Positions 1 through 64,000 of a DNA stretch of 64,000 nt are shown piece after piece (the stretch's first letter is position 1; each line of letters opens with the position of its first letter). Both the position numbers and the translations under genes were made by a program. Source of the DNA: Amycolatopsis sp. WQ 127309 (lineage in GTDB: Bacteria > Actinomycetota > Actinomycetes > Mycobacteriales > Pseudonocardiaceae); contig NZ_CP095481.1 of assembly GCF_023023025.1 (NCBI RefSeq), positions 3,782,001-3,846,000 of the forward strand. The letters run 5' to 3'. The notes beneath the pieces were generated by a model. That model did not search any database. It worked only from the letters and a program-made list of their open reading frames with translations, and was not told where the DNA came from.

Positions 1-1
1 C

Positions 2-1066
2 GACCCGAAGGAACGCGGTCGCGCGTTCGGCGTGTTCGGGGCCATCGGTGGTGGCGGCGCGGCCGTCGGCCTGCTGCTCGGCGGCGTGCTGACCGAGTAC
101 CTCGACTGGCGCTGGTGCATGTTCGTCAACATCATCTTCGCCGTCGTCGCGTTCGCGGGCAGCTCGATCCTGCTGCGCAACCAGCGTGACGCCGGCCCGC
201 GCCCGAAGCTCGACCTGCCGGGCACGGTCACCGCGTCCGCGGGCCTGTTCGCGCTGGTCTTCGGCTTCGCGAACGCCGAGTCGGACTCGTGGTCGTCGGT
301 CTCGGTGTGGGGCTTCCTCGCGGCGGGCGTGGTGCTGCTGGGCGTGTTCGTGTGGCTGCAGCAGCGCGTCTCGCACCCGCTGCTGCCGCTGCGCGTGCTG
401 CTCGACCGCAACCGCGGCGGCTCGTACCTGGCGATGTTCCTGCTCGCCATCGGCATGTTCGCGATCTTCCTGTTCCTGACGTTCTACGTGCAGCAGAACC
501 TGAGGTTCACGCCGATCCAGAGCGGCGTCGGGTTCCTGCCGATGGTGGCGACGCTGATGCTGGCCGCCACCACGGCGACGGCCGTCCTGCTCCCGCGCTT
601 CGGCCCGCGGCCGCTGGTGCCGACGGGCATGGCGATCGCGGCGGTCGGGCTGTTCTGGCTCAGCCGCATCGACCTCGAAAGCACGTACGCCAGCGGGGTC
701 CTCGGCCCGCTGCTGGTGATGGGCTTCGGCATCGGCCTGGCGATGGCGCCGGCGATGAGCGTCGCGACGTTCGGCGTCGAGGCGCACGACGCCGGGGTCG
801 CGTCGGCGGCGGTCAACACGATGCAGCAGGTCGGCGGCTCGATCGGCACGGCGCTGCTCAGCACCCTCGCCGGCAACGCGGCGTCGTCGTACCTCGCGGG
901 CAAGGTGCCGACGCCGCAGCTGGCGGCCGAAGCCTCGATCGAGAGCTACACGACGGCGTTCACCTGGGCCGGCTTCATCTTCGCGGCCGGCGCGGTGCTC
1001 AGCGGCCTGCTGCTGCGCTCGGGCGCGCCGAAGGGTGAGGCGGCGCCGGGCGTCGTGCACATGTAG
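2..1066 (+). CDS. MFS drug-efflux transporter, DHA2/EmrB type (5' end outside window)
   Basis: C-terminal portion of a proton-coupled multidrug exporter of the major facilitator superfamily. The frame is open from base 2, so the start lies upstream. The first visible residues carry a glycine-rich motif-C-like segment (GAIGGGGAAVGLLLGG) followed by WRWCMFVNI, the usual DHA2 signature after TM5. About nine hydrophobic segments follow, consistent with the rest of a 14-TM protein. The C-terminus is short and hydrophilic. The substrate cannot be told from sequence. No partner regulator lies downstream; the next gene is an unrelated sigma factor on the same strand. Confidence 0.88.
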   Translation, partial: DPKERGRAFGVFGAIGGGGAAVGLLLGGVLTEYLDWRWCMFVNIIFAVVAFAGSSILLRNQRDAGPRPKLDLPGTVTASAGLFALVFGFANAESDSWSSVSVWGFLAAGVVLLGVFVWLQQRVSHPLLPLRVLLDRNRGGSYLAMFLLAIGMFAIFLFLTFYVQQNLRFTPIQSGVGFLPMVATLMLAATTATAVLLPRFGPRPLVPTGMAIAAVGLFWLSRIDLESTYASGVLGPLLVMGFGIGLAMAPAMSVATFGVEAHDAGVASAAVNTMQQVGGSIGTALLSTLAGNAASSYLAGKVPTPQLAAEASIESYTTAFTWAGFIFAAGAVLSGLLLRSGAPKGEAAPGVVHM

Positions 1067-1131
1067 GTCCGCTTGAACCTTCCCGGCCCTCCGCGCACTA
1101 GTAGGGGTGAGAATGTGCGAAGGAGGGCCGG

Positions 1132-1626
1132 GTGGGGGCGTCGAGAGAGCTCGATTTCAGCGAGTACTTCGCCGCGCGGGTGCAGCGGTTCCGGCGGGTG
1201 GCGTTCGCGCTCTGCGGGGACTGGCACAGCGCCGAAGACCTCGTGCAAGCCATGTTCGTCCAGCTGTACCGGCGGTGGCGCCGGGTGCGGCCGGACACCG
1301 TCGACGCCTACGCGCGGCGCATCCTGCTCAACGCGTTCCTCGCCGGGCGCAGGAAAGCGGGCCGTGAGCACGTGACGTCCGAGCCACCCGAACGGGCGGC
1401 TACACCGGACCACGACAGCCACGTCCGCGTCGACCTCGAGCGCGCGCTGACCGGGCTGACGCCGCGGCAGCGCGCGATGGTCGTGCTGCGCTTCCTCGAA
1501 GACCTGCCGGTGGCCGAAGTCGCGGCCCTGCTCGGTGTCGCCGAAGGCACCGTGAAGAGCCAGACCGCCCGCGGAGTCGAGGCGCTGCGCGCTGCCCTCC
1601 CCGCGCCGATGACGGAGGAGCGGTGA
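1132..1626 (+). CDS. SigE-family ECF-like RNA polymerase sigma factor
   Basis: A 164-aa sigma-70-family factor of the actinobacterial SigE-family type, containing only regions 2 and 4. Region 2 spans about residues 10-70 (WHSAEDLVQAMFVQLYRRW). Region 4 spans about 100-155 (LTPRQRAMVVLRFLEDLPVAE, then an HTH with VAEGTVKSQTARG). The GTG start is fixed by AGGAGG at 1121-1126, five bases upstream. Its stop overlaps the start of the next gene, a single-pass membrane protein, the usual place for a cognate anti-sigma or sensor. A TTGAAC at 1073-1078 could be part of an autoregulated promoter but no convincing -10 was paired with it. Confidence 0.9.
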   Translation: MGASRELDFSEYFAARVQRFRRVAFALCGDWHSAEDLVQAMFVQLYRRWRRVRPDTVDAYARRILLNAFLAGRRKAGREHVTSEPPERAATPDHDSHVRVDLERALTGLTPRQRAMVVLRFLEDLPVAEVAALLGVAEGTVKSQTARGVEALRAALPAPMTEER

Positions 1627-2399
1627 TGGAAGACCTCGACGTCCGGTCCGCGCTCACGGCGTACGTGACCGAAGACGAACCCCCGATCGGCCTGGACGGC
1701 GCCCGGATCCTGGCGCGGGGCCGCCGCTCCCGGCGCAACCGGCTGCTGGCGGCGTCGGCGGGGGTTCTGGTGGTGCTGCTGGCCATCGGCGCGACGGTGC
1801 TCACGTCGCCGCGTCAGGGCGAGATCGCCGGCCCGAGCTGCCCGTCGGCGTCGGCGGGGGAGACGCGGGCGCAGATCGTCGACCGGCTGAGCTGCGTCGT
1901 CGACAACGCGGTGCGCTCGATGCTGCCGCCGGGCGCGAAGGTCGAACGCCTGACGATCCCGGGGGAAACGCCGCCGCCGAACCCGTTCCACCTGATCGCC
2001 GACCCGGTGGGGACCGCGCCGCGGGACGCCCTGTTCCACATGGGCGTCCGGGTCACCGACGAGCGGGGCACCGGGTCGGTCTACTTCCTGGCGCTGCTCG
2101 ACGACGCTTCCAGCGGCGGTGCTTCCTCGATGGTGCGGTGCGGCACCGCCGTCCCGAACCAGGTGAGCTGCGAGGTCGAGCAGCTGAAGGAAGGCGGCCT
2201 GCGGAAGGTGACCGAGCGCGCGAACGGCGTGCTGACGTACCGCGCGTCGCTGACCGCGCCGGGGATGAACGTCGAGTTCTGGTCCAGCAACAGCGGTGTC
2301 CTGGAACAGAAGGGCGTCCCGCTGCCGGTCCAGCGGCCGGAACCGACGTTGAACGCCGTACAGGTCAGGGGGTTGGCGCTCACGCCGGGCCTCGGCTGA
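1626..2399 (+). CDS. Single-pass membrane protein, putative anti-sigma/sensor partner
   Basis: A 257-aa protein with a cytoplasmic N-terminus of about 35 residues, one strong TM segment (about residues 38-60) and an extracytoplasmic domain of about 190 residues containing several Cys. No named domain was recognised. The ATG shares one base with the TGA of the sigma gene, with GGAGG at 1614-1618 seven bases upstream, so the two are translationally coupled. A GTG three bases earlier is an alternative start. The short N-terminal cytoplasmic region lacks the HxxxCxxC of ZAS-type anti-sigma factors. A role in controlling the sigma factor is inferred only from position and topology. Confidence 0.72.
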   Translation: MEDLDVRSALTAYVTEDEPPIGLDGARILARGRRSRRNRLLAASAGVLVVLLAIGATVLTSPRQGEIAGPSCPSASAGETRAQIVDRLSCVVDNAVRSMLPPGAKVERLTIPGETPPPNPFHLIADPVGTAPRDALFHMGVRVTDERGTGSVYFLALLDDASSGGASSMVRCGTAVPNQVSCEVEQLKEGGLRKVTERANGVLTYRASLTAPGMNVEFWSSNSGVLEQKGVPLPVQRPEPTLNAVQVRGLALTPGLG

Positions 2400-2418
2400 A
2401 GATCCACTTTGGACGGGG

Positions 2419-2480
2419 CACCCGATCGGGTGGTAGACACCGAACTGTTCGCATGGTGCGGTGGAAAACCCGATCGAGTG
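2419..2480. promoter_or_regulatory. Perfect 14-bp palindrome plus degenerate second copy
   Basis: CACCCGATCGGGTG at 2419-2432 is a perfect palindrome. A near copy, AACCCGATCGAGTG, lies at 2467-2480, 48 bp downstream and just before the ribosome-binding site of the PAS-GGDEF-EAL gene. The placement is that of a dimer operator with a weaker second site. The core CCCGATCGGG recurs at 28655-28664 before the DUF3152 gene. The binding protein is unknown; the sequence does not resemble the BldD box. Confidence 0.45.
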
Positions 2481-2494
2481 CGAAGGGGTGAACC

Positions 2495-4303
2495 TTGCGG
2501 GAGCCTGAGGTGGCGCCGGATCTCGTCGACGCCGCCCGGCGCCTGGCCACCGCGATGGCGGGGGCCGGAGCCGCCGACCGGGAGGCGATGGCCGTCGGGT
2601 TCGCGCGGGAAGTCCTGGCTTCGCGGGGTGCCGAAGCGCGGTTTGCCGCGTTCTACGAACATTGTCCGTCCGGCGTCGTTCTTGTCGACCCGGAAGGTGT
2701 TGTCGGGGCGGCGAACCCGGCGTTCCTGCGGCTGGCGCACGCCGCCGGGGAAGCCGGGCTCGTCGGCACGCGCGCCGAAGACCTCGGGGCGACCATGCGG
2801 GACCGCTCGGCGCTGCGCGCGGCGCTGGAGTCCGGCGACCGGGTGCTGGACCGGCTCGCGATCCACTCCCGGCCCGAGGCTTCGCGCGTCGTCCGGCTGA
2901 CGGTCAAGACGCTGCCCGGCGAGCGTGACCAGTACCCGATCCTGATGTTCGAGGACACGCACGAACTTCGGCAGCTGCAGGAGACCATCCAGCACCAGAG
3001 CCTGCACGACCCGCTGACCGGCCTGCCCAACAACGCGCACTTCCGCTCCAAGCTCGAAGGGATGCTCGCCGACCACGGCCAGGGCCGGATCGCGTTGCTG
3101 TTGCTGGACATCGACGGCTTCAAGGTCGTCAACGACGGCCTCGGCACCGAGGTCGCCGACCAGGTGCTGCGTGGCGTCGCGGGAACGTTGCGCGAGGTTT
3201 TCGCGCCGGGCAAAGGTTTTGTCGCACGTCTCTTCGGCGACGGCTTCGCGGTGGCGCTGCGCGGCGACCTCGAGCCGGCGTCGGTGGTCAAGCTGGTCGA
3301 GCAGACGATCGCCGAGCTGGCCAAGCCCGTCTACGCGGACGGCGTCGGAGTCGGGGTGAGCGCGAGCGCGGGCATCGTCGTCGCGGAGGTGCCGGGGGCG
3401 GAGCACGGCGAGCTGATCCGTTCGGCGGAGGTGGCACTGCACCGGGCGAAAGAGCTCGGCAAGGCGCAGTGGGTGCTGTTCGACCCGGGGTCGGGCCAGG
3501 CCGACCGCGACCGCTACCGGCTCGCGTCGGCCATCGCCGGAGCACTGGAGCTCGGCGAGATCACCGTGGTCTACCAGCCGCACGTGGTGCTGCCGGACGC
3601 CCGGATCGTGACGTCGCTCAACGCGGCCCTGCTGTGGAACCACCCCACCCGCGGCCGGCTGCGCGCGGAGGAGTTCTACCCGCTCGCGGAGACGACCGGC
3701 ATGACGGTCCCGCTGGGCAAGCACCTGCTGGCGAAGGCGCTGGAGACGAAGGCGAGCTGGGTGTCCAGGTTCGGCGACGGCTCCCCGATGGTGTGCCTGA
3801 CGCTGCCCCGCCGGATGGCCATCGACGCCGACCTGGTCGGCATGGTCCGCGCGGAGCTGGACCGGGCGGGCCTGGAGCCGAGGCACCTGATGCTGTGCGC
3901 GGACGCGGAGTCCCTGATCGACGACCGCGGCGACCTGGTCGAGGCACTGGGCCACCTGGCGCGCCTCGGCGTGCTGTTCGTCCTGAACATCACGGGCCTG
4001 CCGGAGCTGGAACTGGTCCCGGCCCACGCGATCCCGGCCCCGGCGGTGATGCTGAGGGGCCCGATCGTCGACGTCCTGGCCGCGGACGACGCCCCGGCGT
4101 GGGCCCGCCGGAACGTGCGCCAGCTGGTGGAGCGCGCGGAGGAGATGGGCGTCAAGGTGGGCGCGTACGGGGTGGTCTCCCAGACGCAGGCGGAGCTGCT
4201 GTACGGGCTGGGCGTGGTGGTCGCCTCGGGCAGCTACCAGCCGGAGTACCAGACCAGCTCGGAGGCGGAGACCTGGGTGGGCCGCACCTTCCCGATGGGC
4301 TAG
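2495..4303 (+). CDS. PAS-GGDEF-EAL protein with degenerate catalytic motifs
   Basis: A 602-aa cytoplasmic protein with c-di-GMP-enzyme architecture: PAS-like domain (about 45-155), short coiled linker, GGDEF fold beginning with HDPLTGLPN (about 170-178), then EAL fold (about 345-595). Both active sites are eroded. The GGDEF loop reads LFGDGF (about 247). The EAL position reads NAAL (about 374), although the surrounding YQPHVVL and HPTRGRLRAEEFYPLAETTG are well kept. The DDFGTG-equivalent reads LNITGL, the KIDRSFV-equivalent reads MLRGPIV, and the AEGVE-equivalent reads GAYGVVS. No I-site RxxD was seen. Most likely a nucleotide-sensing or protein-interaction receptor rather than an enzyme. The TTG start follows AAGGGGTG, and an in-frame TGA lies six bases upstream of it. 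Confidence 0.88.
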   Translation: MREPEVAPDLVDAARRLATAMAGAGAADREAMAVGFAREVLASRGAEARFAAFYEHCPSGVVLVDPEGVVGAANPAFLRLAHAAGEAGLVGTRAEDLGATMRDRSALRAALESGDRVLDRLAIHSRPEASRVVRLTVKTLPGERDQYPILMFEDTHELRQLQETIQHQSLHDPLTGLPNNAHFRSKLEGMLADHGQGRIALLLLDIDGFKVVNDGLGTEVADQVLRGVAGTLREVFAPGKGFVARLFGDGFAVALRGDLEPASVVKLVEQTIAELAKPVYADGVGVGVSASAGIVVAEVPGAEHGELIRSAEVALHRAKELGKAQWVLFDPGSGQADRDRYRLASAIAGALELGEITVVYQPHVVLPDARIVTSLNAALLWNHPTRGRLRAEEFYPLAETTGMTVPLGKHLLAKALETKASWVSRFGDGSPMVCLTLPRRMAIDADLVGMVRAELDRAGLEPRHLMLCADAESLIDDRGDLVEALGHLARLGVLFVLNITGLPELELVPAHAIPAPAVMLRGPIVDVLAADDAPAWARRNVRQLVERAEEMGVKVGAYGVVSQTQAELLYGLGVVVASGSYQPEYQTSSEAETWVGRTFPMG

Positions 4304-4344
4304 GTGACCTGCGAGGATCCCGGCGTGCTGGAATCCTGGGGACT

Positions 4345-5139
4345 TTGCCGGACGGCGACGTCGTCGCATCCACAGTGGACGCTTTCGGCCGGGTGATCGC
4401 GCTGTACGCCGACGGGAACCTGCTGGTGGACGGGACGTCGTGCGGCCGGGTGACCGAGCCGGGACGGTACCCGATGATCGACGCCGTGGGTGACGGCTTC
4501 GTGCTGGTCGACAGCCGGTGCCGGATCCGGAGCGGCTTCGAAGCACCGCGCAACGGCCGGATCCTCGACGCCGCCGGCCGCACCGTGACGGAGTTCCACG
4601 CCGGTGACGGGATCGAGGCCGTGGTCACCGGTCCGGGCGGGGACATCTGGATCAGTTACTTCGACGAGGCTTCGATCTTCGACGGGGGTGAACGCCGGGC
4701 CCACCCCGGCCTGATCCGGTGGACCACGGCGGGCGAGCCGGCGTGGCGTGCGGTGCACGAGCCAGGTCTCTATTGGCTGGACTGTTACGTCCTCAATGTG
4801 GGAGAGCGACGGGCGTGGGCCGTGCCCTACACCAAGGTGCCTCTGGTCGAGGTGGGCCTCGACGGCATCCGGTCGGTCCGCGAGTCACCGCTGCGGCGGC
4901 CGCGCGGGGTGGCCGTCTCCGGCGCCGAGGCCGTGTTCCTCTCGATCGCCGAGGAGCCCGGCGGCTACTACTGGCACCTCAAACCTGCCCGTCTGACCGA
5001 GGACGAGGTCGTTCCGGAGGAGCCGGTGCCGCTCGCTCTGCCGGGCGGGACCAGTCTCAGGAAGCCGCTGCGGTGGGTGTGCCGCGGCGACCGGATCTGG
5101 CTGCTCCAGGGCCACACCTGGTACGTCCTGAAGCGCTAG
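4345..5139 (+). CDS. Hypothetical protein, propeller-like repeats
   Basis: Unrecognised protein of about 264 aa with no signal peptide or TM segment. It contains short repeated strands of the form LPDGDVVASTVDAFGRVIALY and GPGGDIWISYFDE, plus many Trp/Tyr-rich strands (GDRIWLLQGHTWYVLKR at the C-terminus). This is the look of a beta-propeller or WD/NHL-like fold, but no family is assigned. The start is uncertain: TTG 4345 gives LPDGDVV; GTG 4375 is an alternative; a better-spaced GTG at 4325 lies in another frame, so a small frameshift near 4335 is possible. Its TAG overlaps the stop codon of the convergent gene. Confidence 0.6.
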   Translation: MPDGDVVASTVDAFGRVIALYADGNLLVDGTSCGRVTEPGRYPMIDAVGDGFVLVDSRCRIRSGFEAPRNGRILDAAGRTVTEFHAGDGIEAVVTGPGGDIWISYFDEASIFDGGERRAHPGLIRWTTAGEPAWRAVHEPGLYWLDCYVLNVGERRAWAVPYTKVPLVEVGLDGIRSVRESPLRRPRGVAVSGAEAVFLSIAEEPGGYYWHLKPARLTEDEVVPEEPVPLALPGGTSLRKPLRWVCRGDRIWLLQGHTWYVLKR

Positions 5140-5143
5140 CGCT
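5132..5143. other. 12-bp palindrome carrying both convergent stop codons
   Basis: AGCGCTAGCGCT is self-complementary. It holds TAG of the plus-strand gene (5137-5139) and TAG of the minus-strand gene (complement of 5136-5138), so the two coding regions overlap by three bases at their ends. No separate terminator fits between them. Confidence 0.8.
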
Positions 5144-5972
5144 TCGTCCGCAGCTGCTCGATGACCTCGTCGTCCCAGCGGTGCGTGCGGATCAGCCGGT
5201 ACCGCTCCGCCGCGACCCACATGTACGCCTCGGCGTCCGTCCTGTCGCCCACCATGCCCGCCTGCCGCAGCATGGCCACCACCGGGACGTACTCCTCCTC
5301 GAACCAGCGCTGGGCCACGCTCGCCCGGTCGCAGAACTTGCCCTCGTCCTGCATCAGCCGGAACCCCCACGCCTCCACGTGCTCGCCCAGCTTCGCGTAG
5401 TCCCACGGGTCCGACACGATCACCGACGCCCGCGCGTGGCCCGTCAGCGGGACGCGCTCCAGGAACAGCCTCCGGTAGTCCTTGACGATCAGGTCGCCCC
5501 GGTAGCGGATGCCGCTCGGGTCGAGCTTGGTGCGGACCACCGTCACCGAAGCCTCTATTGTGGACAGTCCCTGCGCGTGGGCGACCGAGACCCGGTGGTG
5601 GCCGTCGATGATGAAGTGCAGCTCGCCGACCCGGTAGACCTCGATCGGCGGGATGTCCTCGCCGCGGCGGGCGGCCAGGGCCAGCCTTTCCCAGCGCTCG
5701 CGGACGCGGCCGGACGTCGGGCGGAAGCGGCGGTCGAAGTCGCGGCTGCGGTCGACCGTGCCGGCGATCGAGTCCAGCTTGATCACCCGCGGGCCGATCC
5801 GGCTCTCGCCGAGGTAACCGAGCGCCTCCACCACCTCGTGGAACGGCAGCATGATGTTGACGTCGTCGGGCTCGCGGCGCAGCCACGTCGACAGCCGCGA
5901 AAGCACCTGCTGACGCCGGGCGCGCAGGAAGTCGTTTTCGGCGTCCGCGCGCGGGAATCCCGTTTCCTTCAT
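5136..5972 (-). CDS. ParB-like N-terminal-domain protein
   Basis: A 278-aa protein with a central ParB/sulfiredoxin-like domain (about residues 100-165). Its signature is IPPIEVYRVGELHFIIDGHHRVSVAHAQG, in which the GHHR motif corresponds to the nucleotide-binding/phosphatase loop of ParB-like proteins. The helix-turn-helix expected of a chromosome-partitioning ParB is not evident, so it is not the segregation parB; these stand-alone proteins are of unknown role. ATG 5972 overlaps the TGA of the upstream phosphoesterase gene (ATGA), so the two are translationally coupled. Confidence 0.78.
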   Translation of the reverse strand: MKETGFPRADAENDFLRARRQQVLSRLSTWLRREPDDVNIMLPFHEVVEALGYLGESRIGPRVIKLDSIAGTVDRSRDFDRRFRPTSGRVRERWERLALAARRGEDIPPIEVYRVGELHFIIDGHHRVSVAHAQGLSTIEASVTVVRTKLDPSGIRYRGDLIVKDYRRLFLERVPLTGHARASVIVSDPWDYAKLGEHVEAWGFRLMQDEGKFCDRASVAQRWFEEEYVPVVAMLRQAGMVGDRTDAEAYMWVAAERYRLIRTHRWDDEVIEQLRTKR

Positions 5973-6619
5973 GAGAACTCCATGATCCGGTGGCCCACCA
6001 CGTTGCGGATCCGCGTGTCGCCGACGACCCGGTCGGGCACCGGCTCGCCGTGGAGGTGGATGTGACCGTGCAGCAACCACTTCGGGCGCAAGCGGTCGAT
6101 CGTCTCGTGCAGGCAGGAAAACCCGCGGTGCGGCGGGTCCTCGCGGTCGCCGAGGTCCAGCGGCGGCGAGTGCGTCAGCAGGACGTCGACGTCACGGCCG
6201 TCGCGCCGGCGCCGGCTCCGTGCGCGCCGCTCCAGCGCGCGGGACCGGCGCGCCTGCTGGCGTTGCGTCCACTGGTTCGGGCCGTCGTTGTAGCGGATCG
6301 ACCCGCCGAGCCCGGCGAACCGGATGCCGGCGACGTCGACGACCCGGCCGTCGGCGTTGACGCCGCCCGCCGGGCCCGGCCAGACCGTCGGGAAACCGTC
6401 CTTCATGGACAGTCCGCCGTACCGCGTGTAGCCGGTCAGGTCCGGGTCGTGGTTGCCCGGCACGAACACGCACGGCGCGTCCAGGGCACTGGCCAGGAAG
6501 GCCAGGTAGTCGTAGGGGAGGTCGCCGGCGCCGATGACGAGGTCGACGGGGCGGGTGCGGACCGCGTCGGTCCACAACCGCTCGTCCACCTCGTCCGCGA
6601 CCACCAGCGCTTTCGGCAC
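5969..6619 (-). CDS. Metallophosphoesterase (calcineurin-like)
   Basis: A 216-aa calcineurin-like phosphoesterase. Visible metal-binding motifs are GAGD (motif II), GNHD (motif III), LLTHSP and LHGHIHLHG (motifs IV and V). Motif I is atypical: the usual DxH near the N-terminus reads VVADEVD, so one metal ligand differs from the classic set. An Arg-rich insert (RRSRALERRARSRRRR) sits in the middle. Start is GTG at 6619 behind a GGGGG stretch. It is first in a two-gene operon with the ParB-like protein. The substrate is unknown. Confidence 0.85.
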   Translation of the reverse strand: MPKALVVADEVDERLWTDAVRTRPVDLVIGAGDLPYDYLAFLASALDAPCVFVPGNHDPDLTGYTRYGGLSMKDGFPTVWPGPAGGVNADGRVVDVAGIRFAGLGGSIRYNDGPNQWTQRQQARRSRALERRARSRRRRDGRDVDVLLTHSPPLDLGDREDPPHRGFSCLHETIDRLRPKWLLHGHIHLHGEPVPDRVVGDTRIRNVVGHRIMEFS

Positions 6620-6643
6620 GCCCCCAGGGTACGACGCCGAGCG

Positions 6644-6760
6644 CTATTTCATGCCGTGCGCGAACCCGGGGTCGGCGACGATGACGAAGGTGATGACGAA
6701 GATCCAGAGGAGGCTGAGCGCGAGCGCCCAGGCCTTGAGGTTGGACAGCATGCGAGGCAT
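6644..6760 (-). CDS. 38-aa single-TM peptide downstream of corA
   Basis: A short coding region too small for most annotation cut-offs. It begins MPRMLSNLKAWALALSLLW, continues as one hydrophobic helix (about residues 8-30) and ends in ADPGFAHGMK. GGAG lies six to eight bases before the ATG (a GTG immediately precedes it). It lies 38 bp after corA on the same strand, so it may be cotranscribed. Small membrane peptides often associate with transporters, but a link to CorA is inference from position only. Confidence 0.5.
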   Translation of the reverse strand: MPRMLSNLKAWALALSLLWIFVITFVIVADPGFAHGMK

Positions 6761-6798
6761 CACGAATTCTCCGATTCCGGCGTAAAGAAAAAGGGGAC

Positions 6799-7887
6799 CT
6801 AGAGCCAGCCGTTCTTCCGGAATATTCGGTACAGCAACAGGCAGATCGCCAGGATCACGGTGATCACCAGCGGGTACCCGAACTTCCAGTGCAGTTCGGG
6901 CAGGTAGTCGAAGTTCATGCCGTAGATGCCGGCGATCATCGTGGGCACGGTGATGATCGCCGCCCACGACGTGATCTTGCGCATGTCGGTGTTCTGCTGC
7001 AGCGAGATCTTCGCGACCGTCGCGTCGACCAGGGTGGACAACAGCTCGTCGAACGCCGCGACGCGCTCGGACACGGTCGTGAGGTGGTCGGCGACGTCGC
7101 GGAAGTAGGAGCGGACCTCGTCCGGCACCAGCCGCGTGTAGCCCTCGGCCAGCCGCTGGACCGGCGTCGCCAGCGGCATCACCGCCCGGCGCAGCTCCAG
7201 GACCTCCCGCTTCATCAGGTAGATCTGCTCGGCGCTGACCAGCGAGCGCGGCGCGAAGACCTGCGCCTCCATCACGTCGATGTCGTTCTCGATCCGGCCC
7301 GTGACGTCGAGGTAGTGGTCGACGACGTGGTCGGCGATCGCGTGCACGACCGCGGCCGGGCCGAGCTGCAGCCGCTCCGGGTCGTCGTCCAGCTCACGGC
7401 GCAGCCGGGCCAGCCCGGAGTGGTTGCCGTGCCGGACGGTGATCACGAAGTCGCGGCCGAGGAACACCATCAGCTCGCCGGTCTCGACGATCTCGTTGGC
7501 CGTCGTCGGCGACTCGTGCTCGACGTACCGGACGGTCTTGACCACGAGGAACAGCGTGTCGTCGTAGCGCTCCAGCTTGGGCCGCTGGTGTGCTTCGAGC
7601 GCGTCCTCGACGGCCAGCTCGTGCAGCCCGAACGTCTCCGCGATGCCCTGGATCTGGTCGGAGTCGGGCTCGTGCAGCCCGATCCAGACGAACCCCTCGT
7701 GGCGCTTGCGGACCTCTTTGATCGCCTCGATGTGCGTCCAGCGGCCGGGCAGGCGCTTGCCGCCGACGTACACCGCACAGTCCACGACGTACGCGGACAG
7801 CGGCACCGGGATCGGCCGGACGGGGACGCCTTTGGCCCGGCTGTTGCCGCGGCCGCGAAGGCCGCCGAGCGAGGGAATGGCAGGCAT
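6799..7887 (-). CDS. corA: CorA-type magnesium/cobalt transporter
   Basis: A 362-aa membrane transporter for Mg2+ (and Co2+) of the CorA/2-TM-GxN family, acting as a pentamer. The long cytoplasmic N-terminal domain (about 30-300) is followed by TM1 ending in the diagnostic YGMN pore motif (about residue 322), a short periplasmic loop FDYLPELHWKFG, and TM2 with a basic C-terminus (RIFRKNGWL). Length and topology are typical. ATG 7887 is preceded by AGGAGA. The divergent neighbour on the other side of a 333-bp gap is a MaoC gene. Confidence 0.93.
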   Translation of the reverse strand: MPAIPSLGGLRGRGNSRAKGVPVRPIPVPLSAYVVDCAVYVGGKRLPGRWTHIEAIKEVRKRHEGFVWIGLHEPDSDQIQGIAETFGLHELAVEDALEAHQRPKLERYDDTLFLVVKTVRYVEHESPTTANEIVETGELMVFLGRDFVITVRHGNHSGLARLRRELDDDPERLQLGPAAVVHAIADHVVDHYLDVTGRIENDIDVMEAQVFAPRSLVSAEQIYLMKREVLELRRAVMPLATPVQRLAEGYTRLVPDEVRSYFRDVADHLTTVSERVAAFDELLSTLVDATVAKISLQQNTDMRKITSWAAIITVPTMIAGIYGMNFDYLPELHWKFGYPLVITVILAICLLLYRIFRKNGWL

Positions 7888-8220
7888 GAGGTCTCCTGGG
7901 CGTCGTGCGTGGTCGTGCGAGGACGACTGACCAGGCGGAACGGGGTCCGCCCGGCAACACCAGCGCTCCCGAAGCCGCGGGAAGACCTACCAGGAGATGA
8001 GCCGGCCGGCCGGTGAGGTGGGAACGCTGGGACTACTAGGGAGCGGACTATCGCCACTACTCATCGGGGTTCCTCACCTCCTTCGGGCCAGGCACGGACG
8101 TGTGACGTGGAGAGTGGTGGGGCTCGCGTTGACGAGCGAACACCAATGGTTGAGGGTACTCCTCACTACGGATGCGTGTCGTACCAGGCTCACGCGGTGT
8201 TACGCGGACAGGAGAGACGA
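7888..8220. promoter_or_regulatory. 333-bp divergent intergenic region (corA / MaoC)
   Basis: No convincing gene. On the corA side, GGTGAGG (8012-8018) can pair with CCTCACC (8072-8078), giving a possible structured corA leader; it does not match the M-box Mg2+ riboswitch as I know it. On the MaoC side, TTGACG at 8129-8134 is a good -35, but the candidate -10 (GAGGGT, 8152-8157) is weak. Confidence 0.35.
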
Positions 8221-8724
8221 GTGCAGTTCGGGCGGTACTACGAGGAGTTCGAGGTCGGTGCGGTCTACAAGCACTGGCCGGGCAAAACGGTCACCGAGTA
8301 CGACGATCACCTGTTCTGCCTGATCACGATGAACCACCACCCGCTGCACCTGGACGCGAACTACGCCGAGGAGACGACCGACTTCGGCAAGAACGTCGTC
8401 GTCGGGAACTACGTCTACTCGCTGCTGCTGGGCATGTCCGTGCCGGACGTCTCGGGCAAGGCGATCGCGAACCTCGAGGTCGAGTCGCTGAAGCACGTCA
8501 AGCCGACCTTCCACGGCGACACCATCTACGGCGAGACCGAGGTGCTGGACAAGACGCCGTCGAAGTCCAAGGACGACCGCGGCGTCGTCTACGTGGAGAC
8601 CCGCGGCTACAAGCAGGACGGCCTGATCGTGTGCACCTTCCGGCGGAAGGTCATGGTGCCGAAGCGCTCCTACGGGGAAGCCCGTGGCGGCGAGCAGCCG
8701 GGCCGGCCGACCCCGCACGAATGA
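8221..8724 (+). CDS. MaoC-family dehydratase
   Basis: A 167-aa hot-dog-fold enoyl-CoA-hydratase-type protein. The hydratase-2 region contains MNHHPLHLDANYA (about residues 38-50), holding the His/Asp dyad expected for hydration of an enoyl-CoA. GTG 8221 was chosen because GGAGAG lies seven bases upstream; longer in-frame versions begin inside the divergent promoter region. The stop is seven bases from the next start, so it is probably cotranscribed with the DUF2332 gene. The physiological acyl substrate is unknown. Confidence 0.88.
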   Translation: MQFGRYYEEFEVGAVYKHWPGKTVTEYDDHLFCLITMNHHPLHLDANYAEETTDFGKNVVVGNYVYSLLLGMSVPDVSGKAIANLEVESLKHVKPTFHGDTIYGETEVLDKTPSKSKDDRGVVYVETRGYKQDGLIVCTFRRKVMVPKRSYGEARGGEQPGRPTPHE

Positions 8725-8731
8725 GGCTCCG

Positions 8732-9838
8732 ATGACGATCGAACTGGACCGCGTCAAAACCACATTGCGCACGTTCGCGGAAGTCGAAGCGCGTGGCGTG
8801 TCCCCGTTGTACGACCACCTCGCGACGCAGGCGGCCGAGGACGACGACGTCGCCGGGCTGCTGACGGCCGCCCGCGACGGCGAAGCGCGCGCGACGCTGC
8901 TGATGGCGACCGCGCACCGGCTCGTCCAGGCCGACCCGATCCACCCGCTGTCGCGGTACTACCCGTCGCTGGGCGGCTTCGACGGCGTCGACTCCGAGAC
9001 GTGGCCGCTGTTCCGGTCGTTCCTGCTGGAGCGGGCGGACAAGGCGCGGGCGTTCATCGCGTCGCGCTACACCCAGACGAATGAGGTGCGCCGCGCCGCG
9101 CTGCTGTACCCGGCCGTGGCCCGGGCGGCGAAGGAAGCGGGCGGGAAGGTCGCGCTGCTGGAGGTCGGCTGCAGCGCCGGCCTGCTGCTCGGCCTCGACC
9201 GCTTCGGCTACCGCTACCAGTGCGACGGCGGCGAGCAGCTGACGGCGGGCCCGGCCAAGGCCGCGGTCGGGCTGCACTGCGCGCTCGACCTGGCGCCGGG
9301 CGCGGTGGCGCCCAAGCTGCCCAAGAAGCTCGCGGTGGTGGCGCGGGCCGGGCTGGACCGGTCCCCGGTGGACCTCTCCGACGAGGACGAGCTGGCTTGG
9401 CTGGAGGCGTGCGTCTGGGCCGACCAGCCGGACCGCATCAGGCTGCTGCGCACGGCGGCGGCCGAGCAGGCCAAGCACCGCCCACCCCTGATCGAGGGCG
9501 ACGGCGTCGACGACCTGGCCGCGGCGGCCGCGACGCTGCCTGCGGAGGCCCCGCTGGTGGTGCTGACGAGCCACGTCCTGGCGTACTTCACGGCCGAGCG
9601 CCGGGCGGCCTTCGTCGACGCCCTCGCCGCGCTGGCGGCCACCCGGCCGCTGTGGTGGGTGTCGGAGGAGTTCTACGGCGCCGCGCTGGAGGGCGTCCTG
9701 CCCGGCCGGACGGACCTCGCGGGCGCGGACGGCCTGGCGACGCTGGGCGTCGTCCGGTGGGCCGAGGGCAAGCCGGAGGCCTGCGCACTGGCCCGCACCG
9801 CCCCCCACGGCCAGCGGATGACTTGGCTCCCGGCCTAG
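8732..9838 (+). CDS. DUF2332 family protein
   Basis: A 368-aa cytoplasmic protein of the actinobacterial DUF2332 family, function unknown. Recognisable segments are HPLSRYYPSLGG, an SAM-binding-like glycine strand ALLEVGCSAGLLLGLDRFGYRY (about 140-160), and the C-terminal VVLTSHVLAYF and ARTAPHGQRMTWLPA. The glycine-rich strand gives it a methyltransferase look, which is only suggestive. It follows the MaoC gene by seven bases and ends at a strong hairpin. Confidence 0.8.
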   Translation: MTIELDRVKTTLRTFAEVEARGVSPLYDHLATQAAEDDDVAGLLTAARDGEARATLLMATAHRLVQADPIHPLSRYYPSLGGFDGVDSETWPLFRSFLLERADKARAFIASRYTQTNEVRRAALLYPAVARAAKEAGGKVALLEVGCSAGLLLGLDRFGYRYQCDGGEQLTAGPAKAAVGLHCALDLAPGAVAPKLPKKLAVVARAGLDRSPVDLSDEDELAWLEACVWADQPDRIRLLRTAAAEQAKHRPPLIEGDGVDDLAAAAATLPAEAPLVVLTSHVLAYFTAERRAAFVDALAALAATRPLWWVSEEFYGAALEGVLPGRTDLAGADGLATLGVVRWAEGKPEACALARTAPHGQRMTWLPA

Positions 9839-9848
9839 CTCGGCGACG

Positions 9849-9877
9849 GACGAGACCGGTCGGCTGCCGGTCTCGTC
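9849..9877 (+). terminator. GC-rich hairpin after DUF2332 gene
   Basis: GACGAGACCGG pairs perfectly with CCGGTCTCGTC across the 7-nt loop TCGGCTG. No U-tract follows, as is common in this group. It sits 10 bp after the stop codon. Confidence 0.7.
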
Positions 9878-10300
9878 GCGCGCGAAGGGTCGCCGGGCTC
9901 GGCACCGCCCCGGCGCGAGGTCGCGGACATGGCGGGCCGGCCGGGCGGCGATGAGCAGCCCGGCCCGGCCGGCGCGGCCACGGCAGCCCGGCTGCGGACT
10001 GCGCGATCGCGGCGACGGCCGGCGTGCCGAGCGCCGCGCGCACGCGACCCGGCACCGGGCGAAGTTCGCCGCGCTATGCCTTCGGTCCTGTCGCCCGACG
10101 CTGCCGGTCACCTCGCGGCCGCGCTGGATGGATTCGCCCCCGGCGCGAGGTCGCGCTGCGGCACGCGGCGGCGGCGAGCATCGGATCGCGCCGGCGCGTG
10201 CTTCGCGATCTTGGCCGCAGGAGCGCGTCGGCCTTTCCGCCCGCCGATGTGGCTCCGGCGTAGATCGAACCGGCTCCGGTTAGCTCCAACGCCGTCTTGC
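9878..10300. other. 423-bp gap without a supported gene
   Basis: Open frames here have arginine/alanine-biased nonsense composition. An 18-bp direct repeat, CCCCGGCGCGAGGTCGCG, occurs at 9908-9925 and 10138-10155. A decayed gene is possible but no homology was recognised. Confidence 0.4.
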
Positions 10301-10714
10301 TCAGGTGCGGGGCAGGGCGTTCCAGCCACGCAGCGTCACGTACAGGAGATCCACGAGCGCGCCGGCCGTCTCCATGTCCGAAAGGTCTGCCGCATCGGCC
10401 CAGTGGGCGTCCGTGGCGTCGTCACCCGGGGTGAGCGTGCCGCCCGCGATTCGGCAGGCGTAGTCGTGGATTTCGTAGGGTTCGCGGGTCACGGTGCCGA
10501 TCAGTGTGCCCGGAATCACGTCGAGGCCCGTTTCCTCCCGCATCTCGCGGATCACGGCCGTTTCGTCTGATTCGCCCGGTTCGACTCGGCCGCCTGGCAG
10601 CGACCATTGGCCCGAGCCGGGGTCGTTGGCCCGCCGGATGAGCAGTAATCGGCCCTGGTCGTCGTACGCGATCCCGCCGACGCAGCGGACGGTGGTGCCC
10701 GTGGAGCCCTTCAT
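10301..10714 (-). CDS. NUDIX hydrolase
   Basis: A 137-aa nucleoside-diphosphate-linked pyrophosphohydrolase. The NUDIX box is intact: GGRVEPGESDETAVIREMRE followed by ETGLDV (about residues 40-65), supplying the REUxEExGU metal site. The preceding WSLPGGRV and the N-terminal VGGIAYDDQGRLLLIRR are typical. ATG 10714 starts just before the fold; a longer frame upstream adds no recognisable sequence. The substrate cannot be predicted. It is transcribed alone, divergent from a small membrane-protein gene. Confidence 0.9.
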   Translation of the reverse strand: MKGSTGTTVRCVGGIAYDDQGRLLLIRRANDPGSGQWSLPGGRVEPGESDETAVIREMREETGLDVIPGTLIGTVTREPYEIHDYACRIAGGTLTPGDDATDAHWADAADLSDMETAGALVDLLYVTLRGWNALPRT

Positions 10715-10909
10715 GTCCCGAAGGGTAGACGTCATCGAGGTGAAAACCGATGTCCTGTACACGGAGAGTAGCCATACGGTACACTCCGGACGGCGTGCTG
10801 ACCCAAGCGCGGGACTTTCCTCCCTCGCGCCCCTTCAGTGCGGTACAACGTAAAAAGTCAGTTTTTTGCTGTTGTCCGGTGTCACCGTAAGAGACGGGAA
10901 TTGATCGCG

Positions 10910-11074
10910 GTGAACGTGAAGAAGATTGCGGGCCTCGCCGGTATCGCGTTGGTGCTGTTCTTCGTCATTGCCCAGCCCGGTCAGGCCGCGGGCCTTGTCG
11001 GCAACATCGTCGACTTCCTGCGCAGCTCGGCCGAATCGGTGATCACCTTCGTCAGCAACGTGTTCAAGGGCTGA
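10910..11074 (+). CDS. 54-aa membrane-associated peptide
   Basis: Begins VNVKKIAGLAGIALVLFFV: a lysine pair then a hydrophobic stretch ending in AQPGQAAG, which looks like a signal peptide or N-terminal anchor. A 25-residue amphipathic tail (LVGNIVDFLRSSAESVITFV) follows. GTG 10910 was chosen over TTG 10901 and the longer upstream frame; GACGGGAA precedes both. The region 10840-10890 upstream is unusually AT-rich and may hold its promoter. It lies 21 bp before the PH-domain gene. No function is known to me. Confidence 0.6.
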   Translation: MNVKKIAGLAGIALVLFFVIAQPGQAAGLVGNIVDFLRSSAESVITFVSNVFKG

Positions 11075-11083
11075 TAGGGGGGT

Positions 11084-11089
11084 TACCCT
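11084..11089 (+). promoter_or_regulatory. -10 element of leaderless promoter
   Basis: TACCCT lies exactly six bases before the ATG at 11096, with no Shine-Dalgarno in between. This fits transcription starting at or next to the start codon. Confidence 0.5.
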
Positions 11090-11095
11090 CGAACC

Positions 11096-11656
11096 ATGTT
11101 CGCGCCACGCGACCCCGACGAGTACCTCCTCGACACCGAGCGGCGGGTCATCCGGATCCGCCGCCACTGGGCGGTGCTGCTGTGGGACACCTTCGAGGCG
11201 GCGGCTCTGCTCGCCATCTGCGTCCTGGTGTCCTACCTGCTGCCACCGGCGCTCTACATCGGCCAGAACCTGCTCTGGTACGTGGCGCTGATCGTGGTGC
11301 TGCGGTTCGCCTACGTGGTGATGGAGTGGTGGGTCGAGCGGCTGGTGGTCACCGACAAGCGGTTCGTCATGACCACCGGGGTGTTCACGACCAAGGTGCT
11401 GATGATGCCCATCAGCAAGGTCACCGACCTCAGCTACGTGCGCACGGCGACCGGCCGCATGATGGGTTACGGCACGATGGTGGTCGAGTCCGCCGGTCAG
11501 ATCCAGGCGCTCAACAAGATCGACTTCCTGCCGCGGCCGGAGGAGTTCTACGACACGATCTCCGAGCTGGTCTTCGGCGACAAGCAGAAGCAGGCCGAGC
11601 GCTTCTCGATGATCAAGGCCCAGCGGGCCGCCCGGGGCAAGAAGCCCGTCGGCTGA
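11096..11656 (+). CDS. Bacterial PH-domain (DUF304) membrane protein
   Basis: A 186-aa protein with two TM helices near the N-terminus (about 28-50 and 55-78) followed by a bacterial pleckstrin-homology domain (about 80-160). The typical pattern is ERLVVTDKRFVMTTGVFTTKV, then MPISKVTDLSYVRT and GYGTMVVESAGQ. Such YdbT/YdbS-like proteins act at the inner face of the membrane; their function in actinobacteria is not established. The start appears leaderless. Confidence 0.82.
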   Translation: MFAPRDPDEYLLDTERRVIRIRRHWAVLLWDTFEAAALLAICVLVSYLLPPALYIGQNLLWYVALIVVLRFAYVVMEWWVERLVVTDKRFVMTTGVFTTKVLMMPISKVTDLSYVRTATGRMMGYGTMVVESAGQIQALNKIDFLPRPEEFYDTISELVFGDKQKQAERFSMIKAQRAARGKKPVG

Positions 11657-11715
11657 CGCGCGCTGGGCAGGTCCCGGCGCGGGTGTGACCCAGCGCATCG
11701 TCGACAATGGACCCG

Positions 11716-12579
11716 ATGCGCATCGACCTGCACGCCCATTCCACCGCCTCCGACGGCACCGACACGCCGGCCGGCCTCGTCGCCGCGGCCGCGAGAGCCG
11801 GGCTCGACGTCGTCGCGATCACCGACCACGACACCACGGCAGGCTGGGCCCCGGCCACCGACGCCCTCCCACCAGGCCTGACGCTGGTGCCCGGCGCCGA
11901 GCTGTCCACCGTCTCGACCGACCCCGAGACCGGTCGCCAGATCAGCGTCCACCTGCTGGCCTACCTCTTCGACCCGGCCGCCGAGGCCGTCGTCACCGAG
12001 CAGACCCGGCTGCGGATCGAACGCCGCACCCGGCTGCGCAAGATGGCCGAGCGGATGGCCGCCGACGGCCTGCCCATCGACGCCGACGAGATCTTCGGCC
12101 TGCTGCCCGCGGACTCGCCCGCCGGGCGCCCGCACCTCGCGCAGGCGCTGGTCCGCGCCGGGCTGGTCAAGAGCGTCGACGAGGCCTTCGCCGAGTACCT
12201 GAACAGCCGTCGCGACTACTACGTCGCGCGCCGGGACACCCCGGTCGAGGACGCCATCGACATGATCGCCGCGGCCGGCGGGGTCACGGTCATCGCGCAC
12301 CCCTTCGCCTTCAGCCGCGGCGCCACGATCAGCGAGGACACCCTCGCCGGCCTGGCCGCGCACGGGCTCACCGGCGTCGAGGCCGACCACCCGAACCACG
12401 ACCCGGCCACGCGCGCCCGCACGCGGGAGCTCGCCGGCGAGCTCGGCCTGCTGGTCACCGGCTCGAGCGACTACCACGGCACCAACAAGACCATCGCCCT
12501 CGGCGAATGCACCACCGACCCCGGGCAGCTGGCGGAGCTCGTGGCGCGCGCGACCGGTTTCCAGGTCGTGAAGGGCTGA
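11716..12579 (+). CDS. PHP-domain phosphoesterase
   Basis: A 287-aa PHP-family metal-dependent phosphoesterase (TrpH/YciV-like). N-terminal motif I is RIDLHAHSTASDG, motif II is AITDHDTT, and later metal ligands appear as VIAHPFAFSRG and SGSSDYHG. Related proteins are RNA/oligonucleotide 5'-3' exonucleases or 3',5'-nucleotide bisphosphatases, so a nucleotide substrate is plausible. ATG 11716 begins directly at the PHP motif; ATG 11707 adds three residues. Neither has a ribosome-binding site. The next gene follows by one base. Confidence 0.87.
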   Translation: MRIDLHAHSTASDGTDTPAGLVAAAARAGLDVVAITDHDTTAGWAPATDALPPGLTLVPGAELSTVSTDPETGRQISVHLLAYLFDPAAEAVVTEQTRLRIERRTRLRKMAERMAADGLPIDADEIFGLLPADSPAGRPHLAQALVRAGLVKSVDEAFAEYLNSRRDYYVARRDTPVEDAIDMIAAAGGVTVIAHPFAFSRGATISEDTLAGLAAHGLTGVEADHPNHDPATRARTRELAGELGLLVTGSSDYHGTNKTIALGECTTDPGQLAELVARATGFQVVKG

Positions 12580-12580
12580 G

Positions 12581-13210
12581 ATGGCGATCGCCGACTTCTT
12601 CGACGCCAAGCTCTTCATGAGCGCGACGATCACTCTCGTCGTCATCATGGACCCGCCCGGCACGGTGCCGGTGTTCCTCAGCCTCGTCGGCCGCAAGCCG
12701 CTGGCGACGCGCGCCCGGGCCGCCCGGCAGGCCGTCCTGGTGTCACTGCTCGTGATCAGCCTCTTCGCCGTCGCCGGCCAGGCGATCCTGGCTTACCTCG
12801 GCATCGGCATCCCGGCGCTGCAGGGCGCGGGCGGCCTGCTGCTCCTGCTCATCGCGCTGCAGCTGCTGACCGGCAACGGCCACGAGGCCGAGGCGGCCAC
12901 CGACGACGTCAACGTCGCGCTGGTGCCGCTCGGCACGCCGCTGCTGGCCGGGCCGGGCGCCATCGCCGCGACCATCGTGTTCGTCCGGCAGGCCGACGGC
13001 CACATCGGCGCGTACATCGCGCTGGCGCTGGCGATCGTGATGACGCACTTCATCATCTACATCTGCATGCGCTACTCCGGCGTCGTCATCCGGCTGATCA
13101 AGGAAAGCGGCATCACGCTGCTGGCCAAGGTGGCCGGCCTGCTGCTCGCGGCGATCGCCGTCGAGCTCGTCGCGAACTCCGTGCGCGGCTTCATCGCCGG
13201 CGGCAACTGA
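12581..13210 (+). CDS. MarC family integral membrane protein
   Basis: A 209-aa protein with six TM segments typical of MarC/UPF0056: the conserved IMDPPGTVPVFLSL in the first helix, and PLGTPLLAGPGAIAATIV in the middle. The family was once linked to multiple antibiotic resistance in E. coli, but that link is not supported and the transported substrate is unknown. ATG starts two bases after the PHP stop, so the two genes are cotranscribed. Nothing unusual in length. Confidence 0.9.
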   Translation: MAIADFFDAKLFMSATITLVVIMDPPGTVPVFLSLVGRKPLATRARAARQAVLVSLLVISLFAVAGQAILAYLGIGIPALQGAGGLLLLLIALQLLTGNGHEAEAATDDVNVALVPLGTPLLAGPGAIAATIVFVRQADGHIGAYIALALAIVMTHFIIYICMRYSGVVIRLIKESGITLLAKVAGLLLAAIAVELVANSVRGFIAGGN

Positions 13211-13301
13211 CCCCCGCCACTCGGGTTGTCCTGCCGGACAGGATCCCGCCCGCGCGTTGACATCGTTGCCACGCCTCCCGCAGCCTGAATCTCAGCTCAG
13301 C

Positions 13302-13319
13302 GGTTGAAACGATTCAAAC
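13302..13319. promoter_or_regulatory. LacI-family operator upstream of the rhamnosidase
   Basis: TTGAAACGATTCAA (13304-13317) has the inverted TTGAA/TTCAA arms and central CG of LacI/GalR-family operators that control sugar hydrolase genes. It lies about 20 bp before the start codon. The cognate regulator is not in this window. Confidence 0.6.
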
Positions 13320-13338
13320 GCGCCTTGCGGAGGCCTCG

Positions 13339-15825
13339 ATGAAGTGGCTCAGAGCAGTCCTGCCGGTCACGGTCCTGGTGGCGAGCGGCGTGGCCGCGGT
13401 GCCCGCCACGTCCGCCGTGGCGGCGCCGGGCTGGCAGAAGTACGTCGTCGCGCCCACGAGCCGGGACGTCCGGCCGGTGCGCGTGCTGTCCACCACCGGT
13501 GACGTCACCAACCCGAAGGGCCTGCTGGGGCAGGGCGTCGCGACGCTGAAGCGGCAGGCGCCCCCGCCGAAGCCGGCCTGGCCGGGCGGGACGACGGCGG
13601 CCGCGTCGTCGTTCCACGCGCCCAACAACGGCGGCAACGGCCAGCCACGGACGTACGGCCCGGGCAACGCCGTCGACGGCAACACCGACACGTTCTGGAA
13701 CGACGACACGCTCGGCGCCTACCCGGACGTCCTGACGATCACCTCGGGCGCGGCGGTCGCGCTCCCCGGCGTCACCGTGCTGTCCAGTGTGGACGGTGTG
13801 CCGCAGGACTTCACGGTCGACGTGCTGGACGGCGGCGCGTGGCGCACCGCGGCCACGGTCACCGGCAACACCGCGGTGCAGCGCGCGGTGACGTTCGACC
13901 GCGCGGTTACTACCACGCAGGTCCGGATCACCGTGACGAAGGACCAGGCCACGCCCTCGGGCGAGTTCAGCAGGGTCACCGAGGTCTGGCCGGGACTGGT
14001 CGCCGATCCGCCGACGCCGGTCGCGGTGCTCGACTTCGGCAAGGTCGTCTCGGGCTACCCGAAGATCTCTTTCGCGGGCGCGTCGGCGAACCACCCCGGC
14101 ATCCGCGTGTCCACCTCGGAAACCCAGCAGTACCTCGGCGAACGCTCCGACTTCAGCCGGTCGGACTTCTCGAACGGGCCGGGCAGCGACCAGATCGCCG
14201 TGCCCGCGACGCCGTCCGTCTGGCGTGACGCGGCGGGCTGCCAGAGCGGCACGCAGGTGTGCGCGGACGGCCTGCGCGGCTTCCGCTACCTGCGGATCAG
14301 CCTCGACGCGCTCGCGTCGGACGCGCCGCTCACGCAGCCGTCCGGTGAGGTGCGGATCACCGGCGTCTCGCTCGACTTCACGCCGTTCCTCGGTACGCCG
14401 GACACCTACAAGGGCTGGTTCGAGTCGTCCGACGAAGACCTGAACCGCTACTGGTACAACGCTTCCTACACCAACGAGCTGGGCATGGACACGTTCCGGG
14501 CGTCCGATGTGGACCCCCGCGGCGCGTTCTCGCCGTCGCTCGACGGGAAGGTCGTGCTGCACGACGGCGCCAAGCGCGACCGGGACCCGTACGTCGGCGA
14601 CGTCGCGATCTCCGGGCTGACCGAGTACCTGACGCACCAGGACGGCACGGCGGCGCGCAACGTGCTCGCCGACCTGGCCGACCACCAGCGCGCGGACGGC
14701 TGGATCCCGCCCGCGTCGATCAACGGCTACACGCTCCCGCTGTTCGACTACCCGCTCTGGTGGGTCACCGCGAGCTGGGACTACGTGCTCTATACGGGCG
14801 ACACCGCGTACGCGTCTTCGTACTACGCGAAGCTCGTGAAGACGCTCGACGCGTGGTACCCGTCGGTCACCGACGCGCACGGGTTGCTGTCGAAGGGCCT
14901 CAACGGCACCGGCGGCTACGGCGACTACGCGTTCCTCCCGCGCACCGGCGAAGTGACGTACTACAACGCGTTGTACGTCCGCGCGCTCCAAGGCGCGGCC
15001 GGGATGGCCCGGGCGACGGGGCACGCCGCCGACGCCGATCGGTGGCTGTCGCGCGCTTCCGGCGTCGCGGCCGCGGTGAACCAGTACCTGTGGGACCCGG
15101 CGGCGGGGGCGTACCTCGACTCGGCGACCGGCGCGGTGCGCCACGGCCAGGACGGCAACAGCCAGGCGATCGTCGCCGGGATCGCGTCGCCGGCGCGGTC
15201 TTCGTCCTCGCTGGCCCGGCTGGCGGCCGGGGCGTTGCCGTACGGGAACCCGTTCATGGACAACGACACGCTGGTTTCGGACGGCACGAAGCGCGTCTAC
15301 GCGTTCACGTCGTACCCGGAGCTGGTGGCGCGGTTCCAGACCGGGCAGGCGGCGTCCGCGATCGACCAGATCAAGCGGATGTACGGCTGGATGACCAGCC
15401 ACGACCCGGGCATCACGGACTGGGAGGGCATCGGCGATGGCGGTTCGCACTACGAGCAGGGCTACACGTCGGCGGCGCACGGCTGGTCCACCGGCGTCGT
15501 CCCGGCGCTGACGAACGAGCTGCTGGGCGTCTCGCCGACGTCACCCGGCTTCGCGACGTGGCAGGTTTCGCCGAAGCCGGGCTCGGTCGCGTGGGCGCGC
15601 GGAGCGGTGCCGACGCCGAAGGGCGCGTTGTCGGCTTCGTGGGGCCAGCAGGGTCCGGTGTTCTCCCTGACGGTGACGGCGCCGCGCGGGACGTCCGGCT
15701 CGCTGGCGGTGCCGGCCGGCCACCTGGTCCTGCTGGACGGCCACGTCGTCCGCACCGCGGCGGTGAACGGCACGGTGACGGTGGCCGCGACCGGCGGCAC
15801 CCACACGGTGCTCGTGGTGCGGTAG
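13339..15825 (+). CDS. Secreted GH78-type alpha-L-rhamnosidase with F5/8C domain
   Basis: An 828-aa secreted glycoside hydrolase. It has a signal peptide (MKWLRAVLPVTVLVASGVAA, cleavage near AAPG), a discoidin/F5-8C-type carbohydrate-binding region (about 85-215: GPGNAVDGNTDTFWNDD through TTTQVRITVTKDQ), an N-terminal beta domain, then an (alpha/alpha)6 barrel (about 355-740) with GAKRDRDPYVGD, WWVTASWDYVLYTGD and DWEGIGDGGSHYEQGYTSAAHG. It ends in a beta-sandwich typical of rhamnosidases. It removes terminal L-rhamnose or related sugars outside the cell. GGAGG at 13327-13331 fixes the ATG. Exact sugar specificity is inferred. Confidence 0.82.
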   Translation: MKWLRAVLPVTVLVASGVAAVPATSAVAAPGWQKYVVAPTSRDVRPVRVLSTTGDVTNPKGLLGQGVATLKRQAPPPKPAWPGGTTAAASSFHAPNNGGNGQPRTYGPGNAVDGNTDTFWNDDTLGAYPDVLTITSGAAVALPGVTVLSSVDGVPQDFTVDVLDGGAWRTAATVTGNTAVQRAVTFDRAVTTTQVRITVTKDQATPSGEFSRVTEVWPGLVADPPTPVAVLDFGKVVSGYPKISFAGASANHPGIRVSTSETQQYLGERSDFSRSDFSNGPGSDQIAVPATPSVWRDAAGCQSGTQVCADGLRGFRYLRISLDALASDAPLTQPSGEVRITGVSLDFTPFLGTPDTYKGWFESSDEDLNRYWYNASYTNELGMDTFRASDVDPRGAFSPSLDGKVVLHDGAKRDRDPYVGDVAISGLTEYLTHQDGTAARNVLADLADHQRADGWIPPASINGYTLPLFDYPLWWVTASWDYVLYTGDTAYASSYYAKLVKTLDAWYPSVTDAHGLLSKGLNGTGGYGDYAFLPRTGEVTYYNALYVRALQGAAGMARATGHAADADRWLSRASGVAAAVNQYLWDPAAGAYLDSATGAVRHGQDGNSQAIVAGIASPARSSSSLARLAAGALPYGNPFMDNDTLVSDGTKRVYAFTSYPELVARFQTGQAASAIDQIKRMYGWMTSHDPGITDWEGIGDGGSHYEQGYTSAAHGWSTGVVPALTNELLGVSPTSPGFATWQVSPKPGSVAWARGAVPTPKGALSASWGQQGPVFSLTVTAPRGTSGSLAVPAGHLVLLDGHVVRTAAVNGTVTVAATGGTHTVLVVR

Positions 15826-15839
15826 GTGGTGCGGTAGGA

Positions 15840-15898
15840 AAAGCCGTGAAGGCCTCCTTACCGGCTCTTATGGCCGGGAAGGAGGCCTTCGCGGCTTT
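15840..15898. terminator. Long interrupted hairpin after the rhamnosidase gene
   Basis: The left arm AAAGCCG/GAAGGCCTCCTT/CCGG (15840-15864) pairs with CCGG/AAGGAGGCCTTC/CGGCTTT (15874-15898) with two mismatches and a 9-nt loop. It begins 15 bp after the stop. Confidence 0.75.
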
Positions 15899-15975
15899 GC
15901 GCGGTGGTGCGGGCGCGGCGGCCGGCGCGGGTCCGGCGCGGAAAGTGTCGGTGGTGGTGCGTAGCGTGGGGAACC

Positions 15976-16839
15976 GTGAAGGAGCAGATGGGCTTCGATT
16001 TCGGTGTCGCGCAACCGGTGCGGCTGACGAAGGTGTCGCCGGCGCGGCTGGCCACCTTCGACGACTGCCCGCGCCGGTACCGGCTCGCGTACCTGCAGCG
16101 GCCGACGCCGCAGCGCACCGGGCCGTGGGCGCACAGCACGCTCGGCGCGGTGGTGCACAACGCGTTGCGGGCGCTGTTCGACCTGCCGGTGCTCAAGCGC
16201 GTGCCGCAGAAGGCCGTCGCGCTCGTCGCCGAGTACTGGAAGGACGCCGGGTTCGAGGACGCCGAGCAGGCCGCGCGCTACCGGGCGCGGGCCAAGGGCT
16301 GGGTGGCGGAGTACGTCGAGGACAACGACGTCACGCACGACCCGGTCGGGCTCGAGCGCTGGGTGTCGGCGCCGGTCAACTCGACGCCGGGGGAGCGGCC
16401 CTCGATGATCATCGAGGGCCGCGCGGACCGCATCGACCAGCGTGACGGCGAGCTGGTGGTCGTCGACTACAAGACGGGCCGCCGCGCGCCGGACGAGTAC
16501 GAGGCGAGGGCGTCGCAGGCACTGGCGCTGTACGCGGTGGCGTCGGCGCGCACGCTGCGGACCCCGTGCACCACGGTCGAGCTGCACCACCTCCCGAGCG
16601 GCACGATCGCGGCGGCCGAGCACACGCCCGAGAGCCTGCGCCGGCACCTGCAACGCGCCGAAGAGACCGCCGGGGACCTGAGGCTGGCCACGGATACCCT
16701 GAACGCGGGCGGCGACGAGGACGTGGTGTTCCCACCCCGCCCCGACCGGCGCTGCGCTTGGTGCGACTTCAGGCCGAGCTGCGCGGTGGGCCGGGAAACG
16801 GCCCCGCAGATGCAGCCGTGGGACCTGCTCGCGCCCTGA
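15976..16839 (+). CDS. RecB-family PD-(D/E)XK exonuclease
   Basis: A 287-aa stand-alone RecB-like nuclease with a likely Fe-S cluster. The N-terminus has ARLATFDDCPRRYRLAY, the first cysteine of the cluster. The catalytic core is EGRADRID then ELVVVDYKTGRR (about 140-170). The C-terminus has RRCAWCDFRPSCAVG, giving the remaining three Cys (CxxC-x5-C). Similar single-domain proteins accompany AdnB- or UvrD-type helicases, but here the neighbours are unrelated. GTG 15976 (after GGGGAACC) or ATG 15988 could start it; the conserved part begins after both. Confidence 0.85.
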   Translation: MKEQMGFDFGVAQPVRLTKVSPARLATFDDCPRRYRLAYLQRPTPQRTGPWAHSTLGAVVHNALRALFDLPVLKRVPQKAVALVAEYWKDAGFEDAEQAARYRARAKGWVAEYVEDNDVTHDPVGLERWVSAPVNSTPGERPSMIIEGRADRIDQRDGELVVVDYKTGRRAPDEYEARASQALALYAVASARTLRTPCTTVELHHLPSGTIAAAEHTPESLRRHLQRAEETAGDLRLATDTLNAGGDEDVVFPPRPDRRCAWCDFRPSCAVGRETAPQMQPWDLLAP

Positions 16840-16851
16840 ACAGGAGAGAAA

Positions 16852-17535
16852 GTGGCCTCACCGGACACCGAGGAACTGGCAACGGTCCCGCTGCCGACCC
16901 CGCGGCCGGACGACAGAACGACGCCCCACCAGGTCATCACGGACCCGGCGGCGCCGTCGCCTGACGCGGCTTCCGATGCGGAGACCGCACCCCACGGGCA
17001 GGTCGCGGGGTCGGCTGCCTCGGCGGCCGACGCGGAGACCGCATCCCACCAGGTCATCACGGACCCGGCCGACGCGGCGACCGCACCCCACCAGGTCATC
17101 GACCCGGCGGCGCTGTCCTCTGACGCTTCGACCGAGGCCGCCGCGCCGACCGCGGGCAACGCGGCGGCGGCCGAGCAGGCCGACGCGGCGCCGACCGAGG
17201 CCGACGCCACCTCGCCGGCGGCCGTCGAGCAAGCCGCGGCCGAGCCCGCGAAACCCGCGAAGCCGCGCGGCCGCTGGTGGCGGGGCTTCACCGGCTCACT
17301 GGCCGCGGGCCTCACGGTCCTGGCCGTCGGCGTCCTCGTGGTCGCGGGAGTCTGCCTGTACACGGACGCACCCGGCCCCGGCCCGGTGCTGCTGATCGGT
17401 CACCCCATCGCCGCGGTGCTGGCGTTGCTGGCCCAGCGGGTCGCCGACCGTCGCAACGGCCTTCCTGCCGCCGGCGCCGGGATCGCCGTGGTCCTGTTCG
17501 TGGTCTCCGCCCTGACCCTCTTCTGGCTCACCTGA
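16852..17535 (+). CDS. Membrane protein with Ala/Pro/Thr-rich tandem-repeat N-terminus
   Basis: A 227-aa protein. Residues 1-135 are acidic, low-complexity and contain three near-copies of (T/A)xHQVI(T)DPA at about 24, 64 and 79, encoded by near-identical DNA. Then KPRGRWWRG leads into four hydrophobic segments (about 142-165, 173-190, 200-227). It starts with GTG after AGGAGAG, 12 bp from the nuclease gene. No domain was recognised; the N-terminus is probably a disordered cytoplasmic tail. Its stop lies at the edge of a palindromic repeat array. Confidence 0.72.
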   Translation: MASPDTEELATVPLPTPRPDDRTTPHQVITDPAAPSPDAASDAETAPHGQVAGSAASAADAETASHQVITDPADAATAPHQVIDPAALSSDASTEAAAPTAGNAAAAEQADAAPTEADATSPAAVEQAAAEPAKPAKPRGRWWRGFTGSLAAGLTVLAVGVLVVAGVCLYTDAPGPGPVLLIGHPIAAVLALLAQRVADRRNGLPAAGAGIAVVLFVVSALTLFWLT

Positions 17536-17536
17536 C

Positions 17537-17669
17537 GAACCCGTAACTCGCGTGACCGAGCCCGGAACTCGCGTGATCAGACCCGGAACTCGCGTGATTG
17601 AGGCCGGAACTCGCGAGTTCCGGCCTCAATCACGCTGATTACGTGCTCAATCACGCGAGATACGGGTTA
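17537..17669. repeat. Symmetric array of 21-bp units with perfect 44-bp palindrome
   Basis: Forward 21-bp units start at 17541, 17562 and 17583 (each CCGKAACTCGCGTGA plus six variable bases). The core CCGGAACTCGCGAGTTCCGG at 17604-17623 follows, then inverted material through about 17670. GCGTGATTGAGG before the core and CCTCAATCACGC after it extend it to a perfect 44-bp palindrome (17592-17635). The outer arms (AACCCGTAACTCGCGTGA versus the inverted AACCCGTATCTCGCGTGA) also match. It fills the convergent gap and supplies the TAA of the minus-strand gene. It probably acts as a bidirectional terminator or a multi-site protein target. Confidence 0.9.
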
Positions 17670-19007
17670 CTTCAGGGCCGTGACGGTGTCGCCGCGTTCT
17701 TCCAGCAGGACCGGGCCGGCCGTGCCCAGGCGGACCGGGCCCGTGTAGCCGCGGCGGTCGACGCCCACCGTGCGGATCGTGGAGCCGTCGTTCTCGTTCA
17801 GCACCGCCAAGCCGCCCTTGATCGGGACGACCAGCTGGCCCGCGAACGTCACGCCCGGGCCCATCGCGCTGCCCAGCGTCCAGCGCGGGGACAGGTCGTC
17901 GCGGGAGAGGGCCAGCACCTTCGAGCCGCTGAACCAGTAGACGTTCGCCGCGGTCTGGGACGTCTGCTCGACGCCGCCCTGCGGGTCCGCGGCCAGGTCG
18001 GCCGGCGGGACGTCCAAGGGGTACGCCGCGCGCTGGGAGCCGTCGCCGTTGTAGATCACCAGGAGCTTCTGGTCCGGCAGGACCACCGCCGCCAGGTCGC
18101 CCGACATCGCGATCACGCGCGCCCGCTTGCCCGCCAGCACCGAGCTGAACGCCACTTGGGGCTCGTCGTCCTTCTCCGGCGCCGCCTTGTAGACGCTCAG
18201 GCGGTCCGCCGGGTCACCCGGGCAGCGCTCGATGACGCCGACCTTGCCCGACGCCGCCGCGACCGTGCCGTACGTGCAGCCGGTGCGCGGCTGCTTGCCC
18301 GCGTTGACCAGCGCCGGGACCTGGCCGTACTCGGCGCTCTGCACCAGGTCGTCGCGCCAGGTGTCGAGCAGCTTCTTGCCGGTGGTGGTCACGTGCGAGC
18401 CGTCGCTGACCAGCCGGGTGCCCAGCTCGGCGTTGCCGTTGCGCTGGGCGGTGATCCGGCCGGTGCCCGGGTCGAGCTGCGTGACCTCGCTGCAGTTCTC
18501 GGTCTTGTGGTAGACGGCGTTGACCCGCCCCCACGTCTCGTTGAGCGTGCACAACGGCAGGTCACGCGTGTAGTGCCAGCGGATCTGCCCGGTCAGCGGG
18601 TCGCGGGCGGCGACCTCGCCGCCGTCCGCCGTGACGACGGTGTCGCCGGTGGCCACCGGGACCGGCGTCGCGCCGCTGCGGGCGCTCCAGATCTCGGCCA
18701 GCGAACCGGGCACCGTGTTCGGCGCCGCGGGCAGCGGCGACGGCGGGTCGGCCTCGGTCCGGTCGGTGCCTTCGCTGTCGCTGGTCGCGCCGACGACCAG
18801 CGCGACCGCGACGACGACCACCGCGATCACCGCGGCGAGCACCCGGTCCCGGCCGCGGTTCCAAGGCGAACGACGGGCCTTGACCCGCGGCGCGGGTGGA
18901 GCAGGTTCGACGTCGTCGAGGACGTCCTCGGAGCCCGGAACGGCTTCCGAAGGCTGCTCCGGTTCTTCCTCGGGCACGGAAGAAGCAGCCTTGTCCTCGT
19001 CGCTCAC
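17667..19007 (-). CDS. Membrane-anchored PQQ-like beta-propeller protein
   Basis: A 446-aa protein. An acidic, Pro-rich cytoplasmic N-terminus (1-45) and a basic stop (RSPWNRGRDR) precede one TM helix (about 56-76), then an extracytoplasmic eight-bladed-propeller-like domain with repeats such as VTADGGEVAARDPLTGQIRWHY and FSGSKVLALSRDDLSPRW. It matches the position and type of the Ala/Val-rich Rv3212 protein beside rhlE in M. tuberculosis (from memory). GTG start at 19007. Function unknown; such propellers commonly scaffold envelope proteins. Its TAA lies in the 21-bp repeat array. Confidence 0.8.
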   Translation of the reverse strand: MSDEDKAASSVPEEEPEQPSEAVPGSEDVLDDVEPAPPAPRVKARRSPWNRGRDRVLAAVIAVVVVAVALVVGATSDSEGTDRTEADPPSPLPAAPNTVPGSLAEIWSARSGATPVPVATGDTVVTADGGEVAARDPLTGQIRWHYTRDLPLCTLNETWGRVNAVYHKTENCSEVTQLDPGTGRITAQRNGNAELGTRLVSDGSHVTTTGKKLLDTWRDDLVQSAEYGQVPALVNAGKQPRTGCTYGTVAAASGKVGVIERCPGDPADRLSVYKAAPEKDDEPQVAFSSVLAGKRARVIAMSGDLAAVVLPDQKLLVIYNGDGSQRAAYPLDVPPADLAADPQGGVEQTSQTAANVYWFSGSKVLALSRDDLSPRWTLGSAMGPGVTFAGQLVVPIKGGLAVLNENDGSTIRTVGVDRRGYTGPVRLGTAGPVLLEERGDTVTALK

Positions 19008-19031
19008 GTACCTGCTCCCCGCGCTAAAGCC

Positions 19032-20759
19032 TCAGTCTGCCGACGCAGGTGTATCAGAAGTCGCGGCCGGGCGGCGACGGCGGCGCCGTCGAGCCGGGCG
19101 TTCGGCGTTCTCGCCGGACTCCTTCTCCACCGGGCCGGCCGTCTCCGGGGCGGTGCCGCGGGTGCGGCGCCGGGTCCGGGTGCGGCCTTCGGCAGCAGCC
19201 TCGCCGGGCTCCGAGCCGGACGTGGCCGCGGTGTCGGTGGCCTCGCCCGTCTCGCCCGTGCGCGCGGCACCGCGGGTCCGCTTGCGCGGGGTGCGGTTGC
19301 GCTTGCGCGGTGCTTCCTCGGTCTCCGGCGACGGCGACTCGGGGCCGCCGGCGGCGGTGTTGCCACGGCCCTGCGCGCCACGGCCGCGGCGCTTGCCGCC
19401 GAGGTCCTCTTCGACCTCGGCGCCCAGGCCGGCGCGGGTGCGCTTGGCCAGCGGCAGCCGGCCGGTGGTGCCCTCCGGGATGCCCAGGTCCTCGAACAGG
19501 TGCTTCGACGACGAGTACGTCTCGACCGGCTCCGGCTTGTCGAGGCCGAGGGTGTCCGAGATGAGCTTCCAGCGCGGCATCTCGTCCCAGTCGACGAGCG
19601 TGACGGCGACACCGGTGCGGCCCGCGCGGCCGGTGCGGCCGATGCGGTGGACGTAGGTCTTCTCGTCGTCCGGGCACTGGTAGTTGATCACGTGCGTGAC
19701 GTCGTCGATGTCGATGCCGCGGGCGGCGACGTCGGTCGCGACCAGCACGTCGACCTTGCCGGAGCGGAACGCGCGCAGAGCCTGCTCGCGGGCGCCCTGG
19801 CCCAGGTCACCGTGCACGGCGGCGGCCGCGAAGCCGCGCTCGACCAGGTCGTCGGCCACCTTCTGCGCGGTGCGCTTGGTGCGGCTGAAGATCATCGTGA
19901 GGCCGCGGTCGGCCGCCTGCAGGATCCGGGCGATGACCTCGGGCTTGTCCATCGAGTGCGCCCGGTAGACGAACTGGGTGGTGCGCTCGTGGATCGCGCT
20001 GGCGTCGTTCTCCTCGGCGCGGATGTGCGTCGGCTGGTTCAGGAACGTGCGGGCCAGCGTGATGATCGGGCCCGGCATGGTGGCCGAGAACAGCATCGTC
20101 TGGCGCTTGTCCGGCACCATCCGCAGGATGCGCTCGATGTCGGGCAGGAAGCCCAGGTCGAGCATCTCGTCGGCCTCGTCGAGGACCAGCCCGCGGACCT
20201 TGCCGAGCACCAGGTGCTTCTGCTCGGCCAGGTCGAGCAGCCGGCCCGGGGTGCCGATCACGACGTCGATGCCCTTGCGCAGGGCCTCGATCTGCGGCTC
20301 GTACGGGCGGCCGCCGTAGATGGCCAGGGTGCGGATGCCGAGGTGCTTGCCGGCGCCCTTGAGGTCGTTGGCGACCTGGATGCACAGCTCGCGGGTCGGC
20401 ACCACGACCAGCACCTGCGGGGTGCCGTCGCCCGGCACCTCCACGCGGTGCAGCAGCGGGACGCCGAAGCCCAGGGTCTTGCCCATGCCGGTGCGGGCCT
20501 GGCCGATGAGGTCGTCGCCGGCCATCGCCAGCGGCAGCGTGAGCTCCTGGATCGCGAAGGTCCGCTCGATGCCGACTTCGGCGAGTGCTTTGATGATCTC
20601 CGGCTTGACGCCGAAGGACGCGAAGGTCGGGGCCTCGGGCTCCACCTCGACGCCCGCCTGCAGCGGGTGCGACGTGTCGAGCGCGGCCGGGCCGGTCTCG
20701 CTGTGTTCCAGCGCGACGGCGGGGGAGTTCTGTTCGGTTGTGGGATTTTCTGCGGTCAG
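19032..20759 (-). CDS. DEAD-box RNA helicase with basic C-terminal tail (RhlE-like)
   Basis: About 575-aa ATP-dependent RNA helicase: Q motif (FASFGVKPEIIKALAEVG), motif I ARTGMGKT, PTREL, TPGRLLD, motif II LDEADEMLD, SAT, and HRIGRTGRAGR. A long Arg/Lys/Pro/Ala-rich tail (RGRGAQGRGN, RKRNRTPRKR, RRRRRRP) probably binds RNA. It corresponds to rhlE (Rv3211) by position. The start is unclear: CTG 20759 has GAGAGAGG eight bases upstream, whereas in-frame GTG 20813 and ATG 20903 lack ribosome-binding sites. A non-AUG start after a long leader is favoured. Confidence 0.85.
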   Translation of the reverse strand: MTAENPTTEQNSPAVALEHSETGPAALDTSHPLQAGVEVEPEAPTFASFGVKPEIIKALAEVGIERTFAIQELTLPLAMAGDDLIGQARTGMGKTLGFGVPLLHRVEVPGDGTPQVLVVVPTRELCIQVANDLKGAGKHLGIRTLAIYGGRPYEPQIEALRKGIDVVIGTPGRLLDLAEQKHLVLGKVRGLVLDEADEMLDLGFLPDIERILRMVPDKRQTMLFSATMPGPIITLARTFLNQPTHIRAEENDASAIHERTTQFVYRAHSMDKPEVIARILQAADRGLTMIFSRTKRTAQKVADDLVERGFAAAAVHGDLGQGAREQALRAFRSGKVDVLVATDVAARGIDIDDVTHVINYQCPDDEKTYVHRIGRTGRAGRTGVAVTLVDWDEMPRWKLISDTLGLDKPEPVETYSSSKHLFEDLGIPEGTTGRLPLAKRTRAGLGAEVEEDLGGKRRGRGAQGRGNTAAGGPESPSPETEEAPRKRNRTPRKRTRGAARTGETGEATDTAATSGSEPGEAAAEGRTRTRRRTRGTAPETAGPVEKESGENAERPARRRRRRRPAATSDTPASAD

Positions 20760-21084
20760 GGTGATCGCCTCTCTCGTGACCAGCGCGCACAACCCTGAGT
20801 CCCGTTTCGACACTCGACCGGGAGTAAACCCTGGTCCCCAGCGCTGAAGTGAAGCGCGGAACCGGTCCGTCCCGGGAATGCCGGAAGAGGCGTGCACGCA
20901 CATTGCAGTACGTCGGCGGGCCTCGTGGCCTGCCTGATCCCGACGCCTGAAGTGACGTACGGAAGCTTCGATATCAAACGCAGTGTACCTGGTCAGCAGT
21001 TTTTCGACAGTACCCGGCACGCCGGAGGCAGTGGGATCGGTCTCGTCCCGACACGCCCGGGTGCTTCGGCGATACCCTGCTGCC
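20760..21084. promoter_or_regulatory. 325-bp divergent region (DEAD helicase / ferritin-like)
   Basis: Probably the long 5' leader and promoter of the helicase mRNA, plus the leaderless promoter of the plus-strand gene at its right edge. The frame stays open on the minus strand through most of it but without recognisable protein sequence. No second gene is supported. Confidence 0.4.
21073..21078 (+). promoter_or_regulatory. -10 element of leaderless promoter
   Basis: TACCCT ends six bases before GTG 21085, and no ribosome-binding site precedes the GTG. Same geometry as at 11084 and 55920. Confidence 0.5.
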
Positions 21085-21738
21085 GTGACCGACCCGAAAG
21101 AGATCACCGAAGGCGTCGTCGACCTTCTGGGCGTGATCGCCTACCTCGAGCTGTCCGCGTTCGACCGGCTGGCCGAGGACGCGCGCAGCGCCCCCACCCT
21201 GGCCGGACGGGCCGCGCTGGCGGCCATGGCGGCCGCCGAGATCGGTCACTACGGCCTGCTGTCCGCACACCTGGCCGGGCACGGCGTCGCGATCGAGGAC
21301 GCGATGGCGCCGTTCCCGAAGCACATCGACGACTGGCACGCCTCGACCCCGCCGAAGTCGTGGCTGGAGTCGCTCGTCAAAGCCTACGTCGGCGACGGCC
21401 TCGCCGCCGACCTCTACCGGGAGATGGCCAGCTGGCTGGACCCCGAGACCAAGGACCTGGTGCTCACCGTGCTGGCCGACACCGGACACTCCGCCTTCGC
21501 CGAGCGCGAGGTGGCGGCCGGGATCGAAGCCGACCCCAAGACCCGCGACAAGCTCGCTCTGTGGGGGCGCCGCCTGCTCGGCGAAGCGCTCACGCAGGCC
21601 CAGTACGTCGTCGCCGAACGAGACGGCCTGGCCGAGCTCATCATCGGCGGATCGGGTGACCTCTCCGGAATTGCGGCACTGTTCCGGCGGTTGCAACAGG
21701 GGCACACGAAGCGCATGCAGGCCCTCGGCCTGGGCTGA
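21085..21738 (+). CDS. Ferritin-like fold protein (MiaE_2 type)
   Basis: A 217-aa all-helical protein of the actinobacterial ferritin-like/MiaE_2 group. Conserved segments are [34 protein letters not shown] (the E..H pair expected of a diiron site), [16 protein letters not shown] and [12 protein letters not shown]. MiaE proper hydroxylates a modified tRNA base; activity of this branch has not been shown, to my knowledge. Position beside rhlE matches Rv3210c. GTG start appears leaderless. Confidence 0.8.
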
Positions 21739-21857
21739 CCCCGATGGAGTACCAGGACACGACGACGTGGCCGGGCGCGGACATGCGGCACCGCAACGAC
21801 CCGGTTCGGTTAGCCTTGCCGAGCACATCCCTTTCGAATTTCCAGCGGAGGTCCCAC

Positions 21858-22088
21858 GTGGAGGTCAAGATCGGCATCAAGGACACCCCGCGCGAGCTGG
21901 TGGTGTCCAGTGGCCAGTCTCCCGACGAGGTGGAGAAGCTGGTCGCCGAGGCCCTGACGGCCGGTGACGGGCTCTTCCGCCTCAGCGACGAGAAGGGCCG
22001 CAAGTACATCGTCCCCTCCGACCGCATCGCCTACGTTGAGATCGCGCCGTCCGACACCCGCAAGGTCGGCTTCGGCGTCGGCGACTGA
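21858..22088 (+). CDS. DUF3107 protein
   Basis: A 76-aa conserved actinobacterial protein (compare TB9.4/Rv3208A of M. tuberculosis, from memory). The sequence starts VEVKIGIKDTPRELVVSS and ends RIAYVEIAPSDTRKVGFGVG; predicted alpha/beta with no Cys. GGAGG seven bases before the GTG fixes the start. A 119-bp spacer separates it from the ferritin-like gene. Function unknown. Confidence 0.88.
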   Translation: MEVKIGIKDTPRELVVSSGQSPDEVEKLVAEALTAGDGLFRLSDEKGRKYIVPSDRIAYVEIAPSDTRKVGFGVGD

Positions 22089-22173
22089 CGCCACACCGCG
22101 GTAACCGTCCGGTCTCAGCCCCTTCCGTCACCGTGCCCCGGCAGGGGTTCGGGCGGGGTGGGCGAGAGATGAG

Positions 22174-23187
22174 GTGGACGGCGTCCACGCGGTGGCAACG
22201 GCTCCGGCACGGAGCCGCGAACACCAGCCCACGGCCGGTCCCGCTCCCCGGAGCGGACCGGCCGTCCGGCTGACCGGGATCGACGTGGCCCGCGGGGCCG
22301 CGGTGCTGAGGATGTACACGGTGCACCTCGGGCCGAGCCCGCTCGACGGCGGTGGTGCCGCCTGGTTCAAGCCCTTCGATGGCCATTCCGCCGCGCTCTT
22401 CGCGGTGCCGGCCGGCGTCTCGATCGCGCTGATGTCCGGCGGCGGCGGCCCAAAGCGGGGCCGCGCTCGCACGCGCGTCGCGCTCCGGCCGGCGACCCGG
22501 GCCTTCGAGGCGCCGGACGTCGCGTGGGGCGACTTCGCGACCCGGCACGGCCTCGGCGCGCGGCCGGCGTGCTGCTGCTGACCGGGACGTTCCCGGCGGT
22601 CACCCTGATGGCCTACCTCTTCGCCGGGATGGCGATCGGGCGGCTCGACCTTCGCTCCCCGGTGGTCGCCCGCGCTGTGCTTCGGCGGAGCGGCGCTGGC
22701 TCTCGGCGCGTACGCCGTCTCGTGGCTCGCGACGCGCGTCTTCGGCGGCCTCGACGCCGTCCACCAGGCCCTGGAACCGGCCGCGGCGAGCTACGGCATG
22801 AGCTCGGAGACGCTGCTGCACCTCGACGAGTCCTGGATCCACGGCACACCGCCGACCACGACGTGGGCGTGGGAGCTGCTCGCGCCGCGCTTCGAGCGGC
22901 TCCTGGCCGACCTCGGCGGCCGCGCGCTTTCCGCGTACGTGCTGCACTTCGTGGCGATCCGGTTCATCTGGGACAGTGCCGGCGACGGCACGGACGTGTT
23001 CGCGCTCACCCATTTCGTGGCCTTCTCGGCGGTCGCGCTCCTCGCTTCGGTGGCCTGGCGTCGCTGGATCGGGCGCGGGCCCCTCGAATGGGCGATGGCG
23101 CGGTTCTCGCGGTGGCCGGACCAGGTCCTCCGCCAGGTTCACCGGATCGGTGCGCTTTCCTTGGTGTGTCGGGGTTTCCCGGCTTAG
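22174..23187 (+). pseudogene. Decayed DUF418/HGSNAT-like membrane acyltransferase
   Basis: Pieces of one membrane protein are spread over three frames. N-terminal part (22174-22581): RLTGIDVARGAAVLRMYTVH then HSAALFAVPAGVSIALMSGG, the hallmark opening of DUF418/DUF1624 proteins. Middle (from about 22567): LLLTGTFPAVTLMAYLFAGM then GRLDLRSP. C-terminal part (about 22690-23187): WIHGTPPTTTWAWELLAPR then GGRALSAYVLHFVAIRFIWD. At least two frameshifts and a central deletion separate them. It lies beside otherwise intact core genes, so it is probably a recent local loss, unless sequencing errors explain the shifts. Confidence 0.72.
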
Positions 23188-23245
23188 CTTCGTCGGCGAT
23201 CCGGCGCCACGGGGCCCGGACCGACACCCACTCCGGAGCAAGTCG

Positions 23246-23701
23246 ATGACCACTGTCGAGCCCACGACGACCGCCGTGGCGGACCTCGTGCGGAGCACCC
23301 TCGCGACGCACAAGTCGCTGTTCCTCGCGACCTCGGGCAGTGACGGCCCGTGGGTCGGCGGCGTCTACTTCGCCGAGGACGACGCGTTCACGCTGAACCT
23401 GGTGCTGGAGCGCCGCGGCCGGACGCTCGCCGCGATCCGCGAGAACCCGGTGGTGTCGGTGGTCGTGTCGACCGGTTCGCCGATGCAGCCGTTCCTGCAG
23501 GCGCGGGCGCTCGCCGAGGTCGTCGCCGGTGAGGACGACACGCAGGTGCGTGAGACGCTGGTGACGAAGGTCCCGGAGGCGGCGCCGTTCCTGGACGCCC
23601 CGGTGGTGGCGGTCCGCCTGAGCGTCCGCGGCTGGCGCGCGACGGACATCGCGAACGGCTGGCTTCCCGGCCGCGACCTGCCGAGCCCGCGGAATCCCTG
23701 A
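23246..23701 (+). CDS. PPOX-class (pyridoxamine-oxidase-like) FMN/F420-binding protein
   Basis: A 151-aa split-barrel protein of the pyridoxamine 5'-phosphate oxidase-like superfamily. The core is LATSGSDGPWVGGVYFAEDD, FTLNLVLERRGRTLAAIREN then PVVSVVVSTG (barrel strands and flavin-phosphate contacts). Proteins of this type bind FMN, F420 or haem and reduce or sequester small molecules; the ligand here is unknown. ATG 23246 follows CCGGAGC. It is alone, convergent with the DUF4873 gene. Confidence 0.82.
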   Translation: MTTVEPTTTAVADLVRSTLATHKSLFLATSGSDGPWVGGVYFAEDDAFTLNLVLERRGRTLAAIRENPVVSVVVSTGSPMQPFLQARALAEVVAGEDDTQVRETLVTKVPEAAPFLDAPVVAVRLSVRGWRATDIANGWLPGRDLPSPRNP

Positions 23702-23802
23702 GCCGTACACCGGCACGGCCACCGCGCGGGTGGCCGAGCCGGTTCCACCGCGCTGCCCGCGGCGGCGCCTTCACGGGCGAGCGTCGTCGCGGGCGGCTGC
23801 GA

Positions 23803-23861
23803 AAGTCCGTGAATGCCACATCGAGGGACCTAGTGTCCGTGAATGTGGCATTCACGGACTT
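23803..23861. terminator. Compound inverted repeat between convergent genes
   Basis: AAGTCCGTGAATGCCACAT (23803-23821) is perfectly complementary to 23843-23861 (19 bp). An internal third copy, GTCCGTGAATG (23835-23845), can instead form an 11-bp hairpin with CATTCACGGAC (23849-23859). Two mutually exclusive structures therefore share one arm. It ends at the stop codon of the DUF4873 gene. Confidence 0.8.
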
Positions 23862-24178
23862 CAGGCGTTGAGCTCTTCCAGCGACGTCGGCACGTGGAAC
23901 GGGGGCGTGCTGGTGCCCGTGATCCGGTAGCGGCCCCACGGGTCCGGGTCCGACAGCTCGCCCGTCGCGGTGTGCGCGCCCGCGTGGATCTCGACGGCCT
24001 TCTTCTTGCCGCCGGCCAGTTTCGCCAGCTCTTCGTGCACCGCCACCCGGCCGTACCAGCGGTAGAAGCCGTCGATCGGCTGGAAGTAGCCGCGCAGCTC
24101 CACCTGCGCCGTCAGCGAGACGCCGTCGACCACCAGGGTCGCTTCGCCGCTGTAGCCGTCTTCGTCGTGGTCGCTCAT
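23861..24178 (-). CDS. DUF4873 protein
   Basis: A 105-aa protein of the DUF4873 family: GYSGEATLVVDGVSLTAQVE, LRGYFQPIDGFYRWYGRV and DPWGRYRITGTSTPPFHVP are the conserved blocks of a beta-rich small domain. In other actinobacteria the domain can be fused to or near flavin monooxygenases; here it is coupled to a TetR gene (ATG overlaps the TetR TGA) and divergent from an AurF-type oxygenase. Function unknown, possibly accessory to that oxygenase. Confidence 0.78.
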   Translation of the reverse strand: MSDHDEDGYSGEATLVVDGVSLTAQVELRGYFQPIDGFYRWYGRVAVHEELAKLAGGKKKAVEIHAGAHTATGELSDPDPWGRYRITGTSTPPFHVPTSLEELNA

Positions 24179-24939
24179 GACGTCTCCTCAACAGGCACGG
24201 GTTCCGTGCGGCCCAGCTGGACCACCTTGTTCGCTTCCAGCGGCTGGTTCGGGTCGATGACCACGCCGTGCTGGCGGCTCAGCCCGTCGATGGCCGCCCA
24301 GATGATCTGCGTCAGGTACTCGACGACGGCGTCGCGGCCCATCGACCGGCGGTCCAGCCACCACTCGCCGGTGTTCTGGACCATCCCGACGATGCCGTGC
24401 GCCCACGGCTCGGCCGCGCCGGAGTCCATGTTGAACATCCGCATGTAGTCGCCGAGCAGGGCGGTCAGCGCCGTCGCGATGAGTTCCTTGTCCTCCGCCA
24501 CGACGTCGGAGCCGGCCGGCTTCTCCGGGCGCCCGTGCGCGAGCAGCCGGTACAGGTTCGGGTGCTCCTCGATCACGGTGAAGAACGCGTCGAGCGCCAT
24601 CCGGATCCGCGGCACCGGCGCCAGTTCGGCGTTGATCGCCGGGATCAGCCGCTCGAAGAGGATCTCCGTGCCGCGCTGCCCGAGGGCGACGTAGAGGTCG
24701 GCCTTGTCGTCGAAGTGCCGGTACAGCACGGGTTTCGTGACGCCCGCCTCGGCGGCGACGTCCTCCATGCCGAGGTCCGGGCCGTGGGTGTCGAGCGCGC
24801 GCAGGGCGGCCTCGACGAACTCCTTGCGCCGCGCGATCCGGTGCTTGCGCCAGCGGTCCCGGCGGGCGTCGCCGGTCGCCTCCTCGCCGCGCGACGAAGG
24901 CTTGGACGGCTTGCCGGAGCGCTTGACACGTTCGATCAC
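24175..24939 (-). CDS. TetR-family regulator
   Basis: A 254-aa repressor. A basic N-terminal tail precedes the TetR HTH (about 37-85: FVEAALRALDTHGPDLGMED, VTKPVLYRHFDDKADLYVAL) and a helical ligand-binding domain. GTG 24939. It is divergent from the AurF-like oxygenase/hydrolase operon with a perfect 17-bp palindrome between them, so it probably represses both directions. A TAGCAT seven bases before the GTG on the minus strand suggests a leaderless promoter overlapping the operator region. The effector is unknown. Confidence 0.87.
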   Translation of the reverse strand: MIERVKRSGKPSKPSSRGEEATGDARRDRWRKHRIARRKEFVEAALRALDTHGPDLGMEDVAAEAGVTKPVLYRHFDDKADLYVALGQRGTEILFERLIPAINAELAPVPRIRMALDAFFTVIEEHPNLYRLLAHGRPEKPAGSDVVAEDKELIATALTALLGDYMRMFNMDSGAAEPWAHGIVGMVQNTGEWWLDRRSMGRDAVVEYLTQIIWAAIDGLSRQHGVVIDPNQPLEANKVVQLGRTEPVPVEETS

Positions 24940-24955
24940 GAGAGGGATGCTACCA

Positions 24956-24972
24956 GAGGTAACTGTTACCTC
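24956..24972. promoter_or_regulatory. TetR operator, perfect 17-bp palindrome
   Basis: GAGGTAACTGTTACCTC is perfectly symmetric about its central T and lies between the divergent TetR and oxygenase genes. A further half-site-like GTTACA follows at 24975-24980. It is the best candidate for the binding site of the adjacent TetR protein. Confidence 0.75.
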
Positions 24973-25003
24973 AAGTTACATGTTTCGGAAGGGGTTGTCG
25001 GCG

Positions 25004-25912
25004 ATGACGCGGACGCTGAAGGAACCGGATCGCGAAAAGACCGCGGAGCGGCTGCTCAAGTCGTCGGCGAACAAGTTCTACGACCCCGACGTCGACATCG
25101 ACTGGACCGCGCCGCTGGTCGAGGGCAAGCGGTTCATCCCGGACGAGCGCTCGTCGCTGTACGGCACGAAGCTCTGGGACGAGCTGACGCCGGAGCAGCG
25201 CATCGAGCTGGGGAAGCACGAGGTCGCCAGCGTCGCGACCACCGGGCTGTGGTTCGAGATCCTCCTGATGCAGATGCTGCTCAAGGAGGTCTACGAGCAG
25301 GACCCGACGTCCGCGCACGCGCAGTTCGCGCTCACCGAGATCGCCGACGAGTGCCGGCACTCGACGATGTTCGCGCGGATGGCGTCGCGGATCGGCTGCC
25401 CCGCCTACGGCCCGGTGCCGTGGCTGCGGAAGCTCGCGAAGCTGATGCCGACGATCTCCTACGGCCCGGCGCGCTACGGCGCGATCCTGGTCGCCGAAGA
25501 GGTGCTGGACCGGCTGCAGCGCGAGCAGATGAACGACGACGGCATCCAGCCCCTGGTCCGGATGGTCAACCGGATCCACGTGCTGGAGGAGGCCCGGCAC
25601 GTCACCTTCGCCCGCGAAGAGGTCACGCGCGGCATGGCGAAGCTGTCCAAGGCCGAGATCGCCTACCAGCAGTTCGTCATCGCGCTCATTTCGTACTTCG
25701 TGACGCGGGCGTTCATCAACCCGAACGTCTACAAGGCGGTCGGGATCCGGCCGCGCGACGGCGTCGAAGCCGCCCTCAACAACCCGAACTGGCAGGGCAC
25801 GATCGCCTGGGCCGGGGAGAAGATCATGCCGTTCCTCGAAGAGTCGGGTCTGGTCGGGCTGCCCGGGAAGTTCTTCTGGCGCAAGTCCTTCCTGCTCCCG
25901 GCGGGCCGGTGA
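25004..25912 (+). CDS. AurF-type diiron oxygenase
   Basis: A 302-aa helical protein of the AurF (p-aminobenzoate N-oxygenase) diiron family. Metal-ligand motifs are FALTEIADECRHSTMFARM (E...DExxH) and IHVLEEARHVTFAREE (EExxH). AurF oxidises an arylamine; other members act on different substrates, so only the chemistry class is claimed. ATG 25004 follows GGAAGGGG by nine bases; ATG 24980 would add eight residues. Its stop overlaps the start of the hydrolase gene (GTGA). Probably controlled by the divergent TetR protein. Confidence 0.82.
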   Translation: MTRTLKEPDREKTAERLLKSSANKFYDPDVDIDWTAPLVEGKRFIPDERSSLYGTKLWDELTPEQRIELGKHEVASVATTGLWFEILLMQMLLKEVYEQDPTSAHAQFALTEIADECRHSTMFARMASRIGCPAYGPVPWLRKLAKLMPTISYGPARYGAILVAEEVLDRLQREQMNDDGIQPLVRMVNRIHVLEEARHVTFAREEVTRGMAKLSKAEIAYQQFVIALISYFVTRAFINPNVYKAVGIRPRDGVEAALNNPNWQGTIAWAGEKIMPFLEESGLVGLPGKFFWRKSFLLPAGR

Positions 25913-26820
25913 CCACCGCGTCGCGGCTGCGCGACCCGTCGCTCGCGCACCGGTTCGTCGCGAGCGACGGCGCCGCGCTGCACGTCGCCGAGTCCGGCCC
26001 CGCCGACTCGGCCGTGACGCTGGTGCTCGTCCACGGCTGGACGCAGGACCACCGCACGTGGGACTTCGTGCTGCCGCACCTCGACCCCGGCGTCCGGGTG
26101 CTCCGGTACGACCTGCGCGGTCACGGCGGTTCCGCGCCCGCGCGCCCGGGTTCGGCGTCGATCGCCCGGCTCGCCGACGACCTCGCCGAGCTGATCGCCG
26201 ACCGCGTCCCGAACGGCCCGCTCGTGCTCGCCGGTCACTCGATGGGTGGCATGACGTTGATGGTGCTCGCCGAACGGCACCCTTCGCTCGTGGCGTCGCG
26301 GCTCGCCGGGGCGGCGTTCGTCGCGACGTCGTCGGGCGACATGGACCGGCTGACGCTCGGCTTCCCGGGCCTGGTCGGCCGGGGCGTCACCCGCTTCGAG
26401 CCACGGTTGGCTCGCCTGCTGGCCGGGCTGCGGTCGGACACGCTGCGCCTGCGTCCGGGGATGGTCCGGTCCGGTTCGCGGCGCCTGGTCTTCGGCGACC
26501 GGCCGGGCCGCGCGCAGGTCGACAGCGTCGTCGAGCAGCTGCTGTGCAGCCACCCGGCGAGCGCCGGGCTGTTCCTGGCCGCGATCGCGTCCCACCGCGG
26601 CGTCGGCGGCCTGGGCGCGCTCTGCGACGTCCCGTCGGTGGTGCTGGCGGGGGAGAAGGACCGCCTCTGCCCGCTGTCGCACGCGAAGGTGATCGCGGAC
26701 GAGCTGCCGCACGCGGAGTTCGTCCGCTACCCGGGCGCCGGGCACATGCTGCCGCAGGAACGCCCCTACGAGGTGGCCCGGCAGATCTCGGCCCTGGTCC
26801 GCACGGCCGCCCCTCGTTGA
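25909..26820 (+). CDS. Alpha/beta hydrolase
   Basis: A 303-aa alpha/beta-hydrolase-fold enzyme with oxyanion region LVHGWTQDHRTWD, nucleophile elbow LAGHSMGGM (Ser), a late acid near AGEKDRLCPL, and catalytic His in GAGHMLPQE. No signal peptide. Translationally coupled to the AurF-like oxygenase by a 4-bp overlap, suggesting the two work on one substrate. Reaction (esterase, lactonase or other) not predictable. Confidence 0.87.
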   Translation: MTTASRLRDPSLAHRFVASDGAALHVAESGPADSAVTLVLVHGWTQDHRTWDFVLPHLDPGVRVLRYDLRGHGGSAPARPGSASIARLADDLAELIADRVPNGPLVLAGHSMGGMTLMVLAERHPSLVASRLAGAAFVATSSGDMDRLTLGFPGLVGRGVTRFEPRLARLLAGLRSDTLRLRPGMVRSGSRRLVFGDRPGRAQVDSVVEQLLCSHPASAGLFLAAIASHRGVGGLGALCDVPSVVLAGEKDRLCPLSHAKVIADELPHAEFVRYPGAGHMLPQERPYEVARQISALVRTAAPR

Positions 26821-26839
26821 CGCGCCGTAAACAATGCAT

Positions 26840-26906
26840 CTTTCCTAGGGAAAGCTCCGCTTCCGGGGCCCGGAAACGGAACTTTCCCGACGAAAGTGAC
26901 GTCTTT
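26840..26906. terminator. Nested palindromes between convergent genes
   Basis: GGGAAAGCTCCGCTTCCGGG (26848-26867) pairs with 26869-26888 around a 1-nt loop. The two non-Watson-Crick positions are C-A in plus RNA but G-U in minus RNA, so the minus transcript pairs throughout. The flanks alternate CTTTC and GAAAG (26840, 26850, 26882, 26892, 26902), permitting smaller hairpins on both sides. Confidence 0.75.
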
Positions 26907-26914
26907 CGGCCGGG

Positions 26915-27541
26915 TCAGGAGTCTTTCAGCGGGAAGCCGCCGCCGATGCCGCGCCAGGCCAGGTTGGCCGTGAGGGCGACTGCCTCCTCCTGGCTCATCG
27001 ACTGGTGGTGCTGCAGCCAGAACCGGGCGCTGACCTGGCTCATCCCGACCAGCCCGACCGCCAGCAGCCGCGCCTTGTCCTCGTCGAGACCGGCGTCCGC
27101 CGTGATCGTGTCCGTGATCGCGTCCACGCTCGCCGAGGTCGCGCGGTCCACCGCTTCCTGGACCGCCGGCTCGCCGCGCAGGTCGGACTCGAACACCATG
27201 CGGAACGCGCCCGCGTCGCTGCTCACGAAGTCGAAGAACGCGCCGACCGTGGCCGGGACGCGCTGCTTGTTCTCCGTCGTCGAGTCCAGCGCCGCCTGCA
27301 CGCGCCTGACCAGCTCGTCGACATGGCTTTCGAGCAGCGCGATGTACAGGTCGAGCTTGCCGGGGAAGTGCTGGTAGAGCACCGGCTTGCTGACGCCCGC
27401 GACCTCGGCGATCTCGTCCATGGCGGCGGCGTGGTAGCCGTTCTCGGCGAAGACCCGCTGCGCCGCGGCGAGGAGCTGGGCCCGGCGCTCGGTCCGGGGC
27501 AAGCGCACCCCTCGTTGCTGCAACCGCGTCATCTCCGTCAT
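26915..27541 (-). CDS. TetR-family regulator (Rv3208-like position)
   Basis: A 208-aa TetR protein with HTH at about 17-65 (RAQLLAAAQRVFAENGYHAA then VAGVSKPVLYQHFPGKLDLY) and an all-helical C-terminal domain (QVSARFWLQHHQSMSQEEAV). ATG 27541 is preceded by GGAGG with six-base spacing; longer frames upstream are not needed. By gene order it corresponds to Rv3208 of M. tuberculosis. It is divergent from an alpha/beta hydrolase gene, a possible target. No clear operator palindrome was seen in the 114-bp gap. Confidence 0.87.
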   Translation of the reverse strand: MTEMTRLQQRGVRLPRTERRAQLLAAAQRVFAENGYHAAAMDEIAEVAGVSKPVLYQHFPGKLDLYIALLESHVDELVRRVQAALDSTTENKQRVPATVGAFFDFVSSDAGAFRMVFESDLRGEPAVQEAVDRATSASVDAITDTITADAGLDEDKARLLAVGLVGMSQVSARFWLQHHQSMSQEEAVALTANLAWRGIGGGFPLKDS

Positions 27542-27643
27542 GCTCTTCCTCCCGTCTTCGCCACCTTCGACGGGCGGGGTCGCCACCGCGTGAAGTCGAC
27601 CTGAAGATTACTCGCCGGTACGCGTGCTGTGCCAAGTGTCGGG

Positions 27644-27649
27644 CATCCT
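27644..27649 (+). promoter_or_regulatory. Possible -10 of leaderless promoter
   Basis: CATCCT lies exactly six bases before GTG 27656, in the same arrangement as other leaderless starts in this window, but the first base deviates from TANNNT. Confidence 0.35.
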
Positions 27650-27655
27650 GGAGCC

Positions 27656-28654
27656 GTGAAGACCTCCGCCCACGGCCCGGGAGACGTCGGCGCGGCCCGG
27701 CCGCCGGTGACCCACGTACCCCTTTCGACCAGGGCTTTGCCGTCGCTCGAGCCGGTGCTGCCGCCCTGGCCGGCGACGTTCGAAGAGGTCGGCACCGCCC
27801 GCCTCCACGTCCGTCGCACGCCGGGCCCGGACGGCGTGCCGGCCGTCTACCTCCACGGCCTCGGCGGTTCGTCGACGAACTGGACCGACCTGGCGGCGCT
27901 GCTCGCTCCGGTCGCCGGGGGCACCGCACCGGATCTGCCCGGCTTCGGCAGTTCCGAGCCCGAGGCCGGGTTCGACTTCAGCCTCGAAGCGCACGCCGAG
28001 GTCGTCGCGCGGCACATCCGCGACGTCGGCGCGCCCGTCCACCTGCTCGGCAACTCCATGGGCGGCGCCATCGCACTCATCGTCGCCGCGCGGCACCCGG
28101 AGCTCGTCAAGACGCTGACACTCATCTCGCCCGCGATGCCCGACCGGCGCCCCGACCCGCGGCGGCTGTCGGACCCGCGGATGGCGTTCGCCTACCTGCC
28201 GCTGGTCGGCGCGCGGGTACGCGCCCAGCTCGCCGCGCTCGGCCCGCGCGAACGCGCCGCCCAGGTCATCAAGCTCTGCTTCGCGGACCCGTCGCGGTTC
28301 CCGGAGAGCCGGCTCGACGAGCTGACCGAGGAACACGGCGCCCGCGCGGCCTTCGCCTGGGCCGCCCCGGCGATGGCGCGCAGCACGTTCGGCATCTTCC
28401 GGGCGTGGTCGGCGGTCGGGAAGGCGTCCCTGTGGTCGCTCGCGCCGTTGGTGCAGGTGCCGACGCTGGTCGTCTGGGGCCGGGAGGACCGCGTCATCTC
28501 GGTGCGACGCGCCATGCGCACCGCCCGCGCGCTCCCGCGGGCCCGGCTGCTCGTGCTCCCGCGCACCGGCCACGTGGCTCAGATGGAGCGGCCGATCGTC
28601 GTAGCGAAGGCGGTTCTGGGCATGTGGGAGCACGTCGAAGCCGGAAATTGGTAG
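27656..28654 (+). CDS. Alpha/beta hydrolase
   Basis: A 332-aa alpha/beta-fold hydrolase: YLHGLGGSSTNWTDL (oxyanion region), LPGFGSSEPEAGFDF, nucleophile elbow LLGNSMGGAIAL (Ser), acid WGREDRVISV, and catalytic His TGHVAQMERP. It resembles the meta-cleavage-product-hydrolase/lipase group. The first 40 residues are Pro/Ala-rich and unconserved-looking, so a later start is possible. GTG 27656 has no ribosome-binding site. Divergent from the TetR gene. Confidence 0.85.
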   Translation: MKTSAHGPGDVGAARPPVTHVPLSTRALPSLEPVLPPWPATFEEVGTARLHVRRTPGPDGVPAVYLHGLGGSSTNWTDLAALLAPVAGGTAPDLPGFGSSEPEAGFDFSLEAHAEVVARHIRDVGAPVHLLGNSMGGAIALIVAARHPELVKTLTLISPAMPDRRPDPRRLSDPRMAFAYLPLVGARVRAQLAALGPRERAAQVIKLCFADPSRFPESRLDELTEEHGARAAFAWAAPAMARSTFGIFRAWSAVGKASLWSLAPLVQVPTLVVWGREDRVISVRRAMRTARALPRARLLVLPRTGHVAQMERPIVVAKAVLGMWEHVEAGNW

Positions 28655-28722
28655 CCCGATCGGGTGACAACTGATCGCTGCGTGATCCGCCAGTCGCCGA
28701 GGGCGCCGCTTCGGCGCTGTGG

Positions 28723-28728
28723 CACCCT
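28723..28728 (+). promoter_or_regulatory. Possible -10 of leaderless promoter
   Basis: CACCCT ends six bases before GTG 28735. A CCCGATCGGG palindrome lies about 60 bp further upstream (28655-28664) and could be an operator. Confidence 0.35.
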
Positions 28729-28734
28729 GGTGCG

Positions 28735-29895
28735 GTGGACCGGGTGAAGCAGGACGCGCGAGGCGAAGATCGGCGGGCTCCCCACCGCGCGTCGGCCCGC
28801 CGGCCCGCGCAAGGTGCCCCCGAGTCCGAAGATCCGCCGCGCACCGGGCAGTACCGCCCGGCGAAGGCGCCGGCCCAGCGCGTCAGCGAGGACCGCTACC
28901 GCCCCGGCGGCCGCCGGACCTCCGCCGAGCCGCTGAGCGCGTCCTGGAAGCCGCACGAGCAGGCGCGCGAGGCCAAGCAGGCCGAAGAGCCCCCGCAGAC
29001 CGCCTTCGCCAAGCTCACCAAGACCTACGGCTGGCGCGTCTACGCCCTGCCGATCCTCGTCGTGCTGACCGTGCTCGTCGTCGTCAACACCGCGAACAGC
29101 CCGGCCGAGCCGATCGCCGAGCAGGGCGCCGGTTCCGGGATCGAGTCGGCGGGCGGCGACACGTCCGGCGGTTCCATCGACGGCGCCGACGGCCAGGGCA
29201 TCCCGGAGAACCCGGCGACCCCGGTCGACCTCAAGGTCCCGACGGCGGACCTGCCGGAAGGCAGTCCCTTCACCCAGGCCGGCGCGGGCGCGTGGCACAC
29301 CGTGCCCGGCACCGGCCCGAAGGTCGGCAGCGGCAAGCTGTACACCTACACCGTCGACGTCGAGGACGGCATCGACCCGGCGAGCTACGCCGGTGACGAC
29401 GCCTTCGCCTCGGCCGTCCAGGGCACGCTGTCGGATCCCAAGAGCTGGACGTGGGACGGCAAGGTCGCCTTCCAGCGCGTGGACGCGAACTTCCCGAACC
29501 CGTCGTTCAAGGTGAGCCTCACCACGCCGGAGACGACGCACCGGGCGGACGCCTGCGGGTTCCAGATCAAGTTCGAGGCGTCCTGCTACCGCAAGAGCAT
29601 GGGCCGCGTCCTGATCAACCTGGCCCGCTGGGTGCGCGGCGCGAAGGCCTACGGCGCCGACATGACCGGGTACCGGCAGTACGCCATCAACCACGAGGTC
29701 GGCCACGCCTTGGGCAACCAGCACGTCGGCTGCGGCGGCAACGGCCAGCCCGCGCCGGTGATGATGCAGCAGTCCTTCGGCGTCAACGACGACTACGTCT
29801 CGATGCTCAACGACATCCCCGGCGGCGACAAGGGGAAGGTGGCCAAGGACGGTCTCATCTGCAAGACCAACTCCTGGCCCAACCCCACGCCGTGA
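28735..29895 (+). CDS. DUF3152 membrane-anchored zinc metalloprotease-like protein
   Basis: A 386-aa protein. A basic, Pro-rich, disordered N-terminus (1-95), one TM helix (about 100-120), a Gly/Ser linker, then an extracytoplasmic DUF3152 domain (about 175-385) with the zinc motif HEVGHALGNQHVGC (HExxHxxxxxH, about residue 319). Two downstream Cys-containing loops (CGGNGQPAP, GLICKTN) probably form a disulfide. It corresponds to Rv3207c of M. tuberculosis by domain and order. A peptidase activity is inferred from the motif; substrates are unknown. GTG start, likely leaderless. Confidence 0.88.
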   Translation: MDRVKQDARGEDRRAPHRASARRPAQGAPESEDPPRTGQYRPAKAPAQRVSEDRYRPGGRRTSAEPLSASWKPHEQAREAKQAEEPPQTAFAKLTKTYGWRVYALPILVVLTVLVVVNTANSPAEPIAEQGAGSGIESAGGDTSGGSIDGADGQGIPENPATPVDLKVPTADLPEGSPFTQAGAGAWHTVPGTGPKVGSGKLYTYTVDVEDGIDPASYAGDDAFASAVQGTLSDPKSWTWDGKVAFQRVDANFPNPSFKVSLTTPETTHRADACGFQIKFEASCYRKSMGRVLINLARWVRGAKAYGADMTGYRQYAINHEVGHALGNQHVGCGGNGQPAPVMMQQSFGVNDDYVSMLNDIPGGDKGKVAKDGLICKTNSWPNPTP

Positions 29896-29898
29896 CAT

Positions 29899-29943
29899 CC
29901 GGGGCTGCGCCCCGGGCCGGGGGCTCCGCCACCCGGAACCCCC
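29899..29943 (+). terminator. Tandem GC hairpins after DUF3152 gene
   Basis: CCGGGGC-TGC-GCCCCGG (29899-29915) is a perfect 7-bp stem. It is followed by a larger, looser GGGGG...CCCCC arm pair (29919-29943). They start four bases after the stop codon. Confidence 0.65.
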
Positions 29944-29996
29944 GTAAGCGGCTGTAATCCCAATATCTGGACGTATGACGTTCATCCGCCCACGCA

Positions 29997-30048
29997 CGTT
30001 GTGCACGTGGGAAGGTCTGCTCGCCCGCGCGCGTTGTGCATAGTGGGA
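29997..30048 (+). promoter_or_regulatory. Direct repeat upstream of moeZ
   Basis: CGTTGTGCACGTGGGA (29997-30012) and CGTTGTGCATAGTGGGA (30032-30048) are direct copies 35 bp apart. The second contains CATAGT, a possible -10. This could be a two-site activator region or a duplicated promoter for moeZ. Confidence 0.4.
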
Positions 30049-30079
30049 TGGACGTGTTCCGCGCGAGATGGAGGACCCG

Positions 30080-31255
30080 ATGTCAGCACTGCCGCCGCTC
30101 GTCGAGCCGGCTGCCGAGCTCACCAAGGAAGAGGTGGCCCGGTACAGCCGTCACCTGATCATCCCGGACGTCGGGGTGACCGGGCAGAAGCGGCTCAAGA
30201 ACGCGAAGGTCCTGGTCATCGGCGCCGGCGGCCTCGGCAGCCCCGCGCTGCTGTACCTGGCCGCGGCCGGCGTCGGCTCGCTCGGCATCGTCGACTTCGA
30301 CGTCGTCGACGAGTCGAACCTGCAGCGCCAGGTCATCCACGGCCAGTCCGACGTCGGCAAGCTCAAGGCCGCGTCCGCGCAGGAGTCGATCGCCGAGATC
30401 AACCCGCTGGTCCGGGTCTACCTGCACACCGAGCGGCTGGACTCGTCGAACGCGCTGGAGATCTTCGGGCAGTACGACCTGATCGTCGACGGCACGGACA
30501 ACTTCGCCACGCGCTACCTGGTGAACGACGCCGCGGTGCTGCTGGGCAAGCCGTACGTCTGGGGCTCGATCTTCCGGTTCGAGGGCCAGGTCAGCGTGTT
30601 CTGGGAGAACGCGCCGAACGGCTTGGGCCTCAACTACCGCGACCTCTACCCGGAGCCGCCGCCCCCGGGCATGGTCCCCTCCTGCGCCGAGGGTGGCGTG
30701 CTGGGCGTGCTGTGCGCGTCCATCGGCTCGATCATGGTGACCGAGGCGATCAAGCTGATCACCGGCATCGGCGAGCCGCTGCTCGGGCGGCTCATCAGCT
30801 ACGACGCGCTGGAGATGAAGTACCGCGAGGTCAAGATCCGCAAGGACCCGGAGACCCCGAAGATCACCGAGCTGATCGACTACGAGGCGTTCTGCGGCGT
30901 GGTGTCGGACGAGGCGGCGACGGCGGCGTCGGGTAGCACTATCACCCCGGCGGAGCTCAAGGCCAAGTTCGACAACGGCGACAACTTCGCCCTGATCGAC
31001 GTCCGCGAGCCGCACGAGTACGAGATCGTCAACATCAAGGGCGCGACGCTGATCCCGAAGGACCGCATCCTCTCGGGCGAGGCGCTGGCGGAGCTGCCGC
31101 AGGACAAGCCGATCGTCCTGCACTGCAAGTCGGGTGCCCGCTCGGCGGAGGCCCTGGCGGCCCTGCACGCGGCCGGCTTCAAGGACGCGACCCACCTCGG
31201 CGGTGGCGTGCTGGCCTGGGCCAAACAGATCGACCCGAGCCTGCCGACCTACTGA
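30080..31255 (+). CDS. moeZ: MoeZ: E1-like adenylyltransferase/sulfurtransferase
   Basis: A 391-aa two-domain enzyme that adenylates and then thiolates the C-terminus of ubiquitin-like sulfur carriers (MoaD-, ThiS- or CysO-type), for molybdopterin and cysteine synthesis. Residues 1-270 form the MoeB/ThiF domain (VIGAGGLGSPALLYLAAAG; DGTDNFATRYLVND; PSCAEGGVLGVL). Residues 285-390 form a rhodanese domain with active-site Cys in LHCKSGARSAEAL (about 348). GGAGG five bases before ATG 30080 sets the start. Compare Rv3206c (MoeZR/moeB1). It provides molybdopterin for the nitrate reductase encoded 1 kb downstream. Confidence 0.93.
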   Translation: MSALPPLVEPAAELTKEEVARYSRHLIIPDVGVTGQKRLKNAKVLVIGAGGLGSPALLYLAAAGVGSLGIVDFDVVDESNLQRQVIHGQSDVGKLKAASAQESIAEINPLVRVYLHTERLDSSNALEIFGQYDLIVDGTDNFATRYLVNDAAVLLGKPYVWGSIFRFEGQVSVFWENAPNGLGLNYRDLYPEPPPPGMVPSCAEGGVLGVLCASIGSIMVTEAIKLITGIGEPLLGRLISYDALEMKYREVKIRKDPETPKITELIDYEAFCGVVSDEAATAASGSTITPAELKAKFDNGDNFALIDVREPHEYEIVNIKGATLIPKDRILSGEALAELPQDKPIVLHCKSGARSAEALAALHAAGFKDATHLGGGVLAWAKQIDPSLPTY

Positions 31256-31265
31256 CAGTTGTGCT

Positions 31266-31316
31266 CCGTGAGGGGCACCCTCCCGGCTCCCGTGGCCGTG
31301 GGGGTGCCCCTCACGG
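31266..31316 (+). terminator. Strong hairpin after moeZ
   Basis: CCGTGAGGGGCACCC (31266-31280) is perfectly complementary to 31302-31316, with a 21-nt loop. It begins 10 bp after the stop codon. Confidence 0.8.
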
Positions 31317-31399
31317 CGTTTCGTCCCGGTTCTCAAAACCGTCTGTGACCAGCGCGTCTTCTCGATCGTGGACCACCCGGCCGGGTACCGTCGGTCCTT

Positions 31400-32197
31400 G
31401 TGCGGTCAACCCTCGAACGCCCTCCCGGCCACGTCTGCGCGGCCTTCGGCGGGCTCGCCGACAACGGCGAAGCGCTGCCGGACTCGGCGGCGTGGCGCTG
31501 TGGCGACCTCGTGCTCAAGCCGGTCGCCGACAAGGCCAAGACGTTGTGGACCGCCCGCGCGCTCGACTACGTCGACGAGCCGGGCCTGCGGGTCGCGAAA
31601 CCGGTGCGCTCGACCGACGGCCGCTGGATCGTCGGCGGCTGGACGGCGTCGCGGTTCGTCGCCGGCACCGCCGAGCACCGCGGTGACGCCTCGGTGCTGG
31701 CCGCGGTGAAGCTGCACCGGGCGACGGCCGGGCTGCCGCGGCCGGACTTCATCGCCCTGCGCAAGGACGTCGACGCCGTCGCCGACCGCATCGCCTGGGA
31801 AGAACTCGAAGTCCCGCTGGAGGAGACCAAGGGCGGCCGCTGGTTCGAGGTACTGGCCGGCGCGCGCCGCCCGATCAAGCTCCCGTCCCAGGTCGCGCAC
31901 GGCGAACTGCTGGCGGGTCTGCTCTTCGACGGCGACGCGACCCCGGGCCTGGTCGACTTCGTCCCGTACTACCGCCCGGGCGAGTACGGCGCGGCGATCG
32001 TCGCGGTCGACGCCCTGGCCTGGGGCGGCGCGACCCGCGAGCTGCTGGAGCGCTGGGCGCACCTGCCGGAGTGGCCGCAGCTGCTGCTGCGCGCGGTGCT
32101 GTTCCGCCTGGCGGCCAACGCCCTGAACCCGAGATCAACGCGCGCCGCGTTGGACGGCCTCCGCGTAGCGGCCCGCGAAGTCAGCGGAGTGCTCTGA
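31400..32197 (+). CDS. TIGR02569 family protein
   Basis: A 265-aa actinobacterial protein of unknown function, recognised from RPPSGHV/EAL-type beginnings (here LERPPGHVCAAFGG) and the middle and C-terminal VDFVPYYRPGEYGAAIVAVD then WGGATRELLERW, which recall the aminoglycoside-phosphotransferase-like fold (DFVPYYRP in the catalytic/metal region). It corresponds to Rv3205c beside moeZ. GTG 31400; TACCGT eight bases upstream may be the -10 of a nearly leaderless mRNA. Confidence 0.82.
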   Translation: MRSTLERPPGHVCAAFGGLADNGEALPDSAAWRCGDLVLKPVADKAKTLWTARALDYVDEPGLRVAKPVRSTDGRWIVGGWTASRFVAGTAEHRGDASVLAAVKLHRATAGLPRPDFIALRKDVDAVADRIAWEELEVPLEETKGGRWFEVLAGARRPIKLPSQVAHGELLAGLLFDGDATPGLVDFVPYYRPGEYGAAIVAVDALAWGGATRELLERWAHLPEWPQLLLRAVLFRLAANALNPRSTRAALDGLRVAAREVSGVL

Positions 32198-32233
32198 ACC
32201 TCACCGTGCGGGGCGCGTGAGTCGCGCCGCAAT

Positions 32234-32270
32234 GTCAACTGCCTGAAACATTCGGTCGATTCCGAGTAAC
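32234..32270 (+). promoter_or_regulatory. Two GlnR-like boxes before the nitrate operon
   Basis: GTCAA-N6-GAAAC (32234-32249) and GTCGA-N6-GTAAC (32255-32270) each match the actinobacterial GlnR box (gTnAc-N6-GaAAc) with one or two mismatches. They are offset by exactly 21 bp, i.e. on one face of the helix, about 50-85 bp before the start codon. Nitrogen-dependent activation by GlnR is inferred. Confidence 0.6.
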
Positions 32271-32318
32271 ACGGCCTCCTTAGCGTCGGGTCATCCCGAA
32301 CGACGCCGGAGGTGGCCC

Positions 32319-34361
32319 GTGCCGCAGGTCGACACGCACTGCCCGTACTGCGCGCTGCAGTGCGGGATGCGCCTCGACGGCGTCCGCGTCACGCCGCGGG
32401 ACTTCCCGGTCAACGCCGGGGGCCTGTGCCAGAAGGGCTGGACGGCCGGCGAGCTCCTGACGTCGCCGAGGCGCCTGACCAGCCCGATGGTGCGCGAGAA
32501 CGGCGTCCTCGCGCCCGTCGGCTGGGACTTCGCGCTCGACGTCGTCGCGCGGAAGCTGAAGGAACTCCGGGAAGCACACGGCCCGGATGCCGTCGCGGTC
32601 TTCGGCGGCGGCGGGCTGACCAACGAAAAGGCCTACCTGCTCGGCAAGTTCGCCCGCGTCGCGCTCGGGACGTCGCAGATCGACTACAACGGCCGGTTCT
32701 GCATGTCCTCGGCCGCCGCCGCGGGGAGCAGGGCCTTCGGGGCCGATCGCGGGATGCCGTTCCCCGTCACCGATCTGGGTCACGCCGACGTCGTGCTGCT
32801 CGCCGGGGCCAACCCGGCCGAGACGATGCCGCCGTTCACCCAGCACCTGCGGGGTGCCGACCTGATCGTCGTCGACCCGCGGCGGACGCCGACCGCCGAA
32901 CTCGCGAGCCTGCACCTCGCGCCCGCGCCCGGTACCGATCTCGCTTTGGCGCTCGGCATCCTGCACGCCGTCGTCGCCGACGGCCACCTCGATCAGTCCT
33001 ATGTGGACCAGCGCACGAACGGCTTCGAACCGGTGTGGCGGATCGCCGCGTCCTGGTGGCCCGAACGCGCCGAGCGCGTCACCGGCGTCTCGGCCGCCGA
33101 CATGCGCCTGGCCGCCGCGAAGCTCGCCGGCGCCCGCAACGCCTACATCCTCACCGCGCGTGGCACCGAGCAGCACGCTACCGGCACCGCGACCGTCGGC
33201 GGTTGGATCAACCTCGCCCTCTCCCTGGGCCTGCCGGGCCGGGCGGGCTCCGGCTACGGCTGCCTCACCGGCCAGGGCAACGGCCAAGGCGGCCGCGAGC
33301 ACGGCCAGAAGGCCGACCAGCTGCCCGGCTACCGCAAGCTCGACGACCCGGCCGCCCGCGAGTACGTCGCCGGGGTCTGGGGCGTCGACCCGGATTCACT
33401 GCCCGGACCCGGCCGGTCCGCGTCCGAACTCCTCGAAGCCCTCGGCCAGGACGGCGGCCCGAAGGCGCTGATGGTGTTCGGCAGCAACGTGGTCGTCTCG
33501 GCGCCACGCTCTCAGCGTGTCCAAGATCGACTGTCCGCATTGGACTTCCTGGTGGTCGCGGACTTCGTCCTGTCGGAGACAGCAGCGCTCGCCGACGTCG
33601 TCCTCCCGGTCACGCAGTGGGCCGAGGAAGACGGCACGCTCACCAACCTCGAAGGTCGAATCCTGCTTCGACGCAAAGCGCTCGACCCGCCGCCGGGCGT
33701 GAAGTCCGATTTGGACCTCCTCAATGGACTCGCCACGAGGCTCGGTCGCGGGCACTTCCCGACCGAGCCCGAGACGGTGTTCGAGGAGCTGCGGATCGCG
33801 TCCAAGGGCGGCATCGCCGACTACTCCGGCGTCAGCTACGACCGCCTGCGCGCCGGCGAGGCCCTGCACTGGCCGGTCCCGGCCGACGACCACCCCGGCA
33901 CGCCGCGGATGTTCCTCGACGCCTTCGCCCACCCGGACGGCCGCGCGCGGTTCGCGCCCGTCGAGCACACCGGCCCGGCCGAACTGCCCGACGACGATTT
34001 CCCGCTGCAGGCCACCACCGGCCGCGTGCTGCAGCACTACCAGTCGGGCGCGCAGACGCGTCTCGTCGACGAGCTGAACGACGTCGTGCCGGAGGCGTTC
34101 GTCGAGGTCCACCCGGACACCGCCAAGCGTGCCGGGCTCGAAGAGGGCGACCGGGCGCGGATCCGGTCCCGCCGCGGCGAGACGACGGCGAAGGTGCGGT
34201 TCGTGCCGTCGCTGCGGCCCGACCTGGTCTTCGTGCCGTTCCACTTCCCCGGCGCGCAGCGCGCGAACCTGTTCACCAACCCGGCGCTCGACCCGGTCAG
34301 CCGGATGCCGGAGTTCAAGGTGTGCGCCGTCTCTCTGTCCACTCTGGATGGTGTGGCATGA
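32319..34361 (+). CDS. nasA: Assimilatory nitrate reductase, molybdopterin catalytic subunit
   Basis: A 680-aa cytoplasmic Mo-bis-MGD enzyme reducing nitrate to nitrite. The N-terminal [4Fe-4S] site is complete: C8-x2-C11-x3-C15-x21-C37 (HCPYCALQC...GLCQKGW). The molybdopterin domains follow (FGGGGLTNEKAYLLGKFAR, LLAGANPAETMPP, TGQGNGQGGREHGQKADQLPG) with the C-terminal MGD-binding barrel (TTGRVLQHYQSGAQTR). No Tat signal, consistent with assimilation. GGAGG six bases before GTG. First gene of the operon; overlaps the next by ATGA. Lacks the C-terminal BFD-type [2Fe-2S] domain, which the next protein carries. Confidence 0.92.
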   Translation: MPQVDTHCPYCALQCGMRLDGVRVTPRDFPVNAGGLCQKGWTAGELLTSPRRLTSPMVRENGVLAPVGWDFALDVVARKLKELREAHGPDAVAVFGGGGLTNEKAYLLGKFARVALGTSQIDYNGRFCMSSAAAAGSRAFGADRGMPFPVTDLGHADVVLLAGANPAETMPPFTQHLRGADLIVVDPRRTPTAELASLHLAPAPGTDLALALGILHAVVADGHLDQSYVDQRTNGFEPVWRIAASWWPERAERVTGVSAADMRLAAAKLAGARNAYILTARGTEQHATGTATVGGWINLALSLGLPGRAGSGYGCLTGQGNGQGGREHGQKADQLPGYRKLDDPAAREYVAGVWGVDPDSLPGPGRSASELLEALGQDGGPKALMVFGSNVVVSAPRSQRVQDRLSALDFLVVADFVLSETAALADVVLPVTQWAEEDGTLTNLEGRILLRRKALDPPPGVKSDLDLLNGLATRLGRGHFPTEPETVFEELRIASKGGIADYSGVSYDRLRAGEALHWPVPADDHPGTPRMFLDAFAHPDGRARFAPVEHTGPAELPDDDFPLQATTGRVLQHYQSGAQTRLVDELNDVVPEAFVEVHPDTAKRAGLEEGDRARIRSRRGETTAKVRFVPSLRPDLVFVPFHFPGAQRANLFTNPALDPVSRMPEFKVCAVSLSTLDGVA

Positions 34362-35779
34362 ACGCCCGGGACGTCGTGATCGTCGGCTACGGCATGGCCG
34401 GGGCCCGGCTGGCCGACGAGATCCGCCGCCGCGACCCGGCCGCCGAGCGCGTCCGGCTGACCGTGCTCGGCGCCGAGCGGCACGCGGCCTACAACCGGGT
34501 GCTGCTCTCGGCCGTCGTCGCCGGGGGAATGAGCCCGGCGAGCGTCCGGCTGCACGACGACGACTGGGCCGCGCGGACGCACGTCGACCTCCGCCTCGGC
34601 GTGGCCGCCGCCAAGATCGACCGCGCGAAGCGCCGCGTCGAACTGACCGACGGGTCCACAGTGGACTACGACGCGCTGGTGCTCGCGACCGGCGCCAACC
34701 CGTGGATCCCGCCGGTCGAAGGCCTCGGACCCGGTGTCGTCACCTTCAGGACGCTGGACGACTGCGCCGAGATCCTCGACGCCGCCCGCTTCGGCGCGCC
34801 GGTCGCGGTGCTCGGCGGCGGCCTGCTCGGCCTCGAAGCCGCCCGCGGCCTCGCCGGGCGCGGCAACCAGGTGACCGTCGTGCACCCGAACCGCCACGTC
34901 ATGGAACGCCAGCTCGACCCCGTCGCCGGCCACGTGCTGGCCCGGCAGCTCACCGGCATGGGCGTCACCTTCCGGTTCGGCGCTACCGCCGCCCGCTACC
35001 TGCCCGGCGACGGCCTCAAGCTCGACGACGGCAGCTTCGTCCCGGCCGACCTGGTCGTGGTCGCCGCCGGCGTCCGCGCCGAGACGAGCCTCGCCGAGGA
35101 CGCCGGGCTCGACGTCGACCGCGGCGTCGTCGTGGACGACGTCCTGCGCACCAGCGACGGCCGGATCCACGCGCTCGGCGACTGCGCCCGCCACCCCGGC
35201 GCCCCGGCCGGGCTGATCCAGCCGGCGTGGGAGCAAGCCGAGGTGCTGGCCGACGTCCTGACCGGCACGAACGCCGCCGCGCGCTACCGCGGCACGACCG
35301 CCGTCACCCGGCTCAAGGCACGCGGCGTCGACCTCGCCGCGCTGGGCGAGACCCAGGTCGAGGCCACCGACGACGACGCCGAGGTGCTGACGTTCACCGA
35401 CCCGGCCGGTGGGCGGTACGGCAAGCTCGTCGTCCGCGAAAACCGCGTCACCGGCGCGATCCTGCTCGGCCTGCCCGACGCGGCCGCGTCGATCACCCAG
35501 TACCACGACCGCGGGACGCCGCTGCCGGAAGACCGGCTCGCGGTGCTGCTCGGCCGGGCCCTGCCGGCCGGTGCCGGGCAGGCGGCCAGCCCGGCCGAGC
35601 TGCCGGCGACGGCCGTGATCTGCCGCTGCAACAACGTCACCAAGGCCCGGCTGATCGACGCCTGGAAGGCCGGCGCCACCGAGACTCCCGCACTGGCGCG
35701 GGCCACGCGGGCCACCACGGGCTGCGGCGGGTGCACCGACACCGTCGGCGCCGTCGCGAGCTGGCTCGCCGCGCAATGA
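34358..35779 (+). CDS. Nitrate/nitrite reductase electron-transfer subunit (FAD + BFD)
   Basis: A 473-aa NirB-N-terminus-like flavoprotein: FAD motif VVIVGYGMAGARLADEI, NAD-binding fold VAVLGGGLLGLEAARGLAGRG, FAD site GRIHALGDCA, and C-terminal BFD-like [2Fe-2S] domain (ICRCNNVTKARLI ... TTGCGGC, about 405-465). It lacks the sirohaem domain of NirB. It most likely passes electrons from NAD(P)H to the catalytic nitrate reductase, as NasB-type proteins do. ATG overlaps the nasA stop. Confidence 0.85.
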   Translation: MNARDVVIVGYGMAGARLADEIRRRDPAAERVRLTVLGAERHAAYNRVLLSAVVAGGMSPASVRLHDDDWAARTHVDLRLGVAAAKIDRAKRRVELTDGSTVDYDALVLATGANPWIPPVEGLGPGVVTFRTLDDCAEILDAARFGAPVAVLGGGLLGLEAARGLAGRGNQVTVVHPNRHVMERQLDPVAGHVLARQLTGMGVTFRFGATAARYLPGDGLKLDDGSFVPADLVVVAAGVRAETSLAEDAGLDVDRGVVVDDVLRTSDGRIHALGDCARHPGAPAGLIQPAWEQAEVLADVLTGTNAAARYRGTTAVTRLKARGVDLAALGETQVEATDDDAEVLTFTDPAGGRYGKLVVRENRVTGAILLGLPDAAASITQYHDRGTPLPEDRLAVLLGRALPAGAGQAASPAELPATAVICRCNNVTKARLIDAWKAGATETPALARATRATTGCGGCTDTVGAVASWLAAQ

Positions 35780-35804
35780 CGACCCGACAGACGAGGAGAA
35801 CGTG

Positions 35805-37160
35805 ATGGCCCACCGAGGGAAGCACTGGATCGAGCACTGGGAACCGGAAGACGAGACGTTCTGGGAGGAGACCGGCAAGCAGGTCGCCCGTCGCAACCTC
35901 TGGTTCTCCGTGCTGGCCGAGCACATCGGCTTCTCCGTCTGGACACTGTGGTCGGTCATCGTCCTGTTCATGGGCAAGGACTACGGTTTCGACGCCGCCG
36001 ACAAGTTCCTGCTCGTCTCGACGCCGACGCTCATCGGTGGCTTGATGCGGTTGCCTTACACCTTCGCCGTCGCCAAGTTCGGCGGTCGCAACTGGACGGT
36101 CGTCAGCGCGTTGCTGCTGCTGATCCCGACGATCCTGGCCGCGGTCGTGCTGCACCCGGGGACGTCACTCGGCACGTTCCTGCTGGTGGCGGCCCTCGGT
36201 GGCGTCGGCGGCGGCAACTTCGCGTCGTCGATGACCAACATCAACACGTTCTACCCGGAGAAGCACAAGGGCTGGGCGCTCGGGCTCAACGCGGGTGGCG
36301 GCAACCTCGGCGTCGCCGCGATCCAGCTGGTCGGGCTGCTCGTGATCGGGACGGCGGGCGCGACCGCGCCGCGGATCGTGCTGTACGTCTACATCCCGCT
36401 GATCGTGATCGCCGCGGCGTGCGCGTACCGCTCCATGGACAACCTCGCGACGGTCCGCGGCGACACCAAGGCGATGCGCGAGATCGTCAAGGACCGGCAC
36501 ACCTGGGTGATGTCGTTCCTCTACGTCGGCACGTTCGGCTCGTTCATCGGCTACAGCTTCGCCTTCGGGCTCGTGCTGCAGAACCAGTTCGGCCGGACGC
36601 CGTTGCAGGCGGCCGCGGTGACGTTCCTCGGCCCGCTGCTCGGCTCGCTCGCACGCCCGGCCGGCGGATGGCTGTCCGACCGGATCGGCGGCGGCAAGGT
36701 CACCTTCGCGACGTTCGTCGGGATGGCCCTCGCGACGGTCGTGCTGATCCTGGCGTCGACGTCGAAGTCCCTGACGTTGTTCACGATCGCGTTCATCGTC
36801 CTCTTCGTGCTCACCGGCGTCGGCAACGGCTCGACGTACAAGATGATCCCGGCGATCTTCCGCGCGAAAGCCCGTACGGCGATCGCGAACGGCGCCGAGG
36901 AGGCGGCCGAACTGCTCAAGGCGCGCCGGCGGTCCGGCGCGCTGATCGGCCTGGCCGGCGCGATCGGCGCGGAGGGCGGGCTGTTCATCAACCTCGCCTT
37001 CCGGCAGTCGTTCGCCGACGCCAAGAGCGGCGTGCCCGCGTTCGTCGGGTTCCTGGTCTTCTACGGCCTGTGCTTCGCCGTGACCTGGGCGGTTTACCTG
37101 CGCAAGCCCGCCGAACAGCCGAGTGAGCGCGGTCGGGCGCTCGCGGGAGCGGAGGTCTGA
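35805..37160 (+). CDS. NNP-family nitrate/nitrite transporter (NarK/NasA type)
   Basis: A 451-aa, 12-TM major facilitator of the nitrate/nitrite porter family. The N-terminal soluble stretch (HWIEHWEPEDETFWEETG) is typical of actinobacterial NarK proteins. The nitrate signatures are both present: GGGNFASSMTNINTFYPEKH then KGWALGLNAGGGNLGVA, and in the second half GVGNGSTYKMIPAIF. The latter resembles the canonical GSVFKMIP-type motif with a substitution. Imports nitrate (and may export nitrite). GAGGAG six bases before ATG. Lies between the reductase genes in the operon. Confidence 0.92.
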   Translation: MAHRGKHWIEHWEPEDETFWEETGKQVARRNLWFSVLAEHIGFSVWTLWSVIVLFMGKDYGFDAADKFLLVSTPTLIGGLMRLPYTFAVAKFGGRNWTVVSALLLLIPTILAAVVLHPGTSLGTFLLVAALGGVGGGNFASSMTNINTFYPEKHKGWALGLNAGGGNLGVAAIQLVGLLVIGTAGATAPRIVLYVYIPLIVIAAACAYRSMDNLATVRGDTKAMREIVKDRHTWVMSFLYVGTFGSFIGYSFAFGLVLQNQFGRTPLQAAAVTFLGPLLGSLARPAGGWLSDRIGGGKVTFATFVGMALATVVLILASTSKSLTLFTIAFIVLFVLTGVGNGSTYKMIPAIFRAKARTAIANGAEEAAELLKARRRSGALIGLAGAIGAEGGLFINLAFRQSFADAKSGVPAFVGFLVFYGLCFAVTWAVYLRKPAEQPSERGRALAGAEV

Positions 37161-37161
37161 G

Positions 37162-39666
37162 ATGCCCACCTTGGTCGTCGCTGGACACGGCATGGTCGCG
37201 CACCGGCTGGTGGAGGCGGTGCGCACCGCCGACAGCGCCGGGCACTGGCGGATCGTCGTCCTGGCCGAGGAGCCGCGCCCGGCGTACGACCGGGTGGCCC
37301 TGACGTCCTATGTGGACGGCTGGGACCCCGCGTCGCTGGCGCTGCCCGGCTCGGACTACGCGGGCGACTCCCTTGTGGACCTGCGGCTGGGCGAGCTGGT
37401 CACCTCGGTGGACCGCGCCGCTCGCACGGTCGTCACCGCGTCCGGCGCCACGGTCTCGTACGACGCGCTGGTGCTGGCCACCGGCTCGCGGCCGTTCGTG
37501 CCGCCGGTGCCCGGCCACGGCCTGCCCGGCTGTTTCGTCTACCGGACCATCGAAGACCTGGACGCGATCCGCGCGGCGGCTCTGCGTCCGGGCCGCGGCC
37601 GGCGTGCGGCGGTCGTCATCGGCGGTGGCCTGCTCGGTCTGGAAGCCGCAAAGGCTTTGCGGGAAATGGGACTCTCGCCGCACGTCGTCGAGATGGCACC
37701 GCGGCTGATGCCGCTGCAGGTGGACGAAGGTGGCGGCTCGCTGCTGCGGCGGCTCATCACCGGGCTGGACGTGACCGTCCACACGGGAACGTCGACCGAC
37801 GCGATCGAGGCCGACGGTTCGCGGCTGGTGGCCCGGCTCGGCAACGGGACGGAGCTGGACGTCGACCTGGTCGTGTTCTCGGCGGGTGTCCGGCCGCGGG
37901 ACGACCTCGCGCGGCAGTCCGGTTTGGATGTCGGTCCGCGCGGCGGTGTGCTGGTCGATTCCTCTTGTCGTACGGGCGATCCCTCGGTGTACGCGATCGG
38001 CGAGTGCGCCGCGGTCGAGGGGCGCGTCTACGGCATCGTGGCGCCCGGGTACGCGATGGCCGAGATCGTCGCCGCGCAGCTGACCGGCGGGTCCGGGACG
38101 TTCCCGGAACCGGACACGTCCACGAAGCTCAAACTGATGGGCGTCGACGTCGCCTCCTTCGGTGACGCGCACGCGACGACCGAAGGCGCTTTGGAAGTCG
38201 CCGTCAACGACGCGGTCGCCGGGACGTACAAGAAGCTCGTGGTCACCGACGACGGCAAGACCCTGCTCGGCGGCGTGCTGGTCGGCGATGCGGCGGAGTA
38301 CAACACGCTGCGGGCGCTGGTCGGCCGTCCGCTGCCCGCGGAGCCTTCCGCGATCCTCGCCCCGGCCGGTGGCGGTGCGGCGGTCGGTGTCGACGCGCTG
38401 CCGGACGCGGCGCAGATCTGTTCGTGCAACGCCGTTTCCAAGGGCGCGATCACGCGGGCGGTCCACGAGGACGGCTGCGACACCGTCGGCAAGCTCAAGG
38501 CGTGCACCCGCGCCGGGACGTCGTGCGGCTCCTGCGTCCCGCTGCTCGGCCGGCTGCTGACCGCGGCCGGCGTCGAGCAGTCGAAAGCGCTGTGCGAGCA
38601 CTTCGGACAGTCGCGCGCGGAGCTGTTCGAGATCGTCCGGGCCACCCGGATCTCGACGTTCAGCGAGGTCATCGCCCGCTACGGCACGGGTACCGGCTGC
38701 GCGATCTGCAAGCCCGCGGTGGCGTCCATCCTCGCCACGCTGGGCAGCGGGCACGTGCTCGGCGGCGAGCAGCTGACGTTGCAGGACACCAACGACCGGT
38801 TCCTCGCGAACATCCAGCGCAACGGCACCTACTCCGTCGTCCCGCGGATCCCCGGCGGCGAGATCACGCCGGACAAGCTGATCGCGATCGGCGAGGTGGC
38901 GAAGGAGTTCGGGCTGTACACCAAGATCACCGGCGGACAGCGGATCGACCTGTTCGGGGCCACCGTGGACCAGTTGCCGCTGATCTGGCGGCGGCTGGTG
39001 GACGCCGGGTTCGAGTCCGGGCACGCGTACGGCAAGGCGCTGCGGACGGTGAAGTCGTGCGTCGGGTCGACGTGGTGCCGCTACGGCGTGCAGGACAGCG
39101 TCGGGCTGGCGATCGAGCTGGAGCTGCGGTACCGCGGGCTGCGGTCGCCGCACAAGCTGAAGTCGGCGGTGTCCGGGTGCGCGCGGGAGTGCGCGGAGGC
39201 GCGGAGCAAGGACTTCGGGATCATCGCGACGGACAACGGCTGGAACCTCTACGTCGGCGGCAACGGCGGTACGACACCGCGTCACGCCGAACTGCTGGTG
39301 TCCGATGTGGACACTTCGACGCTGATCCGGACCATCGACCGGTTCCTGATGTTCTACGTCCGCACGGCCGACCGGTTGCAGCGGACGGCGCCGTGGATCG
39401 AGGAGCTGGACGGCGGGCTCGGCCACCTGCGCGCGGTGATCGTCGACGACTCGCTCGGCATCTGCGAGGACCTCGACGCGGCGATGGCCAAGCACGTCGA
39501 CAACTACGCCGACGAGTGGCGCGGCGTGCTGGAGGATCCGGAGAAGCTGGCGCGGTTCACGTCGTTCGTCAACGCGCCGGGGACGCCGGACCCGGCCATC
39601 TCGTTCCGGTCCGAGCGGGAGCAGAAGGTGCCGGTCATGCTGGGTGTCCCGGAGGTGCGGCGATGA
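37162..39666 (+). CDS. nirB: Assimilatory nitrite reductase large subunit
   Basis: An 834-aa NAD(P)H-dependent sirohaem nitrite reductase, converting nitrite to ammonium. N-terminal FAD/NAD domains (VVAGHGMVAHRLVEA; VVIGGGLLGLEAAKALREMG; VYAIGECA), two BFD-type [2Fe-2S] segments (CSCN..., TSCGSCVP; GCAICKP), then the sirohaem/4Fe-4S domain with KSCVGSTWCRYG and VSGCARECAEA (C-x5-C and C-x3-C). Full length for the family. GGAGG lies upstream of ATG 37162. Overlaps nirD by ATGA. Confidence 0.94.
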   Translation: MPTLVVAGHGMVAHRLVEAVRTADSAGHWRIVVLAEEPRPAYDRVALTSYVDGWDPASLALPGSDYAGDSLVDLRLGELVTSVDRAARTVVTASGATVSYDALVLATGSRPFVPPVPGHGLPGCFVYRTIEDLDAIRAAALRPGRGRRAAVVIGGGLLGLEAAKALREMGLSPHVVEMAPRLMPLQVDEGGGSLLRRLITGLDVTVHTGTSTDAIEADGSRLVARLGNGTELDVDLVVFSAGVRPRDDLARQSGLDVGPRGGVLVDSSCRTGDPSVYAIGECAAVEGRVYGIVAPGYAMAEIVAAQLTGGSGTFPEPDTSTKLKLMGVDVASFGDAHATTEGALEVAVNDAVAGTYKKLVVTDDGKTLLGGVLVGDAAEYNTLRALVGRPLPAEPSAILAPAGGGAAVGVDALPDAAQICSCNAVSKGAITRAVHEDGCDTVGKLKACTRAGTSCGSCVPLLGRLLTAAGVEQSKALCEHFGQSRAELFEIVRATRISTFSEVIARYGTGTGCAICKPAVASILATLGSGHVLGGEQLTLQDTNDRFLANIQRNGTYSVVPRIPGGEITPDKLIAIGEVAKEFGLYTKITGGQRIDLFGATVDQLPLIWRRLVDAGFESGHAYGKALRTVKSCVGSTWCRYGVQDSVGLAIELELRYRGLRSPHKLKSAVSGCARECAEARSKDFGIIATDNGWNLYVGGNGGTTPRHAELLVSDVDTSTLIRTIDRFLMFYVRTADRLQRTAPWIEELDGGLGHLRAVIVDDSLGICEDLDAAMAKHVDNYADEWRGVLEDPEKLARFTSFVNAPGTPDPAISFRSEREQKVPVMLGVPEVRR

Positions 39667-40007
39667 CGACGTCTCTCGAACGGACGTGGACGGCGGTGTG
39701 CCCGGTGGACGCGGTGCCGGAGTACTCGGGTGTCGCGGCCCTGCTCGGCGACGGCGTCCAGGTGGCGATCTTCCGGCTGCCCGGTGCGCGGTGGTACGCA
39801 CTGTCCAATTGGGACCCGTGCAGTGGCGCGGCGGTGCTTTCGCGGGGCATCGTCGGGGACGCCGGTGGGGTGCCGGTGGTCGCGTCGCCGGTCTACAAAG
39901 AACGGTTTGCGCTCCACAATGGACGGTGTTTGGACGTCGATGGCGTCGCGGTTCCGGTGTACGAGGTGCGCGTGCGAGAGGGCGTGGTCGAAGTGGAGTC
40001 GCCGTGA
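39663..40007 (+). CDS. nirD: Nitrite reductase small subunit
   Basis: A 114-aa Rieske-fold protein that partners NirB. The region that would hold the Rieske ligands reads NWDPCSGAAVLSRG ... SPVYKERFALHNGRC, with no CxH or CxxH pairs, as is normal for the NirD branch, so no [2Fe-2S] cluster is expected. ATG overlaps the nirB TGA, and its own TGA overlaps the GTG of the hemD-like gene, so three proteins are made from a coupled string. Confidence 0.92.
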   Translation: MTTSLERTWTAVCPVDAVPEYSGVAALLGDGVQVAIFRLPGARWYALSNWDPCSGAAVLSRGIVGDAGGVPVVASPVYKERFALHNGRCLDVDGVAVPVYEVRVREGVVEVESP

Positions 40008-41107
40008 CGGAAGTGCTCCCGCTGGCCGGTTTTGTCATCGGCATCACCGCGGCGCGCCGGGCGGACGAGCTCGGCGCGCTGCTGGTGCGCAAGGGGGCGG
40101 GCGTCCGGTACGGCCCGGCGATCCGGATCGTGCCGCTGACGGACGACACCGAGCTGCGCGCGGCGACCGCGCGGCTGCTCGACGCGCCGGTGGACGCGGT
40201 GGTGGCGACGACCGGCATCGGCTTCCGCGGCTGGCTGGAGGCGGCCGAAGGCTGGGGCCTGGGGGAGGCGCTGGTCGCGCGCCTCTCGACGTCGTCGCTG
40301 CTGGCGCGCGGCCCGAAGGTGACGGGCGCGATCCGCGCGGCGGGGCTGTCGGAGGACTACTCGCCGGCGTCGGAGAGCAACGCGGAGCTGCTGCAGCACC
40401 TGCTGGCGACCGGCGTCTCCGGCCGGCGGATCGCGGTCCAGCTGCACGGCGAGCCACTGCCGTACTTCGTGGACACGCTGCGTGAGGCGGGCGCGGAGGT
40501 CATCGAGATCTCGGTGTACCGCTGGGTCGGCCCGGTCGACCCGGGCCCGGTGGACCGCCTGCTGGACGGCGTCTTGGAGGGCTCGATCCACGCTCTGCCG
40601 TTCACGAGCGCGCCCGCGGTTGCTTCCTTGCTGGCGCTGGCCCGCCGGACGGGTCGCCTTCCCGGCTTGATCTCGGCACTCTCGGGCCCGGTGGTGGCGG
40701 CGTGCGTCGGCCCGATCACGGCGGGCCCGCTGGCGGCGCTGGGGGTGCCGACGGTCCAGCCGCACCGTGCGCGGATCGGTGCGCTGGCCCGGACGCTCGC
40801 GGAGACGCTGGTGGCTCGTTCCCCCAGGCTGCAGGCGGGCGGCCGGTGTCTGGAACTCCGCGGCGAAGCGGCGATCGTGGACGGCGAGTGGTGCGAGGTG
40901 GCACCGGCACCGATGGCGCTGCTGCGGGCACTGGCGGCGTCCCCGGGCCGGGTGGTCTCGCGCCGCGAGCTGATCGCGGCCTTGCCGGGCGGCGGCGAGG
41001 AACACGCGGTGGAGACGGCGATCGGTCGCCTGCGAACGTCACTGGGCGGCGGCCGGGTGGTCCAGACGGTGGTGAAGCGCGGCTACCGCTTGGCGGTGGA
41101 CGCGTGA
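40004..41107 (+). CDS. Uroporphyrinogen-III synthase fused to a winged-helix DNA-binding domain
   Basis: A 367-aa fusion. Residues 1-255 are a HemD fold (GFVIGITAARRADELGALLV, TTGIGFRGWLEAA, SPASESNAELLQHL, FTSAPAVASLLAL, ACVGPITAGPLAALG), forming uroporphyrinogen III for sirohaem. Residues 275-365 are an OmpR/PhoB-type winged helix (LRALAASPGRVVSRRELIAA, EHAVETAIGRLRTSLG, VVQTVVKRGYRLAVD). Such fusions occur in actinobacterial nitrite operons (compare Rv0260c) and may be regulators as much as enzymes. GTG overlaps the nirD stop. Confidence 0.88.
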   Translation: MTEVLPLAGFVIGITAARRADELGALLVRKGAGVRYGPAIRIVPLTDDTELRAATARLLDAPVDAVVATTGIGFRGWLEAAEGWGLGEALVARLSTSSLLARGPKVTGAIRAAGLSEDYSPASESNAELLQHLLATGVSGRRIAVQLHGEPLPYFVDTLREAGAEVIEISVYRWVGPVDPGPVDRLLDGVLEGSIHALPFTSAPAVASLLALARRTGRLPGLISALSGPVVAACVGPITAGPLAALGVPTVQPHRARIGALARTLAETLVARSPRLQAGGRCLELRGEAAIVDGEWCEVAPAPMALLRALAASPGRVVSRRELIAALPGGGEEHAVETAIGRLRTSLGGGRVVQTVVKRGYRLAVDA

Positions 41108-41110
41108 GGG

Positions 41111-41381
41111 TCAGCGGCTCAGCGCGACGACGAGTGACAACAGGGAGACGGTCAAGGCCGACATCGGGACGGCGAAGTCCTTGACGACCTCCCACCGGGT
41201 GCGCGTCCGCATGGGGTCGAGGAAGAGCGCGTCCCGCTCCTCGTCCGCCTCACTCGGTTCGCGGCCTGGCAGCGAAATGAGCCACGTCGATCACGAACCG
41301 GCCGAGGCCGCGCTGCTCGCGCAGATTGCCGGGGGAGGGCAGCCCGAAGATCATCCCGGAGTCGCGATACCGCTGCAGCAT
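41111..41381 (-). other. Gene remnant or small ORFs, no firm call
   Basis: This 316-bp convergent gap holds two minus-strand fragments in different frames. One of 43 codons (41250-41381) begins MLQRYRDSGMIFGLPSPGNL. One (41111-41212, 33 codons from ATG) ends in a hydrophobic helix (DFAVPMSALTVSLLSLVVAL). Sequence such as PSEADEERDALFLDPMRTRT upstream of the second suggests both are pieces of one decayed small membrane protein. Confidence 0.3.
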
Positions 41382-41423
41382 GAACTTTGTGCACGCCCGC
41401 GTCGAAAGTCGCCCTGACGATTC

Positions 41424-42527
41424 TCAGACCGCCCAGGTGACGGCGTGTTTCTCGAAGCCGCGGGCCGTCGCCACCAGCGCGGCTTCCGCCTCCGCGGCCT
41501 CCCGGGCCGCCGGGCGCAGGGGGTCGAACGCCGCCAGGGTGAACGTCAGCTTCGCGCCGCTCGACTTCGTGCGCCACGTGCCCGCGATGTCGCCCTCGGC
41601 CAGCAGGACTCCCGGGTTGCCCAGCATCTTCCAGACTTCCTTGCGCCGCGCCGGGTCCGGGACCAGCAGGGCCTTGTCGCGCGCCTGGATGAACGGGTCC
41701 CACGGTGGCAGCAGGCGCACGACGTCGGGCTCCGGCGGGTTCTCCAGAGCCGGCAGCCGCGCTGCGGGGAGGTAGCGGGTCTTGCCTTCCACGTCGACCT
41801 CGGCCAGGTCGGACGGCCACGTCCGGTCCACGACCGCGCGGGACGTCCCGACGAACTCCGCCGCGTCGCCCGGGGACGCCGGGCCGTTGAGCCGCAGGTA
41901 CGACGTGACCACCGACGTCGCCGCCGCGGGGTCCGGCGTCGTGCGCATGCGGCCGCGGCCTTCGAGGGGCGCCAAGGTCGCCGGGGTGGCGCCCGCGACC
42001 AGGCGGATGCCGCCCAACGGGGTCGCGATGCGCATCAGCTGCTCGTGGATGTGCGTCGCGTTGCACCCTCGGCACCAGCGCGAGAACTCCGGCGGTACGA
42101 GCTTCGTCACCGCCGTCGAGACCGCGCCCTTGGTCATCTCCGAAGTGACGACCTTCCGGAGGGCGGCCGCCGCCGTGAAGACCACCTCCGGCGCCGCCAC
42201 GCCCGTCGCCGCCAGTTCCTTGCGCTGCCACAGCATCCTCGCCAGCGCGTCCGCGTCGTCCAGCGGGACCAGCGCGCGCGTCGCCTCGGTGAGGTCGGAA
42301 CGGAGGTGGTAGTGCGGCGCGCCGCGCAACGTCCAGGCCAGTACCAGGCGGTCGTCGTCCACAAGGGACACCGGACCGGCCACCCGGGCCACCGCGGCCA
42401 GCAGCGCGGTGTCGCGCGTGCTGTCCTGCAGCCCGGCCCGGACGACGGCGAGATCCGCGACGTCCGTCGAACCACGGTGCAGGCCGTGCTCGGCGATGCG
42501 GTAGGCGAGTACCTGGCGACGGTCCAC
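41424..42527 (-). CDS. Winged-helix DNA-binding-domain protein (HTH_42/AlkZ-like superfamily)
   Basis: A 367-aa protein of the tandem winged-helix family to which the AlkZ-type DNA glycosylases belong. Family features are the N-terminal QVLAYRIAEHGL, VLAWTLRGAPHYH, CNATHIHEQLMRIA, GRGRMRTTPDPA, YLRLNGPASPGDAAEFVG, and C-terminal LLPPWDPFIQARDKALLVPD. Whether it is a glycosylase or only a DNA-binding protein cannot be decided by eye. GTG start 42527; GGAGG lies upstream. Confidence 0.78.
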   Translation of the reverse strand: MDRRQVLAYRIAEHGLHRGSTDVADLAVVRAGLQDSTRDTALLAAVARVAGPVSLVDDDRLVLAWTLRGAPHYHLRSDLTEATRALVPLDDADALARMLWQRKELAATGVAAPEVVFTAAAALRKVVTSEMTKGAVSTAVTKLVPPEFSRWCRGCNATHIHEQLMRIATPLGGIRLVAGATPATLAPLEGRGRMRTTPDPAAATSVVTSYLRLNGPASPGDAAEFVGTSRAVVDRTWPSDLAEVDVEGKTRYLPAARLPALENPPEPDVVRLLPPWDPFIQARDKALLVPDPARRKEVWKMLGNPGVLLAEGDIAGTWRTKSSGAKLTFTLAAFDPLRPAAREAAEAEAALVATARGFEKHAVTWAV

Positions 42528-42539
42528 GTGCGACTCCTC

Positions 42540-42935
42540 CTAGAGGCTGTACTCGAAGGTGTACCCCATTTTCTCCTCGCCCATCGCGCCGCCGACCGTG
42601 CCGGTGCCGGTGAGCCCGGTCAGCGCGCCGGTGCCCGAGCCGGGGACCACGCTGAACGTCGACGCGATGCCCTTGGCGTCGAACGTGAACTCGTGCCGCA
42701 CGATGAACGTCCCTTCGCGACCGTCGACCTCGCCGTCGACCCGCTCGAGGCTCGGCGACGTCGTCGAGCCGCTGTCGTAGCCCTCGCCCGCGTAGTACAG
42801 CAGCAGGTCGCAGACCGATTCACCCTCGATGACCCCCTCGTAGGCCATCGACGCGTGCGCGTACGCCACCCGCGGCCCGTGCTCGGAGCCGCTGACGACG
42901 TTCTCTTCCCAGTTCTTCATGGTGAATGCGTTCAT
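42540..42935 (-). CDS. DUF3224 protein
   Basis: A 131-aa protein of the DUF3224 family, an AOC-barrel-like beta-sandwich. Typical parts are MNAFTMKNWEE, ASMAYEGVIEGESVCDLLLY, GREGTFIVRHEFTFDAKG and GTGALTGLTGTGTV. No enzymatic role is known. ATG 42935 follows AGGGTGG. It is divergent from a YafY/WYL regulator across a palindromic site, a common pairing suggesting that the regulator controls it. Confidence 0.82.
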   Translation of the reverse strand: MNAFTMKNWEENVVSGSEHGPRVAYAHASMAYEGVIEGESVCDLLLYYAGEGYDSGSTTSPSLERVDGEVDGREGTFIVRHEFTFDAKGIASTFSVVPGSGTGALTGLTGTGTVGGAMGEEKMGYTFEYSL

Positions 42936-42954
42936 GAGGACCACCCTGCCGGAG

Positions 42955-42979
42955 ATACCTGTCAGCTTGTGTCAGGTAT
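42955..42979. promoter_or_regulatory. Operator between DUF3224 and the YafY regulator
   Basis: ATACCTGTCA (42955-42964) and TGTCAGGTAT (42970-42979) are inverted arms differing at one position, with a 5-bp spacer. The site lies in the divergent promoter, next to CATACT (42986-42991), a -10 seven bases before the regulator's ATG. Confidence 0.65.
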
Positions 42980-42998
42980 TTCGGTCATACTGGTGTTC

Positions 42999-43967
42999 AT
43001 GCGCGCCAGCCGCCTCCTGTCCGTCCTCCTGCTGCTGCAGAACCGCGGCCGGATGACGGCGGAAGAGCTGGCCGAGGAGCTGGAGGTCTCGGTGCGCACG
43101 GTCTACCGGGACATCGACGCGCTCTCGGCGTCCGGCGTCCCGGTGTACGCCGACCGCGGCCGGACCGGCGGGTATCGCCTGGTCGACGGCTACCGGACGC
43201 GGCTCACCGGGATGACCGAGGAGGAGGCGCAGTCGCTGTCGCTGGCCGGGCTGCCGGTCGCCGCGGCCGAGCTGGGCCTCGGCACGGTCCTCGCGGCCGC
43301 CCAGCTCAAGCTGTACGCCGCGCTGCCGCAGGAGCTGCGTGACCGCGCCGGCCGCGTCGCCGAGCGGTTCTACCTGGACGTTCCCGGCTGGCACCGGGGC
43401 ATCGAGAGCCTGCCGACGCTGTCCGCGGTCGCCGACGCCGTGTGGTCGTCGCACCGGATCCGGATCCGCTACGAACGCTGGGGGCAGCGCGTCGTCGAGC
43501 GGGACCTCGAGCCGCTCGGGCTGATCCTCAAAGCCGGGAACTGGTACCTCGCCGGGCGCTGCGAGGGCAGCGACCGGACGTACCGGATCTCGCGGATCCA
43601 GGAGCTGACCGACCTCGGCGAGGAGTTCGAGCGGCCGGCCGGGTTCGACCTCGCGGCGTACTGGCAGGAGTGGTCCGAGCAGTTCGAACGGCGGATGTAC
43701 CCGCGTGTCGCCGTGGTGCGGCTGTCGCCGCGGGCGCAGGCTCTCGTACCGTTCTACGCGGGTGCCGTCGGGGCCCGGGCCCTGCGCGAGTGCCCGAACG
43801 AGCCGGCCGCGGACGGCTGGCTCACCATGGAGCTGCCGGTGGAGCCGGGCGAGCCGGCCATCGGCGAGCTGCTGCGCTTCGGGCCGCACCTGGAGGTCCT
43901 CGAGCCGGCGGACCTGCGGGCGCAGCTGGCGGCGGCGATCGAGGGGATGGGCGCGATCTATGGGTGA
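42999..43967 (+). CDS. YafY/WYL-domain transcriptional regulator
   Basis: A 322-aa regulator. N-terminal DeoR-type HTH (about 5-60: LLLLQNRGRMTAEELAEELE, VSVRTVYRDIDALS), a WYL domain (about 145-215: IRIRYERWGQRVVERDLEPL, ILKAGNWYLAGRCEG), and a C-terminal WCX extension. WYL domains sense nucleic-acid or small-molecule ligands. No Shine-Dalgarno; probably leaderless. Overlaps the following HemD-like gene by eight bases. Confidence 0.88.
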   Translation: MRASRLLSVLLLLQNRGRMTAEELAEELEVSVRTVYRDIDALSASGVPVYADRGRTGGYRLVDGYRTRLTGMTEEEAQSLSLAGLPVAAAELGLGTVLAAAQLKLYAALPQELRDRAGRVAERFYLDVPGWHRGIESLPTLSAVADAVWSSHRIRIRYERWGQRVVERDLEPLGLILKAGNWYLAGRCEGSDRTYRISRIQELTDLGEEFERPAGFDLAAYWQEWSEQFERRMYPRVAVVRLSPRAQALVPFYAGAVGARALRECPNEPAADGWLTMELPVEPGEPAIGELLRFGPHLEVLEPADLRAQLAAAIEGMGAIYG

Positions 43968-44796
43968 GCTGAGCGGGGTCGCGATCGGCGTCACGGCCGA
44001 ACGGCGGGCTGACGACTTCATCGAGGCCCTCGAACGCTACGGCGCCGACGTCCGCCACGCCCCGACGATCACCATCGTCCCCCTGGACGCCGACCCCGAC
44101 CTGCGCGCGGGCACCGAGGCGCTGCTGGCGTCCCCCGTCGGCTTCACGGCGATCACGACCGGCGCGGGCTTCCGCGGCTGGCTGGCCGCCGCCGACGGCT
44201 GGGGCCTGCGCGACCGGCTGCTGGCGGCGCTGGGGGAGTCCCGGATCTACGCGCGCGGCCCGAAGGCCGTGGGCGCGCTGCGCGGCGCCGGGCTGCGAGA
44301 GTCCTTCTCGGCCGCTTCGGAGTCCAACGCGGAACTCTTCGGGACTCTCGCTTCGGCGGGGCTGGCGGGCGAGCGCGTGGCCGTCCAGCTGCACGGGACG
44401 CCGTTGCCGGAGCACACGTCGGCCCTGGAACAGGCGGGCGCGCGGCTGGTCGCGGTCCAGCCGTACCGCTGGTACTCACCGCCGGACGTCACCCCGGTGC
44501 ACGCCCTGATCGACGCGGCGATCGCCGGGGAGCTGGGCGCGATCGCGTTCACCAGCGCCCCCGCGGCGGCGAACTTCCTGACCCTGGCCCAGGACTACGG
44601 CCGCTACGACGAGCTGCTGACGGCGTTGCGCGGCCCGGTGGTGTGCGCGTGCGTCGGCCCGGTGACGGCGGCGCCCCTCGAAGAAGCCGGGGTGCGCACG
44701 CGGCAACCGGACCGGCAGCGCCTGGGAGCGCTGGTGAAACTGCTGGTCACGACGCTCAGTGGCACTGGTGGGGCGGCTGGTCCGACGCCGTTGTGA
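43960..44796 (+). CDS. Uroporphyrinogen-III synthase (HemD) family protein, second copy
   Basis: A 278-aa HemD-fold protein closely similar to residues 1-255 of the HemD fusion at 40004-41107: shared blocks include GFRGWLAAADGWGL, ARGPKAVGALRGAGL, ASESNAELF, AVQLHGTPLPE, YRWYSPPDVTPV and ACVGPVTAAPL. It lacks the winged helix. ATG 43960 lies inside the end of the regulator gene, so the two are coupled. Two near-paralogues 3 kb apart suggest local duplication. Which one supplies the bulk haem pathway is unclear. Confidence 0.82.
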   Translation: MGELSGVAIGVTAERRADDFIEALERYGADVRHAPTITIVPLDADPDLRAGTEALLASPVGFTAITTGAGFRGWLAAADGWGLRDRLLAALGESRIYARGPKAVGALRGAGLRESFSAASESNAELFGTLASAGLAGERVAVQLHGTPLPEHTSALEQAGARLVAVQPYRWYSPPDVTPVHALIDAAIAGELGAIAFTSAPAAANFLTLAQDYGRYDELLTALRGPVVCACVGPVTAAPLEEAGVRTRQPDRQRLGALVKLLVTTLSGTGGAAGPTPL

Positions 44797-45360
44797 CGCC
44801 GAGGTCGTCGGAGCGGCCGGCCGCGAGCCGTGGCCACTGGGCGATGGGCCGGCCCGGGCCCGGTGTCCACGTGGGCGCTCCGGTGTCGGTCCGGACGTTC
44901 GTGCGGTCCTGTGGCCAGCCGTCCGGTGAGTCCTCCCAGGACTCCCGGCGGCCGTGGATCGTCAGGTCCATCAGCGCGTAGCTGTAGTCCATCGCTTCCA
45001 CCCCACGGCGTTTCGTCCAGTACGTCTCGAAGACGTGGTCGCCGTCGCGCAGGTATCACGTACGCGGTGTTCTCCCAGGGCCGCAACGTTTCCACCGGTC
45101 CGGCCGACGCCGAGACGTCGTACGCCGAAAGCCTGCGCTACCGCGGCTTAGTAGGCGATCAGCTGGCGGCGTCCTTCGAACGCGTCCAGCAGGGTGACCG
45201 GCCCGTCCGGGCCGAGCAGTTCGAGGGTGGCGTCCACCTCGGCCATCGGCAGCCGGCGGCGGGCCGCGGCGATCGCGTCGCCTTCGTGGGTGTGGGCCTT
45301 TTCCCTGGCGCGCAAGACATCCAGCTCGGCCTGGTACGTCTCGCGGTCGACGATGGTCAT
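44756..45360 (-). pseudogene. DUF899 (thioredoxin-like) gene broken by an internal inversion
   Basis: The N-terminal 70 codons read on the minus strand from ATG 45360 (TIVDRETYQAELDVLRAREK to EGRRQLIAY, then TAA). The next recognisable part, GITYAVFSQGRN then SYAESLRYRG, reads on the plus strand (about 45052-45150). The C-terminal part is back on the minus strand (about 45055-44756: YLRDGDHVFETYWTKRRGVE, LMDLTIHGRRESWEDSPDGW). An inversion of about 100 bp with loss of flanking sequence explains this. ATG 45360 overlaps the MFS stop, so it was the last gene of the ArsR operon. The 3' end overlaps the convergent hemD-like gene. Confidence 0.75.
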
Positions 45361-46709
45361 CAGGACTCCTTCAGCTTGGCGGTGAGCAGGACGACGCTCG
45401 CCAGGGTGACGACCACGGCCACGCCCAGCGCGAGGTGGATGCCGGTCAGCTCGGCGGCTTGCGTCGCGGCGACGGCGCTCAGGACCGGGATGCCGACGGT
45501 GATGCCGACCTGCTGCGTCATCGACGTCAGCCCGGTGGCCAAGCCCTGCTCCTCGTCCGGCAGCCCGGACGTCGCGGTCACGGTGTACGCCACGATCGCG
45601 GCGACGTGCCCGAAGAACCCGACGAACAGGGCCGGGAGCAGGATCAGCAGCGCGCCGCGGCCGGGCCCGAGGAACAGCAACGGCAGCGTCGCCAGCGCCT
45701 GGACGGTCAGCCCGGCGGCCAGCAGGACACGGCTGCCGAAGCGGCCGATCGCCCGCCCGGCGAGCACGCCCGCGGCCACCGACGCCAGACCCGGCACGCC
45801 GAAGACCAGGCCGGTCGCCCACGGCGAAAGCCCCAGGATCCGTTGCAGGTAGAGGGTCGTCAGGAAGATCACCGCGGGTTCCACCGCGAACAGCACGAGC
45901 CCGGCGAAGTTGCCCCACTTGACCGTGCGGCGGGCCAGGATCCGTGGCGGCACGAGCGGTGCGGGCGAGCGTTGTTCGATCAGCCAGAAGGAGGCCAGCA
46001 GCACCACACCGACGACGGCGGCGAGCACGCTCTTGTCGATCACGGCGTAGACCAGCGCCAGCAGGCCGCCGCTGACCGTCAACGCGCCGGGCAGGTCGGG
46101 CCGGGCGCGGCCGGCCACGGTCGACTCGGGGACGAGGAACGGCGTCGCGACCAGGATGGCGACGGCCACCGGGACGTTCATGAAGAACGCCGCGCGCCAG
46201 CTCAGCAGGCCGACGAGAGCGCCGCCGACCAGGGCGCCGACGGTGAAGCCGCCGGAGAGCAGGGCGCCGTTGAGGCCGAGGACGCGGTCCCGCGCCCGGC
46301 CTTCGGCGAACGTCGTGGTCAACAGCGACAACGCCGAGGGCAGCGTCATCGCGGTGGCGAAGCCCTGCAACGCGCGGGCCGCCAGCAGCAGCTCCGGCGT
46401 CGTGGCGAGACCGCCCAGCAGCGACGCCGCGGCCAGCAGGGCCATGCCGGACCGGAACAGCCGCCGGCGGCCGAACAGGTCCCCGAGGCGGCCGCAGACC
46501 AGGGTGAAACCCGCGGCGGGCAGGACGAACGCCGTGCTGACCCACGGCAGCGACGTCAGGTCCAGCCCGACACCCGCGCCGACCTGGGGCAACGCGACGT
46601 TCAGGATCGAGAAGTCGATCGACAGCAGGAAACCGGCACCGAGCAGCACGGCCAGGACGGCGCGCTGTCTCGGCGTGAAACGGGCAGGGGGTAGCGCAAC
46701 GACGGACAC
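45360..46709 (-). CDS. MFS transporter (DHA2-like)
   Basis: A 449-aa multidrug-type exporter. The first helix carries FLLSIDFSILNVALPQVG, motif A is GRLGDLFGRRRLFRSG, and motif C lies in GGFTVGALVGGALVGLLSWR then FFMNVPVA. About 14 hydrophobic segments. GTG start behind AAGGAG. Third gene of an operon with SRPBCC and ArsR genes, so its expression is probably controlled by the ArsR protein. Substrate unknown. Confidence 0.88.
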   Translation of the reverse strand: MSVVALPPARFTPRQRAVLAVLLGAGFLLSIDFSILNVALPQVGAGVGLDLTSLPWVSTAFVLPAAGFTLVCGRLGDLFGRRRLFRSGMALLAAASLLGGLATTPELLLAARALQGFATAMTLPSALSLLTTTFAEGRARDRVLGLNGALLSGGFTVGALVGGALVGLLSWRAAFFMNVPVAVAILVATPFLVPESTVAGRARPDLPGALTVSGGLLALVYAVIDKSVLAAVVGVVLLASFWLIEQRSPAPLVPPRILARRTVKWGNFAGLVLFAVEPAVIFLTTLYLQRILGLSPWATGLVFGVPGLASVAAGVLAGRAIGRFGSRVLLAAGLTVQALATLPLLFLGPGRGALLILLPALFVGFFGHVAAIVAYTVTATSGLPDEEQGLATGLTSMTQQVGITVGIPVLSAVAATQAAELTGIHLALGVAVVVTLASVVLLTAKLKES

Positions 46710-46730
46710 GGGGTTCTCCTTGAGAGGAAG

Positions 46731-47060
46731 TCAGTCCTGCTCGGCGGCCTCCGCGAGGCGCTTGATCTTGGCCAGCCGGCGGTCCCAGTCGGCGGCGAGC
46801 GAGGTCATCCAGCGGGCCGTCGCGTCCAGGGCTTCCGAACGCACGGCGTAGCGGACCTCACGGCCGATCTTCACGCTGCCGACCAGCCCGGCCGAGTCGA
46901 GGACGGTGAGGTGCTTGACGATCGCCTGGCGCGACACGGGGAGGCCGCCGGCGAGGGTCGTCGCGGTGGCCTGGCCGTGGGCGGCGAGCAGGTCCAGCAG
47001 CTGACGACGGGTCGGATCGGCCAGTGCGGCCAGGACGCCGTCGACGACGTCGTGAGCCAT
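46731..47060 (-). CDS. ArsR-family HTH regulator
   Basis: A 109-aa winged-helix repressor: ALADPTRRQLLDLLAAHGQA, ATTLAGGLPVSRQAIVKHLT (recognition helix), VLDSAGLVGSVKIGREVRYA. No metal-binding Cys motif (ELCVCDL-type) is present, so it probably does not sense metals; the sequence belongs to the type paired with SRPBCC/AHSA1 proteins. ATG overlaps the stop of the SRPBCC gene. Likely binds the two GTGCAA palindromes at 47514-47569. Confidence 0.88.
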   Translation of the reverse strand: MAHDVVDGVLAALADPTRRQLLDLLAAHGQATATTLAGGLPVSRQAIVKHLTVLDSAGLVGSVKIGREVRYAVRSEALDATARWMTSLAADWDRRLAKIKRLAEAAEQD

Positions 47061-47494
47061 TATTCGGCGCGTGCGGCGAGGGTGGTGAAGCACTGCTCCC
47101 AACCGCCGGTGTGGTCCTTGACGACGTTGCGGCGGTTCTCGTCGGACGTCGGCAGGGTGGCGAAGCCGCTCTCGACGACGCGCAGGCGGGTGCCGTCGCC
47201 CTCGGGGGTCAGGGTGAACTCGACGAGCGTCGAGTTGTCCTCACGCAGCTCCTCGCCGGGGAACGCGCTGACCCAGCGGTAGGCCAGGTAGTGCGGCGGG
47301 TCGACCTTCTCGACGCGCAGCGGGAACTCGCCGTGCTCCGAGTGCGTGACGACCAGGGTCTGGCCCTCTTCGGCCATGGTGCCCTGGACGGTTTCGTCGT
47401 CGGTCGCCCAGAAACCGGGCTCGGCCACCAGCGGCCAGACCTTGGCCGGCTTCGCGGCGATCACGATCTCGCGTTCGATGCTGTCGGTGCTCAT
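47060..47494 (-). CDS. SRPBCC/AHSA1-family protein
   Basis: A 144-aa START-like-fold protein: IEREIVIAAKPAKVWPLVAE, ... YLAYRWVSAFPGEE, VEFTLTPEGDGTRLRVVESG, and the C-terminal GGWEQCFTTLAARAE. AHSA1-type proteins next to ArsR regulators are widespread; function is mostly unknown, with hydrophobic-ligand binding suspected. AAGGAG five bases before ATG 47494. First gene of the operon. Confidence 0.87.
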   Translation of the reverse strand: MSTDSIEREIVIAAKPAKVWPLVAEPGFWATDDETVQGTMAEEGQTLVVTHSEHGEFPLRVEKVDPPHYLAYRWVSAFPGEELREDNSTLVEFTLTPEGDGTRLRVVESGFATLPTSDENRRNVVKDHTGGWEQCFTTLAARAE

Positions 47495-47513
47495 GCGCAC
47501 TCCTTCGTCGTCT

Positions 47514-47569
47514 CATGTGCAATGCCACAGTTGCACATGACGGAGTGCGGTGCAACCCCAGGGTTGCAC
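47514..47569. promoter_or_regulatory. Twin ArsR-type operators
   Basis: CATGTGCAA-N8-TTGCACATG (47514-47539) and GTGCAACCCCAGGGTTGCAC (47550-47569) are both perfect inverted repeats sharing the half-site GTGCAA. They lie 20-75 bp upstream of the SRPBCC gene, and on the far side abut the end of the siderophore-interacting gene. Confidence 0.78.
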
Positions 47570-47577
47570 TTACGGCG

Positions 47578-48429
47578 TCAGTCCTCGGGAAGTTCGCCCG
47601 CTTCCACTGCGCGGAACGACTCCCGGCTCGCGGCCTCTTCGCTCATCCCGAGCCGCCAGTAGCCCGTGAAGCAGATCCGCCGCTTGTCGACGTCGCGCTC
47701 GCGCACGAGGTGCCGCCGCACGAGCTTCACCACGCCCGCCTCGCCCGACACCCACGCATACGGCGTCCCGCTGGGGAAGGTCGCCGCGCGGACCGCCTCC
47801 AGCAACGCCTCGCCGTGCGGTCGCGCGCCGCGCACCAGCCAGTGGACTTCGACCGCTCCGCGCGTCTCGAACGTCTGACGCTCTTCGCGCCCGGAGACCT
47901 CGATGTACGCCGAAAGCCGCGCGCCGGCCGGGAGCTGCTCGATGATCGCGCCGATCGCGGGCAACGCCGTCTCGTCGCCGGTCAGCAGCTGCCAATCGGT
48001 GCCGGCCGGGACGTCGTAGAGGCCGTGCGGGCCCAGGAAGGCGACGCGGTCGCCCGGTGTCACGCGGGACGCCCACGCCGAGGCCGGGCCGGTGTCGCCG
48101 TGCAGCACGAAGTCGACGTCGATCTCGGCGAAGCGCGGCCGGTGCGCGCGCACCGTGTACGTCCGCATCGGCGGGCGGACGCCGTCCGGCATCGCGAGGT
48201 ACGTGCGGTACCACGACAGGACGTCGGAACCGGTGTCCGGCAGGTTCGGCGTCTCCTGGCCGGGGCGCGGGAAGAAGACCTTGACGTACTGGTCCGGCGC
48301 CCCGGCGGGCACCTCGGCGAAGGTCGCCGCCTCGAACGTCACGCGCACCGTGTGCGGCGTGATCGGCCGGACCATCGTCACGCGGGCCCGGTGGTACGTC
48401 AGTGCCGGTCGCGCCACCTGCGTCGTCAT
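47578..48429 (-). CDS. Siderophore-interacting protein (ferric reductase-like)
   Basis: A 283-aa NAD(P)H/FAD-dependent ferric-siderophore reductase of the SIP (ViuB) family, which releases iron from imported siderophores in the cytoplasm. Landmarks: FAD-binding RTYTVRAHRP, GPASAWASRVTPGDRVAFLGP, LLTGDETALPAIGAIIEQLP, and AWVSGEAGVVKLVRRHL then FTGYWRLGMSEEA at the C-terminus. ATG 48429 has no Shine-Dalgarno. TAGCCT lies six bases upstream on the minus strand (48436-48441), so the mRNA is probably leaderless. The IdeR box overlaps it. Confidence 0.9.
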   Translation of the reverse strand: MTTQVARPALTYHRARVTMVRPITPHTVRVTFEAATFAEVPAGAPDQYVKVFFPRPGQETPNLPDTGSDVLSWYRTYLAMPDGVRPPMRTYTVRAHRPRFAEIDVDFVLHGDTGPASAWASRVTPGDRVAFLGPHGLYDVPAGTDWQLLTGDETALPAIGAIIEQLPAGARLSAYIEVSGREERQTFETRGAVEVHWLVRGARPHGEALLEAVRAATFPSGTPYAWVSGEAGVVKLVRRHLVRERDVDKRRICFTGYWRLGMSEEAASRESFRAVEAGELPED

Positions 48430-48447
48430 TAGGCGAGGCTAACCTAA
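48429..48447. promoter_or_regulatory. IdeR/DtxR iron box
   Basis: TTAGGCGAGGCTAACCTAA matches the 19-bp IdeR/DmdR consensus (TWAGGTWAGSCTWACCTWA) at 17 positions. It overlaps both the -10 (TAGCCT) and the start codon of the siderophore-interacting gene, so iron-bound IdeR would block transcription directly. Confidence 0.85.
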
Positions 48448-48457
48448 TCCATAGGCG

Positions 48458-48781
48458 TCAGAACAGCCCTCCTGGCTCGGAGTCATCGGCACCTTCCGGT
48501 TGCCAACGGTATTTCCGCAGGTCGACGCGCTGGCCGTCGGCCAGTACGCCTTCCGCGCGCAGCCGTTCGAGCTGGTCGTGGACCAGGTGCGGCGCCGGGG
48601 TGCCGTTGGCGCGCAGGATCCGGTGCCACGGCAGGTCGTGCCCGTCTTCCGCGAGGATCGCGCCGACCATCCGCGGTGAGGGCGCGCCGGAGAGCGCCGC
48701 GATGTCGCCGTACGTCGCGACCGTGCCGGCCGGCACCGACTCGATGATCTCCCGCACCCGCTCGTGCAGAACGTCGTCCAT
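48458..48781 (-). CDS. Alkyltransferase-like (ATL) protein, MGMT family without catalytic Cys
   Basis: A 107-aa MGMT C-terminal-domain-type protein. The HTH-like region is AGTVATYGDIAALSGAPS then RMVGAIL. Where O6-alkylguanine transferases have PCHRV/I, this protein reads LPWHRILRANG: Trp replaces the acceptor Cys, the hallmark of ATL proteins that flag O6-alkylguanine for nucleotide excision repair. It corresponds to Rv3204 next to adnA. ATG 48781 follows GGGGGC. Confidence 0.87.
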   Translation of the reverse strand: MDDVLHERVREIIESVPAGTVATYGDIAALSGAPSPRMVGAILAEDGHDLPWHRILRANGTPAPHLVHDQLERLRAEGVLADGQRVDLRKYRWQPEGADDSEPGGLF

Positions 48782-48914
48782 GCCCCCACTCTGCCCGATG
48801 GGTACGACACTTTTGGTAGCCGCCCATCGCACCAGCGGTGACCTTCACCGAACACGCCGTCGCTTAGGTGTGCCGGTGCGACGCCCGTTACTCCGGACGT
48901 GGTTCCATCGCGGG

Positions 48915-51900
48915 GTGAACGGCAGGCGAACGGGACCGGCGAACGCGCGGCTGGTGCGCCCGCCGGTCGCCGACCTGCCCACGTTCACCTGGGATTCCGG
49001 CGCTCGGCGCGTACTGTCCGCACCCGGGGGTTTCCTGCGGGTGCTCGGCGGGCCCGGCACCGGGAAGACGACGCTGCTGGCGTCGGCCGCGACCCGCCGG
49101 ATCGCCGAGGGCGCCGACCCGGAGAGCGTGCTGGTGCTGACCACCTCGCGCAAGGCCGCGGACGCGCTGCGGGCCGACATCACCCGCAGCCTCACCGCCG
49201 ATCCCGACCTGGCGCGGCCGCTGCCCCGGACCGTCCGCGAGCCGCTCGTCCGGACCGTCCACTCGTACGCGTATTCGCTGCTGCGGCTGGAAGCGATGGG
49301 CGCGGAGCTGCCGGCGCCGCGGCTGCTCGCCGGCGCCGAACAGGACGTCGTCGTCCGCGAGCTGCTCGCCGGCGACCTCGACGAGGGCGCCGAGAACTGG
49401 CCGGAGCAGCTGCGCCCGGCGCTCATCGTCCCCGGGTTCGCCGAGGAGGTGCGCGACCTGCTGATGCGCGCGGCCGAACGTGGGCTCGGCCCGGCGGACC
49501 TCGCCGAGCTGGGCCGCCGCCGCGGGCGCGAGGAGTGGCTCGCCGCCGGGCTCTTCTGGGCCCAGTACGAAGAGGTCACGCAGCTGCAGGGCGCGGGCGG
49601 CAACGCGCTGGGTGTCGCGAGCGCGCCGGCCCTCGACGCCGCCGAGCTGGTCACCTCCGCGCTGCTCGCGCTGGAGGACGACGACGAGCTGCGCGAACGG
49701 GAGCGCACGCGCGTGCGGCACCTGTTCGTCGACGACGCCCACCACCTCGACCCGCTGCAGACCAGCCTGGTCCGGATGATCGGGCACACCGCGGCCGAGT
49801 TCGTCGTCGCCGGCGACCCCGACCAGAACGTCTATTCCTTCCGCGGCGCCGACGCGAGCCTGTTCGCCGACGCCGACCCGGACGGCAGCCGCACGATCAC
49901 GCTGACGACGTCGCACCGGCTCGCCCCGGCGGTGCGGCTGGCGGTCGCGAAGATCGGCGCGACGCTGCCCGGGCTGTCCCAGCACCGCAAGATCGTCCCG
50001 CCCGCCGGGGCCACGGGCGGCAACGTCCGCGTGCGCGTGATGCCGACGCCCGCCGCCGAGGCGAGCTGGATTGCCGACCAGCTCCGCCGCGCCCACCTCG
50101 TCGACGGCGTGCCGTGGTCGGAGATCGCGGTGCTCGTCCGGTCGCCGGCGCGGACTTTCCTGGTGCTGCAACGCGCTTTGCGCGCGGCCGGCGTCCCGAT
50201 CGGGTCGGCCACCGAGGAACTGCCGCTGGCGCGCCAGCCCGCGGTGCGGCCGCTGCTGGCCGTGCTGAAACTCGCGCCGTCGCCGGACCTGCTCGACATC
50301 GACCTCGCCGAGATGCTGCTGTCGTCGTCCCTCGGCGGCGCGGACCCCTTGGCGCTGCGACGGCTCCGGCGCGGTCTGCGCCGGCTGGAGCTGGCCGGCG
50401 GCGGGCAGCGCTCGAGTGACGACCTGCTCGTGGAAGCGTTGCGCGGCGGGGACATCCTCATCGGGCTGGGTGACGCCGAGGCCGAGCCGGTGCGGCGCGT
50501 CGGCGGCCTGCTGCGCGTCACGCACCAGGCCGTCGCCCGCGGCGACGGCGTCGAGCAGGTGCTGTGGGAGCTGTGGAACGAAAGCGGCCTGCAGGAGAAG
50601 CTGCTGAAGCAGACCGAGCGTGGTGGTTCGCTGGGCGCGCAGGCCGACCGCGACCTCGACGCCGTCGTCGCGCTGTTCGACGCGGCCGGCCGGTACGTCG
50701 ACCGGCTGCCGCGGTCCAGTGTCGCGTCCTTCGCGGATTACCTTGGTGCGCAACAGATCGCGGGCGACACGCTCGCGCCGGCCGCCGTCCCGGCCGACGG
50801 TGTCTCGCTGCTCACCGCGCACTCCGCCGCCGGTCGCGAGTGGACGGTCGTCGCCGTCGCCGGGGTCCAGGAGGGCGCCTGGCCGGACCTGCGGCTGCGC
50901 GGATCCGTGCTGGGCGTGGAACGGCTCAAGGACCTGATGTCCGGAGTGGACGATGACGCCGTCTCCCAGACCGCGCCGATCCTGGCCGAGGAACGGCGGC
51001 TGTTCTACCTCGCGATGAGCCGCGCGAAGGAGACGCTGCTGGTCACCGCGGTGTCCGGCGAGGACGAACAGCCGTCGCGCTTCCTCGACGACCTGGAGGA
51101 GAACGGCGCCGACGACGGCGGCCTCGACTCGCGGATGAAGCCGCCGGGCCGGTCGCTGGTGCTCGCCGAGCTGGTGGGGGACCTGCGCGAGGTCGTCTGC
51201 GACGACAAGGCCGACCCGGCGCGCCGGCGCCGTGCGGCGAAACAGCTCGCGCGGCTGGCCGACGCCAAGGTGCCCGGCGCGCACCCTTCGACGTGGTACG
51301 GCCTGCTTCCCGCGTCCACCGACGCGCCGGTGCACCCGCCGGGCGACCTGATCCGGATCTCACCGTCCACAGTGGAAATCCTGACGAAGTGCCCGCTGCG
51401 GTGGATGATCGAGCGGCACGGCGGGAGTGACCCGGCGCAGCTGGCCGCCGTCACCGGGACGCTGGTGCACGGGCTCGCGCAGGCCGTCGCGTCCGGGAGC
51501 ACAGACACCGAGCTGCAGGCCGCGCTGGACGACGCCTGGGTGCGCGTCGACGCGGGCGCGCCGTGGTTCTCGAAGCGGGAGCGCCGGCGGGTCGAGGGGA
51601 TGCTGCAGAACTTCGTCACCTGGCTGGAGCGCAGCCGGGCGGAGCTGAAGGAAGCCGGCGTCGAGCAGGACATCGAGGTCGAGCTGCCGGCCGGGGGCGC
51701 CGACGAGGTCCGGGTGCTGCTGCGCGGCCGCGTCGACCGGGTGGAGCTGGACGCCGACGGGCGGCCGGTGATCGTCGACATCAAGACGGGCAAGGTCCCG
51801 GTGTCGGGCAAGGACGCGGAGGAGCACCCGCAGCTGGCCGCGTACCAGCTGGCGGTGCTGCTGGGCGCGATCGAGGGCCGCACGGAGGCCGGCGGCGCGC

Positions 51901-52127
51901 GGCTGGTGTACGTCGCGAAGGCCAACAACAAGACCGGCGCGACCGAGCGGTCACAGCCGCCGATGGACGAGGTGGGCGGCAAGCAGTGGCTGGACCTGGT
52001 CCGCGGCGCGGCGGCGTCGGCGGCGGGGCCGGACTACCAGGCGCAGGAGAACGTGGACTGCGACCGCTGCCCGGCGCGCGGCTGCTGCCCGCTGCGCCCC
52101 GAGGGCAGGCAGGTGCCCGGTCCGTGA
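48915..52127 (+). CDS. adnA: AdnA subunit of the AdnAB helicase-nuclease
   Basis: A 1070-aa UvrD-like helicase plus C-terminal RecB-type nuclease. With AdnB it unwinds and resects double-strand breaks in actinobacteria. Walker A GGPGTGKTTL (about 45); motif II is VDDAHHLDPLQ, with DDAH rather than DExQ; VAGDPDQNVYSFRGAD; late helicase motif LLTAHSAAGREWTVVAV. Nuclease motif VIVDIKTGK (about 955); Fe-S cysteines in TKCPLRWM and CDRCPARGCC. GTG 48915 gives the usual family length; GTG 48876 is an alternative. Stop overlaps adnB. Confidence 0.92.
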   Translation: MNGRRTGPANARLVRPPVADLPTFTWDSGARRVLSAPGGFLRVLGGPGTGKTTLLASAATRRIAEGADPESVLVLTTSRKAADALRADITRSLTADPDLARPLPRTVREPLVRTVHSYAYSLLRLEAMGAELPAPRLLAGAEQDVVVRELLAGDLDEGAENWPEQLRPALIVPGFAEEVRDLLMRAAERGLGPADLAELGRRRGREEWLAAGLFWAQYEEVTQLQGAGGNALGVASAPALDAAELVTSALLALEDDDELRERERTRVRHLFVDDAHHLDPLQTSLVRMIGHTAAEFVVAGDPDQNVYSFRGADASLFADADPDGSRTITLTTSHRLAPAVRLAVAKIGATLPGLSQHRKIVPPAGATGGNVRVRVMPTPAAEASWIADQLRRAHLVDGVPWSEIAVLVRSPARTFLVLQRALRAAGVPIGSATEELPLARQPAVRPLLAVLKLAPSPDLLDIDLAEMLLSSSLGGADPLALRRLRRGLRRLELAGGGQRSSDDLLVEALRGGDILIGLGDAEAEPVRRVGGLLRVTHQAVARGDGVEQVLWELWNESGLQEKLLKQTERGGSLGAQADRDLDAVVALFDAAGRYVDRLPRSSVASFADYLGAQQIAGDTLAPAAVPADGVSLLTAHSAAGREWTVVAVAGVQEGAWPDLRLRGSVLGVERLKDLMSGVDDDAVSQTAPILAEERRLFYLAMSRAKETLLVTAVSGEDEQPSRFLDDLEENGADDGGLDSRMKPPGRSLVLAELVGDLREVVCDDKADPARRRRAAKQLARLADAKVPGAHPSTWYGLLPASTDAPVHPPGDLIRISPSTVEILTKCPLRWMIERHGGSDPAQLAAVTGTLVHGLAQAVASGSTDTELQAALDDAWVRVDAGAPWFSKRERRRVEGMLQNFVTWLERSRAELKEAGVEQDIEVELPAGGADEVRVLLRGRVDRVELDADGRPVIVDIKTGKVPVSGKDAEEHPQLAAYQLAVLLGAIEGRTEAGGARLVYVAKANNKTGATERSQPPMDEVGGKQWLDLVRGAAASAAGPDYQAQENVDCDRCPARGCCPLRPEGRQVPGP

Positions 52128-55100
52128 GCCCGCTTGTCATCGCGAACACCGTCGAGCCCGCCGAACTCGCCGACGCGCTCGGCCTGCACCGGCCGACTCC
52201 CGAGCAGGCCACGGTCATCGCCGCGCCCGTCGAACCGTCCCTTGTGGTCGCGGGCGCCGGGGCCGGGAAGACCGAGACCATGGCCGCGCGCGTGGTCTGG
52301 CTGGTGGCCAACGGGATCGTCAGCCCGGACCGCGTCCTCGGCCTCACCTTCACCCGCAAGGCCGCGCGTCAGCTCGGCGAACGCGTCCGCGCGCGCCTGC
52401 GACGGCTGGCCGGATCCGGGCTGCTGGACCGGCTCGACCCGTCCGGCGGGCTGCGGTCCACTGTGGTCGCCGGCGAACCGACCGTGCTCACCTACCACGC
52501 CTACGCCGGCCGCCTGCTGTCCGAACACGGGCTCCGGCTGCCGGTGCAGCCCGGCGTCCGGCTGCTGTCGGAGACGTCGTCGTGGCAGCTCGCGCACCGC
52601 GTGGTGTCCACTTGGGACAACGAGCTGGACACCGACCGCGTCCCGCCGACGGTCACCGCCGACGTCCTGGCCCTGGCCGGCGAACTCGGCGAACACCTGG
52701 TGTCCACGGAGGAACTCGCCGAGTACACGTCGTGGATGTGCCAGGTCATCGAGAACGCCCCGCGCGCCAAGGGACAGCGGGCCGCGTTGCCGCAGAAGCT
52801 CACCGAAATCATGGCCGCGCAACACTTCCGGCTCGCGCTGCTGCCGCTCGTCGAGGCCTACCACCGGCGCAAGCGCAACGAAGGCGCGCTGGACTTCGCC
52901 GACCAGATGTCGCTGGCCGCGCAGCTGGCGAGCGAGTACCCGTCGGTCGTGCGCGGCGAGCGGGAGCGGTTCGGCTCGGTGCTGCTCGACGAGTACCAGG
53001 ACACCGGGCACGCCCAGCGCGTGCTGCTGCGGGCGCTGTTCGGCGGCGTCGAGAACCCGCCGATGCCGGTCACCGCCGTCGGCGACCCGGCCCAGGCGAT
53101 CTACGGCTGGCGCGGCGCCAGCGCGGCCAACCTGCCGCGCTTCACCACGGACTTCCCGCGCTTCGACGGCGAAAGGCTCGTCCCCGCCCGTGATTTCGGC
53201 CTGCTGACCAGCTTTCGCAACCCGCCGGAGATCCTCGACCTCGCCAACGCGATCGCCGAACCGCTGCGGGCGCGCGGCCTCGGCGTCGAGCGGCTGCGGG
53301 CGCGCGAGGGCGCCGGGCCCGCGGACATCGCGTGCGCGCTGCTGCCGGACGTCCGCGCCGAGCGCGAGTGGGTGGCCGACGCGCTCGCCCGGCGCTGGTA
53401 CGCCGTGCAGGAGCAGACCGGCAAGCCGCCGACCGCGGCGGTGCTGGTGCGGCGTCGTGCCGACATGGCCCCGATCGCCGCCGAGCTGCGGGCGCGCGGG
53501 CTGCCGGTCGAGGTCGTCGGCCTCGGCGGGCTGCTGGACGAACCCGAGGTCGCGGACCTCGTCTCGACGTTGCGCGTGCTCGCCGACCCGCTCTCCGGCA
53601 GCGCGGCGGCGCGGCTGCTGACCGGCGCGCGCTGGCGGCTCGCGGCCGCCGACGTCGCCGCGTTGTGGCGGCGCGCGGGGGAGCTGTCGAGTCCCGAGAA
53701 GTCGGACGGCCCGGAGCTGGTCGTGGAGCGCGTCGAGCAGGCCGGGCTGATCGACGCGATCGACGAACCCGGCTCGCCGGAACGGTATTCGGAAGAGGGG
53801 TACAAGCGGATCCGGCGGGTCGGCTGGGAGCTGGCCGCGCTGCGGCGGCGGCTGGACCAGTCGCTGCCGGAGCTGGTCGCCGACGTCGAGCGCACGCTGC
53901 TGCTGGACGTGGAGTCGCTGGCGCGGCCGGGATCCGCAGGGCGAGCGCACCTGGACGCGTTCGCCGAAGTCGTCACCGACTACGCCGAGACGGCGCCGAC
54001 GGCGACCCTGTTGTCCTTTGTGGACTACCTGAACACCGCGGCGCACGCCGAAGACGGGCTGACCCCGGGCGAGGTCGAGGTGGTGCCGGACCGGGTGCAG
54101 GTGCTCACCGTGCACTCGGCGAAGGGTCTGGAGTGGGAGGTCGTCGCCGTGCCGCACCTGGTGCAGGACGTCTTCCCGGGCCGGCGGCGGTCGTCGTCGT
54201 GGCTGCGGACGGCGACGTCGCTGCCCGCGGCGTTGCGTGGTGACTCCCAGGACCTGCCCGAGCTGCGGATCGCCGACGGCTACGACCGCAAGGAAGTCCA
54301 AGAAGGACTGGAGCTGCACGAGGCGGGGTTCGTCGAGCGGGAGCAGTCGGAGGAACGGCGGCTCTGCTACGTCGCGCTGACGCGGTCGGAGCACGCGCTG
54401 ATCGTGTCCGGGCACTGGTGGAACGAGAGCAGCAGCCGGGCGAAGGGGCCGTCGGAATTCCTGACCGAGATGGCCGGCGTCATCCGGGAATCCGGCGTCG
54501 GGCAGCTCGGCGACTGGGCGCCGGAGCCTGGGGCGGACGACGAGAACCCGCTCGTCTCGGACTCGCGGAAGGCCCGCTGGCCGATCGACCCGCTGGCCGA
54601 CCGCCGCACCGGCGTCCAAGGTGGAGTGGACCTGGTTTCCGAGGCGCTGTCGGCGTCTTCGGACGAAGAAGCGTCCGAAGAGGACGATCCCGACGGCTGG
54701 CTCACCGACACCGACGTCCTGCTGGAGGAGTGGGCGCGCAAGGACGACCAGATCAAGCGGGTCCCGTTGCCGTCCCGGCTTTCGGTGAGCCAGCTGGTCG
54801 CGCTGGCCGAGGACTCCGCGCAGCTCGCGACGGACCTGCGCCGGCCGTTGCCGATGGCGCCCAACAGTTTCGCCCGCCGCGGCACGGAGTTCCACAGCTG
54901 GCTGGAGCGCCGATTCGGCGGCGACCAGCTCATCGAGATCGACGACCTCCCGGGCGCCGCCGACTTCGCCGAGATCCCGGACCCCGGCCTCGAGGAGCTG
55001 CAGACGCAGTTCGACAAGAGCGAGTGGGCCGCGCGCGTCCCGCACGCCGTCGAGATCACGTTCTCGGCGGACGTCGAGGGCATCACCCTGCGCGGCCGCA

Positions 55101-55363
55101 TGGACGCCGTTTTCTGGAATCCCGACGGCTATTGGGAAGTGGTCGACTGGAAGACGGGCTCGGTCCCGCCGAAGTCCCGGCAGGCGGTGCTGTCGGTCCA
55201 GCTGGCGGCCTACCGGATGGCCTGGGCGGCGCTGAAGAACGTCCCAGTGGAGCAGGTCCGCGCGGCGTTCCACTACGTCCGAGCCAACCACACGATCCGC
55301 CCGGCCGACCTCCTGGACGCCGAAGGCATCCGAAGCCTGCTCCGCAACCTCCCCGAGTCGTGA
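52124..55363 (+). CDS. adnB: AdnB subunit of the AdnAB helicase-nuclease
   Basis: A 1079-aa motor-nuclease subunit. Walker A VAGAGAGKTETM (about 42), LTFTRKAARQLGERVRARLR, motif II LLDEYQDTGHAQR (about 288), VGDPAQAIYGWRGAS, LTSFRNP, motif V/VI LTVHSAKGLEWEVVAVP and RRLCYVALTRSE, then a RecB-like nuclease with RGTEFHSWLER, LRGRMDAVFWN and WEVVDWKTGS (about 1005). In the characterised mycobacterial enzyme, AdnB provides the main translocating motor. GTGA overlap with adnA ensures paired synthesis. Confidence 0.94.
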   Translation: MSPLVIANTVEPAELADALGLHRPTPEQATVIAAPVEPSLVVAGAGAGKTETMAARVVWLVANGIVSPDRVLGLTFTRKAARQLGERVRARLRRLAGSGLLDRLDPSGGLRSTVVAGEPTVLTYHAYAGRLLSEHGLRLPVQPGVRLLSETSSWQLAHRVVSTWDNELDTDRVPPTVTADVLALAGELGEHLVSTEELAEYTSWMCQVIENAPRAKGQRAALPQKLTEIMAAQHFRLALLPLVEAYHRRKRNEGALDFADQMSLAAQLASEYPSVVRGERERFGSVLLDEYQDTGHAQRVLLRALFGGVENPPMPVTAVGDPAQAIYGWRGASAANLPRFTTDFPRFDGERLVPARDFGLLTSFRNPPEILDLANAIAEPLRARGLGVERLRAREGAGPADIACALLPDVRAEREWVADALARRWYAVQEQTGKPPTAAVLVRRRADMAPIAAELRARGLPVEVVGLGGLLDEPEVADLVSTLRVLADPLSGSAAARLLTGARWRLAAADVAALWRRAGELSSPEKSDGPELVVERVEQAGLIDAIDEPGSPERYSEEGYKRIRRVGWELAALRRRLDQSLPELVADVERTLLLDVESLARPGSAGRAHLDAFAEVVTDYAETAPTATLLSFVDYLNTAAHAEDGLTPGEVEVVPDRVQVLTVHSAKGLEWEVVAVPHLVQDVFPGRRRSSSWLRTATSLPAALRGDSQDLPELRIADGYDRKEVQEGLELHEAGFVEREQSEERRLCYVALTRSEHALIVSGHWWNESSSRAKGPSEFLTEMAGVIRESGVGQLGDWAPEPGADDENPLVSDSRKARWPIDPLADRRTGVQGGVDLVSEALSASSDEEASEEDDPDGWLTDTDVLLEEWARKDDQIKRVPLPSRLSVSQLVALAEDSAQLATDLRRPLPMAPNSFARRGTEFHSWLERRFGGDQLIEIDDLPGAADFAEIPDPGLEELQTQFDKSEWAARVPHAVEITFSADVEGITLRGRMDAVFWNPDGYWEVVDWKTGSVPPKSRQAVLSVQLAAYRMAWAALKNVPVEQVRAAFHYVRANHTIRPADLLDAEGIRSLLRNLPES

Positions 55364-55369
55364 CGGAAA

Positions 55370-55515
55370 CCGTAACCCGCGTGATCAGAGCCGTAACTCG
55401 CGTGATCAAAGCCGGAACCAACGTGATTGGAGCCGTAACTCGCGAGTTACGGCTCCGATCACGCGGGATACGGGCCCAATCACGTGAGTTCCGGCTCGAA
55501 ACACGCGGGTTACGC
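55370..55515. repeat. Symmetric array of 21-bp units around a palindrome (second copy)
   Basis: Three forward 21-bp units start at 55370, 55391 and 55412. The 20-bp palindrome CCGTAACTCGCGAGTTACGG is at 55433-55452. Three inverted 21-bp units start at 55453, 55474 and 55495. Every unit resembles CCGKAACYCGCGTGAT plus five variable bases. The array fills the convergent gap between adnB and the DoxX-like gene, and its last unit contains that gene's TAA (55510-55512). It is the same family and the same arrangement as 17537-17669. Confidence 0.92.
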
Positions 55516-55878
55516 GGCGTCGCGGACCTTCAGGGCCCAGGCGATCAGCGGCCACTGCAGCGGTAGCCGGCCCCACGCGATCGCTCGCTGTGGCAGCGGG
55601 GCCCGGCGGGCGTCGACCGCCATCTTGACGTTGCCCGGGAAGACGCCCAGGAACAGCAGGGCCGCCGCCAGGGCGCCCAGGCGGCGGGTGCGCGGGACCG
55701 CCACCGCGGCCGCCACGGCCAGCTCGGCGACGCCCGAGCCGTACGTCCACGCCCGGCGTGAGCCCGGGAGCGAGCGGGGGATCAGGCCGTCGAACGGCTT
55801 CGGGACCGCGAAGTGCAGAGCGCCCATGAAACCCAGCGCACCTGCCATGACGTGCGCGGGCCGTTGTGAAGTAGCCAT
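55510..55878 (-). CDS. DoxX-like integral membrane protein
   Basis: A 122-aa protein with four TM segments and the DoxX-family look: GALGFMGALHFAVPKPFDGL then IPRSLPGSRRAWTYGSGVAE, and LFLGVFPGNVKMAVDARR. Family members are of uncertain function (redox/envelope roles have been proposed in mycobacteria). ATG 55878 is the natural start; the longer frame upstream overlaps the channel gene and is not protein-like. It is divergent from the K+ channel gene. Confidence 0.78.
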   Translation of the reverse strand: MATSQRPAHVMAGALGFMGALHFAVPKPFDGLIPRSLPGSRRAWTYGSGVAELAVAAAVAVPRTRRLGALAAALLFLGVFPGNVKMAVDARRAPLPQRAIAWGRLPLQWPLIAWALKVRDAA

Positions 55879-55919
55879 CGGCTCATCGTTCCACGCGGCG
55901 GGCCGCCGTCCGGTTCGGC

Positions 55920-55925
55920 TATCCT
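55920..55925 (+). promoter_or_regulatory. -10 of the leaderless uORF/channel transcript
   Basis: TATCCT ends six bases before GTG 55932, matching the TANNNT-N6-start geometry of leaderless promoters. Confidence 0.5.
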
Positions 55926-55931
55926 CCGGGC

Positions 55932-55973
55932 GTGAGTGACGCTCGACACCTGCCTGCGGGAGCCAGTGCATGA
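55932..55973 (+). CDS. 13-codon leaderless upstream ORF
   Basis: GTG AGT GAC... encodes VSDARHLPAGASA, and its TGA (55971-55973) overlaps the ATG of the channel gene (ATGA). A TATCCT -10 six bases before the GTG makes it a natural leaderless start. The channel has its own ribosome-binding site (CGGGAG, 55957-55962) inside the uORF, so uORF translation may couple to or modulate channel synthesis. No Cys or other obvious sensing codon run. Confidence 0.45.
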   Translation: MSDARHLPAGASA

Positions 55974-57049
55974 GGGCCCTGAGGCGGCTGCCGCTCGGCA
56001 GTCTCACCGATCGGCCCGACCACGAGCTCGTCGGCGTCCTGCGGATGCCCGAGCTGACGGTCAGCCCCCTTCGCTCCATCATGAAGCGGGTCATCGGCGC
56101 GACCCTGGCGCTGCTGCTGACGGTGATCATCGTCTACGTCGACCGCGACGGGTACCGCGACGCCAACGGAGACGGCCTGTCCCTGCTGGACAGCCTCTAC
56201 TACGCGACCGTCTCGCTCTCGACCACCGGCTACGGCGACATCGCGCCCGCCACCTCGTCCGCCCGCCTGGTGAACGTGCTGGTGATCACCCCGTTGCGGG
56301 TGCTCTTCCTCATCGTCCTGGTCGGGACCACCCTGGAAGTGCTCACCGAGCGCTCCCGGCAGGCGTTCAAGATCCAGAAGTGGAGGACGAAGGTGCGCGA
56401 CCACACGGTCGTCGTCGGGTTCGGCACCAAGGGCCGGTCCGCCGTCAACGCGCTGCTCGGCGACGAGAGCGTCGCCCCGGGCCAGGTCGTCGTCGTCGAC
56501 ACCGACCAGCAGGCCCTCGACGCCGCGAGCGCGCTCGGCCTGGTCGCCGTGCACGGCTCGGCCACCCGGTCCGACGTCCTGCGCGTCGCGGCCGTGCAGC
56601 ACGCGCGCGCGGTCGTCGTCGCCCCGAACCGCGACGACACGGCGGTGCTCGTCACGCTCACCGCGCGCGAGCTCGCCCCGAAGGCGCACATCGTGGCGTC
56701 GGTGCGGGAGGCGGAGAACGTCCACCTGCTCAAGCAGTCCGGCGCCGACCAGGTCGTCGTCTCCAGCGAGACGGCCGGGCGGCTGCTCGGCATGGCGACG
56801 TCGACGCCGCTGGTCGTGGACATCATGGAGGACCTGCTCACCCCGGAGTCCGGGCTGGCCATCGCCGAACGCGCGGTCGAGCCTTCGGAGGAGGGCGGGT
56901 CGCCGCGGCACCTGTCGGACCTCGTCCTGGGCCTGGTCCGCGACGGCGTCCTCTACCGCGTCGACTCCCCGCAGGCCGACGCCATCGAGCCCGGCGACAA
57001 GCTGCTCTACGTCAAGAAGGTGACGCAGACGGAGAAGATCGAGCGGTAG
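55970..57049 (+). CDS. Potassium channel with RCK/TrkA domains
   Basis: A 359-aa two-TM potassium channel: TM1 (about 42-58), pore helix and selectivity filter SLSTTGYGD (about 82-90), TM2 (about 100-122), then RCK-N (VVVGFGTKGRSAVNALLGDE, Rossmann fold) and RCK-C (about 285-350). RCK domains gate on Ca2+, nucleotides or other ligands. It corresponds to Rv3200c, which likewise follows the adnAB genes. ATG follows CGGGAG by seven bases and overlaps a short upstream ORF. Confidence 0.93.
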   Translation: MRALRRLPLGSLTDRPDHELVGVLRMPELTVSPLRSIMKRVIGATLALLLTVIIVYVDRDGYRDANGDGLSLLDSLYYATVSLSTTGYGDIAPATSSARLVNVLVITPLRVLFLIVLVGTTLEVLTERSRQAFKIQKWRTKVRDHTVVVGFGTKGRSAVNALLGDESVAPGQVVVVDTDQQALDAASALGLVAVHGSATRSDVLRVAAVQHARAVVVAPNRDDTAVLVTLTARELAPKAHIVASVREAENVHLLKQSGADQVVVSSETAGRLLGMATSTPLVVDIMEDLLTPESGLAIAERAVEPSEEGGSPRHLSDLVLGLVRDGVLYRVDSPQADAIEPGDKLLYVKKVTQTEKIER

Positions 57050-57128
57050 GTCCGGTTCGCCCGGCCGACCTGCGGAGCCGAGACCGTGCCGCCTGGGTTT
57101 TGCCAGCGGGATCTGGAACCATGACCGG

Positions 57129-57599
57129 GTGCCCCCGCGACCCCTCGCCCTGAAGTGGCCCTCGGTGGCGATCCCCGCCGCGGCGGGCGTGCTCGTCGTC
57201 CTGCTGGCCTGGCTGGCCGGGCCCGGGCTGCTCGGGATCAGCAACGACGACCTCGGCGCACCGGTGTCGGCCGAGGTCACCAAGCCCGCGCCGTGCGACC
57301 GCCTGGACCCGGTCGAGACCGTGCGGTTCACCGTCGCCGGCAAGACCCACGAGGGCACGCTCAACGGCTGCGGCCACGGCCAGAACGAGCGCGTCGACGT
57401 CGGCGTCCCGGACGAGCTCCCGGACCAGGGCACGGTCGCCGTCCAGGTGGCGGACACGTCGGCCGGCGCGTCGGACGCGCGGCGCCCGCTCGGGCTCGCG
57501 CTGCTGGTGTTCGCCTGCTTCTCGGGCGGGATCTTCGTCTACACCTGGCTGCGGCTGCCGCCGAAACCGAAAGCCGCCAAGCCCGCGAAGGTCAGCTGA
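57129..57599 (+). CDS. Two-TM membrane protein
   Basis: A 156-aa protein: TM1 (about 13-33), an extracytoplasmic region (about 35-115) with two Cys (PCDRLD, NGCGHG) likely joined, TM2 (about 120-142), and a Lys/Pro/Ala cytoplasmic tail (PPKPKAAKPAKVS). No family recognised. GTG start without a good ribosome-binding site. An ATG at 57121 in another frame opens only ten codons. Its TGA overlaps the stop region of the convergent metallopeptidase gene in the palindrome GTCAGCTGAC. Confidence 0.68.
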   Translation: MPPRPLALKWPSVAIPAAAGVLVVLLAWLAGPGLLGISNDDLGAPVSAEVTKPAPCDRLDPVETVRFTVAGKTHEGTLNGCGHGQNERVDVGVPDELPDQGTVAVQVADTSAGASDARRPLGLALLVFACFSGGIFVYTWLRLPPKPKAAKPAKVS

Positions 57600-58671
57600 C
57601 TTCGGACGACGGCGCCGCGAAGGTGTTGCAGTCGGAGATCCGGTTGCTCGTCGCGCCCGCCCGCCACCACGACGCGTAGTGCGCGTTGGTGCCGTGGTCG
57701 TGGCTGCGGGAGGTGTTGTCGCCGCGGGTCTCCTGGTCGTTCCAGGCCTTGTTGTACATGTCGCGGTTGATCGTGCCGCCCTGGTCGACGTGCGCGCCGA
57801 GGAACATCCCGGAGAAGCACTGGGCCTGCAGTTCCTTGCGCCGCGACATCTCGAGCCCGGCGGGGCTGTTCTGGCCGGCCTCGTAGATCTTCTGCCAGGC
57901 CGCGTCCATCAGCCCGGCGACCTCCTGGACGTGGTGGCCGTACTCGTGGGCGAACAGGGCCAGGTAGACGCCGGGGTTGTTGCCGTACTGGTCGGTCTGC
58001 AGCCCGCGGAAGGGCACGTACAGGTTGTTCTCGCAGTAGTACGCGGCGGTCGCGATGCCGACCTGGATGGTGCCGCACTCGGTCTCGAAGCTCGCGCCGG
58101 TCGGGAAGTGCAGCGCCGGCGGCGTGAACGGCAGGCCGTAGGCGGTGAGGAACGGGCCCCACGCGGCGTCCAGGCACTTGCTGGCGGCGGTGAAGAACGC
58201 TTCCGCGCCCGCCTGGGTGCTCTGCCAGGCCGGCAGCGTGCAGACGCGGTTCTGCAGCCCGGCGTTCGGGTCCTGCAGGATCGGGTGGTCGGCCAGCTTG
58301 AGGATCTTCTGCGGGCCGGTCGCGCTCGGCGTGGACAGCTCGGTCGACGGGCCGGGCGACGCCGACGCCGGGGCACCCGCGCCCCCGGGCAGCTGTGAGG
58401 GGACGTCCTGGGACGACGGCGTGTCGCGGTAGGCCGGGTTCGCGAGCGGCGTGTCCTGGCGGTTGAGCGCCACGATGGCGACCAGCCCGAGCACCAGCAC
58501 GGCCACGGCGCCGAGGCACACCCCGATGATCGCGGCCGGCGAACGACGTCGCGGCGCGGCGGGCACGGTGTGCGGGTGACCCAGCCACGCGGGAGCCGGT
58601 TGCGCATCCGGCACCGGCGGCGGCTGGACGGAACCGCTGGGCGGTACCTGGCCGTGGGGCGGTTGCGTCAT
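57592..58671 (-). CDS. YpfJ-family neutral zinc metallopeptidase
   Basis: A 359-aa membrane-anchored protein of the YpfJ/putative neutral zinc metallopeptidase family. Pro-rich N-terminus (1-42), TM helix (about 46-68), Pro/Ser linker, then the catalytic domain with LYVPFRGLQTDQYG, zinc motif FAHEYGHHVQEVAG (about 240), KELQAQCFSGMFLGAH (third ligand region), and DCNTF at the end. Extracytoplasmic. ATG 58671; no evident ribosome-binding site. Substrate unknown. Confidence 0.9.
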   Translation of the reverse strand: MTQPPHGQVPPSGSVQPPPVPDAQPAPAWLGHPHTVPAAPRRRSPAAIIGVCLGAVAVLVLGLVAIVALNRQDTPLANPAYRDTPSSQDVPSQLPGGAGAPASASPGPSTELSTPSATGPQKILKLADHPILQDPNAGLQNRVCTLPAWQSTQAGAEAFFTAASKCLDAAWGPFLTAYGLPFTPPALHFPTGASFETECGTIQVGIATAAYYCENNLYVPFRGLQTDQYGNNPGVYLALFAHEYGHHVQEVAGLMDAAWQKIYEAGQNSPAGLEMSRRKELQAQCFSGMFLGAHVDQGGTINRDMYNKAWNDQETRGDNTSRSHDHGTNAHYASWWRAGATSNRISDCNTFAAPSSEVS

Positions 58672-58865
58672 CTAGGCAGTCCCGAAGGGTCTCGGTACGG
58701 ACCGGGGGTACCCGATCCCGGCGTTCAGCCTACCGGGGGAACGGTGCCTCCCGCACCCGTCCGTGTGCGCAGGGTCGCGGCGCACCGACGTCACCCCAGG
58801 TCTGGCTGGGTGCAACCCGCTCTGAGAGAGTGTCCGCAAGCAGGTACCGCAGGCGAGGGGCTTCG

Positions 58866-60044
58866 ATGACAGAGACCGGTGGCGCGTCCGGCGAAGAGGG
58901 CGCCGACACGCCGACACCGAGCCAGGGCTTGCCCCGGGCTCACGCTCCTGGATCGGGTGAGGCGAAGCCACCGGAAAGTCACGATCAGTCACCGCCGACG
59001 CCGCCGACCGGCTGGCAGGCCCCGGACCCGCGCGGTGCGCAGCCGCCGCCCGGGTGGCAGCCGCAGACCCCGCCGCAGATGCCCTACGGCGGACCGCCGC
59101 CGCAGTACCCGCAGTTCCCGCAGCAGCGCGCCTTCAGCCCGCACGGGCTGGGCAAGCCCGGCGTGATCGCGCTGCGCCCGCTGAACATCGGCGACATCCT
59201 CGACGGCTCGATCACCGCGATCCGCCGGCACCCGCTGCTCATCCTGGGCGTCGGCGCGGTGCTGGCGGTGATCTCGGCCGCGATCACCTTCCTCGTGCAG
59301 AAGTTCCTCTTCGCGGACCTGGACGAGCTGACCTCGGTCGCCGCGCTCGGCCCGGGCGCGACCGAGGCGGAGGCGCGCGACGCCGTGTTCGGCGTGTTCG
59401 GCGACGTGTTCCTGGTGCTCCTGCCGACGGCGGCGCTCACGACACTGCTGACGACGCTGCTCAACGGGTTCCTCGCCGCCGTCATGGGCCGCGCCGCACT
59501 CGGGCGCGAAGTGACCTTCTCGATCGCGTGGGCCGAGGTTCAGCCCCGGCTGCTGCCGCTGCTGGGCATCGGGCTCGTCTACTCGGTGGTCACGACGATC
59601 GGCCTGATGCTCTGCATCGTCCCCGGGGTGCTCGCGTACGTGTTCTGGGCGCTCGCCAGCGCGGCGCTGATCCTGGAGCGCGGCACGTTCAAGCAGGCGT
59701 TCTCCCGCTCGGTCAAGCTCGTCAGGGGCTCGTTCTGGCGCGTGCTCGGCATCCTGGCGCTGGCCTGGATCATCGAGTACCTCTTCACCAACATCATCCA
59801 GCTGCCGTTCACCCTCGGCACCGGCGTCTTCCAGCAGGTGCTGAACCCGTCGGCCGCGGCGGTCGTGCCGAGCACCGGCGACCTGCTGCTGGCGTCGGTC
59901 GGCCAGGTCATCTCCGGCACCATCGCGACGCCGTTCGTCGCGCTGGTCACCGTGATCATCTACCTGGACCAGCGTATGCGCCGCGAAGGCATGGACATCG
60001 AGCTGGCCCGCGCCGCCGGGGTGACGCCGCCGCAGGCATGGTGA
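58866..60044 (+). CDS. Multi-pass membrane protein with Pro-rich N-terminus
   Basis: A 392-aa protein. Residues 1-95 are Pro/Gln-rich and disordered; then GVIALRPLNIGDILDGSITAIRRHPLLILGV begins a six-TM domain like the glycerophosphoryl-diester-phosphodiesterase membrane-domain (GPDPase-memb) family found in actinobacteria, with no phosphodiesterase catalytic part. ATG follows GAGGGG. It heads the coupled string DUF4129, DUF4350, MoxR, DUF58, suggesting a shared envelope function. Confidence 0.78.
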   Translation: MTETGGASGEEGADTPTPSQGLPRAHAPGSGEAKPPESHDQSPPTPPTGWQAPDPRGAQPPPGWQPQTPPQMPYGGPPPQYPQFPQQRAFSPHGLGKPGVIALRPLNIGDILDGSITAIRRHPLLILGVGAVLAVISAAITFLVQKFLFADLDELTSVAALGPGATEAEARDAVFGVFGDVFLVLLPTAALTTLLTTLLNGFLAAVMGRAALGREVTFSIAWAEVQPRLLPLLGIGLVYSVVTTIGLMLCIVPGVLAYVFWALASAALILERGTFKQAFSRSVKLVRGSFWRVLGILALAWIIEYLFTNIIQLPFTLGTGVFQQVLNPSAAAVVPSTGDLLLASVGQVISGTIATPFVALVTVIIYLDQRMRREGMDIELARAAGVTPPQAW

Positions 60045-60679
60045 CGGCCTTCCTGATGGACGTCCCGGTCGACATCGACCGGGACACCGCGCGCCGCGCC
60101 GCGCAGGAGGAGCTGAGCGACCCGAAGTACCAGCAGGCGCGCCCGAGTGTGCTGCAGCAGGTCGCGCAGTGGCTCGGCGAGCAGCTGGAGAAGCTGTTGA
60201 ACGGCCTGTCGTCGGTCGTCCCGGGCGGGATCTTCGGCCTGGTCCTGATCCTCGTGCTGCTGATCGTGCTCGTCGTCGTGATCCGGTTGCGCACCGGCAA
60301 GATCGCCCGCGCGGCCCGGGCGGACCGGCTGGTCTTCGACGGGAAGCGGCAGAGCGCCGACGACTACCGCCGTTCCGCCGCCGAGGCCGCGGCCGCCGGT
60401 CGCTACGACGACGCCGTCCGCGACCGCTTCCGTGCGCTCGTGCGGGCCCTGGAGGAACGCGCGCTGCTGGACGCCCGCTCCGGCCGGACGGCCGACGAGG
60501 CCGCCGCGGAGGCCGGGGTGCTGCTGCCGAACGTCGCGACCGAGCTGCGGCACGGCGCGCGGCTGTTCGACGACGTCCACTACGGCGGCCGCGAAGGCAC
60601 CGAAACGGCGTACCGCACGCTGACCGAGCTGGACGAACGCTGCCGCCGGGAGCGGCCGGTGGTGATGACGGCCTCGTGA
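60038..60679 (+). CDS. DUF4129 membrane protein
   Basis: A 213-aa protein: N-terminal VPVDIDRDTARRAAQEELSD then PKYQQARPS, one TM helix (about 66-86), then a cytoplasmic DUF4129 domain (about 105-205) with YRRSAAEAAAAGRYDDAVRD then RFRALVRALEERALL and RTADEAAAEAG. DUF4129 occurs beside MoxR/DUF58/transglutaminase-like genes. ATG 60038 lies inside the end of the preceding gene (7-bp overlap), and its stop overlaps the next start. Confidence 0.85.
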   Translation: MVTAFLMDVPVDIDRDTARRAAQEELSDPKYQQARPSVLQQVAQWLGEQLEKLLNGLSSVVPGGIFGLVLILVLLIVLVVVIRLRTGKIARAARADRLVFDGKRQSADDYRRSAAEAAAAGRYDDAVRDRFRALVRALEERALLDARSGRTADEAAAEAGVLLPNVATELRHGARLFDDVHYGGREGTETAYRTLTELDERCRRERPVVMTAS

Positions 60680-61815
60680 GCACCTCCGTTTCGCCGGACG
60701 CGCGCCGGATCTGGCGCGGCTCCCGGATTCCGCTCGCCCTGCTCGCGCTGGTGGTCGCCGCCGGCGCGCTGCTGCTGCTCGGCCGCGGCGAGCAGACGCA
60801 CGGCGCGCTCGAACCCGGTTCCTACGAACCCGGCGGCGCGCACGCGCTCGCGAAGCTGCTGGCCGATCAAGGCGTCGACGTCCGGATCGCGCACACGATC
60901 GACGAGGCGGACGACGCGCTCGGCGAGAACACGACGTTGCTGGTCACCCAGCCGGACCTGGTGCCGGCGAAGCGCTTCGACGCGGCCCGGCGGCGCGCCG
61001 CCGACGTCGTCCTCGTGACGCCGGGAGCGCCGACGCTCAAGGACTCCCTGCCGCTGGTCCGGCCGGTCGGCCAGAACGACGTCGGCACGCTCAGCCCGCA
61101 GTGCACGGTCGCCGCCGCGGTCGCGGCCGGCGACGCCACGCTCGGCGGGATCGGTTACGCCGCACCGGGTGCGCGCTCGTGCTACCTCGGCGAGGACGGC
61201 GGCGGCACGCTGCTGCAGCTCGCCGACGCCGGCGGCACGACGACGCTGCTCGGCACGTCGGCGCCGCTGACCAACGGCCGGCTCGCCGACGAGGGCAACG
61301 CGGCGCTGAGCCTGCGCCTGCTCGGGCAGCACCCGAAGCTGGTCTGGTACCTGCCGTCGGCGACCGACCCGGCGCTGGACGACTCGCGGAAGTCGATCTT
61401 CGAGCTGATCCCGGACGGCTGGTACTTCGGCGCCGCGCAGGTGGGCATCGCGGTCGCGCTGCTGGCGTTGTGGCGGGCCCGGCGGCTCGGCCCGGTCGTC
61501 ACCGAGCCGCTGCCGGTCGTCGTCCGCGCGGCGGAAACCGCCGAGGGCCGCGCGCGGCTGTACCGGCGCGCGAAGGCGGCGGACCACGCCGGCGAGACCC
61601 TGCGCGAGGCGGCCCGATCCCGGCTGCGGACCACGCTCGGCCTGCCCCGCGACGCCGACGCGGCGGCGCTGGTGACGTCGGTGAGCGAGCGCGCCGGCCG
61701 GCCCGCGAACGACGTCGGCGCCGTGCTGTACGGGCCGCCGGTGACCGGCGATCCCGCGCTGGTGCGGCTGGCCGGCGAACTGGACAGGGTGGAACGAGAG
61801 GTGGAGCGAACTTGA
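60676..61815 (+). CDS. DUF4350 membrane protein
   Basis: A 379-aa protein with TM1 (about 18-38), an extracytoplasmic GATase-like DUF4350 domain (about 45-235: YEPGGAHALAKLLADQGVDV, TTLLVTQPDLV), TM2 (about 255-272) and a cytoplasmic tail with AETAEGRARLYRRAKAADHA. Found in actinobacteria between DUF4129 and MoxR genes. GTG overlaps the DUF4129 stop; its own stop overlaps the MoxR TTG. Confidence 0.85.
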   Translation: MSTSVSPDARRIWRGSRIPLALLALVVAAGALLLLGRGEQTHGALEPGSYEPGGAHALAKLLADQGVDVRIAHTIDEADDALGENTTLLVTQPDLVPAKRFDAARRRAADVVLVTPGAPTLKDSLPLVRPVGQNDVGTLSPQCTVAAAVAAGDATLGGIGYAAPGARSCYLGEDGGGTLLQLADAGGTTTLLGTSAPLTNGRLADEGNAALSLRLLGQHPKLVWYLPSATDPALDDSRKSIFELIPDGWYFGAAQVGIAVALLALWRARRLGPVVTEPLPVVVRAAETAEGRARLYRRAKAADHAGETLREAARSRLRTTLGLPRDADAAALVTSVSERAGRPANDVGAVLYGPPVTGDPALVRLAGELDRVEREVERT

Positions 61816-62783
61816 GCAGCGGTACCGAAGGGACGACCGGGGCCCGCGACGCGCTGATCGCGCTGCGCGCGGAGGTCGCGAAGGCCGTCGTCGGCAACGA
61901 CGCCGCCGTCACCGGGCTGATCCTGGCCCTGCTCTGCCGGGGGCACGTGCTGCTCGAAGGCGTCCCCGGCGTCGCGAAGACACTGCTGGTGCGGGCGCTC
62001 GCGGCGGCGCTGGACCTGGAGACCAAGCGGGTGCAGTTCACGCCGGACCTGATGCCCGGCGACGTCACCGGCTCGATCGTCTACGACGCGCACAGCGGCG
62101 AGTTCTCCTTCCGCGAGGGCCCGGTGTTCACGAACCTGCTGCTCGCCGACGAGATCAACCGGACGCCGCCGAAGACGCAGTCGTCGCTGCTGGAGGCGAT
62201 GGAGGAGCGGCAGGTCTCCCTCGACGGCGAGTCGCGGCCGCTGCCCGACCCGTTCATCGTGATCGCCACCCAGAACCCGGTGGAGTACGAGGGCACCTAC
62301 CCGCTGCCGGAGGCGCAGCTGGACCGGTTCCTGCTGAAGCTGACCATGCCGACGCCGTCGCGCGAGGACGAGATCGGCATCCTCTGGCGGCACGCGCAGG
62401 GCTTCGACCCGCGCAACCTCGCGGCGGCGGGCCTCAAGCCGGTCGCGGGGGCGGCGGAACTCGCCACGGCCCGCGAAGCCGTCGCGAAGGTCACCATCGG
62501 CCCCGAGGTGATCGGCTACGTCGTCGACCTCTGCCGGGCGACGCGGCAGCTGCCGTCGGTGCGGATCGGCGTTTCTCCCCGTGGTGCCACGGCGTTGCTC
62601 GCGGTGACGCGCGCTTGGGCGTGGCTCGCCGGGCGCGACTACGCGACCCCGGACGACGTCAAGGCGCTGGCCCGGCCCGCGCTGCGGCACCGCCTGGACG
62701 TCCGGCCCGAGGCCGAGCTCGAAGGCGTCACCGCGGACGGCGTGCTGGACCGGGTGCTCGCGTCCGTGCCCGTGCCGCGCTGA
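61812..62783 (+). CDS. MoxR-family AAA ATPase
   Basis: A 323-aa MoxR-type chaperone ATPase: VVGNDAAVTGLILALLCRGH, Walker A LLEGVPGVAKTLL, PDLMPGDVTGS, Walker B LLADEINRTPPKTQSSLLEA, then MEERQVSLDG, sensor 1 IATQNPVEYEGTYPLPEAQL, and VGVSPRGA-type sensor 2 (here GVSPRGATALL). MoxR proteins remodel or insert cofactors into VWA/DUF58 partner complexes. TTG start with GGAG six bases upstream. DUF58 partner follows one base after. Confidence 0.93.
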   Translation: MSSGTEGTTGARDALIALRAEVAKAVVGNDAAVTGLILALLCRGHVLLEGVPGVAKTLLVRALAAALDLETKRVQFTPDLMPGDVTGSIVYDAHSGEFSFREGPVFTNLLLADEINRTPPKTQSSLLEAMEERQVSLDGESRPLPDPFIVIATQNPVEYEGTYPLPEAQLDRFLLKLTMPTPSREDEIGILWRHAQGFDPRNLAAAGLKPVAGAAELATAREAVAKVTIGPEVIGYVVDLCRATRQLPSVRIGVSPRGATALLAVTRAWAWLAGRDYATPDDVKALARPALRHRLDVRPEAELEGVTADGVLDRVLASVPVPR

Positions 62784-62784
62784 C

Positions 62785-64000
62785 ATGGCCGTCACCGGAA
62801 GGCTCGGGCTGCTGGCGCTCTTCGGCGCGCTGGTGGTCGGGCTGCTCCTGCCGTCGCGGACCGGCCTGCTGGCCGTCGGCGGGGTGCTGCTGGTGCTCGT
62901 CGTGGTGGACCTGGTGCTGGCCGGGAGCGTCCGGCCGCTGACGTTCGCGCGCTCCGGCGACACGTCGGTGCGGCTCGGGGAGCCGTGCGAGGTGACGCTC
63001 GTGGTGGCGAACCCCGGTGGCCGCGCGGTCCGCGGGCAGCTGCGCGACGCGTGGCCGCCTTCGGCGGGTGCCGCCGACCGGCACGTCCTGCGCGTTCCGG
63101 CGGGGGAGCGGCGCGCTTTGGTGACTTCTCTGCGGCCGTCGCGGCGCGGCGACCGGATGGCGGCGCGCGTGACGGTCCGCTCGGTCGGGCCGCTGGGATT
63201 GGCCGCGCGGCAGGGTTCGCACGTGGTGCCGTGGACGGTCCGCGTGCTGCCGCCGTTCCACAGCCGCAAGCACCTGCCGTCGCGGCTCGCGCGGCTGCAG
63301 CAGCTCGACGGCCGCAACGCGGTGCTGATCCGCGGCCAGGGCACGGAGTTCGACTCGCTGCGCGAGTACGTGATCGGCGACGACGTCCGCTCGATCGACT
63401 GGCGGGCGACGGCGCGCGCGGCGGACGTCATGGTCCGGACCTGGCGCCCGGAACGCGACCGGCACGTGGTGCTGGTGCTGGACACCGGCCGCGTCTCGGC
63501 GGGCCGGGTCGGCGACGCCCCGCGCCTGGACGCGGCGATGGACGCGGCGCTGCTGCTGGCGGTGCTCGCCGCGAAAGTCGGCGACCGCGTCGACCTGCTG
63601 GCCTACGACCGCCGCCTGCGCGCGGCGGTGCAGGGTTCCTCGGGTGCGGCGTTGCTGACGTCGCTGGTCAACGCGATGGCGCCGCTGGAGCCGTCCCTGA
63701 TCGAGACGGACGCGCGCGGGATGGTCGCCGAGATCCTGCGGCGGACGCGACGGCGCGCGCTGGTGGTGCTGCTGACGGGGTTGGACGCGGCGCCGCTGGA
63801 GGAGGGGCTGTTCCCGGTGCTGAGCTCGCTGACGTCGCGGCACGAGCTGGTGATCGCGTCCGTCGCGGACCCGCGGGTCGCGGAGATGCTGGCGGGGCGC
63901 GGCGACGCGGAAGCCGTGTACGACGCGGCGGCGGCGTCGCGGACGATGGCGGAGCGCGGCCGCGTGACGGAAAGGCTGGCGCGCCACGGGGTCAGCGTCG
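62785..64000 (+). CDS. DUF58 protein (3' end outside window)
   Basis: At least 405 residues. Two N-terminal TM segments (about 6-22, 27-45), an Ig-like region, then the DUF58 signature GQGTEFDSLREYVIGDDVRS followed by IDWRATARAADVMVR (about 192-225) and a VWA-like domain with VLVLDTGRVSAGR in place of a full MIDAS. It is the usual partner of MoxR in the same operon. ATG 62785 is one base after the MoxR stop. The frame stays open to the window edge. Confidence 0.9.
   Translation, partial: MAVTGRLGLLALFGALVVGLLLPSRTGLLAVGGVLLVLVVVDLVLAGSVRPLTFARSGDTSVRLGEPCEVTLVVANPGGRAVRGQLRDAWPPSAGAADRHVLRVPAGERRALVTSLRPSRRGDRMAARVTVRSVGPLGLAARQGSHVVPWTVRVLPPFHSRKHLPSRLARLQQLDGRNAVLIRGQGTEFDSLREYVIGDDVRSIDWRATARAADVMVRTWRPERDRHVVLVLDTGRVSAGRVGDAPRLDAAMDAALLLAVLAAKVGDRVDLLAYDRRLRAAVQGSSGAALLTSLVNAMAPLEPSLIETDARGMVAEILRRTRRRALVVLLTGLDAAPLEEGLFPVLSSLTSRHELVIASVADPRVAEMLAGRGDAEAVYDAAAASRTMAERGRVTERLARHGVSV

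Follow-up and report, generated by a model that had tools for sequence, protein, structure and literature searches.

Introduction

REP sequences and BIMEs are dispersed extragenic palindromic repeats which, according to the part of PMC3733652 available to us, lie mostly in convergent or unidirectional spacers downstream of genes. Prokaryotic satellites have been catalogued by Subirana and Messeguer (PMC6749651), and the accessible part of that account has a table in which Amycolatopsis mediterranei appears with, on our reading of its row, 23 satellites. Among intrinsic terminators, those of Streptomyces are characterised as long, stable and U-poor in the available excerpt of PMC12207403, and those of Bacillus cereus show compensatory change, as far as the excerpt of PMC5381666 goes.

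Here we describe arrays of a 21-bp unit in the genome of Amycolatopsis sp. WQ 127309 (one contig of 11.13 Mb), starting from one array in a 64,000-nucleotide stretch of contig NZ_CP095481.1, positions 3,782,001-3,846,000 (the window). Like REP elements, BIMEs and REPINs, in so far as the consulted part of the source describes them, the arrays are dispersed, extragenic and enriched in convergent spacers and downstream of genes, with one of them inside an open reading frame. They differ from REP elements and REPINs in being found without RAYT, in having a unit that is not a self-contained hairpin of 20-40 bp, in their fixed 21-bp tandem phasing and in a unit class that differs at the same sites between relatives. 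With the satellites of PMC6749651 they share the character of dispersed intergenic tandem repeats; the 21-bp family, inverted symmetry and gene-end placement go unmentioned in the part of that account available. A literature search, whose coverage mostly excludes subscription papers, gave no description of this 21-bp repeat among the matches listed. The array core TCRCGYGA resembles the parS core, but the arrays differ from palindromic centromere-type sites of this sort in being 21-bp tandem repeats found at the ends of dozens of genes. Because the RAYT test failed and both a U-tract and arm covariation were missing, we file the arrays under dispersed extragenic repeats and not under REP.

Results

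The array between two convergent genes in the window

The stop codons of the two convergent genes (TGA on the plus strand, TTA as read for the minus-strand gene) are separated by a spacer of 131 bp, all of which is taken up by three plus-strand units, a 20-bp palindromic core and two inverted units (Table 1), as the initial annotation of this DNA had proposed. That annotation also had the units running towards the core and then reappearing inverted. This was exact for the left arm, which has no mismatches, and the right arm was found to be far more degenerate than claimed. The loopless 44-bp palindrome was confirmed, and it cannot be extended further. A perfect palindrome of this length belongs to the upper tail of the family: at least 42 bp are reached in 5 of 32 core-centred arrays, and 22 of the 32 have 12 bp or less. 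The TAA of the minus-strand gene had been placed within the last unit, which was incorrect, the triplet (17667-17669) being 1 bp outside it.

Table 1. Features of the window; coordinates count from its first nucleotide.
Feature	Position	Strand	Remarks
Left-edge gene, 227 aa	16852..17535	+	No Pfam match
Unit 1 (CCGTAACTCGCGTGA)	17541..17555	+	0 mismatches; 5 bp past the TGA of the plus-strand gene
Unit 2 (CCGGAACTCGCGTGA)	17562..17576	+	0 mismatches
Unit 3 (CCGGAACTCGCGTGA)	17583..17597	+	0 mismatches
Perfect palindrome, loopless	17592..17635		44 bp, maximal
Palindromic core CCGGAACTCGCGAGTTCCGG	17604..17623		20 bp; formed by two head-on units that overlap, offset 5 bp
Degenerate inverted unit	17630..17644	-	4 mismatches
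Inverted outer unit (CCGTATCTCGCGTGA)	17651..17665	-	1 mismatch; 1 bp separates it from the minus-strand TAA
Right-edge gene	17667..18842	-	391 aa (codon-usage caller) or 446 aa (longest ORF)
Second array	55370..55515		3 units, core at 55433-55452, 3 inverted units

The window holds four copies of AACTCGCGTG against 0.32 expected from shuffles, and no Rfam family matched within it at the gathering score. The right-edge gene matched PQQ_2 at 26.7 bits, short of the curated cut-off (27.6), and had a match in all 80 genomes of the genus. The second array follows the same plan as the first and is likewise flanked by convergent genes, which end at 55363 (plus strand) and 55510 (minus strand). Gene starts and ends were taken from a purpose-written codon-usage caller and not from annotation, and this caller missed at least one ORF.

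A dispersed family with an exact 21-bp period

The repeating unit consists of CCGKAACTCGCGTGA plus 6 bp, and it builds at least 56 arrays in the 11.1-Mb genome. Allowing one mismatch, CCGNAACTCGCGTGA gave 187 matches genome-wide and its reversed control 7, and blastn with the 133 bp at 17537-17669 gave 110 matches. The 56 arrays, each of at least two units, come from the window, 50 stretches around matches and 10 from other places (1.23 Mb in all, with some overlap), and the figure is a lower bound since only these chosen stretches were covered. No array was found in the 10 stretches taken elsewhere, nor, by the criterion used, in two of the 50 around matches (L072, L082). The suggestion of an element family has thus been borne out, with at least 54 arrays beyond the two of the window; had these two been the only copies, the suggestion would have been refuted.

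Units point inwards on both sides of a core in 36 of the 56 arrays (hereafter symmetric); one array has them pointing outwards, one is mixed and 18 have a single orientation. The period is exact, as first noted in the window: among 278 spacings between units of the same orientation we counted 21 bp (259), 42 bp (13), 41 bp (4) and 62 bp (2), so that 272 of the 278 are 21 or 42. The 21-letter unit recurs every two turns of the helix. We counted 442 substitutions in the 15-mers of the 310 non-core units and 592 in all 374 units. As a separate observation, the six off-register spacings (41 and 62) are always one base short and never one long.

Arrays lie at the 3' ends of genes

The 52 spacers that hold arrays comprise 29 convergent, 21 tandem and one divergent, together with one at a contig start beside an rRNA operon; the 965 other junctions comprise 144 convergent, 651 tandem and 170 divergent. 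Enrichment between convergent genes, the check that the initial annotation had called for, was clear (29/51 spacers against 144/965 junctions; odds ratio 7.5, p 3e-11). The sole divergent case (at 4986463) turned out to be within an ORF that the gene caller had missed. The position at gene ends was also upheld, with arrays abutting stop codons. All 22 tandem arrays are closer to the 3' end of the upstream gene, and 29 of the 53 arrays with a neighbouring 3' end have it within 10 bp, a number reached by none of 2000 random placements within the same spacers (mean 18.3, maximum 26). In two rRNA operons the 5S gene is followed by an array. Among named Amycolatopsis loci, 49 placed arrays divide into 36 convergent, 13 tandem and no divergent ones, against a background of 62, 251 and 102; these come from 65 loci selected by an exact three-unit pattern, with 15 skipped at locus ends and one within a called gene, and the caller was the one trained on the WQ 127309 genome.

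The median distance to the stop codon is 1 bp for the 36 symmetric arrays and 85 bp for single-orientation arrays (15 of 18 measurable; p 7e-6). At ten ends of arrays other than the one at 17541-17665, the stop codon occupies unit positions 4-6, as TAA in nine cases and as TGA in one. T occupies position 4 in 24 of 31 stop-touching ends, 13 of 29 far ends and 82 of 169 internal units; compared with internal units, the p values are 0.003 for stop-touching ends, 0.84 for far ends and 0.098 for all ends. We considered this T as a mark for end recognition and rejected it, as only stop-touching ends differ from internal units, which is better explained by the stop codon being supplied there. One array lies inside an ORF of 939 aa (L097, 8063-10882, minus strand), where it would be translated into a heptad repeat of the type NHASSGL; 21 bp corresponds to seven codons and the frame is open, and the ORF has no Pfam match.

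Gene-end placement could be merely where insertions are tolerated. On one such account the arrays are selfish repeats of the REP or MITE kind, spread by some enzyme and surviving where they do no harm, between stop codons and off promoters, with no function for the host. The avoidance of divergent spacers speaks for this account. It is harder to reconcile with the strict polarity of the units, and with near-invariant unit positions and an almost complete lack of insertions and deletions, which is unlike neutral decay. We consider it less likely than not; evidence on turnover and mobility that bears on it is given below.

Predicted hairpins in symmetric arrays, without arm covariation

The window array is predicted to fold into a hairpin in both directions (z -11.5 and -10.3; about -80 kcal/mol). 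Strong folding of the plus strand (z < -3, 40 shuffles each) was seen in 35 of 36 symmetric arrays and in 2 of 18 with a single orientation. No T-tract, the counterpart of a U-tract, was found after the stem in the window array, for which this was examined. In a set of 30 species compared at the window spacer, 15 keep strong lag-21 periodicity by manual reading, and 8 of these 15 are without a strong hairpin, one of them (G023) being truncated by a contig end.

If the two arms were held together by base pairing in RNA, they should resemble each other within an array. In 32 arrays the identity between arms, for the first unit outwards, was 0.720 within and 0.717 between arrays, and 2062 of 5000 permutations gave a value as high; for other segments the numbers were 592, 2755 and 370 of 5000. 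The test is diluted because any plus unit can pair with any minus unit. Pairwise unit identity gave a compatible picture, with 0.78-0.80 for units of the same arm, 0.72 (0.718) for units of different arrays and 0.714 for units of opposite arms. Coevolution of the arms driven by the hairpin was therefore dropped as unsupported by either test. Since units of the same arm are alike and those of opposite arms no more so than units of different arrays, the arms probably grow separately by local duplication.

These data bear on the proposal, made in the initial annotation, of a bidirectional terminator, which stands as far as the hairpin on both strands is concerned and not as regards a U-tract (in the window array) or arm covariation. 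Like intrinsic terminators, the window array gives a stable hairpin on both strands directly after both stops; unlike them, it has no U-tract, its family shows no covariation of arms, and many arrays and species are without a hairpin. Should the RNA hairpin nevertheless be what is selected and the DNA repeats be incidental, one would understand why symmetric arrays are flush with stops, and the U-poor stems of Streptomyces, as described in the excerpt of PMC12207403, allow for a terminator without U. Against this stand the 18 of 56 arrays with a single orientation, only two of which fold with z < -3, the species that keep the period without the hairpin, and arms that are no more complementary within than between arrays. 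We think it unlikely that the arrays are simply bidirectional intrinsic terminators. Ordinary hairpin terminators adjoin some arrays, so the arrays are unneeded at those sites.

Uneven conservation of the unit

The units of the WQ 127309 genome have a recognition-like consensus, CCGnnnCyCrCGTGA. Positions 2, 3, 7, 9 and 11-14 are near-invariant (95-100%), and positions 1, 4-6, 8, 10 and 16-21 are conserved at 52-82%, figures that for positions 1-15 are biased by detection with a 15-mer. For positions 9-15, conservation within arrays is about the same as between them. Taken together, the conservation and covariation data point to DNA recognition at two-turn spacing as the constraint that all arrays share, the hairpin appearing to be a property of the symmetric form that abuts stop codons.

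Plain tandem duplication can also give exact periods, and the likeness of units within an arm counts against a reading based on phased binding. Minisatellites produced by replication slippage, their sequence unselected, would account for that likeness, and a 21-bp repeat has the property of preserving reading frames. They would not account for at least 56 dispersed arrays sharing one unit class, for strict placement and polarity, or for a core about equally conserved between arrays, and we consider this explanation very improbable.

Unit classes and turnover among close relatives

A pair of TCACGCGA separated by 13 nucleotides (TCACGCGA-N13-TCACGCGA) was present in 37 of 80 genus genomes with up to 148 matches (G038 had a single one); the control pair gave none in those 37 genomes and two matches in one array-free genome of the genus. 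Outside the genus there was no clear signal, with 4 of 310 family genomes (13 matches) against 4 of 310 for the reversed control (5 matches). Two further classes, D (ACGCGARCCGAC twice) and C (ACGCGTGTCGTC twice), were found in 19 and 30 of the 80 genus genomes with no matches for the controls. The union of the three classes covers 39 of 80 genomes, G070 and G079 being added to the TCACGCGA set, and 41 have none of the three classes searched.

The closest relative, G066, has 96% identity in a neighbouring protein. Its counterpart of the window spacer reads TGACGAACCGGTTA, with 8 bp between the stops and no array; the stop codons of the two genes and the bases beside them are intact. In the spacers of the second window array and of 4270626, G066 does carry arrays, with GGGTCGGYTCGCGTACC-type units and nearly the same edges. 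By manual reading, 12 array spacers of WQ 127309 have a counterpart in G066, of which 3 are empty and 9 hold an array; of these nine, classed by eye, 5 differ clearly in class and 4 are shared or drifted. This comparison dropped coding-looking lag-21 regions (block positions 150209, 298703 and 299503) and position 4343691, with a match for one flank only. Unit sequence thus differs between near relatives, and spacing and gene-end position are kept. Class counts were 123 A/B-type, 7 D and 1 C in WQ 127309 and 18, 52 and 18 in G066, with only C (41) in G079; the contrast between the first two rests on these genome-wide counts, as most WQ 127309 stretches were chosen by class-A matches, which biases a comparison of unit heads between the two genomes.

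On a tree of the neighbouring gene, WQ 127309 and G066 are sisters at the base of a clade of 27 species, many other members of which carry arrays, and array-free lineages are interspersed among array-bearing ones. On this tree, genome-wide presence takes 4 changes and presence at the window locus takes 8. Noncoding lag-21 regions numbered 1 in 160 kb of G025 and 0 in 120 kb of G031, against 13 in WQ 127309 and 9 in G066 (400 kb). As no remnants were seen in the array-free G025 and G031, repeated gain is somewhat favoured.

The empty site and the search for a mobiliser

The clean empty site in G066 resembles that of a MITE, and together with patchy presence it fits the selfish account and the REP-like mobility suggested initially. 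The Y1_Tnp domain (PF01797) of RAYT and IS200/IS605-type enzymes was matched in none of the 80 genus genomes at E 0.001, and the same search was positive in 5 of 14 named controls, so RAYT was rejected as mobiliser for the genus. No target duplication can be told at AACC/GGTT, and the enzyme search covered Y1_Tnp alone. REPIN palindromes of 20-40 bp have a GTAG or CGTC tag at one end; on visual inspection, the ends of the arrays are CCGTAA or CCGTCA.

A proposed model of phased binding at gene ends

Our leading interpretation, held tentatively and with a confidence a little short of even, is that the arrays are fast-evolving, phased, putative protein-binding sites which form a boundary at 3' ends and, in symmetric arrays, add a hairpin without a U-tract. 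The 21-bp unit would be a DNA recognition site placed every two helical turns. With this spacing, copies of a putative sequence-specific protein could line up next to each other along a single face of the DNA. Where units face inwards on a palindromic core, the array directly adjoins the stop codons of convergent genes, and a transcript entering from either side is predicted to fold into the U-less hairpin. The likely effect would be a two-way boundary, at which transcription is arrested or ended and the 3' ends of both genes are protected. Arrays would reach new gene ends, their arms lengthening by local duplication of the unit, and unit sequence would turn over genome-wide as period and place persist. 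The nucleoid-protein array offered in the initial annotation agrees with this in part: exact phasing, uneven conservation and class turnover favour it, and no such protein was found. Observations that speak against this interpretation include the ordinary terminators beside some arrays, the 41 genomes of the genus without the three classes and the array inside the 939-aa ORF.

We also entertain, as a speculation that is probably wrong, that a host DNA-binding protein and its phased sites coevolve fast across the genome, the recognition sequence being swapped at the same gene ends with two-turn spacing kept; the dispersed 21-bp TCRCGYGA arrays in unrelated phyla would belong to the same type of system, through horizontal spread or repeated origin. 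If so, it would be a bacterial counterpart of the turnover of satellites and centromeres or of recombination hotspots.

Amycolatopsis is a genus of antibiotic producers. If the arrays are boundaries, they represent a two-way insulator of new design that could be used in engineering. If protein-bound, they would be a natural experiment on how a regulator changes within one genus together with its dozens of sites, and if selfish, they would point to palindromic repeats being spread in some way that needs no RAYT. Near relatives, in which orthologous spacers are empty, class A or class D, offer a means of testing each of the three readings.

Similar arrays elsewhere and other repeat families

A pattern scan of public genomes gave at least 65 Amycolatopsis loci, A. 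keratiniphila and A. rifamycinica being among the species, and at least 15 scattered others (80 listed of at least 120 stretches). Among the matches listed, the 15 non-Amycolatopsis loci are 21-bp arrays by construction of the search pattern, and a degenerate two-unit pattern was present in all 15 of these genomes, again by construction, with no control matches. In at least four (Cellulosimicrobium, both Odoribacteraceae and an Acidobacteriota genome) there are places on several contigs. Linker identity was 0.77-1.0 in 17 of 18 such loci, as plain tandem repeats would give; in L380 (Odoribacteraceae) the octamer is kept every 21 bp and the linkers are only 0.55 alike. Having been picked by pattern, these loci serve as leads; they do not show a common origin. 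An origin from plasmids or phages was rejected, blastn giving no match in either, and viral contigs had no exact three-unit match. E. coli genomes gave no match either, a result to which we attach little weight.

Five loci (L380, L272, L251, L263 and L374) are TCRCGYGA-core 21-bp arrays in Bacteroidota, a cyanobacterium and Cellulosimicrobium, and at L251 two different 21-bp arrays adjoin each other. Other repeats were also noticed. Positions 15841-15890 of the window are a copy of another dispersed hairpin family (AAAGCCGTGAAGGCCTCCTTACCGGC...), 12-mers of which occur in 8-9 of 42 convergent spacers of at least 20 bp in a 400-kb block of the WQ 127309 genome. In the array-free G025 (L221-L228) and G031 (L235-L240), convergent spacers and some of the tandem ones hold different repeated palindromes, for example CCCCAATGTGGCGTT... 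repeated every 30 bp and hairpins of TGAATGACTCATTCA, though part of the lag-30 regions appear to be coding.
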